A stretch of DNA of 64,000 nt. Origin: Morococcus cerebrosus (lineage in GTDB: Bacteria > Pseudomonadota > Gammaproteobacteria > Burkholderiales > Neisseriaceae). The notes below the pieces were generated by a model, which worked only from the letters and a program-made list of their open reading frames with translations, made no database searches and had not been told where the DNA came from. The position numbers and the translations under genes were made by a program. Numbering within the stretch: position 1 is the first letter of the stretch; each line of letters begins with the position of its first letter. The stretch lies in assembly GCF_022749515.1 (NCBI RefSeq), contig NZ_CP094242.1, positions 992,001 through 1,056,000 of the forward strand, written 5' to 3'. Shown here piece after piece: positions 1-64,000 of this stretch.

Positions 1-957
1 AAGCGGTTTGATTTTGACGGCGGATGCGTTGACGGAAGCGGGTTTATCTAGGTGGATGCGGTTTTCAGACGACCATTGCCAACCTTCCTGCAAACCGGCA
101 TGGCGGCGCAGGTTTTCGGAAAGGTGCGCCAGACCTTCGGCCCAAGTGAGGACGGTTTCCGCGCTGTTGCGGGCGGCGAAGTAATGCAGTCCGGCAAAGG
201 CGGATACTTGCGCTATGCCCTGCCCGTAATCGTCGCGGCAGCAGTAATCGAGATACCACAAGAGTTCGGGCGAAGTGTAGCCTTCTTGCGTAAGCCATTT
301 TTTGAACGTCAGGCTATCGAGTTTGCGCCACGTTTCGTCTGCCGATGACAGGGCTATCGGAATGGCGAAAATCTTTTTGCCGTCGCTGCCGTAAGCCTGT
401 TTCAGACGACCGATTAAATCGAAAAAGCGTTTGGAATCCGCATCTTCTTTCGGCAACAGGTGTTCCTGCCATTTATCCTGATACAAAAGGCGCGACTCGG
501 GTGCGTAAACCAAATCGGTTTCCCTGAACCTACCGTCCGATTGCAAGATACCAAAATCCGCCAGCATCTCGCGCACATACGCGCTCTCTTTCGACGGCAA
601 GGCAAGATAATGCGCGCCGCTCGGCGCTTTCAGGCCGTCTGAAGCGGCGTAGGCAGCATTGTTGCCATTGCGCTCGAACCCTTCCGCCAGCAATACATCA
701 CGATGACTGTGTTTCGCCAGATACCACAACGCCCCCAAACCCGCCGCGCCGCCACCGAGTATCAGCGTATTGCATTCGTAACGTCGAGTCGGCGGATTGA
801 GCAATTTCCCGTCGCGCAACAAATGCCCCAACGGCAGCCCGACGCGGTTGACGGAAACCGGCGGTTTGCGGTTGAGGCGGTTATAAGTCAGCCAAGAAAA
901 AGATGACGCGGCGGCAAGCGCGGCGGTGTAACTGAGGAATTGACGGCGTGTCGGCAT
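1..957 (-). CDS. FAD/NAD(P)-binding oxidoreductase with Tat signal (partial, C-terminus outside window)
   Basis: The frame is open from an ATG at 957 down to base 1, giving 319 residues of a longer protein. Residues 4-20 read as a twin-arginine signal (TRRQFL, then an alanine-rich stretch), so export of a folded flavoprotein is likely. A dinucleotide-binding glycine motif, LILGGGAAGLGA, follows near residue 70 and is typical of FAD-dependent amine-oxidase-like flavoproteins. The gene lies downstream of the S-adenosylmethionine decarboxylase gene on the same strand. In related clusters of other bacteria an FAD oxidoreductase, an aminopropyltransferase and SpeD are often neighbours, so a polyamine-related substrate is plausible but inferred. 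A paired-DUS hairpin at 987-1023 separates it from the decarboxylase gene. Substrate unknown. Confidence 0.75.
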   Translation of the reverse strand, partial: MPTRRQFLSYTAALAAASSFSWLTYNRLNRKPPVSVNRVGLPLGHLLRDGKLLNPPTRRYECNTLILGGGAAGLGALWYLAKHSHRDVLLAEGFERNGNNAAYAASDGLKAPSGAHYLALPSKESAYVREMLADFGILQSDGRFRETDLVYAPESRLLYQDKWQEHLLPKEDADSKRFFDLIGRLKQAYGSDGKKIFAIPIALSSADETWRKLDSLTFKKWLTQEGYTSPELLWYLDYCCRDDYGQGIAQVSAFAGLHYFAARNSAETVLTWAEGLAHLSENLRRHAGLQEGWQWSSENRIHLDKPASVNASAVKIKPL

Positions 958-986
958 GGGGTTGGATGTTGGTTTAGGGTTCTGAT

Positions 987-1023
987 AGGTCGTCTGAAAA
1001 AATTAAGACGGTTTCAGACGACC
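987..1023. terminator. Paired-DUS hairpin
   Basis: Inverted uptake-sequence copies (AGGTCGTCTGAAA and its complement) separated by a short loop, between the decarboxylase gene and the flavoprotein gene. It is probably a terminator or attenuator and may uncouple the two minus-strand genes. Confidence 0.6.
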
Positions 1024-1036
1024 ATTACAGGTTTTA

Positions 1037-1417
1037 TTATTCTATTGGCGGCTCTATATCGTCCAATATTCCTTCGCCACGTTGCGCAATCGTCCAAACG
1101 GCCTGTTCCGCCGCCAATTCCCTGCACAATATTTCCTTCACTCTTTCCAACTTCATGCCGCCGCAGATAAATGCGTCTATGGCGGCGAAGCGGTGTTCCG
1201 GCCAAGTGTGGATGCTGATGTGGGATTCGGCGAGCAGTAAGATGCCGGTAATGCCGCCTGCGCCGCCGAAGGTGTGGAAACGTTCGGCGAGAACGGTGGC
1301 TTCTGCGGCTTGGGCGGCGGTTTTGAGGGCGTTTTTCAGACGACCTTCGTCTTTCAAGACAGCTTCATCACAGCCATATAAATCTAAAAGGCCGTGGTTG
1401 CCGGGGATATGGGTCAT
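1037..1417 (-). CDS. speD: S-adenosylmethionine decarboxylase proenzyme (class 1B)
   Basis: 126 aa, the size of the short prokaryotic class 1B enzyme (SpeH/SpeD). It decarboxylates S-adenosylmethionine to give the aminopropyl donor for spermidine synthesis. The self-cleavage site is visible as AESHISIHTWPE: Glu64-Ser65 is the processing bond that creates the pyruvoyl group, with His70 and Cys85 (FICGG) matching the other conserved processing and catalytic residues. The start overlaps the stop of the upstream 53-aa ORF as ATGA, which indicates translational coupling. It sits in a minus-strand cluster with DUF4178, SPFH and DUF350 genes rather than with a general polyamine operon. No aminopropyltransferase is seen in the window; it could lie beyond base 1. 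Confidence 0.93.
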   Translation of the reverse strand: MTHIPGNHGLLDLYGCDEAVLKDEGRLKNALKTAAQAAEATVLAERFHTFGGAGGITGILLLAESHISIHTWPEHRFAAIDAFICGGMKLERVKEILCRELAAEQAVWTIAQRGEGILDDIEPPIE

Positions 1418-1575
1418 TTATGGCCTCCGGAATAACCGCTACCGCCGTAATAACCGCCGCCGTAATAGCCGCCGGAGTGCATACGCGAGCCGTCGGAGTC
1501 GGAAGAGCCGTAGCTGATGATCATGGAGATGACGATGATGATAGTGCTGAAAATGATGTAAGTGGTTCTCGACAT
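1414..1575 (-). CDS. 53-aa Gly/Tyr-rich single-pass membrane microprotein
   Basis: This short ORF starts at an ATG at 1575 and stops at TGA 1416-1414, overlapping the decarboxylase ATG in an ATGA. Residues 5-22 form one hydrophobic segment (YIIFSTIIIVISMIISY). The tail is a low-complexity run of Gly, Tyr and Ser with GGYYGG repeats, ending in a His-Lys pair. It begins only 3 bp after the DUF4178 stop, so the three genes are tightly packed. The packing, the overlap and the clear domain split support a real gene. I recognise no named family. Inference: a membrane-anchored partner of the DUF4178/SPFH proteins. Confidence 0.72.
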   Translation of the reverse strand: MSRTTYIIFSTIIIVISMIISYGSSDSDGSRMHSGGYYGGGYYGGSGYSGGHK

Positions 1576-1578
1576 GGT

Positions 1579-3099
1579 TTAATCCTCGTCCTCGTCTTTT
1601 TTGCCCATAGTCCACATTAACCAGGCTCCTATGAAGATGACGGAGGGGGTGGCAGGATTGTCGCTGATTATCAGAGCAGGGAGGTTGACGACAACCAAAA
1701 TGGCGGTCATTACGATTCTCAGTGATTTATCAATACCGTCTGCCGCCATTTTTGCGGTGTAATGCGGTGCGCGGCTGCTCAGGCTAAATGCCTCGGCAAC
1801 TTCGCTGTAATCAATTGGCACGCTTTTGCTCCATGCCATTTCGTGCGTGTTCAATTCGGCAGAAAGTTTGCGGTTTTGTCCGTCGCGGTAGTCGCTGTAA
1901 TAGTTCAAATCGCCGCTGCGGATGCGCCAGTAGAACGCGCCGGCCGCGACTTCGACCCTGCCGCCGTAGTCGTAAAGTTTGCCGCAGCCTTGCGGTTGGC
2001 GGTTGCGGTCGAGGCGCGGCCATGTATTTTGGGTTTGGGAAAGGCTCCAGCCGTCATCGGATTCGACCAGCCACAGGAAACCTTGCGTCGGGTTGTAAAG
2101 CAGATATTCCGACCATTGTCCTTCGGGCGTGAGCACGCGGTTGGCGCCGTTAAACAGGTTGTCGAATGTTTCCTGTGCGTCGGTTTCGGAGTATCTGACT
2201 GCGCCCATAACGTAAAATTCGCGGTTTTTCAGACGACCTTTCGAACCGACGGGCAGGGTAAACAGGCTTTGCTGCGCCATGCGCATGTCGTTGGCGGTAA
2301 TGAGTTCGGCTTTTTCTTTGCCGATTGCCAATTCGCTGCCGCAGCTTGGGCAGTTGAGATGGGGGGTGAGGCCGCTGACCCAGTGGACGGACGAGCCGCA
2401 GTTGGGGCAGTTCTCAGAGGCGATGCTGCCTTTCAGACGGCCTGCGCTTTCTTTGATTTCATCTTCGCTGCGGGTGTTTTCCAGCTTCAAATCATCCAAG
2501 TTCACCATGCGGCCGAAGAAGGTTTCGGGGGTGTCGCCGCTGTAATCGAGCGTGATGAAAAGATCTTCGCAACGCCAGTCGGCGACTTTGTTCTGACGGT
2601 CTTCGTTCAAAACAAACGGCAGCTCGCCCTGCGCGGCAGCGCGTTTCAGGCTGATGTGGCGCACGTCTGAGGCGACATAGCGTTTGTTTTGGAAAGTCAG
2701 TTCGCTAAATCCCGCCCGAATGTCCTCAAAGCGCGGCGGGTTGTCGGTTTCGACGGGCATGGTCATCACATACAAATCGCCTGCTTCCGAAAGCCAGCCC
2801 GTCCTGCCGTCGTCAAACAGCGCGTACCATTCGTTCCATGCGCCGTCGTCGTATTGCACCTGAAGCCGTCCGACCAGGGTGAAGCGTTGCGTAACGAATG
2901 TGCCGGTCGTACCGATTTGCAGCGGGCTGAAATCTTCCAGCAATGCGGAATCGCGGCCGGAATCGACGATACCGTCATCCTGCCGCACCAGCATGCTGTT
3001 GCAGTAGCCGCATACCAGCGTAACGGCTGAGGCGGAATGCGCTTCGACAGGCGCGCCGCAGCTCGGGCAGTCGGTTTTAAAGAAGGGGGTGTTTGACAT
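1579..3099 (-). CDS. DUF4178 protein with two zinc ribbons and C-terminal membrane segment
   Basis: 506 aa. Two CxxC-x(15-16)-CxxC zinc ribbons are visible: Cys11/14/30/33, and Cys231/234/250/253 (CPNCGSS ... CPSCGSEL). They alternate with beta-rich DUF4178 blocks containing the GWLSE and GFLWLVE type motifs. A hydrophobic segment near residues 463-500 suggests a C-terminal membrane anchor, and the last residues are acidic (KKDEDED). The family is of unknown biochemistry but recurs beside SPFH, DUF350 and SpeD genes. The gene is separated from the upstream SPFH gene by a terminator-like hairpin and a NIME, and is followed after 3 bp by the microprotein ORF. Confidence 0.8.
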   Translation of the reverse strand: MSNTPFFKTDCPSCGAPVEAHSASAVTLVCGYCNSMLVRQDDGIVDSGRDSALLEDFSPLQIGTTGTFVTQRFTLVGRLQVQYDDGAWNEWYALFDDGRTGWLSEAGDLYVMTMPVETDNPPRFEDIRAGFSELTFQNKRYVASDVRHISLKRAAAQGELPFVLNEDRQNKVADWRCEDLFITLDYSGDTPETFFGRMVNLDDLKLENTRSEDEIKESAGRLKGSIASENCPNCGSSVHWVSGLTPHLNCPSCGSELAIGKEKAELITANDMRMAQQSLFTLPVGSKGRLKNREFYVMGAVRYSETDAQETFDNLFNGANRVLTPEGQWSEYLLYNPTQGFLWLVESDDGWSLSQTQNTWPRLDRNRQPQGCGKLYDYGGRVEVAAGAFYWRIRSGDLNYYSDYRDGQNRKLSAELNTHEMAWSKSVPIDYSEVAEAFSLSSRAPHYTAKMAADGIDKSLRIVMTAILVVVNLPALIISDNPATPSVIFIGAWLMWTMGKKDEDED

Positions 3100-3171
3100 G
3101 TTTGCTTTTTCGAGTGGAGAGGAAGGTTTCAGACGACCTTTTTACAGCGCGGATTTGAATAAAAACTTACC

Positions 3172-3285
3172 GTGTCGTCATCTCCGCACAGGCGGGAATC
3201 CATTTTTGAGATTCAGAAACGGTTTTTCAAATCAGGGTTTCTTAAGTTTGACGATGGATTCCCGCCTGAGCGGGAATGACGACAC
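3172..3285. repeat. Neisserial intergenic mosaic element (NIME) bounded by dRS3 repeats
   Basis: The right boundary at 3258-3277 is a perfect dRS3 (ATTCCC, 8 bases, GGGAAT). The left boundary at 3180-3199 is a one-change variant (ATCTCC, 8 bases, GGGAAT). About 33 bp at each end (3172-3204 and 3253-3285) are near-perfect inverted copies, and the roughly 50 bp between is an RS-type core. This is the standard NIME architecture of Neisseria. It lies inside the DUF350-SPFH-DUF4178 cluster. Confidence 0.85.
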
Positions 3286-3324
3286 TGAATTTTGATGTAA
3301 AAACGAATTTTTAAAACCACCGAC

Positions 3325-3354
3325 AGGTCGTCTGAAACCGTTTTCAGACGACCT
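3325..3354. terminator. Paired-DUS terminator after SPFH gene
   Basis: Inverted uptake sequences with a 4-6 base loop, starting 9 bp downstream of the SPFH gene stop on the minus strand. Confidence 0.75.
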
Positions 3355-3362
3355 TCTTAATA

Positions 3363-4385
3363 TCAGCCGATCAACTGCTTCAACACTTCCGCTTTGGCTT
3401 TATCGTAATCCTCTTGAGCAATCAAACCGCCATCCAACAGAGATTTGAGTTTCGCCAATTTTGCCTGCGGGTCTTCGGAGGTCGTCTGAATGCTTTGCGC
3501 GGGTTGGGCTGCCGGTTGCGCCGCGGGCTGCATCATACCCGCCATCGCGCCAGCCATTGCCTGACCGACGCCTGCGCCGACACCTAAGCCTGCGCCGATT
3601 CCGGCAAGCCCGCCTTCGTTTTGCGCGGCAAGCGGGATAGCTTCGGCGGTTTGGTATTGGGTGTAGCGTCCCAAGTCGCCGATGACGCCCATGGAAATTT
3701 TCTTATCTAACGCTTCTTGGATGGCGGCAGGCAGAGTGATGCTTTCGACGGTGAAGTTTTCCAGCGTCAAGCCGAGTTTGGCAAATTCCGCGCCGAGCAA
3801 TTCACCGATTTTTTGCGACAGCAAAACTTGGTTTGCCGCCATGTCTAAAAACGGAATACCGGAGCTGCCGAACGCCGCCGCGAGTTGGGTTACGGCGATA
3901 TTGCGCAACTGGGCTTCCAACTCCGCGCCGCTGTATTCTGCCGCTACGCCGCTGACTTCTTTAAAGAATTTTGCCGGATCGCTGATGCGGTAGGCGTACA
4001 TGCCGAACGAGCGCAACTGCACCGCACCGAACTCGGCATCGCGTACGGTAACGGGTTGAGACGTACCCCATTTTCGCGCAAGTTGTTGTTTGGTATTGAA
4101 AAAGTAAACGTCAGATTTAAACGGGGATTCAAAGAGCTTGTCCCAGTTTTTCAGGTTGGTCAGCAGCGGCAGCGTTTGCGTGTTGAGTGTATAACGGCCC
4201 GGTCCGAACACGTCGGCGGTTACACCCTCGTCAACAAACATCGCCATCTGCGCCTCACGCACGGTCAGGCTCGCGCCGTTTTGGATTTCCTCGTCGGCAA
4301 TCGGGAAACGCCACATCAGCAGGCTGTCGTCGGGATTCGGCCATTGGATGACGTCGATAAACTGTTTCTTGATAAAGTTGAACAT
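3363..4385 (-). CDS. SPFH/Band-7 (virion core protein-like) with C-terminal SHOCT domain
   Basis: 340 aa. Residues about 20-240 match the SPFH-type virion core protein family (WRFPIADEEIQNGASLTV, GPGRYTLNTQTLPLLTNL, KKISMGVIGDLGRYTQYQ). A Gly/Ala-rich and Pro/Ala/Gln-rich linker covers about residues 255-305. The last roughly 33 residues (KLAKLKSLLDGGLI onward) are a SHOCT domain, a short helical oligomerisation module. Such proteins form membrane-associated assemblies, but there is no clear signal peptide or transmembrane segment here. DUF350 lies upstream (start 4870) and DUF4178 downstream on the same strand. Family function is not settled; a role in membrane stress is an inference from the neighbourhood. 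Confidence 0.85.
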   Translation of the reverse strand: MFNFIKKQFIDVIQWPNPDDSLLMWRFPIADEEIQNGASLTVREAQMAMFVDEGVTADVFGPGRYTLNTQTLPLLTNLKNWDKLFESPFKSDVYFFNTKQQLARKWGTSQPVTVRDAEFGAVQLRSFGMYAYRISDPAKFFKEVSGVAAEYSGAELEAQLRNIAVTQLAAAFGSSGIPFLDMAANQVLLSQKIGELLGAEFAKLGLTLENFTVESITLPAAIQEALDKKISMGVIGDLGRYTQYQTAEAIPLAAQNEGGLAGIGAGLGVGAGVGQAMAGAMAGMMQPAAQPAAQPAQSIQTTSEDPQAKLAKLKSLLDGGLIAQEDYDKAKAEVLKQLIG

Positions 4386-4471
4386 TGCGGTTCCTTATTT
4401 TGAAGAATGGAATAACACGGAGCGGGGCGGAAATGCGGCCAGCCGTATATTTTGCAAACTGTTTATATAAA

Positions 4472-4870
4472 TCAGGTCAAACAAGCGGCATTCAAGATAC
4501 CGATAGACACGGACACCGCGCCAAACAGCGCGCCGACGGCGACGTTGTTGCCGATAAGTTCTTCCGTTGCGCCTTTAATCATCATCGTGGCGGCGAAATA
4601 CACCAAAATTTGAATCACTGCCGCGGCGAGACCCCACAGGATAAAATCGATGAAACTGACACTATGGGCAATACTGGACGCGAGTGTCAGACAAAATCCG
4701 ACCAGTGCGCCGCCGAACGAGAAGGCGCAGGCAAGGTTGCCGTTTTTAATCAGCCGCAACTCTTCCGCAGGCGTAATACGCAGATACACCGCGCCGAAAA
4801 CGACAGTTATCGCTACACCTGCAAGCATATATTGCAGGTAAAGCAGGTATTGGGGCAGGGAAATACTCAC
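4472..4870 (-). CDS. DUF350 integral membrane protein (YjfL-like)
   Basis: 132 aa with about four hydrophobic segments (LLYLQYMLAGVAITVVFGAVYL; FSFGGALVGFCLTLASSIA; SFIDFILWGLAAAVIQILVYF; VAVGALFGAVSVSIGI), the DUF350 pattern. E. coli YjfL, in a cluster with a glutathionylspermidine-synthase homologue, belongs to the same family, and here the cluster contains SpeD. It is the first gene of the minus-strand cluster, 86 bp upstream of the SPFH gene. The start ATG at 4870 is preceded by a purine-rich GGAATCCC-like stretch. Function unknown. Confidence 0.85.
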   Translation of the reverse strand: MSISLPQYLLYLQYMLAGVAITVVFGAVYLRITPAEELRLIKNGNLACAFSFGGALVGFCLTLASSIAHSVSFIDFILWGLAAAVIQILVYFAATMMIKGATEELIGNNVAVGALFGAVSVSIGILNAACLT

Positions 4871-4928
4871 GATAGGGATTCCTTGTCAGATATTTTTGAT
4901 GCTTTTGATTATGCCATATTTCAATAGT

Positions 4929-4962
4929 AAAGGTCGTCTGAAAAGGGTTTCAGACGACTTTT
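4929..4962. terminator. Paired-DUS hairpin
   Basis: AAAGGTCGTCTGAAA and its near-complement with a short loop, upstream of the DUF350 gene and next to the Correia element. It probably isolates the cluster promoter from readthrough. Confidence 0.55.
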
Positions 4963-4989
4963 TACTGTTTTTTGCTTTGTTTTGGGATA

Positions 4990-5096
4990 TATAGTGGATT
5001 AAATTTAAATCAGGACAAGGAGATGAAGCCGCAGACATTACAAATAGTACGGCAAGGCGAGGCAACGCCGTACTGGTTTAAATTTAATCCACTATA
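4990..5096. repeat. Correia repeat element (short, 107 bp)
   Basis: It begins TATAGTGGATTAAATTTAAA and ends with the inverted copy finishing TCCACTATA, with the internal AATAGTACGGCAAGGCGAGG block typical of the internally deleted Correia form. The final TATA is shared with the terminal bases of the adjoining IS630-type element. Confidence 0.95.
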
Positions 5097-5097
5097 G

Positions 5098-5257
5098 TCA
5101 ATTAAAATCAAAATAGGATAGTAGTGCATCGTCAAATCGGGCGTAATCAGACAAAACGGTTCGCAGATACCGCTTAATATTCGCCCACATCTTCTCAATC
5201 GGGTTGAGCTCAGGTGAATAAGGTGCAAGAGGCAATACCTTATGTCTCAATTTTTCC
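5098..5257 (-). pseudogene. IS630-family transposase, C-terminal fragment
   Basis: It encodes the last roughly 53 residues of the DDE domain (LPLAPYSPELNPIEKMWANI, with the catalytic Glu in NPIEK). The frame is joined directly to the IS5 left end. It is the 3' part of the orfB whose 5' part lies at 6458-6803. It cannot make an active enzyme because the preceding segment is absent. Confidence 0.88.
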
Positions 5258-6457
5258 GAGACCTTTGCAAAATTCCCCAAAATCCCCTAAATTCCCACCA
5301 AGACATTTAGGGGATTTCCTATGAGCACCTTCTTCCAGCAAACCGCACAAGCCATGATCGCCAAACACATCGACCGCTTCCCATTATTGAAGTTGGATCA
5401 GGTGATTGATTGGCAACCGATCGAACAATACCTGAATCGTCAAAGAACCCGTTACCTTAGAGACCACCGCGGCCGTCCCGCCTATCCCCTGTTGTCCATG
5501 TTCAAAGCCGTCCTGCTCGGACAATGGCACAACCTCTCCGATCCCGAACTCGAATACAGCCTCATCACCCGCATCGATTTCAACCTGTTTTGCCGTTTTG
5601 ACGAATTGAGCATCCCTGATTACAGCACCTTATGCCGCTACCGTAACTGGCTGGCGCAAGACGACACCCTGTCCGAATTGCTCAAACTGATTAACCGACA
5701 ACTGACCGAAAAAAACCTAAAAGTAGAGAAAGCATCCGCCGCCGTCATTGATGCCACCATTATTCAGACTGCCGGCAGCAAACAGCGTCAGGCCATAGAA
5801 GTTGATGAAGAAGGACAAGTCAGCGGACAAACCACACCGAGTAAAGACAGCGATGCCCGCTGGACAAAGAAAAACGGCCTCTACAAACTCGGTTACAAAC
5901 AACATACCCGTACCGATGAGGAAGGCTATATCGAGAAACTACACATCACCCCCGCCAATGTCCATGAGTGTAACCATCTTTCCCCTTTGTTGGAGGGTAT
6001 TGCCGAAGGTACGACCGTTTATGCTGACAAAGGCTACGACAGCAAGGAAAACCGGCAACATCTGAAAGAGCATCAGTTGTTAGACGGCATTATGCGCAAA
6101 GCCCACCGCAACCGTCCGCTGACGGAAGCGCAAACCAAACGCAACCGATATTTGTCGAAGACCCGTTATGTGGTCGAACAAAGCTTCGGTACGCTGCACC
6201 GTAAATTCCGCTACGCCCGGGCAGCCTATTTTGGTCTGTGTAAAGTGAGTGCGCAAAGCCATCTGAAGGCGATGTGTTTGAACCTGTTGAAAGCGGCTAA
6301 CAGGCTAAGTGTGCCTGTTGCCGCCTAAAAGGCGGCCCGGATGCCTTATGTATAAGGTGTCCGGGGAGGATTAAGGGGGTATTTGGGTAAAATCAGGAGT
6401 GATTGGGGGCGAAAACAGCCGAAAACCTGTGTTTGGGTTTCGGCTGTCGGGGGAATT
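5258..6457 (+). mobile_element. IS5-family (IS1106-like) insertion sequence, right end truncated
   Basis: The left inverted repeat GAGACCTTTGCAAAATTCCC starts at 5258. The right side keeps only the inner part of the matching repeat (GGGGGAATT, ending about 6457) before IS630 sequence resumes. The outer roughly 12 bases, AAAGGTCTC side, are gone. The transposase gene is intact. No target duplication is visible, consistent with a deletion across the right junction. Confidence 0.8.
5321..6328 (+). CDS. IS5-family transposase (IS1106-like)
   Basis: 335 aa, full length. The N-terminal DUF772-type domain (YPLLSMFKAVLLGQWHNLSD) is followed by the DDE catalytic domain: Asp in VIDATII, Asp in VYADKGYDSK, and Glu in YVVEQSFGTLHRKFRYARA. 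No frameshift or stop is present, so it could be active, although the right terminal repeat of its element appears truncated. The C-terminal residues NRLSVPVAA match the neisserial IS1106-type transposases as I remember them. Confidence 0.93.
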   Translation: MSTFFQQTAQAMIAKHIDRFPLLKLDQVIDWQPIEQYLNRQRTRYLRDHRGRPAYPLLSMFKAVLLGQWHNLSDPELEYSLITRIDFNLFCRFDELSIPDYSTLCRYRNWLAQDDTLSELLKLINRQLTEKNLKVEKASAAVIDATIIQTAGSKQRQAIEVDEEGQVSGQTTPSKDSDARWTKKNGLYKLGYKQHTRTDEEGYIEKLHITPANVHECNHLSPLLEGIAEGTTVYADKGYDSKENRQHLKEHQLLDGIMRKAHRNRPLTEAQTKRNRYLSKTRYVVEQSFGTLHRKFRYARAAYFGLCKVSAQSHLKAMCLNLLKAANRLSVPVAA

Positions 6458-6803
6458 GCTGAAACCACGCTTCAAAAAAGACTCCGGTCATCGTATTTTG
6501 ATAAACCATCGGAGCAATCAGCCGGTTGCCGACTTGTGCGGACACCAGAGATAAGCGTCGGTATCTTTTTCCACTTATCTGCGCTTTCACTATTTGCCCT
6601 TTCGGGCTGCGGGCATAGGGACGGAACAGGTAGCGGTCAAATCCTGTTTCATCCAAATAAACACGTTGGTAGCCGGAAAATTCGGCCGGCTGTGTCAAAT
6701 AATGCGTTACTTTGGCCGGATCTTGTTCTTTGTAAGTGGTGGTCTTTTTTTGCGCGTCATCCCCATCTGTTTGAGTGCATAGCAAACGGCGGCTGGCGTA
6801 CAA
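6458..6803 (-). pseudogene. IS630-family transposase orfB, N-terminal part, truncated by IS5
   Basis: The frame contains the start of the DDE domain (RVYLDETGF holds the first catalytic Asp) and runs to FFEAWFQQF, where it passes into IS5 end sequence. It overlaps orfA, and a run of seven T (6745-6751, A7 on the coding strand) lies in the overlap. The element would normally join orfA and orfB by frameshifting there. The active-site middle is lost. Confidence 0.85.
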
Positions 6804-7057
6804 TCAAAATGTTTGGCGATTTCATGCAGATAGGCATCCGGGTGTTGCCCAACATATTGAACCAGTTTTTGCCTATCCAATTTTACGGCATTCAGACCGG
6901 TAACTTGATGTTTTAGGCTGCCCGTTTGTTTTTTAAGGCGAATCCACAGGTAAAGCGTGTTTCTTGACAAGTTAAATGTTGCTGCGGTTTGGCTGATGTT
7001 TTTGCATTGTTCGTAATAGTTTAAAGCTTTGTTTCTTAAGTCCGCAGAGTATGCCAT
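6707..7057 (-). CDS. IS630-family orfA (helix-turn-helix DNA-binding part)
   Basis: 116 aa with two helix-turn-helix segments (NISQTAATFNLSRNTLYLWI, and YLHEIAKHFDCTPAAVCYAL), the N-terminal DNA-binding part of an IS630 transposase. It normally continues into orfB by slippage at A7. It is intact, but the element as a whole is dead. Confidence 0.85.
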   Translation of the reverse strand: MAYSADLRNKALNYYEQCKNISQTAATFNLSRNTLYLWIRLKKQTGSLKHQVTGLNAVKLDRQKLVQYVGQHPDAYLHEIAKHFDCTPAAVCYALKQMGMTRKKRPPLTKNKIRPK

Positions 7058-7109
7058 GGTTAGACCTTCAAAGTTGAGTATTGTGCTATTTTGTTTTTAA
7101 TTGACTATA

Positions 7110-7335
7110 TCGTTCTTTCCCAAGAGGATAGGTATTCATATATAAAATAATTATAAATAAATTGATGTGCTGTCCAAAAAGCCTTGATTTGCCCACTCTT
7201 TTGACAAACGGCCATTTTTTTGGATTAACGTTAGTTGTATAAATTCAAACAATTATTTACAATGTGCAGTTTTGGTTTAAACTGCTAAACCTATATTTCG
7301 AATTATCCGAACAATAAAAATTTCAAGGAACACTT
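7110..7335. other. AT-rich intergenic region upstream of patA
   Basis: 226 bp between the IS630 end and patA, markedly AT-rich. It probably holds the patA promoter. A TTGACA is present at 7201-7206 and TATAAA at 7238-7243, but their spacing is not canonical, so no firm promoter is called. The AAGGAA at 7324-7329 is the patA ribosome-binding site. Confidence 0.4.
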
Positions 7336-8772
7336 ATGCCGTTGCTGTCGATTGAATTCGCGGTATTTTTTATTGCTTTTTTGCCTATTTATTGGGCATT
7401 TGTCCGTATGCCGTCGGTGCAGAATGTTTTGCTTCTGCTGGCGGGGATGGGCTGGCTGTATCACTTGAATCTGATCTTTGCCGCCATAATTGCCTGCTAT
7501 TCGTCCTGCGTGCATTTGCTCGGCCTGTTGATGACGTCTGAAAACGAAAACGTACGGAAATTCTGGCTGGGCTTCGGCGTAGCAACTGCTTTGGCAGTAT
7601 TGTGTTTCTTCAAATATTTCGACTTTTTCCGCCCGTTTATCCGCCAATACACGGGGCAGAGCGAGATTGTCGATATCTTGATGCCTTTGGGGCTGTCTTA
7701 TTACACATTTCAATCTTTGGCTTATTTGGTGTACTGCTGCCGTCACCCGATGGGCGACCGCTTTGCATGGCATGAATTGCTGCTGCATTTGAGCTTTTTC
7801 CCGACGATTACTTCCGGGCCGATTATCCGTGCCGCGGCGTTTAAAAGCATAGACGGCGAACAGGCGGGAGCTTTGGAACAGATTCGGACCGCCGAACCGC
7901 GCGCATTGGTGCGACCCGCGCTGGCGGTGTGCTTGATTTTGCTGGGCATTGCTAAAAAATGGTGGCTGGCGGGTGCGCTGGGAGACGGCTGGGTATCGCC
8001 CGTTTTCGAGAATCCCGCCCAGTTTGACGGCTGGGGCGTGTTGTCGGGGGTGTACGGCTATACTTTCCAGCTTTTCTTCGATTTTTCAGGCTATTCGGAT
8101 TTGGTAATCGGGATGGCGATGCTGCTCGGTTTTCGCCTGCCGAAAAACTTTGCCGCACCGCTGCGCGCGTTCAATATCCGCGACTTCTGGAACCGTTGGC
8201 ACATCAGCCTTTCCACTTGGATACGCGACTATATTTATATTCCTTTGGGCGGCAACAAACACGGCTTCGTCCTGACGCAGTTCAACTTGCTGCTGGCGAT
8301 GGTGTTGTCGGGCGTTTGGCACGGCTACGGCTGGAATTTCCTGCTGTGGGGCGCGCTGCACGGCGTGGCATTAATTTTGCTTAACTGCGGCGACAAAATC
8401 TTCGGTCGGGACGGCTCACGTCGTCTGAAAATCTTGCGTCCGCTTGCCTGGTTCGTCACTTTCCATTTCGTCTGCTTCACTTTCGTCGTGTTCAACACCG
8501 GCAGCCTCGCCGATACGCAGATGGTGTTTGATGCATTATTCGCCAACGAAGCAGGTTGGGCCACGCCGAAACAGGCGGATGTCTTGCTGCTTGCCGCGTT
8601 TGGCCTGATGATTTTGCTCTACCCGTATTTGCTTCGCCTGTTTGACGGCGCAGTAGCGACGTTGGAAAAAATGCCGATATGGCTGTGGTTTATACCGCTG
8701 ACGCTGGTGTTGGTGTTGATTATCGTATTGGCGCCGTCGGGTATTCCGGGCTTTATTTACGCCGATTTTTAA
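7336..8772 (+). CDS. patA: Peptidoglycan O-acetyltransferase PatA (MBOAT)
   Basis: 478 aa polytopic membrane protein of the MBOAT family, with about ten or more hydrophobic segments. Family motifs are visible: RDFWNRWHISLSTWIRDY followed by IYIPLGGN, and GVWHGYGWNF carrying the conserved His (His329). PatA is thought to move acetyl groups across the inner membrane for PatB to transfer to the C-6 hydroxyl of MurNAc. It is followed after 15 bp by patB and then ape1, the Neisseria O-acetylpeptidoglycan arrangement, so assignment to PatA rather than alginate AlgI is secure. The start has an AAGGAA ribosome-binding site. Confidence 0.93.
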   Translation: MPLLSIEFAVFFIAFLPIYWAFVRMPSVQNVLLLLAGMGWLYHLNLIFAAIIACYSSCVHLLGLLMTSENENVRKFWLGFGVATALAVLCFFKYFDFFRPFIRQYTGQSEIVDILMPLGLSYYTFQSLAYLVYCCRHPMGDRFAWHELLLHLSFFPTITSGPIIRAAAFKSIDGEQAGALEQIRTAEPRALVRPALAVCLILLGIAKKWWLAGALGDGWVSPVFENPAQFDGWGVLSGVYGYTFQLFFDFSGYSDLVIGMAMLLGFRLPKNFAAPLRAFNIRDFWNRWHISLSTWIRDYIYIPLGGNKHGFVLTQFNLLLAMVLSGVWHGYGWNFLLWGALHGVALILLNCGDKIFGRDGSRRLKILRPLAWFVTFHFVCFTFVVFNTGSLADTQMVFDALFANEAGWATPKQADVLLLAAFGLMILLYPYLLRLFDGAVATLEKMPIWLWFIPLTLVLVLIIVLAPSGIPGFIYADF

Positions 8773-8787
8773 AAGGACAATCAGAAT

Positions 8788-9864
8788 ATGAAACGCTTTA
8801 TTTCCCTGTTTGCCTCCCTTTTGGTTTGCGCCTTTGGCGCGGCGTGGTTCAGTCAAGATTCCATCAATGCCTATTGGCAGCAAACCTATCATCAGGCTTC
8901 TCCGCTGGAGCCTTTGTCCGAATACGAATGGTGGCGCACGGGCGCGAAGCTGCAACAAGACGCATACGCCTTTTCAGACGACCTCAAAGCACGTTTGGCA
9001 GGACAGCCTGTGATTGCCGAACCGGAACCTCAAATTGCTGAAAACGACGGGTCGTCTGAACAAAATGCGCAGCTTAATGCGTCCGAACCGCACGAAAAAA
9101 ACCGTCCCGCCGACGGACGCCAACCTCAAACGGTACAAAACGGCGGACAACCCGAAGCACATCATCTCCCTGTTACCCCGCCTGCCAATATCGTTCTCGG
9201 ACAAGGCGACAAAGTCTTTTTTGCCGGCGACTCGATGATGCAGGGCGTTGCACCTTTTGTCGAAAGAAGCCTGAAAAAACAATACGGCATCCAGTCGGTA
9301 AACTTAAGCAAACAAAGTACCGGATTGTCCTATCCCAAGTTTTTCGACTGGCCGAACACCATCGAACAAACGCTGAAACAACAAACCGACATCCGCCTTC
9401 TGGTTGTTTTCCTCGGTCCCAACGACCCGTGGGATTTCCCGAAAGGCAAAAAATACCTGAAATTCGCCTCGCCCGAATGGTCGGAAGAATACCTCAGCCG
9501 CGTCAACCGCATCTTGGCCGCTGCTGAGCAACACCATGTGCAAGTCATTTGGATGGGCATTCCTTATATGAAACAGGCAAAACTTAACAAGCAAATGCGA
9601 TATCTCGATAAACTTTTAGCAGACGAGATCAGTCCAAAAGCCCTGTGGATACCGACCGACAAACTCCTCAGCAACGGCTCGGACACCTACGCCGACTCCG
9701 TCAACATCAATGGAAAAATCATCCGCTACCGCAGCAAAGACGGCATCCACTTCTCTGCTGAAGGACAAAAACTGCTCGCGGATAAAATCATGGAAAAAAT
9801 CGTTTTTCAGACGACCCCTGAAATGAACGGCGAAGAACGCACGGAACAATTATCCGCACGTTAA
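8788..9864 (+). CDS. patB: Peptidoglycan O-acetyltransferase PatB (SGNH family)
   Basis: 358 aa. One N-terminal hydrophobic segment (residues 4-20) places the catalytic domain in the periplasm, and a polar linker follows to about residue 135. SGNH motifs are FFAGDSMM (nucleophile Ser149), LGPND (Asn212) and KDGIHFSAEG (Asp318, His321). PatB transfers acetyl groups, received from PatA, to MurNAc and so blocks lysozyme. It is downstream of patA and in the same operon. The linker segment contains an in-frame uptake sequence (FSDDLK). Confidence 0.92.
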   Translation: MKRFISLFASLLVCAFGAAWFSQDSINAYWQQTYHQASPLEPLSEYEWWRTGAKLQQDAYAFSDDLKARLAGQPVIAEPEPQIAENDGSSEQNAQLNASEPHEKNRPADGRQPQTVQNGGQPEAHHLPVTPPANIVLGQGDKVFFAGDSMMQGVAPFVERSLKKQYGIQSVNLSKQSTGLSYPKFFDWPNTIEQTLKQQTDIRLLVVFLGPNDPWDFPKGKKYLKFASPEWSEEYLSRVNRILAAAEQHHVQVIWMGIPYMKQAKLNKQMRYLDKLLADEISPKALWIPTDKLLSNGSDTYADSVNINGKIIRYRSKDGIHFSAEGQKLLADKIMEKIVFQTTPEMNGEERTEQLSAR

Positions 9865-9978
9865 GCCCGTATCGGCAGCAAAAGGACGGCGTTTAGTTTA
9901 TCCAATGCCGTCTTTTTCGTTACAATAGCCCTCCGCCGCGTCAAAAGACGTCGTCTGAAAACCACACACAGGAAACTC

Positions 9979-11088
9979 ATGAACATCAAAACCCTGTCCG
10001 TATCCCTTACCGCATTGTGCCTGTCTGCCGCCGCCCCCGCCGCCGATATGCTGCTGGAAAACTACGGCAGCAGCCGTCCCGCCTGGCTCTCCAAGCTCAA
10101 AAAACTCGACCGCAGCTCGGACGGCAAATTCCGCATCCTCCAAATCGGCGATTCACACACCGCCGGCGACCTTTTCACCGAACAACTGCGCCTGCGCCTC
10201 CAGCAAAAATGGGGCGACGGCGGCATAGGCTGGGTTTACCCCTCTACCGTCAAAGGACAGCGCAGCGCAGCCGTCCGCTATGACGGCTCGTGGCAAACCG
10301 TCAGCAGCCGCAGCGTTTCAGACGACTTCCCCTTAGGCGGCATCATCGCCAAAGCCAACGGCAGCAGCGTTACCATCAGCGCCAAAGACGGCAGCAGCGG
10401 CGAAAGGCAGATTTCCGTTTTCGCCAAACCCGTCCTGCCCGAACAAACCCTGTCGTTCAACGGACGCGAAGTCCCCGCCGGAAGCAGCGGCTGGCAAATC
10501 ATCCGCAGCAACAGCCACCTGCCGCTGACCCTCAGCAGCTCCATGCCTTGGGACATCGGCTACATCAATATCGAAAATCCCGGACGCGGCGTAACCGTTT
10601 CCGCACTCGGCATCAACGGCGCGCAACTGACCCACTGGTCCAAATGGCGCCCCTCTTGGCAGGATGACCTTGCCCAAACCCGCGCCGACCTCGTTATCCT
10701 CGCCTACGGCACCAACGAAGCCTTCGCCCGCGATTTGGACATCACAGCCACAGAACAAAGCTGGCGCAGCTACATCCGCCAAATCAAACAAAGCCTGCCC
10801 GACGCAGGCATCCTGATTCTCGGCGCGCCCGAATCCCTGAAAAGCACTTCAGGAAGCTGCGGCACACGCCCCGCCACCTTAAGCAGCATCCAACAAATGC
10901 AGCAACGCATTGCCCGCGACGAAAAAATCATGTATTGGTCGTGGCAGAACGCGATGGGCGGCGAATGCAGCATGAAAAACTGGATGAGCCAAGGCCTCGC
11001 TGCTAAAGACGGCGTCCACTTCTCAGGCAAAGGCTACCGCCAAGCCGCCGACCGCCTCGCCGACAGCTTGATACAAATGGCGGATTAA
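9979..11088 (+). CDS. ape1: O-acetylpeptidoglycan esterase Ape1
   Basis: 369 aa with a signal peptide (MNIKTLSVSLTALCLSAAAP). SGNH hydrolase motifs: LQIGDSHTAGD (nucleophile Ser59), AYGTNEAF (Asn246), and KDGVHFSGKGY (Asp344, His347). Spacing matches the gonococcal Ape1a triad with an offset of about 22 residues. It removes O-acetyl groups from MurNAc so that lytic transglycosylases can act. It follows patB by 114 bp, a gap that contains a single DUS, and ends in a strong paired-DUS terminator. The enzyme balances PatAB in the periplasm. Confidence 0.92.
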   Translation: MNIKTLSVSLTALCLSAAAPAADMLLENYGSSRPAWLSKLKKLDRSSDGKFRILQIGDSHTAGDLFTEQLRLRLQQKWGDGGIGWVYPSTVKGQRSAAVRYDGSWQTVSSRSVSDDFPLGGIIAKANGSSVTISAKDGSSGERQISVFAKPVLPEQTLSFNGREVPAGSSGWQIIRSNSHLPLTLSSSMPWDIGYINIENPGRGVTVSALGINGAQLTHWSKWRPSWQDDLAQTRADLVILAYGTNEAFARDLDITATEQSWRSYIRQIKQSLPDAGILILGAPESLKSTSGSCGTRPATLSSIQQMQQRIARDEKIMYWSWQNAMGGECSMKNWMSQGLAAKDGVHFSGKGYRQAADRLADSLIQMAD

Positions 11089-11107
11089 TCAATAACGAAT
11101 TAATCAA

Positions 11108-11141
11108 AAAAGGTCGTCTGAAAATTTTCAGACGACCTTTT
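11108..11141. terminator. Paired-DUS terminator after ape1
   Basis: AAAAGGTCGTCTGAAA and its complement with almost no loop, then T-rich sequence, 20 bp after the ape1 stop. Confidence 0.85.
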
Positions 11142-11457
11142 GTTATGTAGGATTATTTCTGTGCTTTCATTTAAGACTCCAAACCGCAGGCAAAACAGAA
11201 TGCAGTTCCCTTTGAATCTGAACGCAGCATCATCGTTGCGAATACCAAGCCGCCGTGTGATACGAATGATGCAGAGGGTCGTCTGAAAGCGGAAAAGGGG
11301 GTATTAAGACTTTTTCAGACGACCTTTGCTTGATGGATGGGGGGGTACGGCTTCCTTTATCCGTTTCGGAATAAGCAATATAAAAAAGTATTCTTTGTGT
11401 TTGCCGCAATTTCACTTAGAATGCGGCTCTTGCTCACTTTTTCTTCAGGAGAGGATT
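11142..11457. promoter_or_regulatory. Intergenic leader of the amino-acid ABC operon
   Basis: 316 bp with no gene. It holds two opposed uptake sequences with a long loop (11280-11324), a G7 tract at 11339-11345, and a possible promoter (TTGTGT at 11395-11400, 16 bp, TAGAAT at 11417-11422). A purine-rich CAGGAGAGG ribosome-binding site precedes the ATG at 11458. Confidence 0.4.
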
Positions 11458-12282
11458 ATGTTGAAAAAATTCGTACTCGGCGGCATGACCGCATTGGTTT
11501 TGGCGGCCTGCGGCGGAGAAGGCGGCAGCGCGTCTTCTTCTGCTCCCGCTCAATCTGCCGGCGCTTCCGGTTCTTTAATCGAGCGCATCAACAATAAAGG
11601 GACGATTACCGTCGGCACCGAAGGTACTTACGCGCCGTTTACCTACCACGACAAAGACGGCAAGCTGACCGGTTACGATGTGGAAGTTACCCGCGCTGTG
11701 GCGGACAAACTGGGCGTGAAAGTCGAATTTAAAGAAACGCAATGGGATTCGATGATGGCGGGTTTGAAAGCGGGACGTTTCGACGTGGTGGCAAACCAAG
11801 TCGGTCTGACCAGCCCTGAACGCCAAGCGACATTCGACAAATCCGAACCTTACAGCTGGAGCGGTGCGGTTTTGGTTGCGCGCAAAGACAGCAACATCAA
11901 ATCCATTGACGACATCAAAGGCGTCAAAACTGCGCAGTCCCTGACCAGCAATTACGGCGAAAAAGCCAAAGCCGCGGGTGCGGAACTCGTACCGGTGGAC
12001 GGTTTGGCGCAATCGCTGACCCTGATTGAACAAAAACGCGCGGATGCGACGTTGAATGATGAATTGGCGGTTTTGGACTATCTGAAGAAAAACCCGAATG
12101 CGGGCGTGAAAATCGTTTGGTCTGCGCCTGCCGATGAAAAAGTCGGTTCCGGCTTGATTGTCAATAAAGGCAATGACGAAGTCGTGGCGAAATTCAGCAC
12201 GGCAATCAACGAGCTGAAAGCCGACGGCACGCTGAAAAAACTGGGCGAACAATTCTTCGGAAAAGACATCAGTGTTAAATAA
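11458..12282 (+). CDS. Polar amino-acid ABC transporter substrate-binding lipoprotein (probably cystine)
   Basis: 274 aa. The lipoprotein signal ends LVLAAC (Cys18), followed by a Ser/Ala/Gly linker. The mature part is a type II (SBP_bac_3) fold with GTEGTYAPFTYHDKDGKLTG, the DVEVTRAVADKLGVKVEF segment and FDVVANQVG. The frame stays open upstream, but ATG 11458 gives the signal peptide and has the ribosome-binding site, so it is preferred. A permease and an ATPase follow. Gonococcal homologues in this arrangement bind cystine; substrate by family resemblance only. Confidence 0.88.
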   Translation: MLKKFVLGGMTALVLAACGGEGGSASSSAPAQSAGASGSLIERINNKGTITVGTEGTYAPFTYHDKDGKLTGYDVEVTRAVADKLGVKVEFKETQWDSMMAGLKAGRFDVVANQVGLTSPERQATFDKSEPYSWSGAVLVARKDSNIKSIDDIKGVKTAQSLTSNYGEKAKAAGAELVPVDGLAQSLTLIEQKRADATLNDELAVLDYLKKNPNAGVKIVWSAPADEKVGSGLIVNKGNDEVVAKFSTAINELKADGTLKKLGEQFFGKDISVK

Positions 12283-12988
12283 TTTTCTTGCTTCGCTGCC
12301 GTTTATGACGGAAACACGCGCCGATATGATTGTCAGCGCGTTTTTGCCTATGGTCAAAGCCGGTTTTATGGTCTCGCTGCCGCTGGCAGTGGCGTCGTTC
12401 CTGATCGGGATGGTGATTGCCATTGCCGTGGCTTTGGTGCGGATTATGCCTTCGGGCGGCATCGTGCGGAAAATCCTGCTGAAACTGGTGGAAACTTATA
12501 TTTCCATCATCAGGGGAACGCCTCTGTTGGTGCAGCTTGTGATTGTGTTTTACGGGCTGCCGTCCGTCGGTATTTTCATCGATCCGATTCCTGCCGCCAT
12601 CATCGGCTTCTCGCTCAATGTCGGCGCATATGCTTCCGAAACCATACGTGCAGCGATTTTGTCCGTGCCAAAAGGGCAGTGGGAAGCGGGTTTCTCCATC
12701 GGCATGACCTATATGCAGACTTTCCGCCGCATCGTCGCGCCGCAGGCATTCCGCGTCGCCGTGCCACCTTTGAGCAACGAGTTTATCGGCTTGTTTAAAA
12801 ACACCTCGCTCGCAGCGGTGGTGACGGTAACGGAATTGTTCCGCGTCGCGCAGGAAACGGCAAACCGTACCTACGACTTCCTGCCCGTCTATATTGAAGC
12901 CGCTTTGGTTTACTGGTGTTTCTGCAAGGTTCTGTTCCTGATTCAGGCGCGCTTGGAAAAACGCTTCGACCGCTATGTCGCCAAATAA
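12272..12988 (+). CDS. Polar amino-acid ABC transporter permease
   Basis: 238 aa starting from GTG and overlapping the end of the binding-protein gene by 11 bp, a coupled arrangement. It has about five membrane segments and the family EAA loop (ASETIRAAILSVPKGQWEAG), which contacts the ATPase. The sequence TYISIIRGTPLLVQL is the usual amino-acid permease signature. It works with the flanking genes as a three-part importer in the inner membrane. Confidence 0.9.
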   Translation: MLNNFLASLPFMTETRADMIVSAFLPMVKAGFMVSLPLAVASFLIGMVIAIAVALVRIMPSGGIVRKILLKLVETYISIIRGTPLLVQLVIVFYGLPSVGIFIDPIPAAIIGFSLNVGAYASETIRAAILSVPKGQWEAGFSIGMTYMQTFRRIVAPQAFRVAVPPLSNEFIGLFKNTSLAAVVTVTELFRVAQETANRTYDFLPVYIEAALVYWCFCKVLFLIQARLEKRFDRYVAK

Positions 12989-12997
12989 GGGGAAGCC

Positions 12998-13765
12998 ATG
13001 ATTAAAATCCGCAATATCCGCAAAACCTTCGGCGAGAACACCATTTTGCGCGGCATCGATTTGGATGTCGGCAAAGGGCAGGTGGTCGTCATCCTCGGAC
13101 CTTCCGGCTCGGGTAAAACAACGTTTCTGCGCTGCTTAAACGCACTGGAAATGCCCGAAGACGGACAAATCGAGTTCGACAACGAGCGACCGCTTAAAAT
13201 CGATTTTTCTAAAAAACCATCGAAGCATGACATCTTGGCTCTGCGCCGCAAATCCGGCATGGTGTTCCAGCAATACAACCTTTTTCCGCACAAAACCGCG
13301 TTGGAAAACGTAATGGAAGGTCCGGTTGCCGTACAAGGCAAACCTGCTTCCCAAGCGCGCGAAGAAGCTTTGAAATTGCTGGAAAAAGTCGGCTTGGGCG
13401 ACAAGGTTAACCTTTATCCCTACCAGCTTTCCGGCGGTCAGCAACAGCGCGTCGGTATCGCCCGCGCATTGGCGATTCAGCCCGAGTTGATGTTGTTTGA
13501 CGAACCCACTTCCGCGCTGGATCCCGAATTGGTGCAAGACGTGTTGAACGCCATGAAAGAATTGGCGCAGGAAGGCTGGACGATGGTTGTCGTGACCCAC
13601 GAAATCAAGTTTGCGCTGGAAGTCGCTACTACCGTCGTCGTCATGGACGGCGGCGTCATTGTAGAGCAGGGTAGTCCGAAAGAGTTGTTCGACCACCCCA
13701 AACACGAGCGTACGCGGAAATTTCTGCAACAAATCCGTAAGGATTCGGCAGATTATCGACATTAA
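12998..13765 (+). CDS. Polar amino-acid ABC transporter ATPase
   Basis: 255 aa. Walker A GPSGSGKTT (residues 34-42), Q-loop in MVFQQYNLFPH, signature LSGGQQQR (144-151), Walker B LMLFDE (164-169), and H-loop in VVTHE. It starts 9 bp after the permease and completes the importer operon. It ends in a strong bidirectional paired-DUS terminator shared with rep. Confidence 0.93.
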   Translation: MIKIRNIRKTFGENTILRGIDLDVGKGQVVVILGPSGSGKTTFLRCLNALEMPEDGQIEFDNERPLKIDFSKKPSKHDILALRRKSGMVFQQYNLFPHKTALENVMEGPVAVQGKPASQAREEALKLLEKVGLGDKVNLYPYQLSGGQQQRVGIARALAIQPELMLFDEPTSALDPELVQDVLNAMKELAQEGWTMVVVTHEIKFALEVATTVVVMDGGVIVEQGSPKELFDHPKHERTRKFLQQIRKDSADYRH

Positions 13766-13781
13766 GCCGTTTCGTTACATC

Positions 13782-13846
13782 AAAGGTCGTCTGAAAACGG
13801 ACAGAGCGGGTTTTGCTAAAACATCCGCCGTTTTCAGACGACCTTT
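13782..13846. terminator. Bidirectional paired-DUS terminator between the ABC operon and rep
   Basis: 19-bp perfect arms (AAAGGTCGTCTGAAAACGG and complement) around a 27-base loop, between convergent genes, with T-runs on both sides. Confidence 0.8.
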
Positions 13847-13869
13847 TCACGTTCCGTCTTTCCGATGTA

Positions 13870-15870
13870 TCAGCCCTTCCCTTTCGCCGCCAACATATCC
13901 AGCATCCCCGCCAGATGGCTTCTGCCCTCTTCCTTGCTCACAATCGGTTCGCCGCCTTTGCGCCCTAAAATCTTGATGTCTTCCTGCGGCATTTCGTCTA
14001 TGAAGCGGCTGGGTTCGGGGAACTGCCATGTGCCTTGTTTTTTGCGTTTGACGCAGTGGGTCAGCGTAAGCTGGCGTTTGGCGCGGGTGATGCCGACATA
14101 CATCAGGCGGCGTTCTTCTTCGACGTTGTCTTCTTCGATGCTGTCGTTGTGCGGCAGGATGCCCTCTTCGCAGCCGACAAGGAAGACGTAGGGGTATTCC
14201 AAGCCTTTGGAGGCGTGTAGGGTCGAGAGTTTGACGGCATCGACTTCTTCTTCGCTTTTGCCTTCTAAAAGCGTCATTAAGGCGACGGTTTGGGCGAGTT
14301 CGATGATGTTTTTGCCGTCTTGCTCGCCTTTGCGCTCTAGCCAGCCGGTCAGGTCGCTGACGTTGCGCCATTTGATTTCGCCGGCTTTGCCTTCTTCACT
14401 GGCAAGCAGGTGGTTTTCGTAGTCGATTTCTTTGAGCAGGCCGTTGATGAATTCCCCAGCTTCACTGGTTTCCGCTTTGGCGCGGTAGCTGCCGAACATA
14501 TCCATAAAGGCTTGCAGGTGTTGGCGGTTGGTGTTGTTCAGTAACGCGAGGGCTTCTTCGGTTTGCGCGGCTTCATACAGGCTGCATTCGTGTTCGTGCG
14601 CGTAGGTATTGAGTTTACCCAGCGTTACATCACCGATGCCGCGTTTGGGCGTGGTAACGGCGCGCAGGAAGGCAGGATCGTCGTTGGGGTTGGCAAGCAG
14701 GCGCAAATAGGACAAAACGTCTTTGATTTCGGCTTTGTCGAAGAAACTCTGCCCGCCGGAGAGTTGGTAGGGAACGCGCGCGCTGCGCAGGGCTTCTTCA
14801 AAAATCCGCGCCTGATGGTTGCCGCGGTATAAAACGGCGAAGTCGGCGTATTGGGTTTTATCGCCGCCGACCAGCTTCTGCTTGACGATTTGGCTGACGA
14901 CCCAGTCGGCTTCGTGCTGCTCGTTTTGGCATGCAACGACTTTGACGATTTCGCCTTCGCCGAACTGCGACCAAAGTTTTTTGGTGAACAGCTTGGGGTT
15001 GTTTTCGATGACTTTGTTGGCGATTTTGAGAATCCGCGCGGTGGAGCGGTAGTTTTGCTCCAGTTTGATGACTTTCATCTGCGGATAATCTTCCTGCATT
15101 TTGCGCAGGTTTTCCATGTTCGCGCCGCGCCATGCGTAGATGGATTGGTCGTCGTCGCCGACGGCGGTAAACATGCCTTCCGCGCCGGTCAAGAGTTTCA
15201 TCAGGGTAAATTGGCAGGTATTGGTGTCCTGACATTCGTCAACCAACAGATAACGCAGCCGCCGCTGCCATTTGTTGCGCACTTCGCTGTTTTGCTGCAA
15301 CAACACGGCTGGCAGGCGGATTAAGTCATCGAAGTCCACCGCCTGATAGCTTTGCAGGGTTTCCTGATAGCTTGCATACACGCGCGCGATTTGTTCCTCC
15401 CAAGCGTTGGAGGTCGTCTGAAGTACGTCTTCGGGCGTTTTCAAATTGTTTTTCCACAGGGAAATTTGGTGCTGCGCTTTGAATAAGGCTTCTTTTCCCG
15501 TGCCGCCCAAAAGTTCACCGATGATTTTCGCGCTGTCGGTGGAATCGAGGATGGAGAAGTTTTTTTTGTAACCGATATGGTTCGCCTCTTCGCGCAGAAT
15601 CTTCATGCCCAAAGAGTGGAACGTGCAAATCGTCAGCCCGCGCGTTTGCGACTTGGGCAGCATTTTGGCGACGCGTTCCTGCATTTCCGTAGCGGCTTTG
15701 TTGGTGAAGGTAATTGCGGCGACGGTATGCGGCAGATAGCCGACGTTGACAATCAAATGTTTGATTTTTTGCGTAATCACGCCGGTTTTGCCGCTGCCGG
15801 CGCCGGCAAGCACGAGCAGAGGCCCGCCGAGGTATTTGACGGCGGCTTGCTGTTGGGGGTTGAGTTTCAT
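13870..15870 (-). CDS. rep: ATP-dependent DNA helicase Rep (UvrD family)
   Basis: 666 aa, the usual Rep length. Superfamily 1A motifs: Q-motif LNPQQQAAV, Walker A AGAGSGKT (22-29), motif II VDECQDTN, motif III GDDDQSIYAWRGA, motif IV EQNYRST, motif V ASKGLEYPYVFLVG, and motif VI EERRLMYVGITRA. It is a 3'-5' helicase that helps replication forks past protein blocks. It does not have the longer UvrD C-terminus, and the sequence favours Rep. Transcribed leftwards, convergent with the ABC operon. Confidence 0.92.
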   Translation of the reverse strand: MKLNPQQQAAVKYLGGPLLVLAGAGSGKTGVITQKIKHLIVNVGYLPHTVAAITFTNKAATEMQERVAKMLPKSQTRGLTICTFHSLGMKILREEANHIGYKKNFSILDSTDSAKIIGELLGGTGKEALFKAQHQISLWKNNLKTPEDVLQTTSNAWEEQIARVYASYQETLQSYQAVDFDDLIRLPAVLLQQNSEVRNKWQRRLRYLLVDECQDTNTCQFTLMKLLTGAEGMFTAVGDDDQSIYAWRGANMENLRKMQEDYPQMKVIKLEQNYRSTARILKIANKVIENNPKLFTKKLWSQFGEGEIVKVVACQNEQHEADWVVSQIVKQKLVGGDKTQYADFAVLYRGNHQARIFEEALRSARVPYQLSGGQSFFDKAEIKDVLSYLRLLANPNDDPAFLRAVTTPKRGIGDVTLGKLNTYAHEHECSLYEAAQTEEALALLNNTNRQHLQAFMDMFGSYRAKAETSEAGEFINGLLKEIDYENHLLASEEGKAGEIKWRNVSDLTGWLERKGEQDGKNIIELAQTVALMTLLEGKSEEEVDAVKLSTLHASKGLEYPYVFLVGCEEGILPHNDSIEEDNVEEERRLMYVGITRAKRQLTLTHCVKRKKQGTWQFPEPSRFIDEMPQEDIKILGRKGGEPIVSKEEGRSHLAGMLDMLAAKGKG

Positions 15871-15943
15871 GGGGAAAGAGTAATGGAGTGTGTGAGGAAG
15901 AATTATATAACAGCCGTCGAAACGGGATGTAAGGAGGAGACAA

Positions 15944-15984
15944 AAGGTCGTCTGAAACCTTATTCCGAAAGATTTCAGACGACC
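15944..15984. terminator. Paired-DUS terminator after ygfZ
   Basis: Opposed uptake sequences 18 bp beyond the ygfZ stop (minus strand), in the 131-bp gap before rep. Confidence 0.7.
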
Positions 15985-16001
15985 ATGTTATGTTGGACAG
16001 G

Positions 16002-16859
16002 CTATTCTTCAGAAACGGAAAAGAAAAGTTTTTCCTGTTTCAATACGTTGCCGTCTGCATCCATAAGAGGGGATTGCGCTGCGGAAAACTTGATGACGGC
16101 AAGGCTTAAGCTGCCATTTTCAGTTAGCGCAGTGTTGATGATTTGTCCGGCTTCCGCACCTTCGGAAACCACGCCTACACCTGCTGCTTCCAATGAATCT
16201 CCGCTCAATACCGCCAGCCCGCGTTTTACTTGGCCTCGATATTGGGCGCGCGCAATAATTTCTTGACCGGGATAGCAGCCTTTTTTGAAATGTACGCCGC
16301 CGATGATGTGTTGGTTGAGCATTTGCGCAACAGCGGTTTCTTTGGTCGCAGCAGAAATCCATGGATAGCCGCTGCGGATCTCGTGCAGATTCCACGCATT
16401 TTCGGCTTGGGCATCATATTCGGGCAGCTGCGCCGCCTCACCGATTTTCAGACGACCTTTATGGGGCAGGGGAATGGTATATACACCGTTTTCCAGTGAT
16501 GCCTCAAAAGAAAGGCTGGGTGAGTCGGGCGGGGTAGCATGGCAGCTTTCATCGAGCATGCCTGCAACGGCAAAATCGGGTAGGGGGGTAAATTCAACTT
16601 TGGCGCGCAATACGAACATACGCAGCCGTTTCACAATCGATTCAGCCAAATCCGCTGCCATAACCAGCAATAAATCTTCCCCTCGGTTTAATACAACCAT
16701 ATTCGCCAAAACACGTCCCTTAGGTGTGTTGTAAGTCGCGTAGCAGGAATGATTTACAGTTAAGTGATTAATATCATTGGATAGTTGGCCATGGAGAAAT
16801 GAAGCGCGATCTTCTCCGCCGACACGGATGACGCTGAAAAAAGGTAAACGGCTTTGCAT
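16002..16859 (-). CDS. ygfZ: YgfZ-type folate-binding protein (Fe-S cluster/tRNA modification factor)
   Basis: 285 aa, GcvT-like fold. The diagnostic motif KGCYPGQEIIAR is at 193-204 with the conserved Cys195, and the folate-binding N-terminal segment FFSVIRVGGEDRASFLHGQL is present. YgfZ supports iron-sulfur enzymes such as MiaB in the cytoplasm. The start ATG is at 16859, divergent from the ArsC/Spx-like gene with a 120-bp promoter gap. It contains an in-frame DUS (GRLK). Confidence 0.9.
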   Translation of the reverse strand: MQSRLPFFSVIRVGGEDRASFLHGQLSNDINHLTVNHSCYATYNTPKGRVLANMVVLNRGEDLLLVMAADLAESIVKRLRMFVLRAKVEFTPLPDFAVAGMLDESCHATPPDSPSLSFEASLENGVYTIPLPHKGRLKIGEAAQLPEYDAQAENAWNLHEIRSGYPWISAATKETAVAQMLNQHIIGGVHFKKGCYPGQEIIARAQYRGQVKRGLAVLSGDSLEAAGVGVVSEGAEAGQIINTALTENGSLSLAVIKFSAAQSPLMDADGNVLKQEKLFFSVSEE

Positions 16860-16979
16860 AGGGAATCCTTCTATAACCTGTTTCCCGATTAAGGGATTGC
16901 GGACAGGTATTCTAGCTTATTTCACTTGGGGAATGTAGTAAAATGAGAGCTTACCAAGCATCAGCAAGAAAGAAACAGC

Positions 16980-17333
16980 ATGATTGAATTATACGGAATC
17001 ACAAATTGCGACACTGTTAAAAAGGCACGCAACTGGTTGGCTGAAAATAATATTGTGTACGAATTTTCCGATTTTAAGAAAAACGCCCCAAGCGAGGCAG
17101 TTATCCGCCAATGGTTGGAACAAGTTCCTTTGGAAACCCTGCTCAACAAACGTGGTACGACATGGCGCAAACTTGACGATGCCGACCGTCAAGCAGCCGA
17201 AAATAATCCGGACGGGGCGATTCGATTGATGGCGGAAAATCCAAGTTTGATCAAACGTCCGGTTTTGCGTAAAGAGGGCAGGGTTTACGTCGGATTTTCT
17301 GTTGAAAACTACCAGAAGATTTTTTCGGAATAA
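16980..17333 (+). CDS. ArsC/Spx-family thioredoxin-fold protein (YffB-like)
   Basis: 117 aa. MIELYGITNCDTVKKARNWL has the single N-terminal Cys10 of the ArsC/YffB family, and the C-terminal IKRPVLRKEG carries the conserved Arg. The family includes arsenate reductases, the regulator Spx, and small YffB-type proteins probably acting on glutathione conjugates. No ars genes are nearby, so an arsenic role is unlikely. Divergent from ygfZ. Confidence 0.85.
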   Translation: MIELYGITNCDTVKKARNWLAENNIVYEFSDFKKNAPSEAVIRQWLEQVPLETLLNKRGTTWRKLDDADRQAAENNPDGAIRLMAENPSLIKRPVLRKEGRVYVGFSVENYQKIFSE

Positions 17334-17414
17334 AACGTCGTCTGAAAGATGCGGAGTCCCTGAAAAAACGCTACAATGCGCGTTTGCCATTAACCATTAC
17401 GCCCTCAAACCAAT

Positions 17415-18950
17415 ATGTTCCATACCGTTGAAAAATATAAAACTCCCGCCCAAATCCTACTGGGTCTGATTGCGTTGACCTTTATCGGCTTTGGTGTCGA
17501 AACTGCGAGAAACACCGGCTCCGACTATATCGTCAAGGTCGGCAGCGAAAAAATAAGCGACTATACCTTGAATAATGCCGTACAGGCGGATCAGGCCGCA
17601 GGCGGCGGGCAAAGCCGCGAAGCCATATTTAGCGGGCTGGTTCAGCGTGCCTACCTGAAAGAGGGCGCAAAGATGATGGGCATAGATGTGTCTATGGATC
17701 AGGTTAAGCAGGCTATTGTCGATGATCCGGCATTTCATGATGCCAACGGTAAATTCAGTCAAGCATTGTTTACGCAATATCTGAGCCAACGCCATATGTC
17801 CGAAGACCAATTCATCGATGATTTGCGCGAGCAATTTGCCTTGCAAAATTTGATTAACTTGGTTCAAAACGGGGCAATTATCAGCGATTCTCAGGCAGAG
17901 CAGCTGATTAAGCTGACTCAGTCAAACCGTACCATCCGTTCATTTACATTCAGACCGGAAACATTTGCGGCACAAGTCAAAACGGATGATGCCACTTTGC
18001 AACATTATTATGAAGCGCATAAAAAAGATTATCTGATTCCCCAAGCCGTGAAGCTTGAATACGTTGCCCTTAATGCAGCTCATTTGGCGGAAAAACAAAG
18101 CGTCAGTGCGGATGAGGTCAAAAAAGTATTCGACGAAGAAGTTGCCGCATTGCCACAAAATGCCCCCAAGCCTGAGTTCGATAAAGAAAAAGCACGCATT
18201 GAGGCTGCTTTGAAACTTAAAAAAGCCTCCGCCGATTTTAATGCCTCCAAAGAAAAACTCGCTGAAGAAGCGTTTAATCATCCGAATTCCTTAGATGAGG
18301 CGGCGAAAAAACTAGGTTTGAAAATCGAAACTTCCGATCAATGGCTGACGCAGGCCGATGCCAAAGCAGCAGGTATGCCCGATGCGTTGACTAGCGCGGC
18401 ATTCAGCGAAGATGTCTTGAAGAAAAAACACAATTCAGACATTATCAATATTGACAACAATACCGTTTGGGTCGTTCGCGCCAAAGAAGTCCGTGAAGAA
18501 AAAACAGCCGGATTTACCGAAGCGAGAGATAAAGTTCAGGCTTCCTATGTCCGTAGCGAATCGGTAAAACTTGCCGAGAAGAAAGCGCAAGAAACTTTGG
18601 CGGACTTGAAAGCAGGAAAGAACGTAGATTTACAATGGTCGCCCGTTGAGCAGTTGTCAGCACAGGACGCTCGAAAATCCATGCCGCCCGAAGCCTACAA
18701 CGAATTGATCAAAGCCCGCCCTGCGAATGGCAAACCGGCTTTTGCTTTGTTGGAAGGGCTGCCTTCGCCGGTTATTATGGAAGTTCAAAGCATTGCTGCA
18801 CCGGAAAATGTTTCTGCACAAATTCCCGCTGCCAAACAGGCTTTGGTACAAAACCAATCTGCCAATATATTCAGCCGGTTGCTGCAATATCTGAGTAAGC
18901 AGATTGAGCAGGTTCAAGGTTCGCAAAAACTGGATAATTCTGCCGAATAA
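17415..18950 (+). CDS. ppiD: Periplasmic folding factor PpiD (SurA N-terminal / PPIase family)
   Basis: 511 aa. One membrane anchor near the N-terminus (residues 13-30, QILLGLIALTFIGFGVET) is followed by a SurA_N-type chaperone region (VGSEKISDYTLNNAVQADQA, QAIVDDPAFHDANGKFSQAL) and a parvulin-like region that looks degenerate. It is a membrane-anchored chaperone helping outer-membrane and secreted proteins emerging from the Sec translocon. It is shorter than E. coli PpiD (623 aa). Followed by recR after 76 bp. Confidence 0.87.
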   Translation: MFHTVEKYKTPAQILLGLIALTFIGFGVETARNTGSDYIVKVGSEKISDYTLNNAVQADQAAGGGQSREAIFSGLVQRAYLKEGAKMMGIDVSMDQVKQAIVDDPAFHDANGKFSQALFTQYLSQRHMSEDQFIDDLREQFALQNLINLVQNGAIISDSQAEQLIKLTQSNRTIRSFTFRPETFAAQVKTDDATLQHYYEAHKKDYLIPQAVKLEYVALNAAHLAEKQSVSADEVKKVFDEEVAALPQNAPKPEFDKEKARIEAALKLKKASADFNASKEKLAEEAFNHPNSLDEAAKKLGLKIETSDQWLTQADAKAAGMPDALTSAAFSEDVLKKKHNSDIINIDNNTVWVVRAKEVREEKTAGFTEARDKVQASYVRSESVKLAEKKAQETLADLKAGKNVDLQWSPVEQLSAQDARKSMPPEAYNELIKARPANGKPAFALLEGLPSPVIMEVQSIAAPENVSAQIPAAKQALVQNQSANIFSRLLQYLSKQIEQVQGSQKLDNSAE

Positions 18951-19026
18951 AACGGCACATTTTAAGCAAACGGTCGGATATTCCCGACCGTTTCGTTTAC
19001 AAATCCCTCAAAGGTCGTCTGAAAAA

Positions 19027-19647
19027 ATGAGTAAATCACCCGATGCGTTGACACGCCTGATTAACGCTTTGAAAGTTCTGCCCAATGTCGGCCCCAAGTC
19101 TGCACAAAGGATGGCACATCAACTTTTGCAGCATAAACGGCAGGAAGCCCAAAATTTGGTTGAAGCTTTGCAATACGCTTTGTTGCAGGTTCAGCATTGC
19201 CGGATGTGCAACAATTTTTGCGAAAGTGATTTATGTGAGATTTGTTCGGATGCCAACCGTGATCCCTGCAGGCTGATGATAGTACATATGCCTGCCGATG
19301 TTTCCAATATGGAAACCGCCAATTGCCATGACGGACTTTATTTCGTTTTAATGGGACAGGTCAGTCCTGCCCAAGGTATGGATATTTCTCATATTTCTTT
19401 AGACAAACTGGTTGCGCGCCTGCAAAACAGCAAAGTTGAAGAAATCATTATTGCAACCAACTTTACCGCCGAAGGTGATGCGACGGCCTATGTGTTGGCA
19501 GAACTATTCAAACCTTTGCCCTATAAAGTCAGCCGCCTTGCGCGAGGCATTCCTTTAGGAGGAGAGCTTGAATACGTCGATGCTGGTACTTTGGCACAGG
19601 CAGTATATGAACGGCGTATGTTGAAAACCGATTCGATGGAAGAGTAG
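19027..19647 (+). CDS. recR: Recombination mediator protein RecR
   Basis: 206 aa, standard length. An N-terminal helix-hairpin-helix (LPNVGPKSAQRMAHQLL), a zinc finger (CRMCNNFCESDLCEIC), the Toprim domain, and a Walker-like C-terminus (LARGIPLGGELEYVDAGTLAQA) are present. It loads RecA with RecF/RecO at gaps. The frame is open further upstream into ppiD, but ATG 19027 gives the family N-terminus. A DUS sits immediately upstream (19012-19025), so its AAAGG may act as the ribosome-binding site, at a longish spacing of 12 bases. Confidence 0.95.
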   Translation: MSKSPDALTRLINALKVLPNVGPKSAQRMAHQLLQHKRQEAQNLVEALQYALLQVQHCRMCNNFCESDLCEICSDANRDPCRLMIVHMPADVSNMETANCHDGLYFVLMGQVSPAQGMDISHISLDKLVARLQNSKVEEIIIATNFTAEGDATAYVLAELFKPLPYKVSRLARGIPLGGELEYVDAGTLAQAVYERRMLKTDSMEE

Positions 19648-19668
19648 GGCAATCAACGCTAACAATGA

Positions 19669-19702
19669 CAAAGGTCGTCTGAAAATGTTCAGACGACCTT
19701 TG
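19669..19702. terminator. Paired-DUS terminator after recR
   Basis: CAAAGGTCGTCTGAA and complement with a short loop, 21 bp after recR. It also faces the convergent small gene at 19740. Confidence 0.82.
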
Positions 19703-19739
19703 TTATGAAAAAATGATGTAACGAAATCAATCGGATAAA

Positions 19740-20024
19740 TTATTTACAGCTTACGCCTTGAATTTGCGGAGACGAACCGCTGCCGACTTTAAATGTACAG
19801 GTTGTCGCGCTGTTGCCGGATACGGTAACAATCTCGCTACCCGCATTCAGGCTGACAGGCTCTTTAACACCCATCCCGACTGCAGTCGCAGCCAGTTTTT
19901 GGACGTCTGCATCAGAGTAAGATGTGTTATTTGAACTAATTTTGATTTCTTTTGCGTATGAATTGGCACTCAAAGCCAAGCCGGCAGCAATGATGGGTAA
20001 AACCAAAATTTTACTGATTTTCAT
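19740..20024 (-). CDS. Small secreted protein of unknown function
   Basis: 94 aa. MKISKILVLPIIAAGLALSANSYA is a clear Sec signal peptide, cleaved after SYA. The roughly 70-residue mature domain is Ser/Lys/Val rich with two cysteines (TTCTF and the C-terminal SCK) that could form a disulfide. A good AGGAAAC-like ribosome-binding site precedes the ATG on the minus strand. It stands alone, convergent with recR. I recognise no family. Confidence 0.7.
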   Translation of the reverse strand: MKISKILVLPIIAAGLALSANSYAKEIKISSNNTSYSDADVQKLAATAVGMGVKEPVSLNAGSEIVTVSGNSATTCTFKVGSGSSPQIQGVSCK

Positions 20025-20054
20025 GAGGTTGTTTCCTTTTTTAATATCGGTAGT

Positions 20055-20174
20055 GTGTACCGTTTGCTCAGAATAAGGCCATATGACGGATTATGCAAGC
20101 CTCAGGGCGAAATTTACGGTACTTGGCAATTTGACCGTCGGCATTTACATACGGATGTCGGCTTATCGGAATGA
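20055..20174 (+). other. Possible 39-codon ORF or gene remnant upstream of lolC
   Basis: A GTG-initiated frame runs to TGA at 20172-20174 and reads like a protein end (GEIYGTWQFDRRHLHTDVGL). There is no good ribosome-binding site. It could be a short ORF or the tail of a decayed gene. Low confidence; listed because the region otherwise looks empty. Confidence 0.2.
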
Positions 20175-20237
20175 CTCGGACTAGGGCGGTATTTTACGGT
20201 ACAATATCCGATTTTCAACATACACTGGAGCATTCGG

Positions 20238-21488
20238 ATGGTTTCTTTGGAAACATGGATCGGACTTCGCTATCTCAGGGCGAAAAAACGCAATGGATTC
20301 ATGTCGTTTATCACCATGATTTCAATTATCGGTATTGCATTAGGCGTTACCGCACTGATTACCGTACTGTCTGTAATGAACGGTTTTCAAAAGGAAATCA
20401 GAGGGCAATTACTGAATGTCGCCCCCCATGCTGAAATCGGTTATTACGATAATAGCAATGGGTTAGGATGGCAAAACCTTCGTGAAATCGTCAAAGATAA
20501 AAAAGAAGTATTGGCAAGCGCGCCTTACATATCCGATCAAGCCTTACTTGCCAATGCGGGGGAAGTCAGAGGGGTTCAAATCCGCGGTATCTTACCATCC
20601 GAAGAAAAGAATGTTGTAGATTATGGAAAAGATATGCCTGCGGGTAGTTTCGACAGTCTGAAACCCGGTAACTTCGATATTATTTTAGGAGAAGGCCTGG
20701 CTCAAGCTTTAGGCGCGGAAGTCGGAGGAAAAGTTACCGTTATCACCCCCGAAGGCAATGTTACCCCCGCAGGCGTCGTACCTCGTCTGAAACAGTTCAA
20801 CGTCGTAGGCTTAGTCAAAACAGGCGTATATGAAGTAGACAATTCCCTGGCGATGACGCATATCCAAGATGCCCAAGTATTGTATAGATTGGGTGAAAAT
20901 TTCGGCGGGCTGCGCCTGAAACTGGCTGATCCGCAAAATGCTCCCTCGTTTACTGCAAATTTAATCCCGCCTTCCAAAAAATATTCAATTTGGGTTAGAG
21001 ACTGGACATTCAATAACCGCAGCTACTTTGAAGCAGTAGAGTTGGAAAAACGCATGATGTTTATCATCTTGACGTTGATTATCGCCGTTGCAGCCTTCAA
21101 TTTGGTATCGTCCTTAGTTATGGCGGTAACGGAGAAACAAGCCGATATTGCCATTTTGCGCACATTGGGTCTTGCGCCATCAGGGGTCATGAAAATTTTC
21201 ATGGTACAAGGGGCTTTTGCAGGCTTTTTTGGAACGCTTATCGGCGTGGTATGCGGCGTATTACTCGGTTGGAATGTCGGCAAAATCGTTGCATTCTTTG
21301 AAAAAATTTTCGGTGTTCACCTTATCAACTCGCAAATCTATTTTATCGACTATTTGCCCAGCGACGTAAACATGCGGGATGTGGCGGTTATTTCCTGTAT
21401 TTCTTTAGGATTGGCATTCCTTGCCACACTTTATCCAAGTTGGCGTGCAGCCAAAACACAACCGGCGGAGGCCTTACGATATGAATAA
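20238..21488 (+). CDS. lolC: Lipoprotein-releasing ABC transporter permease LolC/LolE
   Basis: 416 aa. Topology is one N-terminal membrane segment ([20 protein letters not shown]), a large periplasmic MacB-PCD domain (about residues 50-265), and three C-terminal segments. The motifs [20 protein letters not shown] and [14 protein letters not shown] are typical. It extracts outer-membrane lipoproteins from the inner membrane for LolA. The lolD start overlaps the stop by 8 bp. Only one permease gene is present, as expected for Neisseria. A plausible -10 (TACAAT at 20200-20205) lies upstream. Confidence 0.92.
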
Positions 21489-22182
21489 CAATATAGTATT
21501 GAAATGCACAAATATCGGAAAAAGTTACCGGGACGGTTCATTAAACGTACAAGTATTGAGAAACCTGAATCTTGAAGTAAAAGAAGGAGAAGGTATCAGT
21601 ATTATCGGTTCGTCAGGGAGCGGCAAATCAACCCTTTTACATATTTTAGGCGGTTTGGACAAACCATCAGAGGGAAAAATTACTCTGATGAATCAGGATA
21701 TAAGCAATATGTCTCAAAGACAACTGGGAGAATTGCGCAATAATTATCTGGGTTTTGTTTACCAATTCCATCATCTCTTACCTGAATTTTCTGCACTTGA
21801 AAACGTAATGATGCCGCTTTTAATCGGCAAAAAAAATAAATCGGAAGCAGAAACGCAAGCTGCCGATATGCTTGAAAAAGTTGGATTGAAACAAAGGATA
21901 TTACATCGTCCAAGCGAACTGTCAGGAGGTGAAAGACAGCGCGCTGCCATTGCAAGAGCCTTAGTTACACGCCCCAAATGCCTTCTAGCTGATGAACCGA
22001 CAGGTAATTTAGACAGGAAAAATGCCCAAAACATTTTAGATATGATGATGGATCTGAAAACAGAATTAAATACAAGCCTGATTGTTGTTACTCATGATGA
22101 TGAGCTTGCCATGCGGTTTGAAAGAGTAATGACTATGCAGGATGGGTGTTTACAAGATAAAAATAAGAAAGTCATTTCTTAA
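21481..22182 (+). CDS. lolD: Lipoprotein-releasing ABC transporter ATPase LolD
   Basis: 233 aa. Walker [10 protein letters not shown] (43-51), signature LSGGERQR, and Walker [13 protein letters not shown]. An in-frame start 60 bp upstream exists inside lolC, but ATG 21481 follows GGAGGCC at good spacing and gives the standard length. It forms the Lol complex with the preceding permease. It ends in a non-DUS hairpin terminator. Confidence 0.93.
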
Positions 22183-22190
22183 AGTTTGAT

Positions 22191-22231
22191 AAGCCCAAAG
22201 ATTTCAGATAACGTCAGATAACTTTGGGCTT
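22191..22231 (+). terminator. lolD terminator hairpin
   Basis: 10-bp stem AAGCCCAAAG / CTTTGGGCTT around a 21-base loop, 8 bp after the lolD stop. There is no uptake sequence in it. Confidence 0.6.
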
Positions 22232-22309
22232 CAAGGAAAAAACACCATACGCAAAAATCATATTTTAGATTTTTTTTGATTTTACCTCTATACTGAAGCT
22301 GCAATATTT

Positions 22310-22343
22310 TAAGGTCGTCTTAAAACTTTTTCAGACGACCTTT
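22310..22343 (-). terminator. Paired-DUS terminator (one arm degenerate) at the left end of the T4SS island
   Basis: AAGGTCGTCTTAAAA opposed to TTTCAGACGACCTTT, 20 bp beyond the stop of the TrbM-like gene. One arm has a G-to-T change in the uptake core. Confidence 0.7.
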
Positions 22344-22363
22344 AACACGGTATGAGTAGCTTA

Positions 22364-22651
22364 CTACTTAACCAACATATCTACGAACTCATCAAATCCC
22401 GTGCGGTCCTCCATGGGACATTTTTTAAGGAAGTTGCGGCGTGCATTTATCGTATCATGCCCATATTTGTACTTGATTGAGTGGAATTTTCTCAACGATG
22501 TCGCGCATTCGGGAGGTTTGGTAGGATTAGTCAGGCACATAATTGCCTCGCAGGCCAAGCGCTCATCTCCACCCATCAGTTGGGGTGTAACGGCAAGGGA
22601 AAGGGATGGGAGTAAAAATACGGGTAGGAATAGGGAGGGTAGTGTTTTCAT
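22364..22651 (-). CDS. TrbM/KikA-like secreted protein of the T4SS locus
   Basis: 95 aa. An N-terminal signal peptide (MKTLPSLFLPVFLLPSLSLA) is followed by the TrbM pattern GDERLACEAIMCLTNPTKPP, ECATSLRKFHSIK and FLKKCP, with four regularly spaced cysteines. TrbM/KikA proteins are periplasmic accessories of conjugative and related type IV systems. It is the last gene of the leftward half-operon, 25 bp after the DUF4189 gene. Confidence 0.78.
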   Translation of the reverse strand: MKTLPSLFLPVFLLPSLSLAVTPQLMGGDERLACEAIMCLTNPTKPPECATSLRKFHSIKYKYGHDTINARRNFLKKCPMEDRTGFDEFVDMLVK

Positions 22652-22676
22652 AGTAGCCTCGATAAAATATTTAGCA

Positions 22677-23192
22677 TTAAAGTTCCGGAGGTAATGAACA
22701 ACGTTCGGTTAGTACAATTTTACAATCTTTTGCACCAAGGGCAATGCAGCCATTCAGTGCTTCGGGTTCCGCTTCACCAACTTTACCGGCTCCAGAAACG
22801 AGAGGATATTTGTTTCCCATTTTACCTTGAGCAGCTGCCAAACAACCGTTCCTAGTCCATCGAAAAATTATGCAGTTGTTATCACCGCTTTTTTCCCTAC
22901 AAGCCTTTAAAGCTTTTCTTTTAGCTTCTGCTAATGAGTTTTGCTCTAAAGCACCTGTCAAGTAATTTTTTTTTGTATTGTATGACAACGCCCCATATTT
23001 TGAAGGGACTTGGATGACAATATGTTCAACACTGACCGGAGGAGTATAGTAACCTCCCCCACCTCCCCCACAGTTTGAATTGTAACCGTAGGAGCATAAT
23101 GCGGGATTATTCTGCAAGGCGCCTTGGGTCACATCGTTGGAATAGGCATTCATATTTGCCAATCCGAGTAAAACAAACATCAGTTTTTTCAT
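22677..23192 (-). CDS. Secreted DUF4189-domain protein of the T4SS locus
   Basis: 171 aa from ATG 23192, which follows GGAGATAC. A longer in-frame start at 23249 would overlap virB6 and lacks the signal peptide. Residues 1-19 are a Sec signal (MKKLMFVLLGLANMNAYS). A Gly-rich spacer follows, then a DUF4189 domain (about residues 65-165) with NTKKNYLTGALEQNSLAEAK, KACREKSGDNNC, and several cysteines. Function is unknown. Its place between virB6 and the TrbM-like gene suggests an envelope role in the same apparatus. Confidence 0.75.
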   Translation of the reverse strand: MKKLMFVLLGLANMNAYSNDVTQGALQNNPALCSYGYNSNCGGGGGGYYTPPVSVEHIVIQVPSKYGALSYNTKKNYLTGALEQNSLAEAKRKALKACREKSGDNNCIIFRWTRNGCLAAAQGKMGNKYPLVSGAGKVGEAEPEALNGCIALGAKDCKIVLTERCSLPPEL

Positions 23193-23202
23193 TGTATCTC
23201 CT

Positions 23203-24393
23203 TTACGCTTTGGTATTCCTATCTTGAGTGAGAGAATTCCTGACGCCATTTGGCTCTTCGGTACTCGGGGCTTTTACTACATCCCCCCGTCCGACAGAAG
23301 TTTTTACTCCTGTGCCTACCACCATATTATTATCTATATGACCTAAGGAATCGGGAAGTGTATTTGTCAGACGATTTTGAACATTACTTTCTTTATTGTA
23401 CGAAACCTCTTGTTTCGCCAAACTACTTCCGCCTATCTGCGGGGGCAGACCGTTCTGTGTAGGTGAGGAATTATTATTCCACTGACTGAACAGCGAGTAT
23501 CCGTTAAAGTTGCCCATTACCCCATTAAACCAAGCTCCTGCCATAGGAGGCACGGTAATCAATAGAGCGGAGAGCATCAAACCCAATCCCAACTGCTGTG
23601 TAACGGTTTTCATAATACCTCCAACTCCTCCGCCGAGCAAAGCAGATGTGATATTGGAAACTGCATCAGTTGTCGCAATATTAGTGACCAAATCCATGGA
23701 AATATCCGCCATTACACCAAGCATCACACCCGAAAAGATAGTCGAGAGTCCATAATATAGCCATTTTTGGAATAGCGGGGCAGTCTTTTTGAAGAGCAGG
23801 CAGAGAATAAAAATAGGAGCGAAACCGACGAACAGCGCCATAGCGATGCGAAACATAATCAGCATCGTACCAGCGACAATGGCGGGACCTGCCGTACCCA
23901 CACCAGCAAACCATCGTGCCTGAGTAACTTTACCTTCCAAATATTCGCTATCGGCTGTGTCGATACCATCTAACATGCCCATCATACTTTGTGTGGCAGT
24001 TAGGTTTCTGTCGATTTTACAGCCTAAAATTGCCTGTGTCTCTTGCGTCAAGCATTTGCTGCCAACATCGCTGTCACCAGTCATAATTTGAGAAATACCG
24101 TCAGATAATGTGTCAGTCAATGTACGTACACCAAATTTTCCGCCAGCAGCAACGCCAAGTGCCATAGCAACAATGAAGTAGGTCTTACCAAGGTTATATA
24201 TGAATCCCTTTATGCCATCCTGACTTCTTCCGGTAACGATCATATAGCCTTGTATCATGGCCCAAATTGTGAGGAGAGATACAATAACACTAAGAGAAAG
24301 AGCTAAATTTTGGGACAGCACCTGTTCGGTAAAAAAACTTATTCGCGCATAGATATAGTCACGGATACTCGAATAAAGGAGAAAGTCTATCAT
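23203..24393 (-). CDS. virB6: VirB6/TrbL-type T4SS inner-membrane channel protein
   Basis: 396 aa polytopic protein. An N-terminal periplasmic helix, then about five or six membrane segments (ALSLSVIVSLLTIWAMIQGY; TYFIVAMALGVAAGG; IVAGTMLIMFRIAMALFVGF; LGLGLMLSALLITVPPMAGAW), and a polar C-terminal tail of about 90 residues. This is the VirB6 layout. It forms part of the inner-membrane translocation channel. It lies between the VirB5-like and DUF4189 genes, the canonical B4-B5-B6 order on this strand. Confidence 0.85.
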   Translation of the reverse strand: MIDFLLYSSIRDYIYARISFFTEQVLSQNLALSLSVIVSLLTIWAMIQGYMIVTGRSQDGIKGFIYNLGKTYFIVAMALGVAAGGKFGVRTLTDTLSDGISQIMTGDSDVGSKCLTQETQAILGCKIDRNLTATQSMMGMLDGIDTADSEYLEGKVTQARWFAGVGTAGPAIVAGTMLIMFRIAMALFVGFAPIFILCLLFKKTAPLFQKWLYYGLSTIFSGVMLGVMADISMDLVTNIATTDAVSNITSALLGGGVGGIMKTVTQQLGLGLMLSALLITVPPMAGAWFNGVMGNFNGYSLFSQWNNNSSPTQNGLPPQIGGSSLAKQEVSYNKESNVQNRLTNTLPDSLGHIDNNMVVGTGVKTSVGRGDVVKAPSTEEPNGVRNSLTQDRNTKA

Positions 24394-24438
24394 AGGGGAA
24401 AGTCCTATCTTAAATAAATTTTATTCTATTTTAGTTAA

Positions 24439-25251
24439 TCAATGCTTATTGCTCATGAATTTATTATATATTTCATTTTGATCAATTCTTTTTTGTTTAG
24501 CTTTTTCACGATAATCAGCCGCATTTGATTGTAGGGCAGTTCCTGTGACAGCTTTAGTCAATGTATTAGTATTATTGCCCGATAGTTGATCTTTAGCTAT
24601 ATTAGCCCGTGCCCATTTATAATGTTCGAGCAATGCGTCAATGCGTTTAATTTCAGCTTCATGCTTACTTATCATATTTCCAAGTGCATTTAAATCAACA
24701 ACCGCCTGGCTTTCTGCAGTTGCCGCCATATTGCTATTATTACTAGCATTAGAATTTTGTTTACCGATAACATTTTTATTAATGTTATCAAAAGTTTCCA
24801 TAGTTTCTTTTTCTATTTTCTTTAGGATTTCGAATTTACGCTTTTCTAAATCAACTGTTCTATAGCAAAATCTTTGCGAAATTTTCGTAGTAATCCTGCC
24901 ACAACGTTGTCTACGCTTTTGAAACATTTCTTCAAACTCTTTTTCTTCCCGTTTATCAATCAGTTTTTTAATGCCAGGTATTTTTTCCATCTGACCCCGC
25001 ACCCACTGCTTCAGTTGAGTCTCCCAGTTTGCTAGTTGAGTAACCCAATTCGCTAAAGTCGTGGCACGGTCGATTGCATCTGCAGCCCAGTTGGCTGCGT
25101 CTTGTGCTATTTTTGCACCATCAATTACAGGTAATACGTAAGCATTCGCAGCAGGCATTGAAGATGCCATTATAGTAGCTAGTGAGATAGCTGCAATCAA
25201 TTGGCGTATTTTGCCTTTAATTTGCTTTTTCTTCGTTATTTGTGTTTGCAT
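24439..25251 (-). CDS. VirB5/TrbJ-like T4SS protein
   Basis: 270 aa. A long basic N-terminus and a signal peptide (LIAAISLATIMASSMPAANA) precede a mostly helical mature protein. It starts with paired segments (LANWVTQLANWETQLKQW) like those in VirB5/TrbJ proteins, which sit at the pilus tip. Two cysteines (CGRITTKISQRFC) could form a disulfide. Assignment rests on weak similarity plus position between virB4 and virB6. It starts 73 bp after virB4, with a paired-DUS hairpin in the gap. Confidence 0.65.
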   Translation of the reverse strand: MQTQITKKKQIKGKIRQLIAAISLATIMASSMPAANAYVLPVIDGAKIAQDAANWAADAIDRATTLANWVTQLANWETQLKQWVRGQMEKIPGIKKLIDKREEKEFEEMFQKRRQRCGRITTKISQRFCYRTVDLEKRKFEILKKIEKETMETFDNINKNVIGKQNSNASNNSNMAATAESQAVVDLNALGNMISKHEAEIKRIDALLEHYKWARANIAKDQLSGNNTNTLTKAVTGTALQSNAADYREKAKQKRIDQNEIYNKFMSNKH

Positions 25252-25291
25252 ATGTTGAATTCCGTTTTTTTGTCAGGGAAACTTTTTTAAG

Positions 25292-25321
25292 AAGGTCGTC
25301 TGAAAAACCTCAGACGACCTT
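25292..25321 (-). terminator. Paired-DUS hairpin between virB4 and virB5-like genes
   Basis: AAGGTCGTCTGA and complement with a six-base loop, 4 bp beyond the virB4 stop. It probably attenuates readthrough, so virB5/B6 may need their own promoter or partial readthrough. Confidence 0.75.
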
Positions 25322-25324
25322 TCA

Positions 25325-27775
25325 TCAGTCCTCATTTCTCATTGCACTAGTGACGTTTTTTTTTCCTGAACCTTTACGTTCAGAGTAAAATCGATCAAGC
25401 CACATTTGTGGCATCACTTGATCGACAGTAATGTTATTTGCAGCTGCCGTTTCTTTAACAATTCGATCCATAATATCGATATTGTCTGTGCTGGCAGAAA
25501 TGACTGCTAATTCGTCATCCATACCTCGAAGATTCAGTTGACATACTGCTGAAGCATGCCCCTGTTTAACAAGGAAACACCTACTCCGCTCATCAAGGCT
25601 TTTGACGACTTGAAATTCTGATTCAGTAAGTTTTAGTCCATCGATATAATCATGCCGATCGGCATTTGGATTGGGAAGCAGAATCATGGTAGCAGTTTGT
25701 TCTATTAATGCAGCAGAAATGTCACTTTTAAGTGCATCTTCAGGTGATTGTGTCGCAAAAATACCTAACCCATTTTGCTTACGGATAGTTTTCTGTTTGT
25801 TTTTAGCAAACTCTTTTAAACCACCTTCCCCATCAAGGATCTTCCAAAACTCGTCCATTACATAGATAAAACGACGCCCATCAATTAACTCCTCCATACG
25901 ATGGATAAGGTAACCTATAACTGGATCACGAACTAAGGCATTTTCGATTATATCTGTGTAATCGAAACCTATAATGTTTGCACCTACAAAATCAATCTTG
26001 TCTACAGGATTGTCAAATACCCAACCAAGGCTATTGCCATGAGTCCATTTTCGGATATTAGCGTAGAGCGAGTCATCACCAGTATTGGGAAGGGATTTTT
26101 GAAAGTTGGAAAGACTACGCAGTGAGAGAGGAGTATCAAGCATGGCACGGACAGCACGCAGGATATCGTCATCTTCTGAAGCAGAGTAGTGAGCTTTCCC
26201 GCCAAGTTGTTTCATCAGTTTGCAGAGAAACTGGACGTTCGCCTCAGTATTTTCGCATTGAAATGGATTGAAACCTGTCGGTTGTCCACTTTCTAATGCC
26301 ATATATGTACCACCACAAGCGCGAACAAATATTTCAGCACCACGGTCTTTATCAAAAAAGAAAACAGTCGGTTTAGGTTCATACTTTTGAACCTGACTTA
26401 AGAGGAAGTTAATCAATGCAGTTTTACCAGTACCGGACTTACCGATAACCATGGTATTGGCAATTGCTTTTTCTCCTTCGGAATTTTCCCCTTCATGTGT
26501 AGCATGAAAATTAAAGTAGTAAGGTTGTCCATTGGTCGTTTGAAGGACGGTAACACACTGCCCCCATGGGTTATAATCACGTTTACCGGTAGCAAAGTTG
26601 TGTAATGGGGAAAGTCCGAGGAAATTCAATGAGGATAAATTAGCGATACGGGTGCGATATTTCCAATTAGCCGGTAGTTGTGCATAGTATGCTGAACACA
26701 CTGCCAAATCTTCCTTAGTCGTAACAAAGCCTGCATTGGAAAGCTCTGCACGGGCAGCAGCAATATTTTGAGAAAGCTGCTCTTGAGAATCAGCATAAAC
26801 TGCCAAACTGAAGTGGTATCCACCTAATACAAAATTTCCAGAAGCGAGCTGATCCATCGCATGGTCCAGTTCGGCAATTTGTGTAAAAGATTTGTCACCT
26901 GAAGAAATCATCATGCCACGAGTACGTTCGAGGGTTTTCATTGCATCGTAACGACTCATGGGGCTGAAGCTATGTGTGACAACGTATTCCATATCTAAAT
27001 ATTTCAGACCATTTAATACACCAGGAAAAGTACCATCAGGATACTCTTTTAGATTAAGAATTGCACCATAGTAGTTCTTATCTTCAGGTGTTCGTATAAT
27101 GTAATCTCCTGTTTTTGAAGAGAATAGGTGACGACTTAATGGAAGGTAATTATATATAGGTGCAGAGAGAACAGGCACAGGCTCATTAATTCTGTTAAGA
27201 ATATAACCGAACAATTCTAAGGTTTCAGAGAATACTGCTCCATTTTTTCCCTCATACATACCAAGGCGATAGGGAAGGTAGTCCTTAAGAACAGCTTCAA
27301 GATTAGTTGCTAATTCATTAAGCTTTGATATAGCTTGCTCCTGTTCAGCCTTGAGTCTATCTATATTACCAGACTTATCAGCTAATTTTTTGCCATCAAC
27401 AACAGGGCGATAGATTAGTGTAAGGTAAAGCTCGTTATTCATGAGCTTTTCTTGAGATAGGCGTTGAAAATAGCAATCAGAAAGCTTTTGATTAAACGAT
27501 TCATCAAATTTTGGTTTGAGAGCAATTCCGCGACGACGACGGATATCGTGTATCCAAAAAGAGATATTGACATAGTCAGGAGCCCTGAGGGACTGAAGAA
27601 GACGATTGAAAGTGTTGTGCTTATGCTCTAACTCCCACTCTTCACGACCGACAAATGGAAGTCCAACAAGATGCCATGTTGTTAGGTAATCTCCCCCCGT
27701 AGTTTTAATAACTGTGGGCGAGACATGTGTAGAAAGTGATATGAATTGACTGATAGATGCGTCAGGAGTAAACAT
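25325..27775 (-). CDS. virB4: VirB4 T4SS ATPase
   Basis: 816 aa, full family length. Walker A is GKSGTGKTAL (445-454), Walker B FIYVMDEFW (637-645), followed by FATQSPEDAL. The N-terminal CagE/TrbE/VirB domain (residues about 170-400) is present. There is no N-terminal membrane segment, so VirB3 is not fused to it. It powers pilus assembly and substrate transfer. An A9 tract (coding strand) lies near the 3' end. It is the first gene of the leftward half-operon, starting 58 bp from the divergent VirB7-like gene. Confidence 0.93.
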   Translation of the reverse strand: MFTPDASISQFISLSTHVSPTVIKTTGGDYLTTWHLVGLPFVGREEWELEHKHNTFNRLLQSLRAPDYVNISFWIHDIRRRRGIALKPKFDESFNQKLSDCYFQRLSQEKLMNNELYLTLIYRPVVDGKKLADKSGNIDRLKAEQEQAISKLNELATNLEAVLKDYLPYRLGMYEGKNGAVFSETLELFGYILNRINEPVPVLSAPIYNYLPLSRHLFSSKTGDYIIRTPEDKNYYGAILNLKEYPDGTFPGVLNGLKYLDMEYVVTHSFSPMSRYDAMKTLERTRGMMISSGDKSFTQIAELDHAMDQLASGNFVLGGYHFSLAVYADSQEQLSQNIAAARAELSNAGFVTTKEDLAVCSAYYAQLPANWKYRTRIANLSSLNFLGLSPLHNFATGKRDYNPWGQCVTVLQTTNGQPYYFNFHATHEGENSEGEKAIANTMVIGKSGTGKTALINFLLSQVQKYEPKPTVFFFDKDRGAEIFVRACGGTYMALESGQPTGFNPFQCENTEANVQFLCKLMKQLGGKAHYSASEDDDILRAVRAMLDTPLSLRSLSNFQKSLPNTGDDSLYANIRKWTHGNSLGWVFDNPVDKIDFVGANIIGFDYTDIIENALVRDPVIGYLIHRMEELIDGRRFIYVMDEFWKILDGEGGLKEFAKNKQKTIRKQNGLGIFATQSPEDALKSDISAALIEQTATMILLPNPNADRHDYIDGLKLTESEFQVVKSLDERSRCFLVKQGHASAVCQLNLRGMDDELAVISASTDNIDIMDRIVKETAAANNITVDQVMPQMWLDRFYSERKGSGKKNVTSAMRNED

Positions 27776-27833
27776 TTTATTCGTAAGCTTATTTAGATTT
27801 AGAATATTTATTTAGAATAAATACAAGCTCCAA
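27776..27833. promoter_or_regulatory. Divergent promoter region between virB4 and virB7-like gene
   Basis: 58 bp, very AT-rich. It contains a perfect 7-bp inverted repeat ATTTATT-tag-AATAAAT at 27806-27822 and AT-rich -10-like hexamers on both strands. The space is too short for two independent standard promoters, so promoters must overlap each other or reach into the coding starts. The palindrome is a candidate operator. Confidence 0.5.
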
Positions 27834-28319
27834 ATGCATACCTATATACTTGTGAGGAGCTTGATTTATTCTATCTATTTTGTTTTAGGTGGATGCCGAT
27901 ATTCGTTAGGTGAAAAGCACCATACATCAGGAAATTCTTCGCGGTTTCGTACCTTGGTACGAAACTTAAAACGTAAACCTAGAAGACGAAAAATCATATC
28001 ATCACGTTTTGTCGAGATCCCTCTGATAAAACTTCATTCATATGAAGTAACCCAGTTAGATTCTACCGTAAAAGGTTTATTAGAGCGATGGGGAGAGGAA
28101 GCTAGGATGTCGGTTATATATGACCATCCAATTGATTTTACACTATATAAAAAAGTTAAAAGTATACATGCAACTGAATTGCGAGTGGCCTTAAATGAGC
28201 TGACACAACTTTACTCAGATAAGAATATGGTTTTCTATATTCAGGATAATGTCATTATGGCCCATGGAAAGATGGAAGAGGGTGAAGGGAGTAAGTATAT
28301 ATCTAATAAAAAAAAATAA
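27834..28319 (+). CDS. VirB7-like lipoprotein with TcpQ/N0-like domain
   Basis: 161 aa. The N-terminus is hydrophobic and ends in a lipobox-like VLGGC (Cys21). A basic linker (about residues 36-57) is followed by a domain at 76-146 (LDSTVKGLLERWGEEARMSV, then YIQDNVIMAHG). This resembles TcpQ/secretin-N0 folds, as fused to VirB7 lipoproteins in some T4SS outer-membrane complexes. Position just before virB8 is right for VirB7. The start is uncertain: ATG 27834 has a weak ribosome-binding site. It ends in an A9 tract. Role inferred. Confidence 0.55.
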   Translation: MHTYILVRSLIYSIYFVLGGCRYSLGEKHHTSGNSSRFRTLVRNLKRKPRRRKIISSRFVEIPLIKLHSYEVTQLDSTVKGLLERWGEEARMSVIYDHPIDFTLYKKVKSIHATELRVALNELTQLYSDKNMVFYIQDNVIMAHGKMEEGEGSKYISNKKK

Positions 28320-28375
28320 TAAATTGAAAAAGTAAGTCAAGTGATAATTTTATTTGTAATTTTGTTTGGAATGTT

Positions 28376-29257
28376 ATGTTTAACAAAAAAAAATATATTG
28401 AAGATGGAAGTATTCAAAAAACTCTGAAAAAATCTTTAGATTTTGAAAATACATTAGTTGATATTAGAAGGAAGAGTGAAAAAAGGGCATGGATAATTGC
28501 TGGAATTTCCACCTTCTCCTCATTGTGCCTGCTAGGGGGGCTATTCTATGTACTTCCATTAAAAGAGAAGGAGCCTTATTTAGTAATGGCAGACATTTAC
28601 ACAGGACAATCTACTGTTGCAAAGTTGTCAGGTAACTGGAATAGTATGGCAATTACTCAGAATGAAGCAGTAAATAAAAGCAATATTTCGCATTTTATTA
28701 TCGCTAGAGAATCTTTTGATAGTCAAATCATTTATGATAATGACTGGGCAACTGTCTATTCCATGTCAGTGTCTAATGTATCTGATGCCTATCGCAATTT
28801 CATGAATAAAAGCAATCCAAATAGTCCCTTTAATATATATGGCTCTTCTCAGTCTATACGTGTGAAAATCCTGAGTATTGTTTTGAATGATAATGGTAAA
28901 GTTGATGGTCGTAACCCAAGTGCTACCGTCCGTTTTCAGCGTTTTCTCTTGAATAAAGGAACAGGCATTTCTCAGTTCATTGACAGCAATGTTGCAACAC
29001 TAACTTATACTTATAATAATAATCTAAAAATGGATGAAAAATATCGGTTAAAAAATCCACTTGGCTTCCAGGTTTTATCTTATAGAGTTGATCCTGATTC
29101 TAGTGCAATACCTGATCAAGAGTTCGTAAATAATCCACCTACATCTACTTTAGTAACCCCTGATTCTAATACACAGACAGAGCCTATTAATTCTAATGGC
29201 AACGAGCAAAAAAATGCTGTTCAGGATACTTCTGTTCCGATTTCTACTGCTAAATAG
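28376..29257 (+). CDS. virB8: VirB8 T4SS inner-membrane assembly factor
   Basis: 293 aa. Short cytoplasmic N-terminus, one membrane segment (AWIIAGISTFSSLCLLGGLF, about 39-58), then the periplasmic VirB8 NTF2-like domain (KEPYLVMADIYTGQST; ESFDSQIIYDNDWATVYSMS; YRLKNPLGFQVLSYRVD). A Ser/Thr/Asn-rich C-terminal tail of about 45 residues extends beyond the usual domain. An A9 tract covers codons 4-6, a possible slippage site. Low GC. Confidence 0.9.
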   Translation: MFNKKKYIEDGSIQKTLKKSLDFENTLVDIRRKSEKRAWIIAGISTFSSLCLLGGLFYVLPLKEKEPYLVMADIYTGQSTVAKLSGNWNSMAITQNEAVNKSNISHFIIARESFDSQIIYDNDWATVYSMSVSNVSDAYRNFMNKSNPNSPFNIYGSSQSIRVKILSIVLNDNGKVDGRNPSATVRFQRFLLNKGTGISQFIDSNVATLTYTYNNNLKMDEKYRLKNPLGFQVLSYRVDPDSSAIPDQEFVNNPPTSTLVTPDSNTQTEPINSNGNEQKNAVQDTSVPISTAK

Positions 29258-29269
29258 GAAAAGTGAATA

Positions 29270-30007
29270 ATGTTCAGAAAATTTAAACATTACTTAGTTT
29301 TAACTATGATTTCAACATATATAATGCATAGTCAATCATATGCAACAACAATTCAGGAGTATTTATTTGAAGAAAATAAAACATATCCTGTTTTTACAAC
29401 ATTGGGATTGGTTACTCAAATAGAATTAGACCCAAGAGAAGTTGTCAAGGATTTTGGGTCGGGGCTGTCCAGTAGTTGGGATTTGGCTCGAAGAGAGAAT
29501 GTTTTTTACTTAAGGCCTAAGACCGAAGCTGCCGATACAAATTTAATTGTTCGTACTCAAGCTCATCAATACATTTTTGAATTAAAAGTTATTAAGGGTA
29601 ATTGGAAAAAATTATCTGAAGCAAAAGAAAAGGGCGTCAATTACCAAATTAAATTTAAATATCCTGATTCTATTGATTTTGGTTTAAAGTCAAAATCTTT
29701 GGCTGGCTACAGTCTGAGATTTGATCCTTCAAGGAACTATCATACATCTTATGATGTTGCGGCAAATAAAAAATCTCAGTGGCTTATACCTTTAAAAGTC
29801 TATGATGATGGGAGATTTACATATGTATATTTGAACAAAGGAAAATTTACAGGGGATTTCCCTACAATCTATGGTAGAAAAAGCGAAGATTCTCAAGAGT
29901 TTGTTTTAAATAATAATGTAGAAGGTAATATTATTATTGTTCACGGTATCTATCCTATTTTAGTTCTTCGACATGGTGATAATGTTGTTGGGTTAAGGAG
30001 AAATTGA
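29270..30007 (+). CDS. virB9: VirB9 T4SS outer-membrane core protein
   Basis: 245 aa. A signal peptide ends about SQSYA, and the mature protein has the VirB9/CagX pattern (PVFTTLGLVTQIELD; ENVFYLRPKTEAADTNLIV; VYDDGRFTYVYLNKGKF; NVEGNIIIVHGIYPILVLRH). It builds the outer-membrane core complex with VirB7 and VirB10. It starts 12 bp after virB8, and virB10 follows after 2 bp. Confidence 0.9.
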   Translation: MFRKFKHYLVLTMISTYIMHSQSYATTIQEYLFEENKTYPVFTTLGLVTQIELDPREVVKDFGSGLSSSWDLARRENVFYLRPKTEAADTNLIVRTQAHQYIFELKVIKGNWKKLSEAKEKGVNYQIKFKYPDSIDFGLKSKSLAGYSLRFDPSRNYHTSYDVAANKKSQWLIPLKVYDDGRFTYVYLNKGKFTGDFPTIYGRKSEDSQEFVLNNNVEGNIIIVHGIYPILVLRHGDNVVGLRRN

Positions 30008-30009
30008 TA

Positions 30010-31227
30010 ATGTCAGAAAATCATAATGACAAAATTATGCAACAAAATAGTCAAAATAATAATCACGATTATAATGTTGATAATGTACAAAACTTATATA
30101 AGAGCCAATATGACCAGCAACAGCAACTAGCAAGCCTAGAGGAAAATGCTCCCAAATTGAATAGTCCTGTGGACATGGCTGTAAATAAAAAAGCTATCAC
30201 GTTTATTATTTTAGCAGGATTGGGAATAACTGCCTTAGGCATATTTGTTTATCATCAGCTCAGTGACCAAGGAGAAGTTCAGCAACCTGTAAGAGCAGAA
30301 GTTGTGAGTGTTCCTGAATTACCTCCTCCTGATCCATATCAATTTGATGAAACTAAACAGGAAGTTATTTCTGTAACAGATGAACAAAAATCGGATCAAG
30401 ACTCTAAATCTAGCCATAACTCCAACATGCTAGATTTAACAGCTAATGATAAAGCTATTACTCCAACCACATCCCAGCCTCCTGTACAGATTACACAACA
30501 CACACCTGCGTCAGCTAATATATCCTCTCAACTACAAGGAGATGGGATTGTGAATGAGAATAAAGAACCTTTCATACAGGGAGGGGGAGAATTAGAAAAT
30601 ACTACTCCTGTTCAAATTAGAGCGGCTCGTTATATGCATAATAAGGATAAATTATTAGTTCAAGGAACTTATCTACGTTGTATTTTGGAAACAAAGATCG
30701 TGTCAGAGGTTTCAGGTTTTACCTCTTGTATCATTACAGAACCAATTTATTCTTCTAGCGGTAAATATCTCTTATTGCCAAAAGGATCTAAAGTTCTGGG
30801 ACAATATGGTTCTAGCAATCCAACAGGGGGACGTCTAGGTGTTGTTTGGGATAGGATTATCACACCAGATGGTGTTGATGTAACTCTCAAATCTCCAGGT
30901 GTTGACAATTTGGGAGCAGCAGGTCATGTGGGTAAATTTAAGTCACATTGGCCTTCACGTTTGGGGTCTGCTTTATTGATTAGTATGATTTCTGATACTT
31001 TTCAATATGCCGCATCAGAATATGGGCCAGAGGGAAAAACTGTAACAACCTCAACATCAACAGTAAAAAATCCTTATGAAAGTGAAAGTGCTGAGACCTT
31101 AAAACGCTTAGCGATTCAACAATTAGATCGTAATAATGCTAAGCCTAATACTGTAACTATTAACCAGGGTAGTCTGATTAATATTTACGCTGCTCAGGAT
31201 ATTGACTTCAGCTCTGTCATCCAATAA
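30010..31227 (+). CDS. virB10: VirB10 T4SS core channel protein
   Basis: 405 aa from ATG 30010; a TTG two codons upstream overlaps virB9 and is less likely. It has a polar Asn/Gln-rich cytoplasmic N-terminus, one membrane segment (AITFIILAGLGITALGIFVY), and a proline-rich stretch (PELPPPDPYQFDE). The C-terminal VirB10 beta-barrel domain has LVQGTYLRCILETKIVSEVS, SGKYLLLPKGSKVLGQYG and GRLGVVWDRIITPDG. It spans both membranes and gates the channel. Confidence 0.92.
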   Translation: MSENHNDKIMQQNSQNNNHDYNVDNVQNLYKSQYDQQQQLASLEENAPKLNSPVDMAVNKKAITFIILAGLGITALGIFVYHQLSDQGEVQQPVRAEVVSVPELPPPDPYQFDETKQEVISVTDEQKSDQDSKSSHNSNMLDLTANDKAITPTTSQPPVQITQHTPASANISSQLQGDGIVNENKEPFIQGGGELENTTPVQIRAARYMHNKDKLLVQGTYLRCILETKIVSEVSGFTSCIITEPIYSSSGKYLLLPKGSKVLGQYGSSNPTGGRLGVVWDRIITPDGVDVTLKSPGVDNLGAAGHVGKFKSHWPSRLGSALLISMISDTFQYAASEYGPEGKTVTTSTSTVKNPYESESAETLKRLAIQQLDRNNAKPNTVTINQGSLINIYAAQDIDFSSVIQ

Positions 31228-31304
31228 TTTAGCAATCAGTCTATCTAAGAATTTAGGAAGACTGATTTAAATTTCTTTTTATAATGAAAATTTTATAATT
31301 ATAT

Positions 31305-32324
31305 ATGGAAGAATTAAGTTCAAGTATTTCAACTGATTTTTTGAATTATCAGTATGAAATTTTAGGTATTTCACCGTTTTTGAAGGATCCTGATGTAACT
31401 GAGATTTGTATCAATAAACCAGGTGAGGTATTTTTAGAAACATCCCAAGGATGGAAAAAAGTTGAAGTTGAAAGTTTAAATTTTGATAGGGCACGGCAAT
31501 TTTGTACAGCTGTAGTGAATGAGAGCAATACTGGACAAAGAATTACAGAATCTGAGCCCATGGTATCATTAACCTTTCCTACGGGACAAAGGGCTCAATT
31601 TGTTATTCCACCTGCTTGTGATGCAGGAAAGGTTTCTATTACAGTTCGACTACCTTCGAAACATACTAAAAGTCTTAGTCAGTATAGTTCAGATGGTTTT
31701 TTTAATCAAATTGTTGATTTTAATAACCAACTTTCTGATCATGATAAAGAGCTATTAGATTTGAAAAATGGTAAATGCTACGAAATGTTTTTCAAGAAAG
31801 CAGTTGAGTATAAAAAAAATATTGTCGTATCTGGCGCTACGGGAAGTGGTAAGACTACTTTTATGAAAGCATTAGTAAACCATATTCCTTTGCATGAACG
31901 GTTGATTAGCATTGAAGATGCGAGAGAACTTTTTATTCCTCACCAGAACGTTGTTCATTTACTTTATTCTAAGGGAGGACAGGGTAGTGCAAATGTATCT
32001 GCTAAAAGTTGCATGGAGTCTTGTTTAAGGATGAAGCCAGATAGAATTATTCTTGCTGAGCTTAGGGGTGATGAATCATTTTATTTCATTCGTAATTGCG
32101 CGTCAGGGCATCCTGGTTCTATTACTAGTTGCCATGCAGGGAGTACAATACAAACTTGGGATCAACTGGCTTTGATGGTCAAGGCATCCCAAGAAGGAAG
32201 CGGTTTAGAGTTTGATGTAATTATGAAGCTATTAAAACAAACTATTGATATAATCGTACATATAAAAGCGTATTCAGGAAGTCGCTATATCACTGGAATT
32301 GATTTTAACCCATTAAAAAACTAA
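31305..32324 (+). CDS. virB11: VirB11 T4SS hexameric ATPase
   Basis: 339 aa. Walker A SGATGSGKTT (176-185), Asp box SIEDARELF, His-box-like region (GSITSCHAGS) and Walker B RIILAELRGDE. It has the usual N-terminal and RecA-like C-terminal halves. It switches the machine between pilus assembly and transfer. It starts 77 bp after virB10 and is the last gene of the rightward half-operon. No VirD4 coupling gene follows. Confidence 0.93.
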   Translation: MEELSSSISTDFLNYQYEILGISPFLKDPDVTEICINKPGEVFLETSQGWKKVEVESLNFDRARQFCTAVVNESNTGQRITESEPMVSLTFPTGQRAQFVIPPACDAGKVSITVRLPSKHTKSLSQYSSDGFFNQIVDFNNQLSDHDKELLDLKNGKCYEMFFKKAVEYKKNIVVSGATGSGKTTFMKALVNHIPLHERLISIEDARELFIPHQNVVHLLYSKGGQGSANVSAKSCMESCLRMKPDRIILAELRGDESFYFIRNCASGHPGSITSCHAGSTIQTWDQLALMVKASQEGSGLEFDVIMKLLKQTIDIIVHIKAYSGSRYITGIDFNPLKN

Positions 32325-32410
32325 GTTTATTCGCATAATGTATATTATGTAAAATTATTTCGGTTGCAACCTTATTTTTATGTTTTATAAATATTTTCTT
32401 ACTTACAGTT

Positions 32411-32445
32411 AAAGTCGTTTGAAAATTCAAATTTCAGACGACTTT
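32411..32445 (+). terminator. Terminator at the right end of the T4SS island
   Basis: AAAGTCGTTTGAAA opposed to TTTCAGACGACTTT. These are degenerate uptake sequences forming a hairpin about 87 bp after virB11. Confidence 0.65.
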
Positions 32446-32592
32446 CTGTTTTTAGAGTTGTTTTTTATCGCGTTTTACTAATCTGTTCTTGATAATCCTA
32501 GGCCGAAAGCGCAAACAGCACTGTTAATTTCTAAAATAAACTATCACACTAGAAAAATCATTTTTCGAGAGATTTTTCGCTATAAATAAAAT

Positions 32593-32629
32593 TTTCTGTA
32601 TTGACAGAAATAAAAGACAAAAATAAAAT
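32593..32629 (+). promoter_or_regulatory. Promoter with overlapping palindrome for the GbsR-type gene
   Basis: A -35 TTGACA (32601-32606), exactly 17 bp, then -10 TAAAAT (32624-32629). The inverted repeat TTTCTGT-attg-ACAGAAA (32593-32610) covers the -35 box, so a bound repressor would block it. The ATG is at 32639, which implies a leader of only a few bases or none. A second TTGACAGAAAT lies at 33709-33719 before the DoxX-like gene. Confidence 0.65.
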
Positions 32630-32638
32630 ACCCTCACT

Positions 32639-33157
32639 ATGAAACTGAATCCGACTACTGAAAAATTCATCCTCCACTGGGGCGAAATGGGCACCAAATG
32701 GGGCGTCAACCGTACCGTTGCGCAAATCCACGCCCTGCTCTATATCTTAGGCAGACCGATGAATGCCGAAGAAATTACCGAAACGCTCGGCGTAGCGCGC
32801 TCCAACGTCAGCAACAGCATCAAAGAGCTGCAAAACTTGAGACTGGTGCATACCGTGCATATTCTGGGCGACAGGCGCGATCATTTTGAAACTTCAGACG
32901 ACGTCTGGACTTTGTTCCGCACCATCGCAGAAATGCGTATGCAACGTGAAATCGAACCGACGCGGCAATTTTTGCAAAGCCTGATCGACAGCCCTGAATT
33001 TAGTCAGGAAAACGAAACCGCCAAGCAGCGAATCCGACAAACCCATGATTTCATCAGTACGCTGACCACGTGGGCAAATGAAATGTTGAAGCTTTCCACC
33101 TCAACCATGGTGAAAATTTTAAAAATAGGCGCCGGAATACAAAAATTTTTCCGATGA
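32639..33157 (+). CDS. GbsR/MarR-family transcriptional regulator
   Basis: 172 aa. N-terminal [20 protein letters not shown] is the GbsR-family signature. A winged helix-turn-helix follows ([31 protein letters not shown]), then a helical C-terminus. It probably represses its own promoter, whose -35 is overlapped by a palindrome, and possibly the DoxX/DUF2269/SDR genes downstream. An in-frame DUS encodes TSDD. Effector unknown; GbsR in Bacillus senses choline, but there is no sign of that here. Confidence 0.85.
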
Positions 33158-33176
33158 TGCCAATCAAATGGTTTTT

Positions 33177-33283
33177 TATAGTGGATTAAATTTAAATCAG
33201 GACAAGGCGACGAAGCCGCAGACAGTGCAGATAGTACGGCAAGGCGAGGCAACGCCGTACTGGTTTAAAGTTAATCCACTATA
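33177..33283. repeat. Correia repeat element (short, 107 bp)
   Basis: TATAGTGGATTAAATTTAAA at the left end and the inverted end AATCCACTATA at the right, with the GATAGTACGGCAAGGCGAGG core, 19 bp after the regulator gene. Confidence 0.95.
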
Positions 33284-33325
33284 ATATACCCAACCTGGTT
33301 TCTCTTACGCAATCATAGGTGTGTT

Positions 33326-33685
33326 ATGACGCATTCAACAGATGATTATTTCGACTATCCGAGAGGCAGAGTCATCACCGTTTATGCTGCATCTACGGTA
33401 TTTTTTGCATTTAGTATCGGCTACTATGCTTTATTCTTTACCGTACCTGCCCTAATTTGCGGTTTGATCTTAAGCTTGACGTCTGCATATAGAGACTTAC
33501 GCGGCCTTATCCGGGCAATCATAACCGGATCATTATGCGGTTGCCTATATCTTTTACTGTTTGGCGCAGATTTTGTCACCAGCCTCCTAGCCGGCGTGGT
33601 AATAGGCGGTACTTATTCTTTTATTGTTGGCGTTTTGAGCTTGCCCAATCCTCCGGGAGAGGATGATATTCAGGAACCTGCCTAA
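33326..33685 (+). CDS. Small membrane protein of unknown function
   Basis: 119 aa with about four hydrophobic segments (TVYAASTVFFAFSIGYYALF; TVPALICGLILSLT; ITGSLCGCLYLLLFGADF; SLLAGVVIGGTYSFIVGVL), and acidic polar ends (DDYFDYPRG and PGEDDIQEPA). It lies between a Correia element and the DoxX-like operon. No family recognised. Confidence 0.65.
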   Translation: MTHSTDDYFDYPRGRVITVYAASTVFFAFSIGYYALFFTVPALICGLILSLTSAYRDLRGLIRAIITGSLCGCLYLLLFGADFVTSLLAGVVIGGTYSFIVGVLSLPNPPGEDDIQEPA

Positions 33686-33773
33686 TTTTTTACCTTTATA
33701 TTTCTCTTTTGACAGAAATTTTAGAAATTAAAGGCTAAATATAAACAAACCGAAATGAAATTAGGAAACCAAT

Positions 33774-34163
33774 ATGTCCGACAAAACTACACACACTCTC
33801 CCTGCCTACCTGTCTTACTCGATGGGGCTGCTATGGCTGTGGAGCGGCACTCAACCTCTGTTTTTCATGCCCGAAATGTCATTGGATTTGCTGCATTCGG
33901 TCGGCATTCCCGATCCGTTGCAATGGCCGACATTAATCGCCGCTTCACTGCTGGACATCGGTTTTGCCTTTTTATGCTTCAGCCGCTTTCGCGCCCGTTC
34001 CGAAATATGGCTGCTGCAATTGCTGACCGTCGCGGCATACAGCCTGATTATTGCTTTCAGGCTGCCCGAAATGTGGGCGCACCCTTTTGCGCCTTTGGTA
34101 AAAAACCTGCCGATTATGGCTACTTTATTTTTCCTGTATCAATCCGTAGGAGATAAAAAATGA
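33774..34163 (+). CDS. DoxX-like small membrane protein
   Basis: 129 aa with four hydrophobic segments and the DoxX-like pattern (YLSYSMGLLWLWSGTQPLFF; ASLLDIGFAFLCFSRF). The next gene (DUF2269) starts 4 bp before its stop, and an SDR gene follows, so the three form an operon. A TTGACAGAAAT like that of the GbsR promoter lies about 55 bp upstream. Function unknown. Confidence 0.75.
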   Translation: MSDKTTHTLPAYLSYSMGLLWLWSGTQPLFFMPEMSLDLLHSVGIPDPLQWPTLIAASLLDIGFAFLCFSRFRARSEIWLLQLLTVAAYSLIIAFRLPEMWAHPFAPLVKNLPIMATLFFLYQSVGDKK

Positions 34164-34642
34164 ACACCTATTTAATCGTTAAAACCCTGCACATCATCTC
34201 GGCTACCTTAATGGTTGGCACCGGTTTTGGTACAGCGTTTTACCTCTTTTGGGCAAACCGCAGCGGTTCGGTCGCCGCGCAGTCGGTCGTATCGCATTGG
34301 GTCATCAAAGCAGATTGGTGGTTTACGACCCCCGCCGTCATTTTCCAACCCTTGTCCGGCTTATGGATGCTGTACGAACGCGGCTATACCGTTTCCACCA
34401 TGCTGGAACAAAATTGGGTATGGATGACGCTCGGTTTATACATCCTTGCAGGCATTTGTTGGCTGCCCGTTGTCTGGCTGCAAATTCGCATGGCCAAGAT
34501 TGCCGAAAAAGCGCATAAAGAAAACGCAGACACCATTCCGGAACCCTATTGGCGTTACGCCAGATGCTGGGAATTGCTGGGCTATCCCGCCTTTTGCGCC
34601 ACTATCGTGATTTACTTCCTGATGGTGATGAAACCGATTTAA
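34160..34642 (+). CDS. DUF2269 integral membrane protein
   Basis: 160 aa with four hydrophobic segments. KTLHIISATLMVGTGFGTAF at the start and HWVIKADWWFTTPAVIFQPL, WMLYERG, are typical of the DUF2269 family. It overlaps the DoxX-like gene by 4 bp and precedes the SDR gene by 40 bp, a gap that includes a DUS. Inner-membrane protein of unknown role. Confidence 0.82.
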   Translation: MNTYLIVKTLHIISATLMVGTGFGTAFYLFWANRSGSVAAQSVVSHWVIKADWWFTTPAVIFQPLSGLWMLYERGYTVSTMLEQNWVWMTLGLYILAGICWLPVVWLQIRMAKIAEKAHKENADTIPEPYWRYARCWELLGYPAFCATIVIYFLMVMKPI

Positions 34643-34682
34643 AGATTTTCAGACGACCTCAGCAACACCATAAAGAAAAACC

Positions 34683-35522
34683 ATGAACATCATCATTTTC
34701 GGAGGCAGCGGCTTCATCGGTAGCCGTACCGCCCAAATCTTAAAAGAACAAGGTCACCAAGTTTGCACGCCCGACCGCCGCGCCTTCGATTTTCTTCATC
34801 CTGACGAAACCGCCGCACGCCGTTTATTAGAGGGGCAAGACGTCCTCATCAACTGCATCGGCATCATGAGCCGTCATGCCGAAATACTCGAAACCGTACA
34901 CCACCGTACGCCCAAACAACTCGCCGCATGGGCAAAAACAGCAGGCATAAAACACTGGGTGCAACTATCCGCACTGGGTGCCGACCCATCTCAATCCATC
35001 AACTTTGTCGGCAGCAAAGGACGTGGAGATGATGCCGTCGCCCAAAGCGGCATCCCGATTGCCATAGCCAGACCATCCGTCGTTTACGGGCGAGGAGGAA
35101 CCAGCTGCGAACTGTTCATCAAATTAGCCCGCCTCCCTTTACTTCCCCTACCGGAAGGCGGACGCTTTTACTTACAGCCCGTCCATCTTGCCGATGTTGC
35201 CGAAGGTTTTGCAAAACTGGCTGTACAAACCGACGCCGGCCACAGCATTATCAATATGACCGGCGGCCAAACGCTGACCTTGGCGGAATACCTGACCACC
35301 CTCCGCCAAACCCTGCACCACAAACCGCCACAAAATATCCTGCCCATCCCCCTGCGTCTGATTGACCCTGCGCTGCCGTTGGCAAACCTCCTCAGCAACA
35401 GCATCGTCAGCCGCGACAGTTTTACCTTACTCGAGCAAGGTTCGTGCGCCGATTATTCCGATTTTGCAGCTTTACTGGGGAGAGAACCATTAGCCGCAGA
35501 AAACTTTTCCCGTCAAAGTTGA
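34683..35522 (+). CDS. NAD(P)-binding SDR/epimerase-like protein (NDUFA9-type)
   Basis: 279 aa atypical short-chain dehydrogenase. The cofactor motif GGSGFIGS is at residues 7-14, with VLINCIG in the fold, the QLSALGAD segment and the RPSVVYGRGGTSCE segment. The classical YxxxK pair is not obvious, as in NDUFA9/ycf39-type proteins that bind NADPH and often act in membrane or quinone contexts. Third gene of the DoxX-like/DUF2269 operon. Confidence 0.83.
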   Translation: MNIIIFGGSGFIGSRTAQILKEQGHQVCTPDRRAFDFLHPDETAARRLLEGQDVLINCIGIMSRHAEILETVHHRTPKQLAAWAKTAGIKHWVQLSALGADPSQSINFVGSKGRGDDAVAQSGIPIAIARPSVVYGRGGTSCELFIKLARLPLLPLPEGGRFYLQPVHLADVAEGFAKLAVQTDAGHSIINMTGGQTLTLAEYLTTLRQTLHHKPPQNILPIPLRLIDPALPLANLLSNSIVSRDSFTLLEQGSCADYSDFAALLGREPLAAENFSRQS

Positions 35523-35603
35523 AAACTCTATACACATATGCACTTGAAAATTAGGTTTCGGACGACATTTACCTGCTAGAATAATCTTTTTATTCCCGAC
35601 ATC

Positions 35604-37544
35604 ATGAAAACTGCCGTCTGCCTTTCTCTGATTCTTTTGTTAGTTGGGTGTCAACCTGAATCCGAAGTCGTCGACACGGCCGCGCCGACCGCGCGCAAGC
35701 CTTCTTATTTTGAGTCCGACAAACGCCAAGCCGCCACGCCGGTCAAAACGCAAACGCCCGCGCTGCCCGCCATCCGCAGCCGCGCCGATTTCGACCTGCT
35801 TTCGCGCGTTTACGAACAAGACAGCGAATACGAAATCCCGCACGTCCTCTTCCTTATCGACCGCGAAGACAACAACCGCACCGACTACATCAACACGCCG
35901 AAATACCGTCTGCACGAAACCTATCTCGCCGAGATTTTGAAGCCGATGCCGACGCGCAAAGAATTGTTCGAACAATACCGCAGCCCGAACCGCCGCTTCC
36001 TGTTCGGCACCATCAGTTGGCAGAACAGCACTCAAGAATACGTTTACGAATTTTGGGAAGGCGACAAAATCACGCCCGAATTGCTGAAATTGGCAGAAGG
36101 TCGTCTGAAAGACAGTTTCTTCGCCCCGCTGCGTTACAAAACCAATTCCCTGTGGCAGGAAACCGTTGCCGCGCAAAGCAAAGTCCCCTTCGTCACCCAA
36201 GAAAGCCTGATACAGAATTTCCCTTATTTACCGTTGCACAGGGGGAAAGCGGTAGGCACATTGCGCGTCATCACTCAGGAAGACGACCTTTACGATGTCG
36301 GTGCGGACGACATCATCATTTTGAAAGAAGTGCCGCTGGTGTTGCCGCCCGTAGCAGGCATCATCAGCGAAAAACCGTCCACCGCGCTGTCGCATGTGAA
36401 CGTCTTGGCGCGCGGCTGGGGCATTCCCAACATCTACCTCAAAGACGCGGAAAAAATCCTCGCCCCCTATATCGGCCGCCGTATCGAATTGGCAGCCGAC
36501 GCAAAACAATACCGGGTCGCCCAAACCAACCGAAACACAGCCGCCAAAACATTTTCAGACGACCTCTCCCTGCCGCAGCCCGACACTGCCGATTACAACC
36601 TGCGGCCGCTTGCCAACTTACGCCGTGAAGACAGCCGTTACTGCGGCAGCAAAGCTGCCAACCTCGGCCATATCCGCGCCCATATCGCAGGCAGCAACGT
36701 CCCCGACGGATTCTGCATCCCCTTCGCCTACTACCGCGCCATGATGGACAAACTCGGCATCAACGCGGCAACACTGGCGCAAATCGAATCGCAAAGCGGC
36801 GGCGACAACCGCAAACGCCGCACCGCCCTGCTCGCCTTGCAGAAAAAAATCACCGATGCCGAAATCCCGTCCGAATGGAAACGCACCTGGGCGGAACAAT
36901 GGCGCAGCCAATTAAACAGCAAAGGCGTGTTCGTCCGCAGCTCGTCCAATTCCGAAGACCTGCCGAATTTCAGCGGCGCAGGACTGTACACCACCGTGCC
37001 GAACGTAACCGGCGAAAACGCGCTGGCAGAAGCAGTGAAACAGTCTTGGGCTTCCGTCTTCAATTACAGCGCGTACGAAGCCCGCCGCATCGCCGGACTG
37101 CCGCACGACAGCGTGAAAATGAGCGTCTTCGTCCAGCAAAGCATCAATGCCGACCTCTCCGGCGTACTCGTTACCGTCAATCCCTACGATACCGCGCAGA
37201 AAAACACTTCCTACATCGCCGCCAAACGCGGGCTGGGCATTCGCGTAGTCGAAGGGAAACGGGTGGCGGAACAAGCCGTTTACAACCGTCGCAACGACGC
37301 CGTACAACGCCTCAGCTCCTCCAACGAAACCACCGCGCTGCAACTGGATGAAAACGGCGGCGTCAGGGAAGTACCGATAACCGGCGGCAACGTCATGAAC
37401 CACGACCAAATCCGCCGCCTCGACCAAGCCGGCCAGCAAATCAAACAGCTTTTCGGCAACAGCGAACAAGACATCGAATGGGCTTTCGCAGGCGGCAAAC
37501 TCGTCATCCTTCAGGCAAGGCCTTATTTAAACGGCGGAAACTGA
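35604..37544 (+). CDS. PEP-synthase/PPDK-like lipoprotein
   Basis: 646 aa. Residues 1-16 form a lipoprotein signal with LLVGC (Cys16). Residues 240-300 are a PEP-utilising swivelling domain with the phosphohistidine motif TALSHVNVLARGWGIPN (His264). Residues 345-640 match the ATP-grasp pyruvate/PEP-binding domain: SKAANLGHIRAH, VRSSSNSEDLPNF (445-457), VFVQQSINADLSGV and the terminal DIEWAFAGG...QARP. Domain order is swivel then ATP-grasp, the reverse of classic PpsA, and the PEP-binding TIM barrel is absent. A phosphotransferase fold on a lipoprotein is unusual because ATP is scarce outside the cytoplasm. Confidence 0.82.
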   Translation: MKTAVCLSLILLLVGCQPESEVVDTAAPTARKPSYFESDKRQAATPVKTQTPALPAIRSRADFDLLSRVYEQDSEYEIPHVLFLIDREDNNRTDYINTPKYRLHETYLAEILKPMPTRKELFEQYRSPNRRFLFGTISWQNSTQEYVYEFWEGDKITPELLKLAEGRLKDSFFAPLRYKTNSLWQETVAAQSKVPFVTQESLIQNFPYLPLHRGKAVGTLRVITQEDDLYDVGADDIIILKEVPLVLPPVAGIISEKPSTALSHVNVLARGWGIPNIYLKDAEKILAPYIGRRIELAADAKQYRVAQTNRNTAAKTFSDDLSLPQPDTADYNLRPLANLRREDSRYCGSKAANLGHIRAHIAGSNVPDGFCIPFAYYRAMMDKLGINAATLAQIESQSGGDNRKRRTALLALQKKITDAEIPSEWKRTWAEQWRSQLNSKGVFVRSSSNSEDLPNFSGAGLYTTVPNVTGENALAEAVKQSWASVFNYSAYEARRIAGLPHDSVKMSVFVQQSINADLSGVLVTVNPYDTAQKNTSYIAAKRGLGIRVVEGKRVAEQAVYNRRNDAVQRLSSSNETTALQLDENGGVREVPITGGNVMNHDQIRRLDQAGQQIKQLFGNSEQDIEWAFAGGKLVILQARPYLNGGN

Positions 37545-37632
37545 GAACCAATCTAAAGCACAAAAGCAAAGTCATAGCGAGCTGATTGTTATCTCCATAT
37601 CCTGTTGTTCCTTAACCTCTCCTTCTTTTATC

Positions 37633-40600
37633 ATGTCAATCACCATTCCAGCCTTCGATCCCCTAAGCATCCCTATAGCAGGTACCAATCTGATTGAAGC
37701 TTCTGCCGGCACGGGCAAAACCTACGGCATTGCGGCTTTGTTCACGCGTTTGGTCGTGCTTGAGCAGATGCCTGTCGAAAGCATTTTGACCGTTACTTTT
37801 ACCAAGGCGGCAACGGCGGAATTGAAAACCCGTTTGCGCGCACGTTTGGACGAAGTATTGCAGGCTTTGGAGAGCGTGGAGGATACGGACAATCTTTCAG
37901 ACGACCTTGAAGCATACTGCCAAGACAATCATCCGGGCGATGTGTTTCTGACCGGTTTGCTCAAACAAGCATTGGCTCAAGAAAGTCGGACGCGGCTGAT
38001 TGTCCGCCTCAAGGCCGCCATCGGACAATTCGACAACGCCGCGATTTATACCATTCACGGCTTCTGCCAACGCATTTTGCGCGATTATGCGTTTTTGTGC
38101 CGTGCGCCTATGGATGTCGAGCTGACCGAAGACAACCGCGACCGCCTGCTGATTCCCGCTCAAGATTTTTGGCGCGACCGCATCGTCAATCATCCCGTTT
38201 TGGCGAAGCTGGTATTTCAACGCCGCCAAACGCCGCAAACCATGCTGGCGGCAATACAAAAGTTCGTCAGCCGTCCGTATTTGGTTTTCAGACGACCCGA
38301 AGCAGACCTAGTCGCCGCGCAGGAAAACTTTCGGAAAACATGGGAAAAAGTGCGTTCCAAACTGGACGCTTTAGAAGCAACATTCTGGCGCATCCGTCCG
38401 ATATTAGATGGCAACTCATATCGTGAAAAAACATTCAAAACCGTCTTTCTCGAACTCCAATCCGCCTCTCAATCCGATGCCCTTCCTTCTTTTAGCAAAA
38501 CGACGGCAGAAAAGCTGCCCATGTTTGCCGTAGAAGCTTTAGCGTCCAAGGTCAAAAAAGGCAACACTCCCGATGCTGCCGCCTTTGCTGATTTGCAGAT
38601 ATTGGCGAATCTCGGCGCAGACTCGGCTGCCATTGCGCAAGCCGAAGAAGAGACGCTTACCCTGCTCCACCTCGACCTGCTCGACCATCTTAATGCCAGT
38701 CTGAGCGAACAGAAAAAAACCAAGCGCGAACGCGGTTTCGACGATTTGCTGCTTGATGTTTATGACGCATTGACCGACAACCCGCAGGCAGATTCATTGG
38801 CTCAGGCGGTGGCGCAAAACTGGCGCATCGCCTTGATTGACGAATTTCAAGACACCGACCCGCTGCAATACGAGATTTTCCGAAAAATCTTCATCAGCCA
38901 AAACAAGCCTTTATTCCTAGTCGGCGACCCGAAACAAGCCATTTACAGCTTTCGAGGCGCCGACATTTACGCCTATCTGCAAGCCGCAGCCGACGCGCAA
39001 CACAGTTACACACTGGCAACCAATTACCGCAGCCATGCCAAGTTGATTAACGGCATAGGCGCATTGTTCCGCTGCAAAAACCGCCCTTTCGTCTTGGACG
39101 GCATAGACTATACCGAAGTCGGCGCCGCACGTTCCGAAAGCCGGCTTTCGCCGCCCCAAACTGCCATACAGATACGCTGGCTCAACGGCAAAGACGACGA
39201 AGTGCTCAACAAAGACATCTTGCGCCGCCGTGCCTCCGAATATTGCGCCGACGAAATCGCCCACACGCTCAACGAAGCTGCCGAGGGTCGTCTGAAATTC
39301 AAAGACAGACCGGTCGTTTCAGGCGATATTGCCGTCTTGGTCAGGACGTTTAACGAAGGCGTGATGGTGGCAAAAGCACTGAAAACGCGCGGCATACAAA
39401 GCGTTTTGCTCTCAAGAGAATCGGTTTTCACCACGCCGGAAGCCCTTGCCCTTGCCGCGCTGTTGGATTATTGGCTAAATCCCGGACAAATCGGCTCGCT
39501 GCGCTTCGTCTTGTCCGGCACATTGTTCGGCTACGACGCGCAAGCCCTGTATCAACTCAACCGCAACGAAGCCGAATTATTAAACTGGATAAACACCGCC
39601 GCCGAATCCGTCGCCATTTGGCGGAAAAGCGGGATTTATGCCGCGCTGCAACACTTCTCCTCGTTGCACGGCATCGAAACCGGATTGCTTGCACGAGGTG
39701 ACGAGCGCGGCCTCACTAATTTCCATCAGCTTTTAGAGTGCCTCTCCGAAGAAGAAGGACAAAGCCTCAGTCCCGCTGCCCTACATCAATGGCTCAACGA
39801 CCAAATCAGTCTGGCGCAAGACCGATCTGTCGGCGAATCAGGGCTGTTACGGCTTGAAAGCGACGAAGCACTGGTCAAAATTGTCACCATGCATGCCTCC
39901 AAAGGTTTGCAATATCCTTTGGTCTATTGCCCTTTCGTTTGGGACGCGAAAGACATGAAGCCCGCCGATTGGCAAATCCTCCACACTGCCGACCACACTA
40001 CGGAACTGCTTGCCAAATCGCAACTCAACGATGAAGACCGCATCCACCTTGCCGACGAAGAAATGGCAGAACGCCTGCGCCTGCTGTACGTCGCGCTGAC
40101 CCGTGCCGAAGAGCAGCTTGTCCTTTATGCCGCCCATTGCGGCGATACCGCCGATTCCCCTTTTGCCTACTTGCTTGAAGGCAGCGCCGACAGCAATCGG
40201 GCGGATACCCGCCGGGCCTATGACCAGGAACGCAAAGCAAACAAAGCCCTAGGCGAGCTGCAAATGCTGAAAAACAACTGGCTGCGTTTCCTCAACAATC
40301 CCCCCGAACATACCGACTTCAGCTTTTCCGAAGACGCGCCGCAACCCACTGCCGCGCAAAACCGCCATCTTTCAGACGACCTCTATCAAGCCGCCGTTAT
40401 CCCCGCCCGCGGATTTCAGTTCATCCGACATACCAGCTTTACCGGCCTGAGCCGCCAAGTCAAAACCCGAGACGACGAACGCGAAGAATTACAACCCGCA
40501 CTCGACCCCGCAGAAACCGCCGCCGAAACAGAAAGGTCGTCTGAAACCACCCTCCCCGTTTCGGACGACCTCACAAACACCGACATCCACCATTTCCCTC

Positions 40601-41268
40601 GCGGCGCCAACGCCGGCGTCTGCTTGCATGAAATGTTGGAAAAATTCGACTTTGCCCAAAGTGCCGAAAGCCAAAGCAGCCTGATAGCCGAAACCTTGAC
40701 CCGCTACGGCTTCGACCCGCTCTGGACAGATGCCGTCAAACAAATGCTCGACACCTGCCGTAAAACGCGCCTTGTTGCACAAAGCCTGTCTGAAATCCCA
40801 CCCGAGCGCTGCCTTCCGGAAATGGGATTTACCCTCTACACCGAAGACTTCAAACTCCATGACCTTCGCCGCTGGTTTGCCCGCGAAAACAGCTCACTGC
40901 CACCGGAATGTATCGAAGCCGCAGAAAGATTGGATTTCCAAGACGTACAAGGTTTTCTCAATGGCTTCATCGACATGGTCTGCCAAGATTCAGACGACCT
41001 CGTATGCATCATCGACTACAAATCCAACCATCTGGGCGACAACGCCGAAGCCTATACGCAACAAGCCATGAACGAAGCCGTAGCAGACCACCACTACTAC
41101 CTGCAAGCGCTCATCTACGCCATCGCCGTAGCCCGCTATTTCAAACTGCGCGGCAAACCGTTACCCAAAATCGCCATCCGATACCTCTTCCTGCGCGGAT
41201 TGGACGGCACGGATAACGGCATCTGGCAATGGGACTTGGATACCGAATCCTTAGCACAATGGCTGTAA
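37633..41268 (+). CDS. recB: Exodeoxyribonuclease V beta subunit RecB
   Basis: 1211 aa. Walker A ASAGTGKT (23-30), motif II IDEFQDTDPLQY, GDPKQAIYSFRGAD, ATNYRSH, HASKGLQYPLVYCP, and motif VI RLRLLYVALTRAEEQ form the SF1A helicase. The C-terminal nuclease domain has GFIDMV and the catalytic IIDYKSN (Asp1128, Lys1130). RecBCD processes double-strand breaks. recC and recD are not in the window. Six uptake-sequence cores lie inside the gene, encoding SDDL, GRLK and RSSET segments. Confidence 0.95.
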   Translation: MSITIPAFDPLSIPIAGTNLIEASAGTGKTYGIAALFTRLVVLEQMPVESILTVTFTKAATAELKTRLRARLDEVLQALESVEDTDNLSDDLEAYCQDNHPGDVFLTGLLKQALAQESRTRLIVRLKAAIGQFDNAAIYTIHGFCQRILRDYAFLCRAPMDVELTEDNRDRLLIPAQDFWRDRIVNHPVLAKLVFQRRQTPQTMLAAIQKFVSRPYLVFRRPEADLVAAQENFRKTWEKVRSKLDALEATFWRIRPILDGNSYREKTFKTVFLELQSASQSDALPSFSKTTAEKLPMFAVEALASKVKKGNTPDAAAFADLQILANLGADSAAIAQAEEETLTLLHLDLLDHLNASLSEQKKTKRERGFDDLLLDVYDALTDNPQADSLAQAVAQNWRIALIDEFQDTDPLQYEIFRKIFISQNKPLFLVGDPKQAIYSFRGADIYAYLQAAADAQHSYTLATNYRSHAKLINGIGALFRCKNRPFVLDGIDYTEVGAARSESRLSPPQTAIQIRWLNGKDDEVLNKDILRRRASEYCADEIAHTLNEAAEGRLKFKDRPVVSGDIAVLVRTFNEGVMVAKALKTRGIQSVLLSRESVFTTPEALALAALLDYWLNPGQIGSLRFVLSGTLFGYDAQALYQLNRNEAELLNWINTAAESVAIWRKSGIYAALQHFSSLHGIETGLLARGDERGLTNFHQLLECLSEEEGQSLSPAALHQWLNDQISLAQDRSVGESGLLRLESDEALVKIVTMHASKGLQYPLVYCPFVWDAKDMKPADWQILHTADHTTELLAKSQLNDEDRIHLADEEMAERLRLLYVALTRAEEQLVLYAAHCGDTADSPFAYLLEGSADSNRADTRRAYDQERKANKALGELQMLKNNWLRFLNNPPEHTDFSFSEDAPQPTAAQNRHLSDDLYQAAVIPARGFQFIRHTSFTGLSRQVKTRDDEREELQPALDPAETAAETERSSETTLPVSDDLTNTDIHHFPRGANAGVCLHEMLEKFDFAQSAESQSSLIAETLTRYGFDPLWTDAVKQMLDTCRKTRLVAQSLSEIPPERCLPEMGFTLYTEDFKLHDLRRWFARENSSLPPECIEAAERLDFQDVQGFLNGFIDMVCQDSDDLVCIIDYKSNHLGDNAEAYTQQAMNEAVADHHYYLQALIYAIAVARYFKLRGKPLPKIAIRYLFLRGLDGTDNGIWQWDLDTESLAQWL

Positions 41269-41320
41269 ATGGAATGAAAAAAGAATTAAAAATATGCGCC
41301 CCTGATGGAGCGCAATATAT

Positions 41321-41364
41321 AAGGTCGTCTGAAAACACACACATAAGTGTTTTCAGACGACCTT
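41321..41364. terminator. Paired-DUS terminator after recB
   Basis: AAGGTCGTCTGAAAACAC and GTGTTTTCAGACGACCTT, 18-bp arms with a 7-base loop, 53 bp after recB. Confidence 0.85.
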
Positions 41365-41488
41365 TGCTTGCTTACTGTTTGTAGCTTCCTAGCCTTGTCG
41401 TGATTTGAAATTAATCCAATATCATTTAAAGCCAATCGCTGCACTTCTCCTCATTGCCAGTCGGCGCATTTATAATCAAATAAAAACA

Positions 41489-41506
41489 GCAGCTTTAATA
41501 AGCTGC
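41489..41506 (-). terminator. Intrinsic terminator of ftsH
   Basis: Stem GCAGCTT / AAGCTGC with a 4-base loop, followed on the minus strand by TTTTTA, 13 bp past the ftsH stop. No uptake sequence. Confidence 0.75.
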
Positions 41507-41518
41507 CGTTTTCCATAT

Positions 41519-43465
41519 TTATGATTTATTTGCCGAGTCTTCAAAAGACTCAATCGGAGCAGATTCCTGAGCAACAGTTTGAGGTTTAGGCTCTGGTTCG
41601 GATGGTTCCGCATTATCCTGACGTATATTGTGGCTGAAATCTTTAGGCGGGCTAGGTTGTTTGCCTGCCATAATTTCCAACACTTGATCACGATCGATGG
41701 TTTCCCAATCCATTAAGGCTTTGCACATGGTCTCCATTTTATCGCGGTTTTCATCAAGGATTTTGTAGGCCACCTGATATTGCTCGTCCAAAATACGGCG
41801 TACTTCAGCATCAATATCTTGTTGCGTTTTTTCGGAAATGTTTTGAGAACGGGTAACGCTGCGTCCCAAGAACACTTCGCCTTCATTCTCCGCATAAACC
41901 ATTACGCCCATTTTATCGCTCATCCCATAGCGCGTAACCATTTCGCGCGCTATTTGCGTAGCACGTTCGAAATCATTGGACGCGCCGGTGGAAATACGGC
42001 CGACGAAGATGTCTTCGGCAATACGACCGCCGAACAAGATGGAAAGCTGGCTCAGCATTTGGTCTTTGTACATACTAATACGGTCGCGTTCTGGAAGCTG
42101 CCAAGTCAAACCAAGCGCACGGCCGCGCGGCATAATGGTCACCTTGTGGACAGGGTCAGTAAATGGCAGGCTTTCGGCAACAATCGCGTGACCAGCTTCA
42201 TGGTAGGCAGTCGCACGTTTTTCGTCTTCATGCATTACCATGCTGCGGCGTTCGGGACCCATATAGATTTTGTCTTTGGCATCTTCGAAATCGCTTTGAT
42301 CAACTTTGGTTTTATTCCGACGGCCTGCAAACAGGGCGGCTTCATTAACCAAGTTAGCCAAATCCGCACCGGAAAAACCGGGAGTACCTCGGGCCAAAGA
42401 ACCCAAATCGACAGATGCATCCAAAGGCACTTTTTTTGCGTGTACTTTCAAAATCTGTTCACGACCACGGATATCGGGTAGTGGAACCACCACTTGTCGG
42501 TCGAAACGGCCGGGACGTTGCAAGGCGGGATCTAATACGTCCGGACGGTTGGTTGCGGCAATGACGATAACGGTCTGATTACTTTCAAAACCGTCCATCT
42601 CGACCAAAAGCTGGTTCAAGGTTTGTTCGCGCTCATCATTACCACCGCCCAAACCGGCACCGCGCTGACGGCCGACAGCGTCGATTTCGTCAATAAAAAT
42701 GATACAAGGGGCGTTTTTCTTCGCTTGTTCAAACATATCGCGCACGCGGCTTGCACCGACCCCGACGAACATTTCAACAAAGTCAGAACCTGAGATGCTG
42801 AAGAACGGTACGCCTGCTTCGCCTGCAATGGCTTTTGCCAACAAAGTTTTACCGGTACCCGGGCTGCCTGCCAGTAAGATACCGCGCGGAACGCGTCCGC
42901 CCAAACTTTGATAACGGCTTGGAGCTTTCAGGTAATCAACGATTTCCTGCACTTCCTCTTTTGCCTCATCGCAACCGGCAACATCGGCAAAGGTAACTTT
43001 GTTGGCATCTTTGTCCAGAAGACGGGCACGGCTTTTACCGAAAGAGAATGCGCCCCCCTTACCGCCGCCACCGCTTTGCATACGCATAAAATAAAACCAT
43101 GCGCCAATCAGCAGCAATACCGGCAACAGGCTGTAAAACAGGCTGGCGAGCATGCTTGGTTTTTCTTCGGGGATAACGTTGACGCGGACTTTATTGTCCA
43201 AAAGCGTTTTAACCAAATTATCGTCCAAAGGCGCATTGGTGAAGAAAGAGGTTTTATCGGTACGCTCGCCTTTAATCAGATAACCGCTGACGACTGAGCC
43301 TTCGATATTGACATTGGCTACTTCACCGTTGTTTACCTGTTGGATAAATTGAGAGTATTCGATTTGCTGCTTGTTTTCCTGCTTGCTGGTCAGAGCATTG
43401 AACGCAGCCATCAAGCCGACGCACAAAGCAACCCAGAGCAGAATTGACTTAAAGGTATTCCCCAC
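41519..43465 (-). CDS. ftsH: ATP-dependent zinc metalloprotease FtsH
   Basis: 648 aa. Two membrane segments (about 7-24 and 105-127) enclose the periplasmic domain. AAA ATPase: Walker A GSPGTGKT (200-207), Walker [13 protein letters not shown] region RPGRFDR. The zinc protease motif HEAGH is at 422-426. It degrades misfolded membrane proteins and regulators at the inner membrane. rlmE lies just upstream on the same strand, the conserved rlmE-ftsH order. Confidence 0.97.
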
Positions 43466-43529
43466 TTAGCCAGGCTCCATGATATAAAGATAAACGAAAG
43501 AAAGATTTTAAAACACGCTGCTTGTATTG

Positions 43530-44150
43530 TCAGCGTTTATTTTTTCCTAATAAATAAATCTCACTGGAACGATTGCGCGATGCCTCGGGCTTGCGCGTCT
43601 GCACCGTTCCGAAGATTTCACGCATGGCTGCCATATATTCCTGATAGCCCGCTCCCTGAAATACTTTCACCAAAAAGCTGCCGCCTGTTTTCAAATGATT
43701 GACGGCAAAGTCCAAAGCCAGTTCACATAAATAAAAGCTGCGGGCTTGGTCGGTTACGGCGTTACCCGACATATTGGGTGCCATATCGCAAATTACAAGG
43801 TCTAGCGGACGGGCGTCCAGCAGGGTTTCAAATTGCGCCAATACTTCGTCTTCCCTGAAGTCGCCCTGAATAAAAGAAACACCTTCTATTTCATCCATAG
43901 GCAGGATATCCAATGCGAACACTCGTCCTGAATTGCCGACCAGTTTTGCCGCGACTTGCGACCAGCTTCCCGGTGCGCTGCCTAAATCCGCCAAAACCGT
44001 GCCGGGTTTGATTAATTTGTCTTTTTCGTTGATTTCCAGCAGTTTATATGCAGCGCGGGCGCGATAACCGTCTTTTTGCGCCATGTGGACGTAATGATCG
44101 TTTACGTGTTCGTGAAGCCAGGCTTTTGATGATTTTGAACGTACTGCCAT
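43530..44150 (-). CDS. rlmE: 23S rRNA (uridine-2'-O-)-methyltransferase RlmE
   Basis: 206 aa, FtsJ family. The SAM site is VLADLGSAPGSWSQ, catalytic Asp in VICDMAPNMSG, and Lys in GGSFLVKVFQG. It methylates the 2'-OH of U2552 in 23S rRNA. A hairpin (ACGCTG / CAGCGT, 43515-43536) overlaps its stop, a possible partial terminator before ftsH. Divergent from yhbY across 108 bp. Confidence 0.95.
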   Translation of the reverse strand: MAVRSKSSKAWLHEHVNDHYVHMAQKDGYRARAAYKLLEINEKDKLIKPGTVLADLGSAPGSWSQVAAKLVGNSGRVFALDILPMDEIEGVSFIQGDFREDEVLAQFETLLDARPLDLVICDMAPNMSGNAVTDQARSFYLCELALDFAVNHLKTGGSFLVKVFQGAGYQEYMAAMREIFGTVQTRKPEASRNRSSEIYLLGKNKR

Positions 44151-44258
44151 AATTTATTTAATGATATAGAGAAACGCCGTATTGTACGTTATTTTCCCCC
44201 GAGATTGCGCCAAATCGCGTACAATGCCGCATTATTCTTTCTTTTCAAGCATTAGAAC

Positions 44259-44543
44259 ATGACTGACAATAAATTAAGCACCAAAGAAATTTTGGAATTG
44301 AAAGCCCGCGCCCACTACCTTCATCCCGTTGTAATGGTGGGACAACAAGGTTTGACCGAGTCCGTTATCAAAGAAACCGATGCCGCTCTGACGGCGCATG
44401 AGTTAATCAAAGTCCGTGTATTCGGCGACGACCGCGCCGAACGCGTTGAAATTTGCAATGCGTTGTGCGAAGCCGTCGATGCGCAACTGGTTCAGCATAT
44501 CGGTAAGCTGTTGGTGTTGTGGCGTAAAAACTTGGAGGCTTGA
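44259..44543 (+). CDS. yhbY: YhbY-family RNA-binding protein (CRM domain)
   Basis: 94 aa, almost entirely a CRM (CRS1-YhbY) domain: LKARAHYLHPVVMVGQQGLT, then ETDAALTAHELIKVRVFGDD, DRAERVEICNAL and QHIGKLLVLWR. It binds pre-50S ribosomal particles. Divergent from rlmE, as in many proteobacteria, consistent with a ribosome-assembly role. Confidence 0.93.
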   Translation: MTDNKLSTKEILELKARAHYLHPVVMVGQQGLTESVIKETDAALTAHELIKVRVFGDDRAERVEICNALCEAVDAQLVQHIGKLLVLWRKNLEA

Positions 44544-44569
44544 GAAAGCGTTTGGTTCCAAACAATGAG

Positions 44570-44607
44570 AGGTCGTCTGAAAAACTATCAAGGCTTTCAG
44601 ACGACTT
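44570..44607. terminator. Paired-DUS terminator after yhbY
   Basis: AGGTCGTCTGAAA opposed to CTTTCAGACGACTTT with a 13-base loop, 27 bp past yhbY. Confidence 0.78.
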
Positions 44608-44667
44608 TCGTTTAATAAATCTTGAAATCAGTATAGAAACAACAGCAGATTATTTATCCCTTGATAT

Positions 44668-44713
44668 AAAAGGTCGTCTGAAAATCCCCAATCAGGGTTT
44701 TCAGACGACCTTT
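44668..44713. terminator. Paired-DUS terminator after the TonB-dependent receptor gene
   Basis: AAAGGTCGTCTGAAAA-CCC and complement, about 28 bp beyond the receptor stop (minus strand). It is the second terminator between the convergent genes. Confidence 0.78.
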
Positions 44714-44740
44714 GTCTTTGCCGGTTGGTCTATCCGGATA

Positions 44741-46960
44741 TTAGAAATCCAATTCCGCTTTCAGCCAGTAAGTACGCGGCATGCCGACGACGGCGAAGCT
44801 GCGGTCGTATTGGCCGCGCTGTACCTGCCAGTAGTTTTTGTTGAACAGGTTTTCTACCGAGCTGCTGACGGTCAGGGTGTTTTTACCCAGTTTGGTTTTG
44901 TAGCGCGCGCCTACGTCAACCAAGGTATAGGATGGGAAGGCGTATTGCTTTTGAGTGTCTTGGTAAGACTTGCCGAAGTACGAAACGTTGCCGTTCAAGG
45001 TCAAGCCTTTGGCAAACGGGGTGTCCCATTCCACGCCCGCTTTGGCAATCACGCGTGGGTTGGCGACTTGCACGCCGTTAACAAGATTGTCGGCGAAATT
45101 CGGGTAATCTTTTACGGTCGATTGCAGATACATCAAACCAAAGCTCGGACGCAGGGTTTTGTTCAACAAATTGGCATAGGTATTGAACTCGATACCGCGG
45201 CTGCGTTCCATGCCTTGCTCGGAACCGCTATAAGCCAAGCCTGCATTTTTGCGCATTGCGAAGTCAGTACCTGAAGTCGTATTACCGCGCCAGTAACCCG
45301 GACGTTTGATTTGGAATGCGTTCAGCGTCGTTACGAAATCGCCCCAGTTTTTGCGTACGCCGACTTCAAACTGACGGCTGACGCGCGGATCTGCCATCGT
45401 TACATGGTCATCATCGGTACGGATGTCGGACGGCTCCAAATCTTCCATATAGTTGCCGTAAACCACCAAGTCAGGCTGCGGAACCCATGCCGCCATCAAC
45501 ATCGGGCTGAAACGGCTCGCATCCGCTTTGCGGCCGTTTAATTTGTTTTTCTGCTCGACGGCTTGGAAACGTCCGCCCAAAGTGAGGCGGTATTTGTTGT
45601 CGACAAAACCCAGCGTGTCAGATACCGCCAAACTATTTACTTTGATCACGGTATCCACTGAAGGCGTTGCACTCCATGCCGTTCCTAAGTTGGAATCCAA
45701 TTTTGCCAATTGAGTTGGAATATCAAGGCTCGGATCGATAACACTGCTTCGTGTTTGACGTGCGCCTTGATAAGTGGTGCGTTTGCGGTCGATACGGTCA
45801 AATGCGGCACTCCAGTTGTGACTTACCGGACCGGTTTCAAATTCGCCACGTGCAGTCAGATTCATACTGAGCGTTTTGAAACGCTGGTCGGTCAAACGTG
45901 CGCGACCTGAATTGTAGGTCAAACCGCTGCTCGTAACGGTAGGAGAGGCGAAATTACCATAATAGCGCGCATTGTTGTAGCCGATACCGCCTGTAATTTG
46001 GGCATTTTCAAACGCATCCCATTCGAAGGTCAGCATATTGGTCTGACCGCGCGTGTTTTGAGCCTGCCAGCTCGGCGCCAGATTCACTTTGCCTTCAGGC
46101 GCGTCAAACAAGCGGCCGTTGGCGTTTTGAATATCCTGCATACGCGCGCGGCCGCCGTTGGTTTTGCGTTTCGCGTAGATGGAATCGAACGCCACGCGCA
46201 GTTTTTCGCCGCGATAGTCGGCATTCAAGGCAAATTCTTTATTGTCTTCGCTGTAACCGTGGCGCGGGGTGTCGCCGTGGCGCAGTTTGCCGTTGGCGCG
46301 CACGCCGAATTCTTTGTTTTCGCCGAAGCGTTGACCCAAGTCGAATGTGCCTTGGGCGCGGTTGTTGCTGAACCAGCCCAAACCGATTTTACGGTTGCCT
46401 TCGTCGGCGGCTTTTTTGGTCTCGATATTGACGGAACCGGATACCGCGCCTTCAGGGTCCATGCCGTTTACGGCGGTGGACGCGCCTTTAATCAGTTGCG
46501 CGGAGCCAACTTGCACGCTGGCCGTGCCTTGCGTGCCGTACATACCTGCCAAACCGTTGACGCTGAATTGGCGCGCATCAAGCTGATAACCGCGGAAATA
46601 CAGGCCGGTCAGCGTGTTGCTTTCTCCGCCAAACTGCCAAACGGAAGCGTCTTTTTTTGCTACGGCATCCACCAAAGTACGCGCTTCGGTGTTGTTAAGG
46701 GCTTGTTCGTCGTAGTTGACGACGGTAATCGGCGCGGTAAAGGCATTGGCTTTGCCCAATACGCCCAAATTTACGCGGTCGCGCAAGTCGCCGTCGCTGG
46801 CGATGGAGTAAGAGCGGGCGGCTTTGACGCGTTTGGCGTCGGCGCGGACATGGACTTCCTGCAACTGCTGTTGCACTGGGGCTTCGGGCGTCGCTTCATC
46901 GGCGGCATAAGAAAATGCGCTCATAATCAAAAGCGGCATCAGGGCTAATTTGCTGTTCAT
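44741..46960 (-). CDS. TonB-dependent siderophore-type receptor
   Basis: 739 aa from ATG 46960, which has GAAGGAATCT upstream and starts the signal peptide MNSKLALMPLLIMSAFSYA. An in-frame start 57 bp upstream lacks these features. Plug domain: VVNYDEQALNNTEARTLVDA, FRGYQLDARQFSVNGLAGMY, SAQLIKGASTAVNGMDPEGA. The beta-barrel follows and ends in AELDF with the terminal Phe. It resembles the ferrichrome/coprogen-type receptors (TonB-siderophore family); ligand unknown. It is divergent from a YddA-like ABC transporter. Confidence 0.92.
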   Translation of the reverse strand: MNSKLALMPLLIMSAFSYAADEATPEAPVQQQLQEVHVRADAKRVKAARSYSIASDGDLRDRVNLGVLGKANAFTAPITVVNYDEQALNNTEARTLVDAVAKKDASVWQFGGESNTLTGLYFRGYQLDARQFSVNGLAGMYGTQGTASVQVGSAQLIKGASTAVNGMDPEGAVSGSVNIETKKAADEGNRKIGLGWFSNNRAQGTFDLGQRFGENKEFGVRANGKLRHGDTPRHGYSEDNKEFALNADYRGEKLRVAFDSIYAKRKTNGGRARMQDIQNANGRLFDAPEGKVNLAPSWQAQNTRGQTNMLTFEWDAFENAQITGGIGYNNARYYGNFASPTVTSSGLTYNSGRARLTDQRFKTLSMNLTARGEFETGPVSHNWSAAFDRIDRKRTTYQGARQTRSSVIDPSLDIPTQLAKLDSNLGTAWSATPSVDTVIKVNSLAVSDTLGFVDNKYRLTLGGRFQAVEQKNKLNGRKADASRFSPMLMAAWVPQPDLVVYGNYMEDLEPSDIRTDDDHVTMADPRVSRQFEVGVRKNWGDFVTTLNAFQIKRPGYWRGNTTSGTDFAMRKNAGLAYSGSEQGMERSRGIEFNTYANLLNKTLRPSFGLMYLQSTVKDYPNFADNLVNGVQVANPRVIAKAGVEWDTPFAKGLTLNGNVSYFGKSYQDTQKQYAFPSYTLVDVGARYKTKLGKNTLTVSSSVENLFNKNYWQVQRGQYDRSFAVVGMPRTYWLKAELDF

Positions 46961-47210
46961 AGATTCCTTCTGTCTCTGAGGTGGGTTATTTTTGTTGCAA
47001 TAAGCGTTAAAAATCACAAAGTAATTTTGCTGCGGAATTATATTTGATAATATTCTGCTTTTCTATAAAAATTGATGATAACTATTTTTAAAAACAAAAA
47101 TACAACATCAATCAAAACTTTATCCATAGTAATTGTAAATTATTTTATTAAGCGGAGAATCAGGGTTTCAAACGACCCCTGCCCGCTGCCTGCCTCAAGA
47201 GACAACGCAC
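46961..47210. promoter_or_regulatory. AT-rich divergent region between receptor and ABC transporter genes
   Basis: 250 bp, very AT-rich from about 47030 to 47150. The stretch TTGATGATAACTATTTTT (47071-47088) loosely resembles a Fur box, and TTGATAATATTCT lies at 47044-47056. Iron control of the receptor is expected from the family, but no site matches well enough to call. Confidence 0.35.
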
Positions 47211-48980
47211 ATGCAAAAATGGCAAATCGAGCTTTATTCCACGCCGTCTTGGCTGTTACAGACCTTATTGATGGTCGCCGCCGCCTCGGCGGTGATTCTG
47301 TTTTTGGCACGCGAAACGCGCTTCGGGCGCGAGTTTGCCTATATCCTGCGGCTGTGTCTGACGCCGAAAAGCGCGGTCAAAGTATTGCTGCTGATTACGG
47401 CGATGATTGCGCTGCTGCTGACCGAAGTGCGGCTGAATGTATTGAGTACCTTCATGTCCAAAGGGCTTTACGACTCGATGCAGGATTTGAACGCCTCCGC
47501 GTTTTGGATGTTTGCAGCGATGAACGCCGGCGTGGTGCTGGTGCGGGCGTTTAACAACGTCGTCAACGACTTTCTCGATCAAGGCTTGGCGATTAAATGG
47601 TCGGAGCGGCTCAATGAAGTGCTGACGACACGCTGGCTTGCCGATAAAAACTACTACCGCCTGCAAATGCGCCGCCATGCGCCGGACAACATCGACCAGC
47701 GTATCCAACAAGACGCGCAGGATTTCATCGCCTCAACCATAGAATTTGTGCGCGGCATGGTCAATTCGGTCGTTACCTCGCTGGAATTTGCCGTTGTTTT
47801 GTGGGGCTTGGCGGGCATCCTGACCGTGTTCGGCTTCGACATTCCGCACGGTATCGTTTGGTTTGTCTATATGTTTGTGATTTTGGCGACCTTTATCGCC
47901 ATGTGGATAGGCAACCCTCTGATTCGTTACAACTATGAAAACGAAAAACTCAACGGCGACTATCGTTATTCCCTCATCCGCGTGCGCGACCACGCCGAAA
48001 GCGTGGCGTTTTACAGCGGCGAACAACACGAACACGACCAGCTTGCCGACCGCTTCAAAGCCATCATCCGCAACCGTTGGCGCATCGCCCGCCAAAGCGT
48101 CTGCTTGAGCGGCTTTAACGATATGTTTACCAACGGAATCAAGCTCTTCCCCATTATTTTGCAAGCCCCGCGCCTGTTTGCCGGACAAATCAAAATCGGC
48201 GACATCCAGCAGACCGTCCAAGCCTTCGCCCGACTGCAAAACGCCCTGTCCTTCTTTCGGCTGTTCTACAACAAATTCACCGCCTACCGCGCCCGATTGG
48301 AGCGTCTGTACGGCTTTTTGCTGAGTACGGAAGAACAACACAGCGCGCAGCAACCCGACATTACCGAAGTTTCAGACGACCTCTCGCTGGAAAACGTCGT
48401 CCTGTTCCGCCACAACGGCGAAATCCTGTTGAGCGGCATCAACGTCAACCTCAAAAGCGGTGATTCCCTGCTGATACGCGGCCCGAGCGGTTGCGGCAAA
48501 ACCTCGCTGCTGCGCGCGCTGGCAGGGCTTTGGCCGTTCGGCAGCAGCGGCAAAGTCAGCCGTCCGCCGCATCAAGACATCCTCTTCCTGCCGCAACGCC
48601 CGTACACGGCACAAGGCAGCCTGCGCGACGCGATTTGTTACCCCGACATCGACAAACAGCATCCCGAACTAGCCGACGCCATGAACACCTGCCGCTTAGG
48701 TTATCTCGTTGATAAATTAGACAAACCCGACGACTGGCAACACAAACTCTCCCCGGGCGAACTGCAACGCATCGCCTTCGTCCGCGCCCTGCTCTCGCAA
48801 CCCAAAGTCATCCTGCTTGACGAAGCCACCGCCGCCTTGGACGAACCGACCGAGGCCCTGCTCTACCGCGCCTTAAAGCAAAAACTGCCGCAGAGCATCA
48901 TCATCAGCATCGGCCACCGCAGCACGCTCAACGAGTTTCACGATTTCAGTCTTGATGTTGGCAACGTAGCTTGCGATTGA
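47211..48980 (+). CDS. YddA/SbmA-like ABC transporter (fused membrane and ATPase domains)
   Basis: 589 aa. The N-terminal ABC_membrane_2 domain has six hydrophobic segments, with [14 protein letters not shown] and [14 protein letters not shown] typical of the YddA/Rv1819c group. The C-terminal ATPase has Walker [10 protein letters not shown], a variant signature LSPGELQR (Pro for Gly), and Walker [14 protein letters not shown]. These transporters move peptides, vitamin B12 or siderophore-like compounds; direction uncertain. Divergence from a TonB-dependent receptor suggests a linked substrate. Confidence 0.87.
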
Positions 48981-48993
48981 ATTTAAAGCGACG

Positions 48994-49032
48994 AGGTCGT
49001 CTGAAAACCCGCAAGGGTTTTCAGACGACCTT
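48994..49032. terminator. Paired-DUS terminator after the ABC transporter
   Basis: AGGTCGTCTGAAAACCC and complement with a 4-base loop, 14 bp after the stop. Confidence 0.82.
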
Positions 49033-49072
49033 TCTGCTAAAATCCCACTCTCAAACAAAAGGGAAACCCGCC

Positions 49073-50383
49073 ATGCACGAAATCAAATGCCCGCACTGCC
49101 ACACCGCGTTTACCGTCAACGAAGCCAGTTACGCCGACATCCTGAACCAAGTCCGCACCCAAGAATTTCAAACCGAAATCCACGAGCGCCTGCAACAGGC
49201 GCAGATGCAGTTTCAAAGCGATATGCAGCTTGCCCAAGCGCAGGCGCAAAATCAGTTCGACAAAATCCTAGCCGACAAAAACCACGAAATCGCCGCCCTG
49301 TCCAACCAAATCAACGCCTACGAAAAAGACAGCAAACTCGCCGCCGCCGAAATCGAAGGTCGTCTGAAAGCGCAAATCGCCGAACAGGATAAATTGATTG
49401 CCAAATTGAAAGCGCAGGCAAAATCGCTGGAAACGGCGAAAAACATGGAAAAAGAGCTGGAAATCACCAAAGCTGTTGCCGAAAAAGAGCGCGAATTGGG
49501 CAATTTGAACACGCAGCTCATGCTGCAATCCAAAGAAAACCAGTTGGAAAAACAAAGCCTGCGCGAAAAATACGAAGCCGAACTCAAACAAAAAGACGAA
49601 ACCATCGCCTTCTACAAAGACTTCAAAGCCAGACAGTCCACCAAAATGATAGGCGAAAGCCTAGAGCAGCACTGCGAAACCGAATTCAACCGCATCCGCA
49701 CCACCGCCTTTCCCCAAGCCGTATTCGGCAAAGACAACGACGCCAAAACCGGCAGCAAAGGCGACTACATCTACCGCGAAACCGATGAAGAAGGCAACGA
49801 AATCATCTCCATCATGTTTGAGATGAAAAACGAAAACGACGAAACCGCCACCAAAAAGAAAAACGAACACTTTTTCAGAGAGTTGGACAAAGACCGCAGA
49901 GAGAAAAACTGCGAATACGCCGTACTCGTCTCACTCTTGGAAGCCGACAGCGACCTCTACAACAACGGCATCGTCGACGTGTCCTACGCCTACCCGAAAA
50001 TGTACGTCGTGCGCCCGCAGTTCTTCATCCCCATCGTCTCCCTGTTACGCAACGCTGCACTCAATTCATTGAAATACAAACAAGAATTGGCACAAATGCG
50101 CGCGCAAAACATCGACATCACACACTTTGAAGAAGACTTGGACAAGTTCAAAACCGATTTCGCCCGCAATTACGAACTCGCCAGCCGCAAGTTCCAAACC
50201 GCCATCGACGAAATCGACAAAACCATCAGCCACCTGCAAAAAACCAAAGAAGCCCTGCTCTCTTCCGAAAACAACCTGCGCCTCGCCAACAACAAAGCGA
50301 CCGATTTGACCGTCAAAAAATTAGTGCGCAAAAACCCGACCATGAAGGCCGCCTTTGCCGCGTTGGAGAAAAAAGAGGATTGA
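49073..50383 (+). CDS. DUF2130 protein: zinc motif, coiled coil and nuclease-like domain
   Basis: 436 aa from ATG 49073; the longer in-frame start at 48971 would lie inside the terminator hairpin. CPHCH at 6-10 resembles half a zinc ribbon. Residues about 30-180 are a long Glu/Gln/Lys/Ala coiled coil. Residues 190-370 are DUF2130 with Glu198, GSKGDYIY (Asp231) and MFEMKNE (Glu250-x-Lys252), a D...ExK pattern of PD-(D/E)XK nucleases. A second coiled coil ends the protein. Nuclease activity is inferred. No restriction or phage genes are adjacent. Confidence 0.8.
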
Positions 50384-50407
50384 GGTTCGTATGAAGTAAA
50401 GGTCGGC

Positions 50408-51481
50408 GGATTCGCATTTGAAGTGCAACTTTCCATAACAGAAAAAGGCCAGTATGCGGTAGCATACGGCCTTTCCTGCAAGAAAGATTGCCATGGGCTA
50501 CACACAACTGACCCAAGACGAACGATACCATATCCAATACCTGTCCCGCTACTGCACCATCGCCGAAATCGCCAAACAGCTCAACCGCCACAAAAGCACC
50601 ATCAGCCGCGAAATCAAGCGGCACTGCATCCAAGGACAGCAATACAGCGCCGAAAAAGCACAGAAGCAAAGCCGGCTGACCAAACAGCACCGGCGAAAAC
50701 CCTATAAGCTCGATTCGCAGCTGGTTCAACACATCGACACCCTTATCCGCCGCAAACTCAGTCCCGAACAAGTATGTGCCTACCTGCATAAACACCACGG
50801 GATCACACTCCATCACAGCACTATTTACCGCTACCTCCGCCAAGACAAAAGCAACGGCGGCACTTTGTGGCAACACCTCAGAATATGCAGCAAACCCTAC
50901 CGCAAACGCTACGGCAGCACATGGACCAGAGGCAAAGTGCCCAACCGCGTCGGCATAGAGAACCGACCTGCTATCGTCGACCAGAAAACCCGCATCGGCG
51001 ATTGGGAGGCCGACACCATCGTCGGCAAAAATCAGAAAAGCGCGTTATTGACCTTGGTCGAACGCACTACCCGCTACACCATCATCTGCAAATTAAAGAA
51101 CTTAAAAGCCGAAGACACTGCCCGGGCGGCCATTAGGGTATTAAAGGCATATAAAGCCAGAGTCCACACCATCACCATGGATAACGGCAAAGAGTTCTAC
51201 CAACACACCAAAATAGCCAAAGCATTGAAGGCGAAAACCTATTTTTGCCGCCCTTACCATTCTTGGGAGAAAGGGCTGAATGAGAACACCAATGGACTCA
51301 TCCGGCAATATTTCCCCAAACAAACCGATTTCCGAAACATCAGCGATCGGGAGATACGCAGGGTTCAAGATGAGTTGAACCACCGGCCGAGAAAAACACT
51401 TGGCTACGAAACGCCAAGTGTTTTATTCTTAAATCTGTTCCAACCACTGGTACCCTAGTGTTGCACTTGAAATCCGAATCC
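50408..51481 (+). mobile_element. IS30-family insertion sequence (IS1655-like), intact
   Basis: Terminal inverted repeats GGATTCGcATTTgAAGTGCAAC at 50408-50429 and the complementary GTTGCACTTgAAATcCGAATCC ending at 51481 enclose one transposase gene. The length is near 1.07 kb, as expected. Exact ends are uncertain by a few bases. Confidence 0.85.
50493..51458 (+). CDS. IS30-family transposase (IS1655-like)
   Basis: 321 aa, uninterrupted. An N-terminal helix-turn-helix (IAEIAKQLNRHKSTISREIK) precedes a DDE integrase domain with Asp in GDWEADTIVG, Asp in TITMDNGKEF, and Glu in HSWEKGLNENTNGLIRQYFP. All catalytic residues are present, so it is probably functional. Confidence 0.94.
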   Translation: MGYTQLTQDERYHIQYLSRYCTIAEIAKQLNRHKSTISREIKRHCIQGQQYSAEKAQKQSRLTKQHRRKPYKLDSQLVQHIDTLIRRKLSPEQVCAYLHKHHGITLHHSTIYRYLRQDKSNGGTLWQHLRICSKPYRKRYGSTWTRGKVPNRVGIENRPAIVDQKTRIGDWEADTIVGKNQKSALLTLVERTTRYTIICKLKNLKAEDTARAAIRVLKAYKARVHTITMDNGKEFYQHTKIAKALKAKTYFCRPYHSWEKGLNENTNGLIRQYFPKQTDFRNISDREIRRVQDELNHRPRKTLGYETPSVLFLNLFQPLVP

Positions 51482-51524
51482 AAGGTCGTCTGAAAGCGGC
51501 CTTCCCCGTTTTCAGACGACCTTT
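51482..51524. terminator. Paired-DUS terminator downstream of the IS30 element
   Basis: AAGGTCGTCTGAAA and complement around a 13-base loop, directly abutting the IS right end. It was probably the terminator of the DUF2130 gene before IS insertion. Confidence 0.72.
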
Positions 51525-51615
51525 CCCGAGTCAAAGCCGTTTGAATATTACCTGCGATACGGCTATGATGAAGCCTGTCCCTATACATTTACATTGATAA
51601 TGAAAGGAATCCCGC

Positions 51616-52023
51616 ATGACCGCTTGGTTTATTGCCGCTGCCGCCGTCCTGATTGTCGAGCTGTTTGTCGGTACTGTATATCTCTTGGTTGTCAGCGCGG
51701 CTTTGTTTGGCGCGGGATTGGTGTATGGGCTGACCGGTAATACTTCGATTGCCATCGCTGCGGCAGCCGTTTTGTCCGCCGTCGGTATCTGGGTGGTACA
51801 CAGTAAATTCAAAAAAACTACGCCCCGCCAAGAATTGAACGATGATTTGGACATTGGACAGACCGTTCAAATCCTCCGCCGCCTTCACGGCGATTGCTAT
51901 GAAGTTGCTTATCGGGGAACGCACTGGCAGGCGCAGGCTGAAAATGCCGATGCTGTTCAGACGACCCCTACCGCCGTAATTACTGGTAAAAACGGTAATG
52001 TTTTACTCATTCGTTTCAATTGA
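51616..52023 (+). CDS. NfeD-like membrane protein
   Basis: 135 aa short NfeD1b-type: two or three membrane segments (WFIAAAAVLIVELFVGTVYL; VSAALFGAGLVYGL; SIAIAAAAVLSAVGIWVVH), then a soluble OB-fold-type domain (about 85-135; GQTVQILRRLHGDCYEVAYR, GTHWQAQAENAD). It usually partners the adjacent slipin gene in membrane-quality control. An uptake core lies near its 3' end. Confidence 0.88.
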   Translation: MTAWFIAAAAVLIVELFVGTVYLLVVSAALFGAGLVYGLTGNTSIAIAAAAVLSAVGIWVVHSKFKKTTPRQELNDDLDIGQTVQILRRLHGDCYEVAYRGTHWQAQAENADAVQTTPTAVITGKNGNVLLIRFN

Positions 52024-52046
52024 TTGATAAAATCGAAAGGAGCATC

Positions 52047-52115
52047 ATGGGCGAATTAATTACCCTTCCTGAAAATATTCACCTATTAATATTAATTTTT
52101 GCTCTCACCGCATAA
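52047..52115 (+). CDS. 22-codon ORF between nfeD and slipin genes
   Basis: ATG GGC GAA starts 6 bp after a strong GAAAGGAGC ribosome-binding site (52035-52043) and stops at TAA 52113-52115, 10 bp before the slipin ATG. The peptide is MGELITLPENIHLLILIFAL-TA, with a hydrophobic C-terminal half. The good ribosome-binding site argues for translation. It may be a small membrane peptide or a leader coupling slipin translation. No similarity recognised. Confidence 0.45.
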   Translation: MGELITLPENIHLLILIFALTA

Positions 52116-52125
52116 GGAAAAAACA

Positions 52126-53085
52126 ATGGAATTTTTATACAGTTTCCCCGTCATCCTGTTGCTTGTCGTTGTAATTTTCGGCTTCAAAGCCTTTATCGTC
52201 GTGCCACAGCAGGAAGTTTACGTCGTTGAACGCCTCGGCAGATTTCACAACGCGCTGACCGCCGGTCTAAACATCCTGATTCCTTTCGTTGACCGCGTCG
52301 CCTACCGCCACTCGCTCAAAGAAGTGCCTTTGGACGTTCCCAGCCAAGTCTGCATCACCCGCGACAACACCCAGCTTACCGTGGACGGCATCATCTACTT
52401 CCAAGTAACCGATCCGAAACTCGCTTCTTACGGCTCCAGCAACTACATCATGGCGATTACCCAACTTGCCCAAACCACGCTGCGTTCGGTTATCGGCCGT
52501 ATGGAGTTGGACAAAACGTTTGAAGAGCGCGACGAAATCAACAGCATCGTCGTTTCTGCGCTCGACGAAGCGGCAGGCGCATGGGGTGTGAAAGTATTGC
52601 GTTACGAAATCAAAGACTTGGTTCCGCCGCAAGAAATCCTGCGTTCTATGCAGGCGCAAATTACCGCCGAACGTGAAAAACGCGCCCGCATCGCCGAATC
52701 CGAAGGCCGCAAAATCGAGCAAATCAACCTTGCCAGCGGTCAGCGTGAAGCGGAAATCCAACAGTCCGAAGGTGAAGCGCAAGCTGCCATCAATGCGTCA
52801 AACGGCGAAAAAATCGCCCGCATCAACCGCGCACAAGGTGAAGCCGAAGCCCTGCGTCTGGTTGCTGAAGCCAACGCCGACGCCATCCGCAAAATCGCCG
52901 AGGCAGTCCGTTCAGAGGGCGGTTCCGAAGCCGTCAACCTGAAAGTTGCCGAGCAATATGTCGCCGCCTTCAGCAATTTGGCAAAAGAAAGCAACACGCT
53001 GATTATGCCTGCCAACGTCGCCGACATCGGCAGCCTGGTTTCAGCCGGACTGAAGATTATCGACAGCAACAAAGCGGCAAAATAA
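52126..53085 (+). CDS. Slipin / stomatin-like SPFH protein (QmcA-like)
   Basis: 319 aa from ATG 52126, preceded by AAGGAA; an earlier in-frame start adds nine residues inside the short ORF region. N-terminal membrane segment (FPVILLLVVVIFGFKAFIVV), Band-7 domain (PQQEVYVVERLGRFHNALTA; GLNILIPFVDRV; VDGIIYFQVTDPKLASYG), and an Ala/Glu-rich coiled coil (about 190-280). It forms large membrane-associated rings with the NfeD-type partner encoded upstream. Confidence 0.9.
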   Translation: MEFLYSFPVILLLVVVIFGFKAFIVVPQQEVYVVERLGRFHNALTAGLNILIPFVDRVAYRHSLKEVPLDVPSQVCITRDNTQLTVDGIIYFQVTDPKLASYGSSNYIMAITQLAQTTLRSVIGRMELDKTFEERDEINSIVVSALDEAAGAWGVKVLRYEIKDLVPPQEILRSMQAQITAEREKRARIAESEGRKIEQINLASGQREAEIQQSEGEAQAAINASNGEKIARINRAQGEAEALRLVAEANADAIRKIAEAVRSEGGSEAVNLKVAEQYVAAFSNLAKESNTLIMPANVADIGSLVSAGLKIIDSNKAAK

Positions 53086-53102
53086 ACCTTACGTTTTGCC
53101 AC

Positions 53103-53182
53103 AAGGTCGTCTGAAAACGAGTGCAACGCGTTTCGCTAGAATAAAGAGTGAATTTCGCCAAACCGTTTTTTCAGACGACCTT
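53103..53182. terminator. Paired-DUS hairpin with long loop after slipin
   Basis: AAGGTCGTCTGAAAACG and TTTTTCAGACGACCTTT facing each other over about 46 bases. It is weaker as a terminator than the compact pairs. Confidence 0.5.
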
Positions 53183-53190
53183 TATTCAAA

Positions 53191-53347
53191 TATAGTGGAT
53201 TAAATTTAAATCAGGACAAGGCGACGAAGCCGCAGACAGTACAAATAGTACGGAACCGATTCACTTGGTGCTTCAGCACCTTAGAGAATCGTTCTCTTTG
53301 AGCTAAGGCGAGGCAACACCGTACTGGTTTAAAGTTAATCCACTATA
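53191..53347. repeat. Correia repeat element (full length, 157 bp)
   Basis: TATAGTGGATTAAATTTAAA at the start and AATCCACTATA at the end. Unlike the other two copies it keeps the central insert (CGATTCACTTGGTGCTTCAG ... TTCTCTTTGAGCTAAGG), where the IHF-binding segment of full-length elements lies. It ends 29 bp before cca, so its outward promoter-like end could drive cca. Confidence 0.96.
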
Positions 53348-53376
53348 CATTCTGATTGTTACCAAAGACCAATTCA

Positions 53377-54633
53377 ATGACTCAGAAAACACACACCATC
53401 AAAACCTACCTCGTCGGCGGCGCCGTCCGCGATTATCTTTTAGGTTTGCCCGTCAAAGACCGCGACTGGGTGGTCGTCGGTGCCGACGCACAAACCATGC
53501 TGGCGCAAGGCTTCCAGCCGGTCGGCAAAGATTTTCCCGTGTTCCTCCACCCTGACACCCACGAAGAATACGCCCTCGCCCGTACCGAACGCAAAACCGC
53601 CAAGGGCTATGCCGGTTTCAGTTTCCACGCCGACAAAGACGTTACGCTGGAGCAGGATTTGATGCGCCGCGACCTGACCATCAACGCGATGGCGCAGGAT
53701 TCAGACGACCTCATCATCGACCCCTTCGGCGGACAACAGGATTTGGCGGCGGGTATTTTGCGCCACGTTTCCCCCGCTTTTGCCGAAGACCCCGTCCGCA
53801 TCCTGCGCACCGCCCGCTTTGCCGCGCGCTACGGTTTTGAAATCGCCGAAGAAACCATGAAGCTGATGCGGCAGATGGTGGAAAACGGCGAAGCGGACGC
53901 TTTGGTTGCCGAACGCGTCTGGCAGGAGTTGGCGAAAGGTTTGATGGAAAAAAATCCCCGAAAGATGATTGAAGTATTGCGCGAATGCGGCGCACTCAAA
54001 GTCTTGCTGCCCGAAGTCGATGCCCTCTTCGGTGTGCCACAACGCGCCGACTATCATCCCGAAATCGACAGCGGCATCCATACCCTGATGACGCTGCAAC
54101 GCGCCGCCGATATGGGTCTGACGCTACCCGAACGCTACGCCGCCCTGCTGCATGATTTGGGCAAAGCCAAAACCCCGCCCGAAATCCTGCCCAAACACCA
54201 CGGACACGACCTCGCCGGCGTCGAACCCGTACGCGAAGTCAATCAGCGGCTGCGCGCGCCGAGACACTGCGCCGAGCTTGCCGAACTTGTCTGCCGCTGG
54301 CACATCATGTTCCACCAAGTCGAGCAGTTCAAAAACAAAACCATCTTAACCGTCCTAAAAAAAACCGACGCTTTCAGACGACCCGAACGCTTCGCTACCG
54401 CCCTGAACGTCTGTATTGCCGACAAACAAGGTCGTCTGAACCGCGAAAACGCCCCCTACCCGCAACGCGCGCACTGGCTCGCCCTACTCGAAGCCGCCAA
54501 CCAAGTGGATTCAGGCAAAATCGCCGCCGAATGTCGCGCGCAGGAAAAAGCGCACCTAATCGCCGAAGAAATCGACCGGGCGCGGCTGGCAAAAATTGCT
54601 CCTTTGCAAAAAGCGTATCAGACAGAAAAATAG
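53377..54633 (+). CDS. cca: CCA tRNA nucleotidyltransferase (multifunctional)
   Basis: 418 aa from ATG 53377; an in-frame TTG 21 bp upstream is less likely. Nucleotidyltransferase motifs YLVGGAVRDYLLGLPVKDRD, RRDLTINAMAQD, and DPFGGQQDL. HD-domain motif LLHDLGKAKTP, giving the phosphatase/phosphodiesterase functions of the long type-1 enzyme. It adds or repairs the 3' CCA of tRNAs. Contains several in-frame uptake sequences. Confidence 0.94.
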   Translation: MTQKTHTIKTYLVGGAVRDYLLGLPVKDRDWVVVGADAQTMLAQGFQPVGKDFPVFLHPDTHEEYALARTERKTAKGYAGFSFHADKDVTLEQDLMRRDLTINAMAQDSDDLIIDPFGGQQDLAAGILRHVSPAFAEDPVRILRTARFAARYGFEIAEETMKLMRQMVENGEADALVAERVWQELAKGLMEKNPRKMIEVLRECGALKVLLPEVDALFGVPQRADYHPEIDSGIHTLMTLQRAADMGLTLPERYAALLHDLGKAKTPPEILPKHHGHDLAGVEPVREVNQRLRAPRHCAELAELVCRWHIMFHQVEQFKNKTILTVLKKTDAFRRPERFATALNVCIADKQGRLNRENAPYPQRAHWLALLEAANQVDSGKIAAECRAQEKAHLIAEEIDRARLAKIAPLQKAYQTEK

Positions 54634-54643
54634 GAAGCTCTTA

Positions 54644-55282
54644 ATGACATCCTCACGTTATAAAATCGAACGCGCGCCCGACGGCATTACTGTGTCTGCG
54701 CGTGTTATACATGACTCTCAGGAAATCGGTTTTACCGCTCTATTTCTTATATTTTCCTTTGCTATTACATGCATCGCGCCGTTTTACCTTGAAGAGCATT
54801 ATTTCACTGATCCAATAATAATTCTTATCCATATACTTTTTACTTTCTACCTAGTCGGCTCACTGGTTTACAGCCTTCTCTGGCAACTTTTCGTACGTGA
54901 AAACATCAAGATCCGTAACCATACCCTGTCTCATGGATACACCTTGTTCTCCATTGGACGTTGGCGTAGTTTTCCGCTATCAGAAATTTCCGAATGGCAG
55001 TTTCGTGACAATATTCCCAAAGCTCCTGTTGCAAGAGGAAGGGAAGCTGAGTACCCAAACAAAAACTACTACCAAAATGGTATAAAACAACCAAAAAACG
55101 ATATCCCCAATATCTTACATATCCAAAAATGCAAACAAGGCGCATGGTCTTTCGATTATCAGGAAAAAACCATACTTATCGGCGATTTTTTTGACAGCCG
55201 TGATGCTCAGATAATCAATACTGAATTGAACAGGTTTATCCCAGCATCCGCTAAAGCCCGTCAACTTTCAGACGACCTTTGA
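54644..55282 (+). CDS. Membrane protein of unknown function
   Basis: 212 aa from ATG 54644 (AGGAAG upstream). Two hydrophobic hairpin segments (FTALFLIFSFAITCIAPFYL and IIILIHILFTFYLVGSLVYS) are followed by a soluble C-terminal domain of about 120 residues with WRSFPLSEISEWQFRDN. It resembles small PH-like-domain membrane proteins in layout. The last residues, RQLSDDL, come from a DUS that runs through the stop codon. AT-richer than cca. No family recognised. Confidence 0.65.
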   Translation: MTSSRYKIERAPDGITVSARVIHDSQEIGFTALFLIFSFAITCIAPFYLEEHYFTDPIIILIHILFTFYLVGSLVYSLLWQLFVRENIKIRNHTLSHGYTLFSIGRWRSFPLSEISEWQFRDNIPKAPVARGREAEYPNKNYYQNGIKQPKNDIPNILHIQKCKQGAWSFDYQEKTILIGDFFDSRDAQIINTELNRFIPASAKARQLSDDL

Positions 55283-55345
55283 AACAGCCGCCGCCATATC
55301 CGCTATAATCTGCCTCTCAGCCATTTCGTTACAAATATAAAAATC

Positions 55346-55654
55346 ATGATCCTACAAACCGATTTATTGCCTAAAATCAACAACGAAGATTACCAACGCC
55401 TCATCCTCAAACACAGCGTAGAATTCAGCGAAGGCGAAATCCGCCTGCTGAACGAAATCCTCGAAAAATTCACCTTCGACGTCGTTCAGGCGCAGGCATT
55501 GGCGCAGGCGGTGATGCAGCAGGTGCGCTTCGATCCCAACGCCTACCACATCGACAGCGACGACGAAGACACCACAGGCATCTGCCCCCACTGCATCAAC
55601 CCGCCCATGCCGCCCCTGCGCGATTACCTCGTTTGGCGCGAAACACGCGGCTAA
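55346..55654 (+). CDS. Conserved-looking small protein of unknown function
   Basis: 102 aa, soluble and acidic. A helical N-terminal two-thirds ([40 protein letters not shown]) is followed by an acidic linker (DSDDEDTT) and a C-terminal CPHC motif ([20 protein letters not shown]). One CxxC alone may bind a metal in a dimer. It lies 71 bp upstream of ruvB with a paired-DUS hairpin between. No family recognised. Confidence 0.65.
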
Positions 55655-55667
55655 CCCCCTTTCAAAA

Positions 55668-55706
55668 AGGTCGTCTGAAAACGGCAAACCGATTTTCAGA
55701 CGACCC
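55668..55706. terminator. Paired-DUS hairpin upstream of ruvB
   Basis: AGGTCGTCTGAAAACGG opposed to TTTTCAGACGACCCC, 14 bp after the 102-aa gene and 20 bp before ruvB. The ruvB promoter would have to lie inside or upstream of it. Confidence 0.65.
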
Positions 55707-55725
55707 CAAACCCACCGGAAAACCC

Positions 55726-56757
55726 ATGCTGCAAACCGACAACCTGACCGCCGCCCAGCCCCAGCGCATCATCACCGCCCAAAGCATCTCCTCGCAGGAA
55801 GAGTTGCTCGAACGCGCCCTGCGCCCTAAAACGCTGGACGACTATATCGGGCAAGACAAAGCCAAAGAACAGCTCGCCATCTTTATCCAAGCCGCCAAAA
55901 AACGCGGCGAAGCCCTAGACCACACCCTGCTCTTCGGCCCGCCCGGACTGGGCAAAACCACGCTGGCGCACATCATCGCCAAAGAGCTGGGCGTCAACCT
56001 GCGCCAAACCAGCGGCCCCGTCCTCGAACGCGCCGGCGACCTTGCCGCCCTTCTGACCAATCTCGAGCCGCACGACGTATTGTTTATCGACGAAATCCAC
56101 CGCCTCAGCCCCGTCGTCGAAGAAATCCTCTACCCCGCGCTCGAAGACTACCAGCTCGACATCATGATAGGCGAAGGCCCTGCCGCCCGTTCCGTCAAAA
56201 TCGACCTACCGCCCTTCACGCTCGTCGGCGCAACGACTCGCGCAGGTATGCTGACCAACCCTCTGCGCGACCGCTTCGGCATCGTTGCCCGCTTGGAGTT
56301 TTATCAAAATCAAGACCTTGCCACCATCGTCAGCCGTTCCGCGCAATTACTGCAACTTGACATGGGCGAAGAAGGCGCGATGGAAGTCGCCAAGCGCAGC
56401 CGCGGCACGCCCCGCATCGCCAACCGCCTGCTGCGCCGCGTCCGCGATTTTGCCGATGTGAAAAACAACGGCGTAATTGATGCCGCCATTGCCGATGCCG
56501 CTTTAAGTATGCTGGATGTGGACGCGCAAGGTTTGGACGTCATGGACAGAAAATTCCTCGAAGCCATCCTGCACAAATTCAGCGGAGGTCCCGTCGGCCT
56601 TGATAATGTTGCCGCCGCCATCGGCGAATCCACGGACACCATCGAGGACGTTATCGAACCCTACCTCATCCAACAAGGCTTCCTGCAACGTACCCCGCGC
56701 GGCAGAATGGCCACCGAACGCGCCTACCTGCACTTCGGCTTGAAAATGGAAAAATAA
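55726..56757 (+). CDS. ruvB: Holliday junction branch migration ATPase RuvB
   Basis: 343 aa from ATG 55726, the usual length; the longer frame runs back through the hairpin. Walker [11 protein letters not shown] (70-79), Walker [11 protein letters not shown], sensor VGATTRAG, arginine finger in NPLRDRFGI, and a C-terminal winged helix ([15 protein letters not shown]). It drives branch migration with RuvA. ruvA and ruvC are not adjacent. Confidence 0.96.
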
Positions 56758-56773
56758 GCGTATTGAAATGAAG

Positions 56774-56816
56774 AAAGGTCGTCTGAAACCGGATTTTTGG
56801 TTTTCAGACGACCTTT
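56774..56816. terminator. Paired-DUS terminator after ruvB
   Basis: AAAGGTCGTCTGAAACC opposed to GGTTTTCAGACGACCTTT, then a T-run, 17 bp after ruvB. Confidence 0.82.
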
Positions 56817-56875
56817 TTGTATCCATTCGAATGGAAGACTTGAGTCAGGATAAAGGCAAGTGCTTTTCTCGTAAG

Positions 56876-58900
56876 CTAGTGTTTGTCCTCACCCTCTTTG
56901 GCAGTATCTTTCCCGCCGTCTTTATCTGTCTGAACCGGCGTAACTGGGAAAAACAAGATCAGCGGGTTGGCTTTAATCTGCTGCCAGAAGCTTTTGCACA
57001 AATTGCCGACGCTGCCGATTTTCGTGCCGCGCGAGCGCAGGGCGACGAAGAGGGCGAGGGTGAAGCTGACGATGAGGTTGACCAAACCGATGGCGAGGAC
57101 GCTGCAAATGCCGAGCATGAATGTGCCAAAGCCGACGTTGCCACTGACGGTGGCGTAGCCGAGGTTGGCAGAGGAGAAGGCGACATGGCGGATGTCCAGC
57201 GGCAGACCGAGGAGGTGTCCGAAGTAGCCGGTCATGCCCAAGAGCATACCGAAGATGAAGTTGCCGACCAGCGAGCCGTAGTGTTTGTGAATGTAGGCGG
57301 CGAGGACGCGGCGGGGTTTGGGGCGCATGATTTTGCGCAACAAGGGATTGAAGGGCAGGCGTTGGCGCAGGTTGAGGTAGTCGGCGCGGTTGTCGAAGAA
57401 GCCTGCGATGATGCCGGAACAGAACAGCCACAAGCCCGCAATAGCGGCATACCATAGGGTCGGATGATTGATGATGTCTATGGATTTGAACTGGTAGGCG
57501 GTGGTGTGGGCATCAAGTATAGGCTGTTGGTGCAGATGGGCATAGCCGAACGATATGGCACACGCCAAAAGGATGGCGATGGAAACGTTGCCGAAGACGG
57601 CGACGCTTTGGGAGCGGCATACGTCGATAAGGAGCTTGGCGAGCTTGTTGTCCACCGCTTTGCCGCCTTCGTTGAGATCGACTTGTTCGGCGAAGCTGGC
57701 GGCGGTCATGGCGGGCTGTTTGGTGGCGACGGTGCAGTGCAGCATATGGATGAGCATGAAGCCTATGCCGTAGTTGAGCCCTGACAGCAAGGAGGTAACG
57801 AAGGGGCTGAAGCCGAGTGTGCCGATGTGGATTTTGTGCAATGCCATCAGGGCGATGATGACGCCGCCGCCCGCCGCGGAGTAGAACATTTTGAAATATT
57901 CTTTGCGGTTGCGGGTGATGTAATGCTCGCCGTGGTGGCTTTTGTTTTCGGTAATGCTGCGGGCGAGCATGCGTATGCTGCTGCGGCGCAGGTGGCGGGT
58001 ACTGTATTGCTCGACCGCGGCGTAGATGAGGGAGTTCATCAGGGTAATGGTGAGGCGGTTGCGGTTGCCGGCATCGGTTTGGATGTCGGTGAGCAGTTTC
58101 AGGCGATCTACGGTCTGCTGGAGCCGTTCAAGCAGGTGGGCGACTTTGACGGACGAGCCTGAACCTGCGCCCGTCCCTTTTCGGCGCAGATAGTCGATCT
58201 GGCTGCAACATTGGTCGAACATGACTTCAAGGTGGGCGGTGTCGTAAGGGGTGGTGTCGTTGCGGTAGTGTTCGACCAGTTTGGCGGTTTCGCGCTGGAG
58301 GGCGACGAAGGGCGAATCGGCTTCGAGCAGGCGCGGGGCGATGCGGATGAGGTCGGGTTCGATGGCTTCGGAGGCAATCCAAATGGCCAGCATTTCGATG
58401 GCGCGCAGGCGGGCGTCAACCAACTGGCGGCAGGCGTTTTGCGGCAAGGCGGGATCGGCGCTTGTGCGTATCAGGTCGTACAGGCTTAACCATTGGCGGA
58501 TGCTGAGGGTTTGCAGCCATTTGTCGTCGTTTTCGGAGTGGAAAAGGTAGAGGAACACTTCGCGCAGGTTGGCAAAGTCTTTGTAGGACGGGCTGAAGCG
58601 TTCGTATATGCGTATGCCCATCTCGCGGGTAAAGCTGTGGCGCGAGAAGATGCCGAGTTTGATCAGCGCGGGATAGATGTGGACTTGCGAAAGCCAGTGG
58701 TAGAAGCGGCCACTGAAGTTTTTTCCGAGTTCTTCGTCTTGTTTGAGCGTGGAGATAATCAGGTCGAAGCGTTCTGCCGCCTGTTTTTTGCCGCCGCGCC
58801 GCAGGAATTTGATTAAGGCGTTGAGGATAAGGACGAAATCGGTGTCGGTCAGACTTTTGGAAAGTAAGGGATGTAGATTTTGGTGAGTAATTTTTTCCAT
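56876..58900 (-). CDS. Gcr-family ('site-specific recombinase') multi-pass membrane protein
   Basis: 674 aa from ATG 58900; an in-frame start 87 bp upstream is less likely. The N-terminal half is helical and soluble (ALIKFLRRGGKKQAAERFDL; IYPALIKLGIFSRHSFTREM). The C-terminal half has about six or seven membrane segments (GGGVIIALMALHKIHIG; PFVTSLLSGLNYGIGFMLIH; VSIAILLACAISFGYAH; FGMLLGMTGYFGHLLG). This is the family named SpecificRecomb/Gcr in gonococcus. No tyrosine- or serine-recombinase catalytic motif is visible, so the recombinase name is doubtful. Confidence 0.8.
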   Translation of the reverse strand: MEKITHQNLHPLLSKSLTDTDFVLILNALIKFLRRGGKKQAAERFDLIISTLKQDEELGKNFSGRFYHWLSQVHIYPALIKLGIFSRHSFTREMGIRIYERFSPSYKDFANLREVFLYLFHSENDDKWLQTLSIRQWLSLYDLIRTSADPALPQNACRQLVDARLRAIEMLAIWIASEAIEPDLIRIAPRLLEADSPFVALQRETAKLVEHYRNDTTPYDTAHLEVMFDQCCSQIDYLRRKGTGAGSGSSVKVAHLLERLQQTVDRLKLLTDIQTDAGNRNRLTITLMNSLIYAAVEQYSTRHLRRSSIRMLARSITENKSHHGEHYITRNRKEYFKMFYSAAGGGVIIALMALHKIHIGTLGFSPFVTSLLSGLNYGIGFMLIHMLHCTVATKQPAMTAASFAEQVDLNEGGKAVDNKLAKLLIDVCRSQSVAVFGNVSIAILLACAISFGYAHLHQQPILDAHTTAYQFKSIDIINHPTLWYAAIAGLWLFCSGIIAGFFDNRADYLNLRQRLPFNPLLRKIMRPKPRRVLAAYIHKHYGSLVGNFIFGMLLGMTGYFGHLLGLPLDIRHVAFSSANLGYATVSGNVGFGTFMLGICSVLAIGLVNLIVSFTLALFVALRSRGTKIGSVGNLCKSFWQQIKANPLILFFPVTPVQTDKDGGKDTAKEGEDKH

Positions 58901-59017
58901 TGCGGTATTTTTACATAAAACGGCGGGTTTGATAAGTTCGGGTAATTTATGCAACCTGCTGTAAGCACATTCGATATTTTGGAGCAATGTTTGACGATTT
59001 CAACCCTCTTTGTTTTG

Positions 59018-59053
59018 AAAAGGTCGTCTGAAAACCAGTTTCAGACGACCTTT
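59018..59053. terminator. Paired-DUS terminator after nadE
   Basis: AAAAGGTCGTCTGAAA and complement with a compact loop, starting 4 bp past the nadE stop. Confidence 0.8.
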
Positions 59054-59056
59054 CGC

Positions 59057-59848
59057 TTATTTCAGCATCTCTTCGGGAATGTTACAGACAGGAATCGGAT
59101 TGACTTTGTGCTGCATGGCTTTGTGCAGGCGGGTGTAGATTTCCAAGACTTCGCGCTGCCTGCCTTCAAAATCTTCGGGACGGTGCGTGCCGTAAACACT
59201 CATCGCCCATTCGAGTTCGGGGTAGCTTGCGCCCATCTGTTCTTCGTCCGTGCGTTCGGTATCCCAAAGCCCGTCGGTCGGCACGGCTTTTTGGATGGAC
59301 TCGGCGATGTCCAGTTCGCCGGCAATTTGATAAATCTGCGTTTTGGTCAAATCGGCAATCGGGCTGATGTCCACGCCGCCGTCGCCGTATTTGGTGAAAA
59401 AGCCTACGCCGAAATCTTCGATTTTGTTGCCCGTGCCGGTAACCAGCAAACCGTTTAGCTGCCCGTAATAATAAAGCGTCAGCATCCGCAGGCGGCTGCG
59501 GGCGTTGGCAAGCGCAAGCTGTTTGGCGGGGAACTCGGTTTCATCGACCTCGACATCGGCGGCAAAAGTATCGAAAGTCGGCGTCAAATCCACACGCATC
59601 CCGCTGACGTTGGGAAACGCCTGTTCCAACCGGCGGATGTGTTCCTGCGCGCGGCTGACTTGGTCGGCTTTTTGGCGGATGGGCATTTCAAGCAGTAGAA
59701 CCTTCAGCCCCGTCCGTGCCGCGATGGCGGAAACGACCGCGGAATCGATACCGCCGGAAACGCCGACGACAAACCCTTTGGCGTGTGCGGCGGCGGCATA
59801 GTTTTTCAGCCAGTCGGCAATATGGCGGATAACGGCTTGGGTCTGCAT
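59057..59848 (-). CDS. nadE: NH3-dependent NAD+ synthetase
   Basis: 263 aa from ATG 59848; the frame stays open upstream through a paired-DUS hairpin, so the longer start is rejected. P-loop VGVSGGIDSA (29-38), EMPIRQKADQVSRAQEHI, GTGNKIEDFGVGFFTKYGDG and GLWDTERTDEEQMGASY. It lacks the N-terminal glutaminase domain, so it uses ammonia. Last step of NAD synthesis in the cytoplasm. Confidence 0.95.
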   Translation of the reverse strand: MQTQAVIRHIADWLKNYAAAAHAKGFVVGVSGGIDSAVVSAIAARTGLKVLLLEMPIRQKADQVSRAQEHIRRLEQAFPNVSGMRVDLTPTFDTFAADVEVDETEFPAKQLALANARSRLRMLTLYYYGQLNGLLVTGTGNKIEDFGVGFFTKYGDGGVDISPIADLTKTQIYQIAGELDIAESIQKAVPTDGLWDTERTDEEQMGASYPELEWAMSVYGTHRPEDFEGRQREVLEIYTRLHKAMQHKVNPIPVCNIPEEMLK

Positions 59849-60327
59849 AGTCAGGCTCCTGATTTGAAAGGGGGAATCATACCCGATTTTGAGAGGCTGC
59901 GGCATATGGACCGGACAGGTCGTCTGAAAATCGGTTTCGCAGCTTTCAGACGACTTTCCCCCTGTTTTCATCAGCAATAAAATCCTGCTGAAATTTCGCA
60001 CAATCTTTCCCAATTTGAAACAATTTCCTGATTTTGTTATTATTCCTTCAAACAAAGAAATAATCATCATCCAATTTGTCTCACCCGCCCCCCATTACGA
60101 CCGATTCATCTGTGCGTTTTTACTCTCTTTTTCCCTTGTTTTTCATCCGGCAGGACGGTTTAAACGCCATTCGTTTTTTGTCTGCGTTTTATAGTGGATT
60201 ACCAAAAATCGGGAAAGTCTCGGACCCTGTCCGACAGACCATGTTTTATTCCTAGTTTTTGTTAATCAACCATATACAGCCTTGCGCCCGTATCCGCCTG
60301 CCTCACCATCCCAAAGGAGGTCAAGGT
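59849..60327. promoter_or_regulatory. Long intergenic region between nadE and the BCCT carrier
   Basis: 479 bp without a convincing gene. It holds a paired-DUS hairpin at 59917-59956, a T-rich stretch (60110-60190), and the 12 bases TATAGTGGATTA at 60190-60201. Those match only the outer end of a Correia element and are not followed by its core. The strong AAAGGAGG (60313-60320) just before TTG 60328 is the carrier's ribosome-binding site. Confidence 0.45.
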
Positions 60328-62355
60328 TTGTCTTTATTTCATTTCTTACGCAACCGCTCTTCGTTCAATCCCTTCGTCGTTTCCGTTACGCTGTCCTTCG
60401 TGCTGCTGGTCATCGGCATCGCGCTTTTGATTCCGCAGCAGGCAGAAACCGTCCTCAATGCCGCCAAAACAGGCATTTTCAAAAACTTCAGTTGGTTTTA
60501 CATCTTGGCGTTTTCAGCCTTCTTCTTCTTCCTGCTCGCACTTTCGGTCAGCAGCTTCGGCAACATCAAACTGGGCAGCAACGAAGAAGAGCCTGAATTT
60601 AGCTTTTGGTCTTGGCTCGCCATGCTGTTCGCGGCGGGTATGGGGGTCGGGTTGATGTTTTTCGGTGTCGCCGAACCGCTCACCCACTATCTGTCCCCCA
60701 TCACCGAAGGCGGCAGCGGCGCAAGGCAGCAGGACGCGTTGCTCCACACCCTCTTCCACTGGGGTGTACATGCCTGGTCGGTTTACGCCGCCATGGCGTT
60801 GGCGCTCGCCTATTTCGCCTTCCGCTACAAACTCCCGCTTTCCCTGCGCTCCTGCTTTTATCCGCTGTTGAAAGAGAAAATCGACGGTAAGGCAGGCGAC
60901 ATCATCGACATACTCGCGCTGGTCGCCACCCTGTTCGGCATCATTACCACGCTCGGTTTCGGCGCGGCGCAGTTGGGCGCGGGCTTGGCACAAATCGGCT
61001 GGATAAGCGAAAACACCTTTTCCGTACAAACCATCGTGATTTTCGCCGTCATGGGTTTGGCAGTCGCCTCCGCCGCCTCCGGCATAGGCAAAGGCGTCAA
61101 AATGTTGAGCGAGATGAACTTGACCCTTGCTTTTGTACTGATGGTTTTCGTCCTCGCCACCGGCCCGACCCTCCACCTGCTCTCCGCCTTCAACGACAAC
61201 CTCGGCACTTACCTGAGCAACCTCGTACAACTCAGTTTCAAAACATACAGCTACGAACAAAACCATACCGAATGGTTCGGCGGCTGGACCATCTTATACT
61301 GGGCATGGTGGTGTTCTTGGGCGCCTTTCGTCGGACTCTTCATCGCCCGCATCTCGCGCGGACGCACCATACGCGAATTCATTTTCGGCGTTTTGGCGGT
61401 TCCCTCCCTGTTCTGCGTCATCTGGTTTACCATCTTCGGCGATACCGCCATCTGGATTAACGACCACACCGCAGCAGGCGCATTGGGCGAATTGACCGGC
61501 ACGCCCGAAAAACTCCTCTTCCGCTTCCTCGAATACCTCCCCCTGCCGACCCTCACAGGGCTCGTCAGCCTCATGGTGATCGCCCTCTTCTTCATCACCT
61601 CCGCCGACTCCGGCATTTATGTCCTCAACAACATCGCCTCCCGCGACAAAAGCCTGACCGCCCCACGCTGGCAGGCAGTGATGTGGGGGCTGTTGATGTC
61701 CGCAGCCGCCATCGTCCTTTTGCGCTTCGGCGGACTGCCCACCCTGCAAACCATGACCCTTATCGTCGCCCTGCCTTTCGCCATGCTCATGCTGATCATG
61801 TGTTTCAGCCTCTGGCGCGGATTAAACGCCGACCACAAATACTTCACGACCGCCGTCACCCCCTCCAGTGTCTATTGGAGCGGCGACAACTGGCAGGACA
61901 GGCTCGAGCGTATGCTGAACCAAACGCAGGAACAAGACATCCTCAAATTCCTCAAAACCACCGCCCTGCCCGCCATGCGCGAACTGAGCGAAGAGTTGTC
62001 CGACAAATACAGCCTGAGCGTCGACATCCAAACCTACTTCGACCGCGAAGAGCCTGCCGTCGAATTCACCATCCACAAAGAGTCCCTGCGCGACTTCATG
62101 TACGGCATTAAAACCATCAAGCGCGAAGTGTCCGAACAGCTTATCAAAGACGGCCACCTCCCGCACATCCGCCACAACGTAACCTACGAGCCCTACACCT
62201 ACTTCTTCGACGGCCGCAGCGGCTACGACGTGCAATACATGAACCGCCGCGAACTCATCGCCGACATCCTTAAGCAGTACGAGCGTTACCTCAACCTCCT
62301 GACCAATGTCGGACAAGAACTCATGTCGCACCAGCAAACCGAATTGGCGGAATAA
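60328..62355 (+). CDS. betT: BCCT-family betaine/choline/carnitine transporter
   Basis: 675 aa from a TTG at 60328, chosen because AAAGGAGG lies 7 bases upstream. A TTG 69 bp earlier has no ribosome-binding site. Twelve membrane segments and the BCCT signature (WAWWCSWAPFVGLFIARISR, GRTIREF; FFGVAEPLTHY) are present. A cytoplasmic C-terminal tail of about 150 residues (from HKYFTTAVTPSS) is typical of osmoregulated BetT-type carriers. Imports glycine betaine or choline with sodium or protons; substrate not provable here. Confidence 0.9.
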   Translation: MSLFHFLRNRSSFNPFVVSVTLSFVLLVIGIALLIPQQAETVLNAAKTGIFKNFSWFYILAFSAFFFFLLALSVSSFGNIKLGSNEEEPEFSFWSWLAMLFAAGMGVGLMFFGVAEPLTHYLSPITEGGSGARQQDALLHTLFHWGVHAWSVYAAMALALAYFAFRYKLPLSLRSCFYPLLKEKIDGKAGDIIDILALVATLFGIITTLGFGAAQLGAGLAQIGWISENTFSVQTIVIFAVMGLAVASAASGIGKGVKMLSEMNLTLAFVLMVFVLATGPTLHLLSAFNDNLGTYLSNLVQLSFKTYSYEQNHTEWFGGWTILYWAWWCSWAPFVGLFIARISRGRTIREFIFGVLAVPSLFCVIWFTIFGDTAIWINDHTAAGALGELTGTPEKLLFRFLEYLPLPTLTGLVSLMVIALFFITSADSGIYVLNNIASRDKSLTAPRWQAVMWGLLMSAAAIVLLRFGGLPTLQTMTLIVALPFAMLMLIMCFSLWRGLNADHKYFTTAVTPSSVYWSGDNWQDRLERMLNQTQEQDILKFLKTTALPAMRELSEELSDKYSLSVDIQTYFDREEPAVEFTIHKESLRDFMYGIKTIKREVSEQLIKDGHLPHIRHNVTYEPYTYFFDGRSGYDVQYMNRRELIADILKQYERYLNLLTNVGQELMSHQQTELAE

Positions 62356-62377
62356 GTTTTGTTTGAATAAGTTGCAA

Positions 62378-62424
62378 CAAAGGTCGTCTGAAAACGGATT
62401 TCCCGTTTTCAGACGACCTTTTGT
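62378..62424. terminator. Paired-DUS terminator after the BCCT gene
   Basis: AAAGGTCGTCTGAAAACGG opposed to CCGTTTTCAGACGACCTTT around an 8-base loop, 24 bp past the stop. Confidence 0.83.
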
Positions 62425-62471
62425 CATGCGTTCAAATCAAACCACACATTCCATCTAAAACCCAACCGTAG

Positions 62472-62488
62472 CGTGGGCTTTGCCCACG
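62472..62488. repeat. Short perfect hairpin repeat
   Basis: CGTGGGC-ttt-GCCCACG, a 7-bp stem with a 3-base loop, between two paired-DUS hairpins. No T-run follows on either strand, so it is not called a terminator. Confidence 0.4.
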
Positions 62489-62529
62489 AAAAACCACCGC
62501 CCAATCCATCTTTAAAAAAACCAAATAAA

Positions 62530-62573
62530 AAACGTCGTCTAAAAACCCAAGTCCGGCTTTTCAGACGACCTTT
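62530..62573 (-). terminator. Paired-DUS terminator after the copper ATPase gene
   Basis: AACGTCGTCTAAAAA (degenerate) opposed to TTTTCAGACGACCTTT, 17 bp beyond the ATPase stop on the minus strand. Confidence 0.68.
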
Positions 62574-62589
62574 CCCCTCCCCAAACCAC

Positions 62590-64000
62590 CTACTTCCTCT
62601 TCTTCAACAGCCTCAACGCGTTGCCCACTACGAACAGCGAGCTGAGGCTCATGCCCAATGCGGCGATCCAGGGTTTGACGTAGCCCAGGACGGCAAGCGG
62701 GACGGCGATGATGTTGTATGCGCTTGCCCAGGCGAGGTTTTGGCGGATGATTTCGCGTGTGCGGCGGGCTTGGGCGATGGTGGCGGGCAGGATGTTCAAA
62801 TCGTCGTTGAGCAAGACCAGATCGGCGCCGTCGCGTGCGACATCGGCACCTGCTGCGACGGCGGCGGATACGTCGGCTTGGGCGAGGACGGGGGCGTCGT
62901 TGATGCCGTCGCCGACCATCAAGACTTTTCTGCCCTGTTTCTGCAAGTCTTCAACATAGGCGAGTTTATCTTCGGGCGTGGCTTCGGCGCGGTAGGTGTC
63001 TAAACCGAGTGTCTGCGCGACTTGTGCAACGGCATTGGTGCGGTCGCCGCTGAGCAGGTGGGTGCGGATGCCTTGTTGTTTGAGGATGTCGAGCATGGCG
63101 GCGGCGCTGTCTTTGATTTGGTCTTCGAGCAGGAAGACGGCTTGGAAACCGCTTTGGTTGCCGAGGAACACCATGCTGCCTGCGTGTTCGATACCGGCGG
63201 CTTCGTCAGGCAACACGCCGGCTATTCCAGCGACAAAATCGGCGCGTCCCAATGCCCAAACTTGGGTTTCTCCTTTGTAGGTCATTTGCGCGCTAACGCC
63301 TTGCCCGATGCGGTTGACGCGTTGGGAGACTGTGTATTCGGGCGCAGGGGCGGGGTCGTCTGAAAGCGTGTGGTTCAAGATGGCGCGGGCGATGGGGTGT
63401 TCGGATTGTTGCTCCAGGGCTTGTGCGGCGGCGAGCGCTTCTTCTGTTTTCAGACGACCTAAGGGGATGATTCGGCTGACGGACAGTTGTCCTTTGGTCA
63501 GCGTGCCGGTTTTGTCGAACACGACGTCGTCGATTTGGGCGAGCGTTTCGAGGCTTTGTTTGCCGCTGATTAACACGCCGTCGTCGGCAAGCGCGCCTGT
63601 GGAGGCGGCAAGCGCGGTCGGCGTGGCAAGCGAAAGTGCGCACGGGCAGGTAATGACCAGCAGAGCGACGGTAATCCACAAGGCGGTTTGCGCGTCGGCA
63701 TACCATGCCCAGCCGATGAAAACGGGCACGGCAAGCAGCAGCTCGCCAAACACGAAGCTGGAGGCGTATTTCTCGGCAAGCTCGGCGGCGCGCGGTTTTT
63801 GGGCGAGCGCGCGGTCGAGCAGTTTGACGATGTGCGACAGGCGCGTGTTGTTGCCGGTGCGGTCGGTTCGGATAACAAGCGGGCTGCCCGTATTGAGCGT
63901 GCCTGCGATAACGTTTTCAGACGACCTTTTGACAACGGGCAGGCTCTCGCCCGTCAACATGGCTTCGTCCACTTCGCTCTCGCCGGACAACACCGTGCCG
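62590..64000 (-). CDS. CPC-type heavy-metal P-type ATPase, CcoI/FixI-like (partial, N-terminus outside window)
   Basis: The last 470 residues are in the window and the frame is open through base 64000. Seen: actuator motif MLTGES, membrane metal site VITCPCALSLATPT, phosphorylation site FDKTGTLTKG, HP motif SEHPIARAIL, and GDGINDAPVLAQAD. CPC plus SLATPTA is closer to the CcoI/FixI group, which supplies copper to cbb3 oxidase, than to detoxifying CopA, which usually reads GLATP. This is a family-level judgement. N-terminal metal-binding domains are not visible. Confidence 0.85.
   Translation of the reverse strand, partial: GTVLSGESEVDEAMLTGESLPVVKRSSENVIAGTLNTGSPLVIRTDRTGNNTRLSHIVKLLDRALAQKPRAAELAEKYASSFVFGELLLAVPVFIGWAWYADAQTALWITVALLVITCPCALSLATPTALAASTGALADDGVLISGKQSLETLAQIDDVVFDKTGTLTKGQLSVSRIIPLGRLKTEEALAAAQALEQQSEHPIARAILNHTLSDDPAPAPEYTVSQRVNRIGQGVSAQMTYKGETQVWALGRADFVAGIAGVLPDEAAGIEHAGSMVFLGNQSGFQAVFLLEDQIKDSAAAMLDILKQQGIRTHLLSGDRTNAVAQVAQTLGLDTYRAEATPEDKLAYVEDLQKQGRKVLMVGDGINDAPVLAQADVSAAVAAGADVARDGADLVLLNDDLNILPATIAQARRTREIIRQNLAWASAYNIIAVPLAVLGYVKPWIAALGMSLSSLFVVGNALRLLKKRK

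What the first reader, a model, noticed from the sequence alone, without database searches (positions are those of the whole stretch)
22364..32324. Compact VirB4-VirB11 type IV secretion locus split into two divergent half-operons, without VirB1-3, VirD4 or relaxase
Seen: virB4, virB5-like, virB6, DUF4189 and TrbM-like genes run leftward. A VirB7-like gene and virB8, B9, B10, B11 run rightward from the same 58-bp gap. Canonical order is kept in each half. The genes are intact, AT-rich and flanked by ordinary housekeeping genes (lolCD; gbsR). Known: conjugative VirB systems need a relaxase and VirD4, and normally VirB2/B3; the gonococcal island T4SS is F-like, not this type. Inference: an orphan or domesticated T4SS in commensal Neisseria, possibly for protein or DNA export, whose missing parts are elsewhere or dispensable.
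Basis: partly seen in the sequence, partly recalled or inferred. Interest (0 to 1): 0.85.

Follow-up and report, generated by a model that had tools for sequence, protein, structure and literature searches.

The report
Disarmed bacteria-killing secretion system in Neisseria
A commensal Neisseria carries a known kind of molecular weapon that injects toxins into rival bacteria, but one deletion has removed two of its parts and cut into two more, so it is probably broken although toxin and likely immunity genes remain.

Summary
The genes are there, but this is not a self-sufficient compact system. They are the main part of an X-T4SS, the Xanthomonadales-like type IV system that injects toxins into rival bacteria. 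Sgro et al. 2019 (PMC6536674) already list it in Neisseria, with its operon split into segments. VirB4 is 72-76% identical to Xanthomonadales loci, while the best plasmid match is 43%. VirD4 is present over 1 Mb away, beside a 449-aa protein whose C-terminal domain models as an XVIPCD secretion signal, and two paralogous genes in the place of immunity genes. The new point is a deletion scar. Against relatives, about 1.55 kb is missing between virB7 and virB4: virB1, virB2, the first ~55 codons of virB3, the divergent intergenic region and the 5' end of virB7. The "VirB7-like" ORF is a fusion: residues 1-59 read the virB3 3' end backwards; only residues 60-161 are VirB7. VirB1 and VirB2 were not found in the single-contig genome. 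VirB2 is in 6 of 6 other genus genomes with an X-type VirB4, and VirB2 and VirB3 in 80 of 80 kept X-type loci. Most likely this is a recently disarmed killing system.

The parts
22364..22651 (-). TrbM-like small protein (95 aa)
   Evidence: PF07424 E=1.9e-22; also in relatives G024, G013, G037
22677..23249 (-). DUF4189 protein (190 aa)
   Evidence: PF13827 E=1.5e-15; present at relatives' X-T4SS loci
23203..24393 (-). virB6
   Evidence: PF04610 E=6.9e-23
24439..25251 (-). virB5-like
   Evidence: position, size 270 aa, cysteine pair 117/129; 51% id to G024's protein at the same place, no hit in G013 or G037
25325..27775 (-). virB4
   Evidence: TIGR00929 E=3e-221; 72-76% id to Xanthomonadales X-T4SS loci
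27884..28015 (-). virB3 remnant: last ~45 codons only, antisense to the fusion ORF
   Evidence: genome search hit residues 56-100 of 101, E=2.4e-20; 98/126 nt, 34/43 aa identical to G024
28013..28014 (.). deletion junction (within about 4 bp); about 1.55 kb missing relative to G024
   Evidence: window 27702-28009 aligns to L099 12083-11812, window 28014-28276 to L099 10259-9997
27834..28319 (+). fusion ORF: residues 1-59 antisense virB3 end and spacer, residues 60-161 VirB7 N0 part; VirB9-binding segment lost
   Evidence: residues 60-142 match X. citri VirB7 6gyb residues 45-127, E=1.7e-11, nothing N-terminal; C part 65/102 identical to G024 VirB7, N part 9/43
28376..29257 (+). virB8 with C-terminal extension
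   Evidence: PF04335 E=3.5e-44; 293 aa, 53-aa extension, 26% AQGP
29270..30007 (+). virB9
   Evidence: PF03524 E=8.4e-42
30004..31227 (+). virB10
   Evidence: PF03743 E=1e-44
31305..32324 (+). virB11
   Evidence: TIGR02788 E=2.7e-129

Best explanation
The locus is the main part of a Neisseria X-T4SS, a contact-dependent weapon that passes XVIPCD-tagged toxins through VirD4 into neighbouring bacteria. One deletion of about 1.55 kb removed virB1, virB2 and the first ~55 codons of virB3, with the divergent intergenic region and the 5' end of virB7 (signal peptide, lipobox, VirB9-binding segment). The remainder should be unable to build the pilus, the VirB3-VirB4 inner-membrane part, or a normal VirB7-VirB9-VirB10 outer-membrane core, so it should not fire. 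VirD4, two proteins with an XVIPCD-type C-terminus and two probable immunity paralogs remain elsewhere. Shown: homology, the missing stretch, the fusion ORF, no VirB1 or VirB2 found, presence of VirD4, a modelled XVIPCD fold. Inferred: a single event, loss of secretion, and that the paralogs protect the cell.
Against: The other virB genes have full reading frames, and protein change to G029 is much like that of intact G024 (own/G024 dN: VirB4 0.102/0.094, VirB8 0.256/0.230, VirB9 0.234/0.274, VirB10 0.394/0.353, VirB6 0.410/0.382, VirD4 0.141/0.155; own larger in 4 of 6), so either the deletion is recent or something still selects them. The fusion ORF begins with a lipobox pattern (C21; 141 of 20000 base shuffles also give one). 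PF20410 hits in the own genome stay below the family cut-off (16.8 and 14.5 bits against 24.9), and hits at that loose limit also ring in 5 of 14 control genomes; the 366-aa protein had no PF20410 hit. The effector model is poor outside its last ~115 residues (mean pLDDT 48). One strain, no raw reads, no expression data.
Confidence: 0.82

Rival explanations
1. A reduced, pilus-less T4SS that still works: VirB1-3 are dispensable and the fusion ORF serves as VirB7 with a newly made lipoprotein signal.
For: Remaining genes full length and not clearly accelerated; fusion ORF is open for 161 codons and starts with a lipobox-like stretch.
Against: VirB2 and VirB3 in 80 of 80 related loci; the part that binds VirB9 in X. 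citri is lost; no K or R in the first seven residues of the fusion ORF (sequence; the rule is recalled); VirB3 tail slightly more diverged (34/43 against 38/43 to G029).
Confidence: 0.05
2. The lost subunits are supplied in trans by a plasmid or other T4SS absent from this assembly.
For: The assembly is one contig; a plasmid could be missing. Four other genus genomes carry a distant VirB4.
Confidence: 0.06
3. The deletion is an assembly or culture artefact and wild strains are intact.
Against: No long repeat is seen at the junction that could collapse; genome given as 100% complete with 0.09 contamination.
Confidence: 0.07

Closest known systems
X-T4SS of Neisseria mucosa C102, N. flavescens SK114 and others (Sgro et al. 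2019, PMC6536674, passages and sections 9-10)
   Same: chromosomal, N0 domain of VirB7, operon divided into segments, XVIPCD-type effectors
   Different: their inclusion criteria require all twelve subunits; here VirB1 and VirB2 were not found and VirB3 and VirB7 are truncated
X-T4SS of Xanthomonas citri and Stenotrophomonas maltophilia
   Same: VirB4 72-76% identical in Xanthomonadales loci; VirB11 71-77% in 9 of the 10 loci printed (one of the 9 is a Hydromonas MAG)
   Different: there one operon starting with virB7, with virB1-2-3 between virB11 and virB4; these are deleted here
VirB/D-like T4SS of N. subflava KU1003-02 (PMC7643975, section 21 read)
   Same: a commensal Neisseria VirB system unlike the GGI
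   Different: 11 of 12 subunits reported there; its relation to this one was not tested by sequence

Membership tests
X-T4SS (criteria of Sgro et al. 2019) | located on the chromosome | tested here: met
   2.57-Mb single contig
X-T4SS (criteria of Sgro et al. 2019) | VirB7 with C-terminal N0 domain | tested here: inconclusive
   N0 part present (E 1.7e-11 to 6gyb) but the VirB7 N-terminal part is replaced by antisense virB3
X-T4SS (criteria of Sgro et al. 2019) | all twelve class A subunits present | tested here: not met
   VirB1 and VirB2 not found, VirB3 residues 56-100 only
X-T4SS (criteria of Sgro et al. 2019) | effectors with C-terminal XVIPCD | tested here: met
X-T4SS (criteria of Sgro et al. 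2019) | long VirB8 (290-370 aa) with C-terminal extension, 32-39% AQGP in two Neisseria (a distinguishing feature, not one of the four criteria) | tested here: met
   293 aa, 53 aa counted by me from residue 241, 26% AQGP, below the two published Neisseria values
Conjugative VirB/D4 system | relaxase encoded with VirD4 | not tested
Contact-dependent killing system | kills neighbouring bacteria | not testable with these tools
   needs a competition assay

The most novel reading that the evidence does not exclude
The deletion made a new working VirB7: antisense virB3 sequence became a lipoprotein signal fused to the N0 domain, and a pilus-less T4SS without VirB1-3 still exports XVIPCD effectors.
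Probability: 0.03. Interest if true: 0.75.

Novelty: new member of a known kind. Interest (0 to 1): 0.33.

Why it matters
The weapon is a described type, so the missing genes point to loss rather than to an unknown minimal secretion system. It may be a natural case of a commensal that dropped an X-T4SS while keeping toxin and probable immunity genes. Such cases can test what happens to immunity after a weapon is lost, and why killing systems come and go among commensals. It also warns that calling the ORF 'VirB7-like' hides a deletion.

Full report
What is there. Ten reading frames lie between lolD and a GbsR-like gene (these two names are recalled). Profiles name TrbM, DUF4189, VirB6, VirB4, VirB8, VirB9, VirB10 and VirB11. 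The 270-aa frame fits VirB5 by place and size. The 161-aa frame has only a weak TcpQ hit (E 0.063), but its residues 60-142 match Xanthomonas citri VirB7 (2l4w, 6gyb; E about 1e-11), and 68-141 match 3ov5 (E 9e-10).

What family. The genome-contig scan found 291 relatives of VirB4 and kept the best 80. VirB4 is 72-78% identical to 79 of these, nearly all Xanthomonadales by title, and 87% to the remaining one, a Neisseria MAG. In a 30-row tree it groups with four same-genus sequences (100/100), then a Hydromonas MAG (99/99), then two more same-genus sequences (94/100), inside the 26-row X-type group, whose deeper branching is unresolved; four other same-genus VirB4s of 31-32% identity are far off. 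This is the X-T4SS, the bacteria-killing system. Sgro et al. 2019 (PMC6536674; passages, sections 9 and 10) list it in Neisseria mucosa, N. flavescens, N. dentiae and others and state that in N. mucosa and N. [quoted passage not shown] The system itself is therefore not new.

Where the missing parts are. VirD4: one copy, 565 aa, at 2490972-2492666, about 1.47 Mb from the virB genes along the contig, or about 1.1 Mb the other way if the contig is circular. It lies next to a murA-like gene (name recalled) and is followed by two paralogous proteins of 289 and 285 aa (62% identical), with a 64-residue N-terminal fragment of an effector between them, and then the 449-aa protein. The 449-aa protein shares its last ~140 residues (73-74%) with a 366-aa frame near position 3640, whose front part differs, and about 31-35% with proteins at the X-T4SS loci of G024, G013 and G037. 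Its C-terminal domain scores below cut-off with PF20410 (16.8 bits; 13.7 bits), and such weak hits also occur in 5 of 14 control genomes. The stronger evidence is the model (three-sequence alignment; this domain at pLDDT about 80, the rest poor): its best matches are the S. maltophilia T4SS effector TfcB (7r6s) and the X. citri XVIPCD (7mu9) (identity of 7r6s as TfcB from PMC11253643 passages). G024's homologous 149-aa protein gives PF20410 at E 0.0012, also below the cut-off. The 285- and 289-aa proteins are called immunity proteins by position only.

VirB1, VirB2, VirB3. Queries from G024 found nothing for VirB1 and VirB2 at E up to 10 and only residues 56-100 of 101 for VirB3, at window 27884-28015 on the minus strand. 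The VirB2 query hits 6 of 46 genus genomes, which are the six other carriers of an X-type VirB4. Of the 80 loci kept from the genome-contig scan, 80 have VirB2, 80 have VirB3 and 79 have VirB1 (tblastn, E up to 1e-3, same strand, within 3.5 kb before virB4); the exception, L067, holds only 1.3 kb before virB4 (which replaces). L002 among these 80 is a contig of G029, and L007 gave three of the queries.

The scar. In G024, G013 and G037 the order is virB11-virD4-virB10-9-8-7 running one way and virB1-2-3-4 then virB6 the other; G029 agrees as far as its contig reaches, which ends inside virD4. The VirB5 query hits G024 (51%) and G029 (24%) but not G013 or G037. Window 27702-28009 aligns with the virB4 start and virB3 end of G024 (L099 12083 to 11812); window 28014-28276 aligns with the inner part of virB7 (L099 10259 to 9997). 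The 1552 bases between (L099 10260-11811) are missing. They hold the 5' end of virB7, the divergent intergenic region, virB1, virB2 and the virB3 start. The 'VirB7-like' frame is therefore a fusion: its first 59 residues come from the virB3 end read backwards and the spacer to virB4, residues 60-161 are VirB7 (65 of 102 identical to G024 there, 9 of 43 in the N part). The 58-bp gap belongs to the former virB3-virB4 space.

Consequence. In X. citri, VirB7 residues 27-41 bind VirB9, Cys22 lies in the lipobox, and VirB9 and VirB10 depend on VirB7 for stability (PMC3093366, passages). All of that lies before the matched part, which starts at X. citri residue 45. VirB2 is the pilin (PMC6536674 section 9) and VirB3 wraps the VirB4 N-terminal domain (R388 structure, PMC9259494 passages). 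The predicted state is non-secreting. This was not tested.

Age. The remaining genes are about as long as in relatives, and their protein distances to G029 are like those of the intact G024 genes, slightly larger in 4 of 6. The VirB3 tail is slightly more changed (34/43 against 38/43), too few residues to conclude. A recent deletion is the simplest reading; continued selection is not excluded.

Site. The GbsR-like gene is also near the X-T4SS in G024, G013 and G037 (98% identical), but at the virB6/DUF4189 end rather than the virB11 end, and no lolD ortholog lies in the stretches fetched there. The locus is thus probably at a related site in the other orientation; this was not pursued.

Limits.

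Noticed in passing
L083:1420-3230 (genome about 3640-5450): A second XVIPCD-like protein (366 aa) preceded at 2 bp by a 235-aa frame in another reading frame; could be two genes or a frameshifted effector.
   Followed up: partly
L001:278-505 and L086:14884-16897: Two immunity-like paralogs flank a 64-residue N-terminal effector fragment, as if a second effector module had been lost while its partner gene stayed.
   Followed up: partly
L099:2725-4415: In relative G024 an RTX/metallopeptidase-like 408-aa frame and a 149-aa XVIPCD-like frame (PF20410 E 0.0012, below cut-off) are separate neighbouring reading frames.
   Followed up: partly
window 22183-32638: The repeat AGGTCGTCTGAA (a DNA uptake sequence dialect, recalled) is sparse here: 2 of the window's 56 copies.
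   Followed up: no
window 32639-33157 and L100:4307-4825: GbsR-like protein 98% identical to that of G024, while LolD is 71-80% identical to the LolD of the 29 other loci held; the region looks mosaic.
   Followed up: partly
L095, L096, L097, L098: Four genus genomes (G032, G007, G028, G027) carry a distant VirB4 of 31-32% identity, a different T4SS.
   Followed up: no
L100:1-3024: Relative G024 has repeated VirB6 C-terminal pieces, DUF4189 and TrbM-like genes in tandem at the end of its X-T4SS locus.
   Followed up: no
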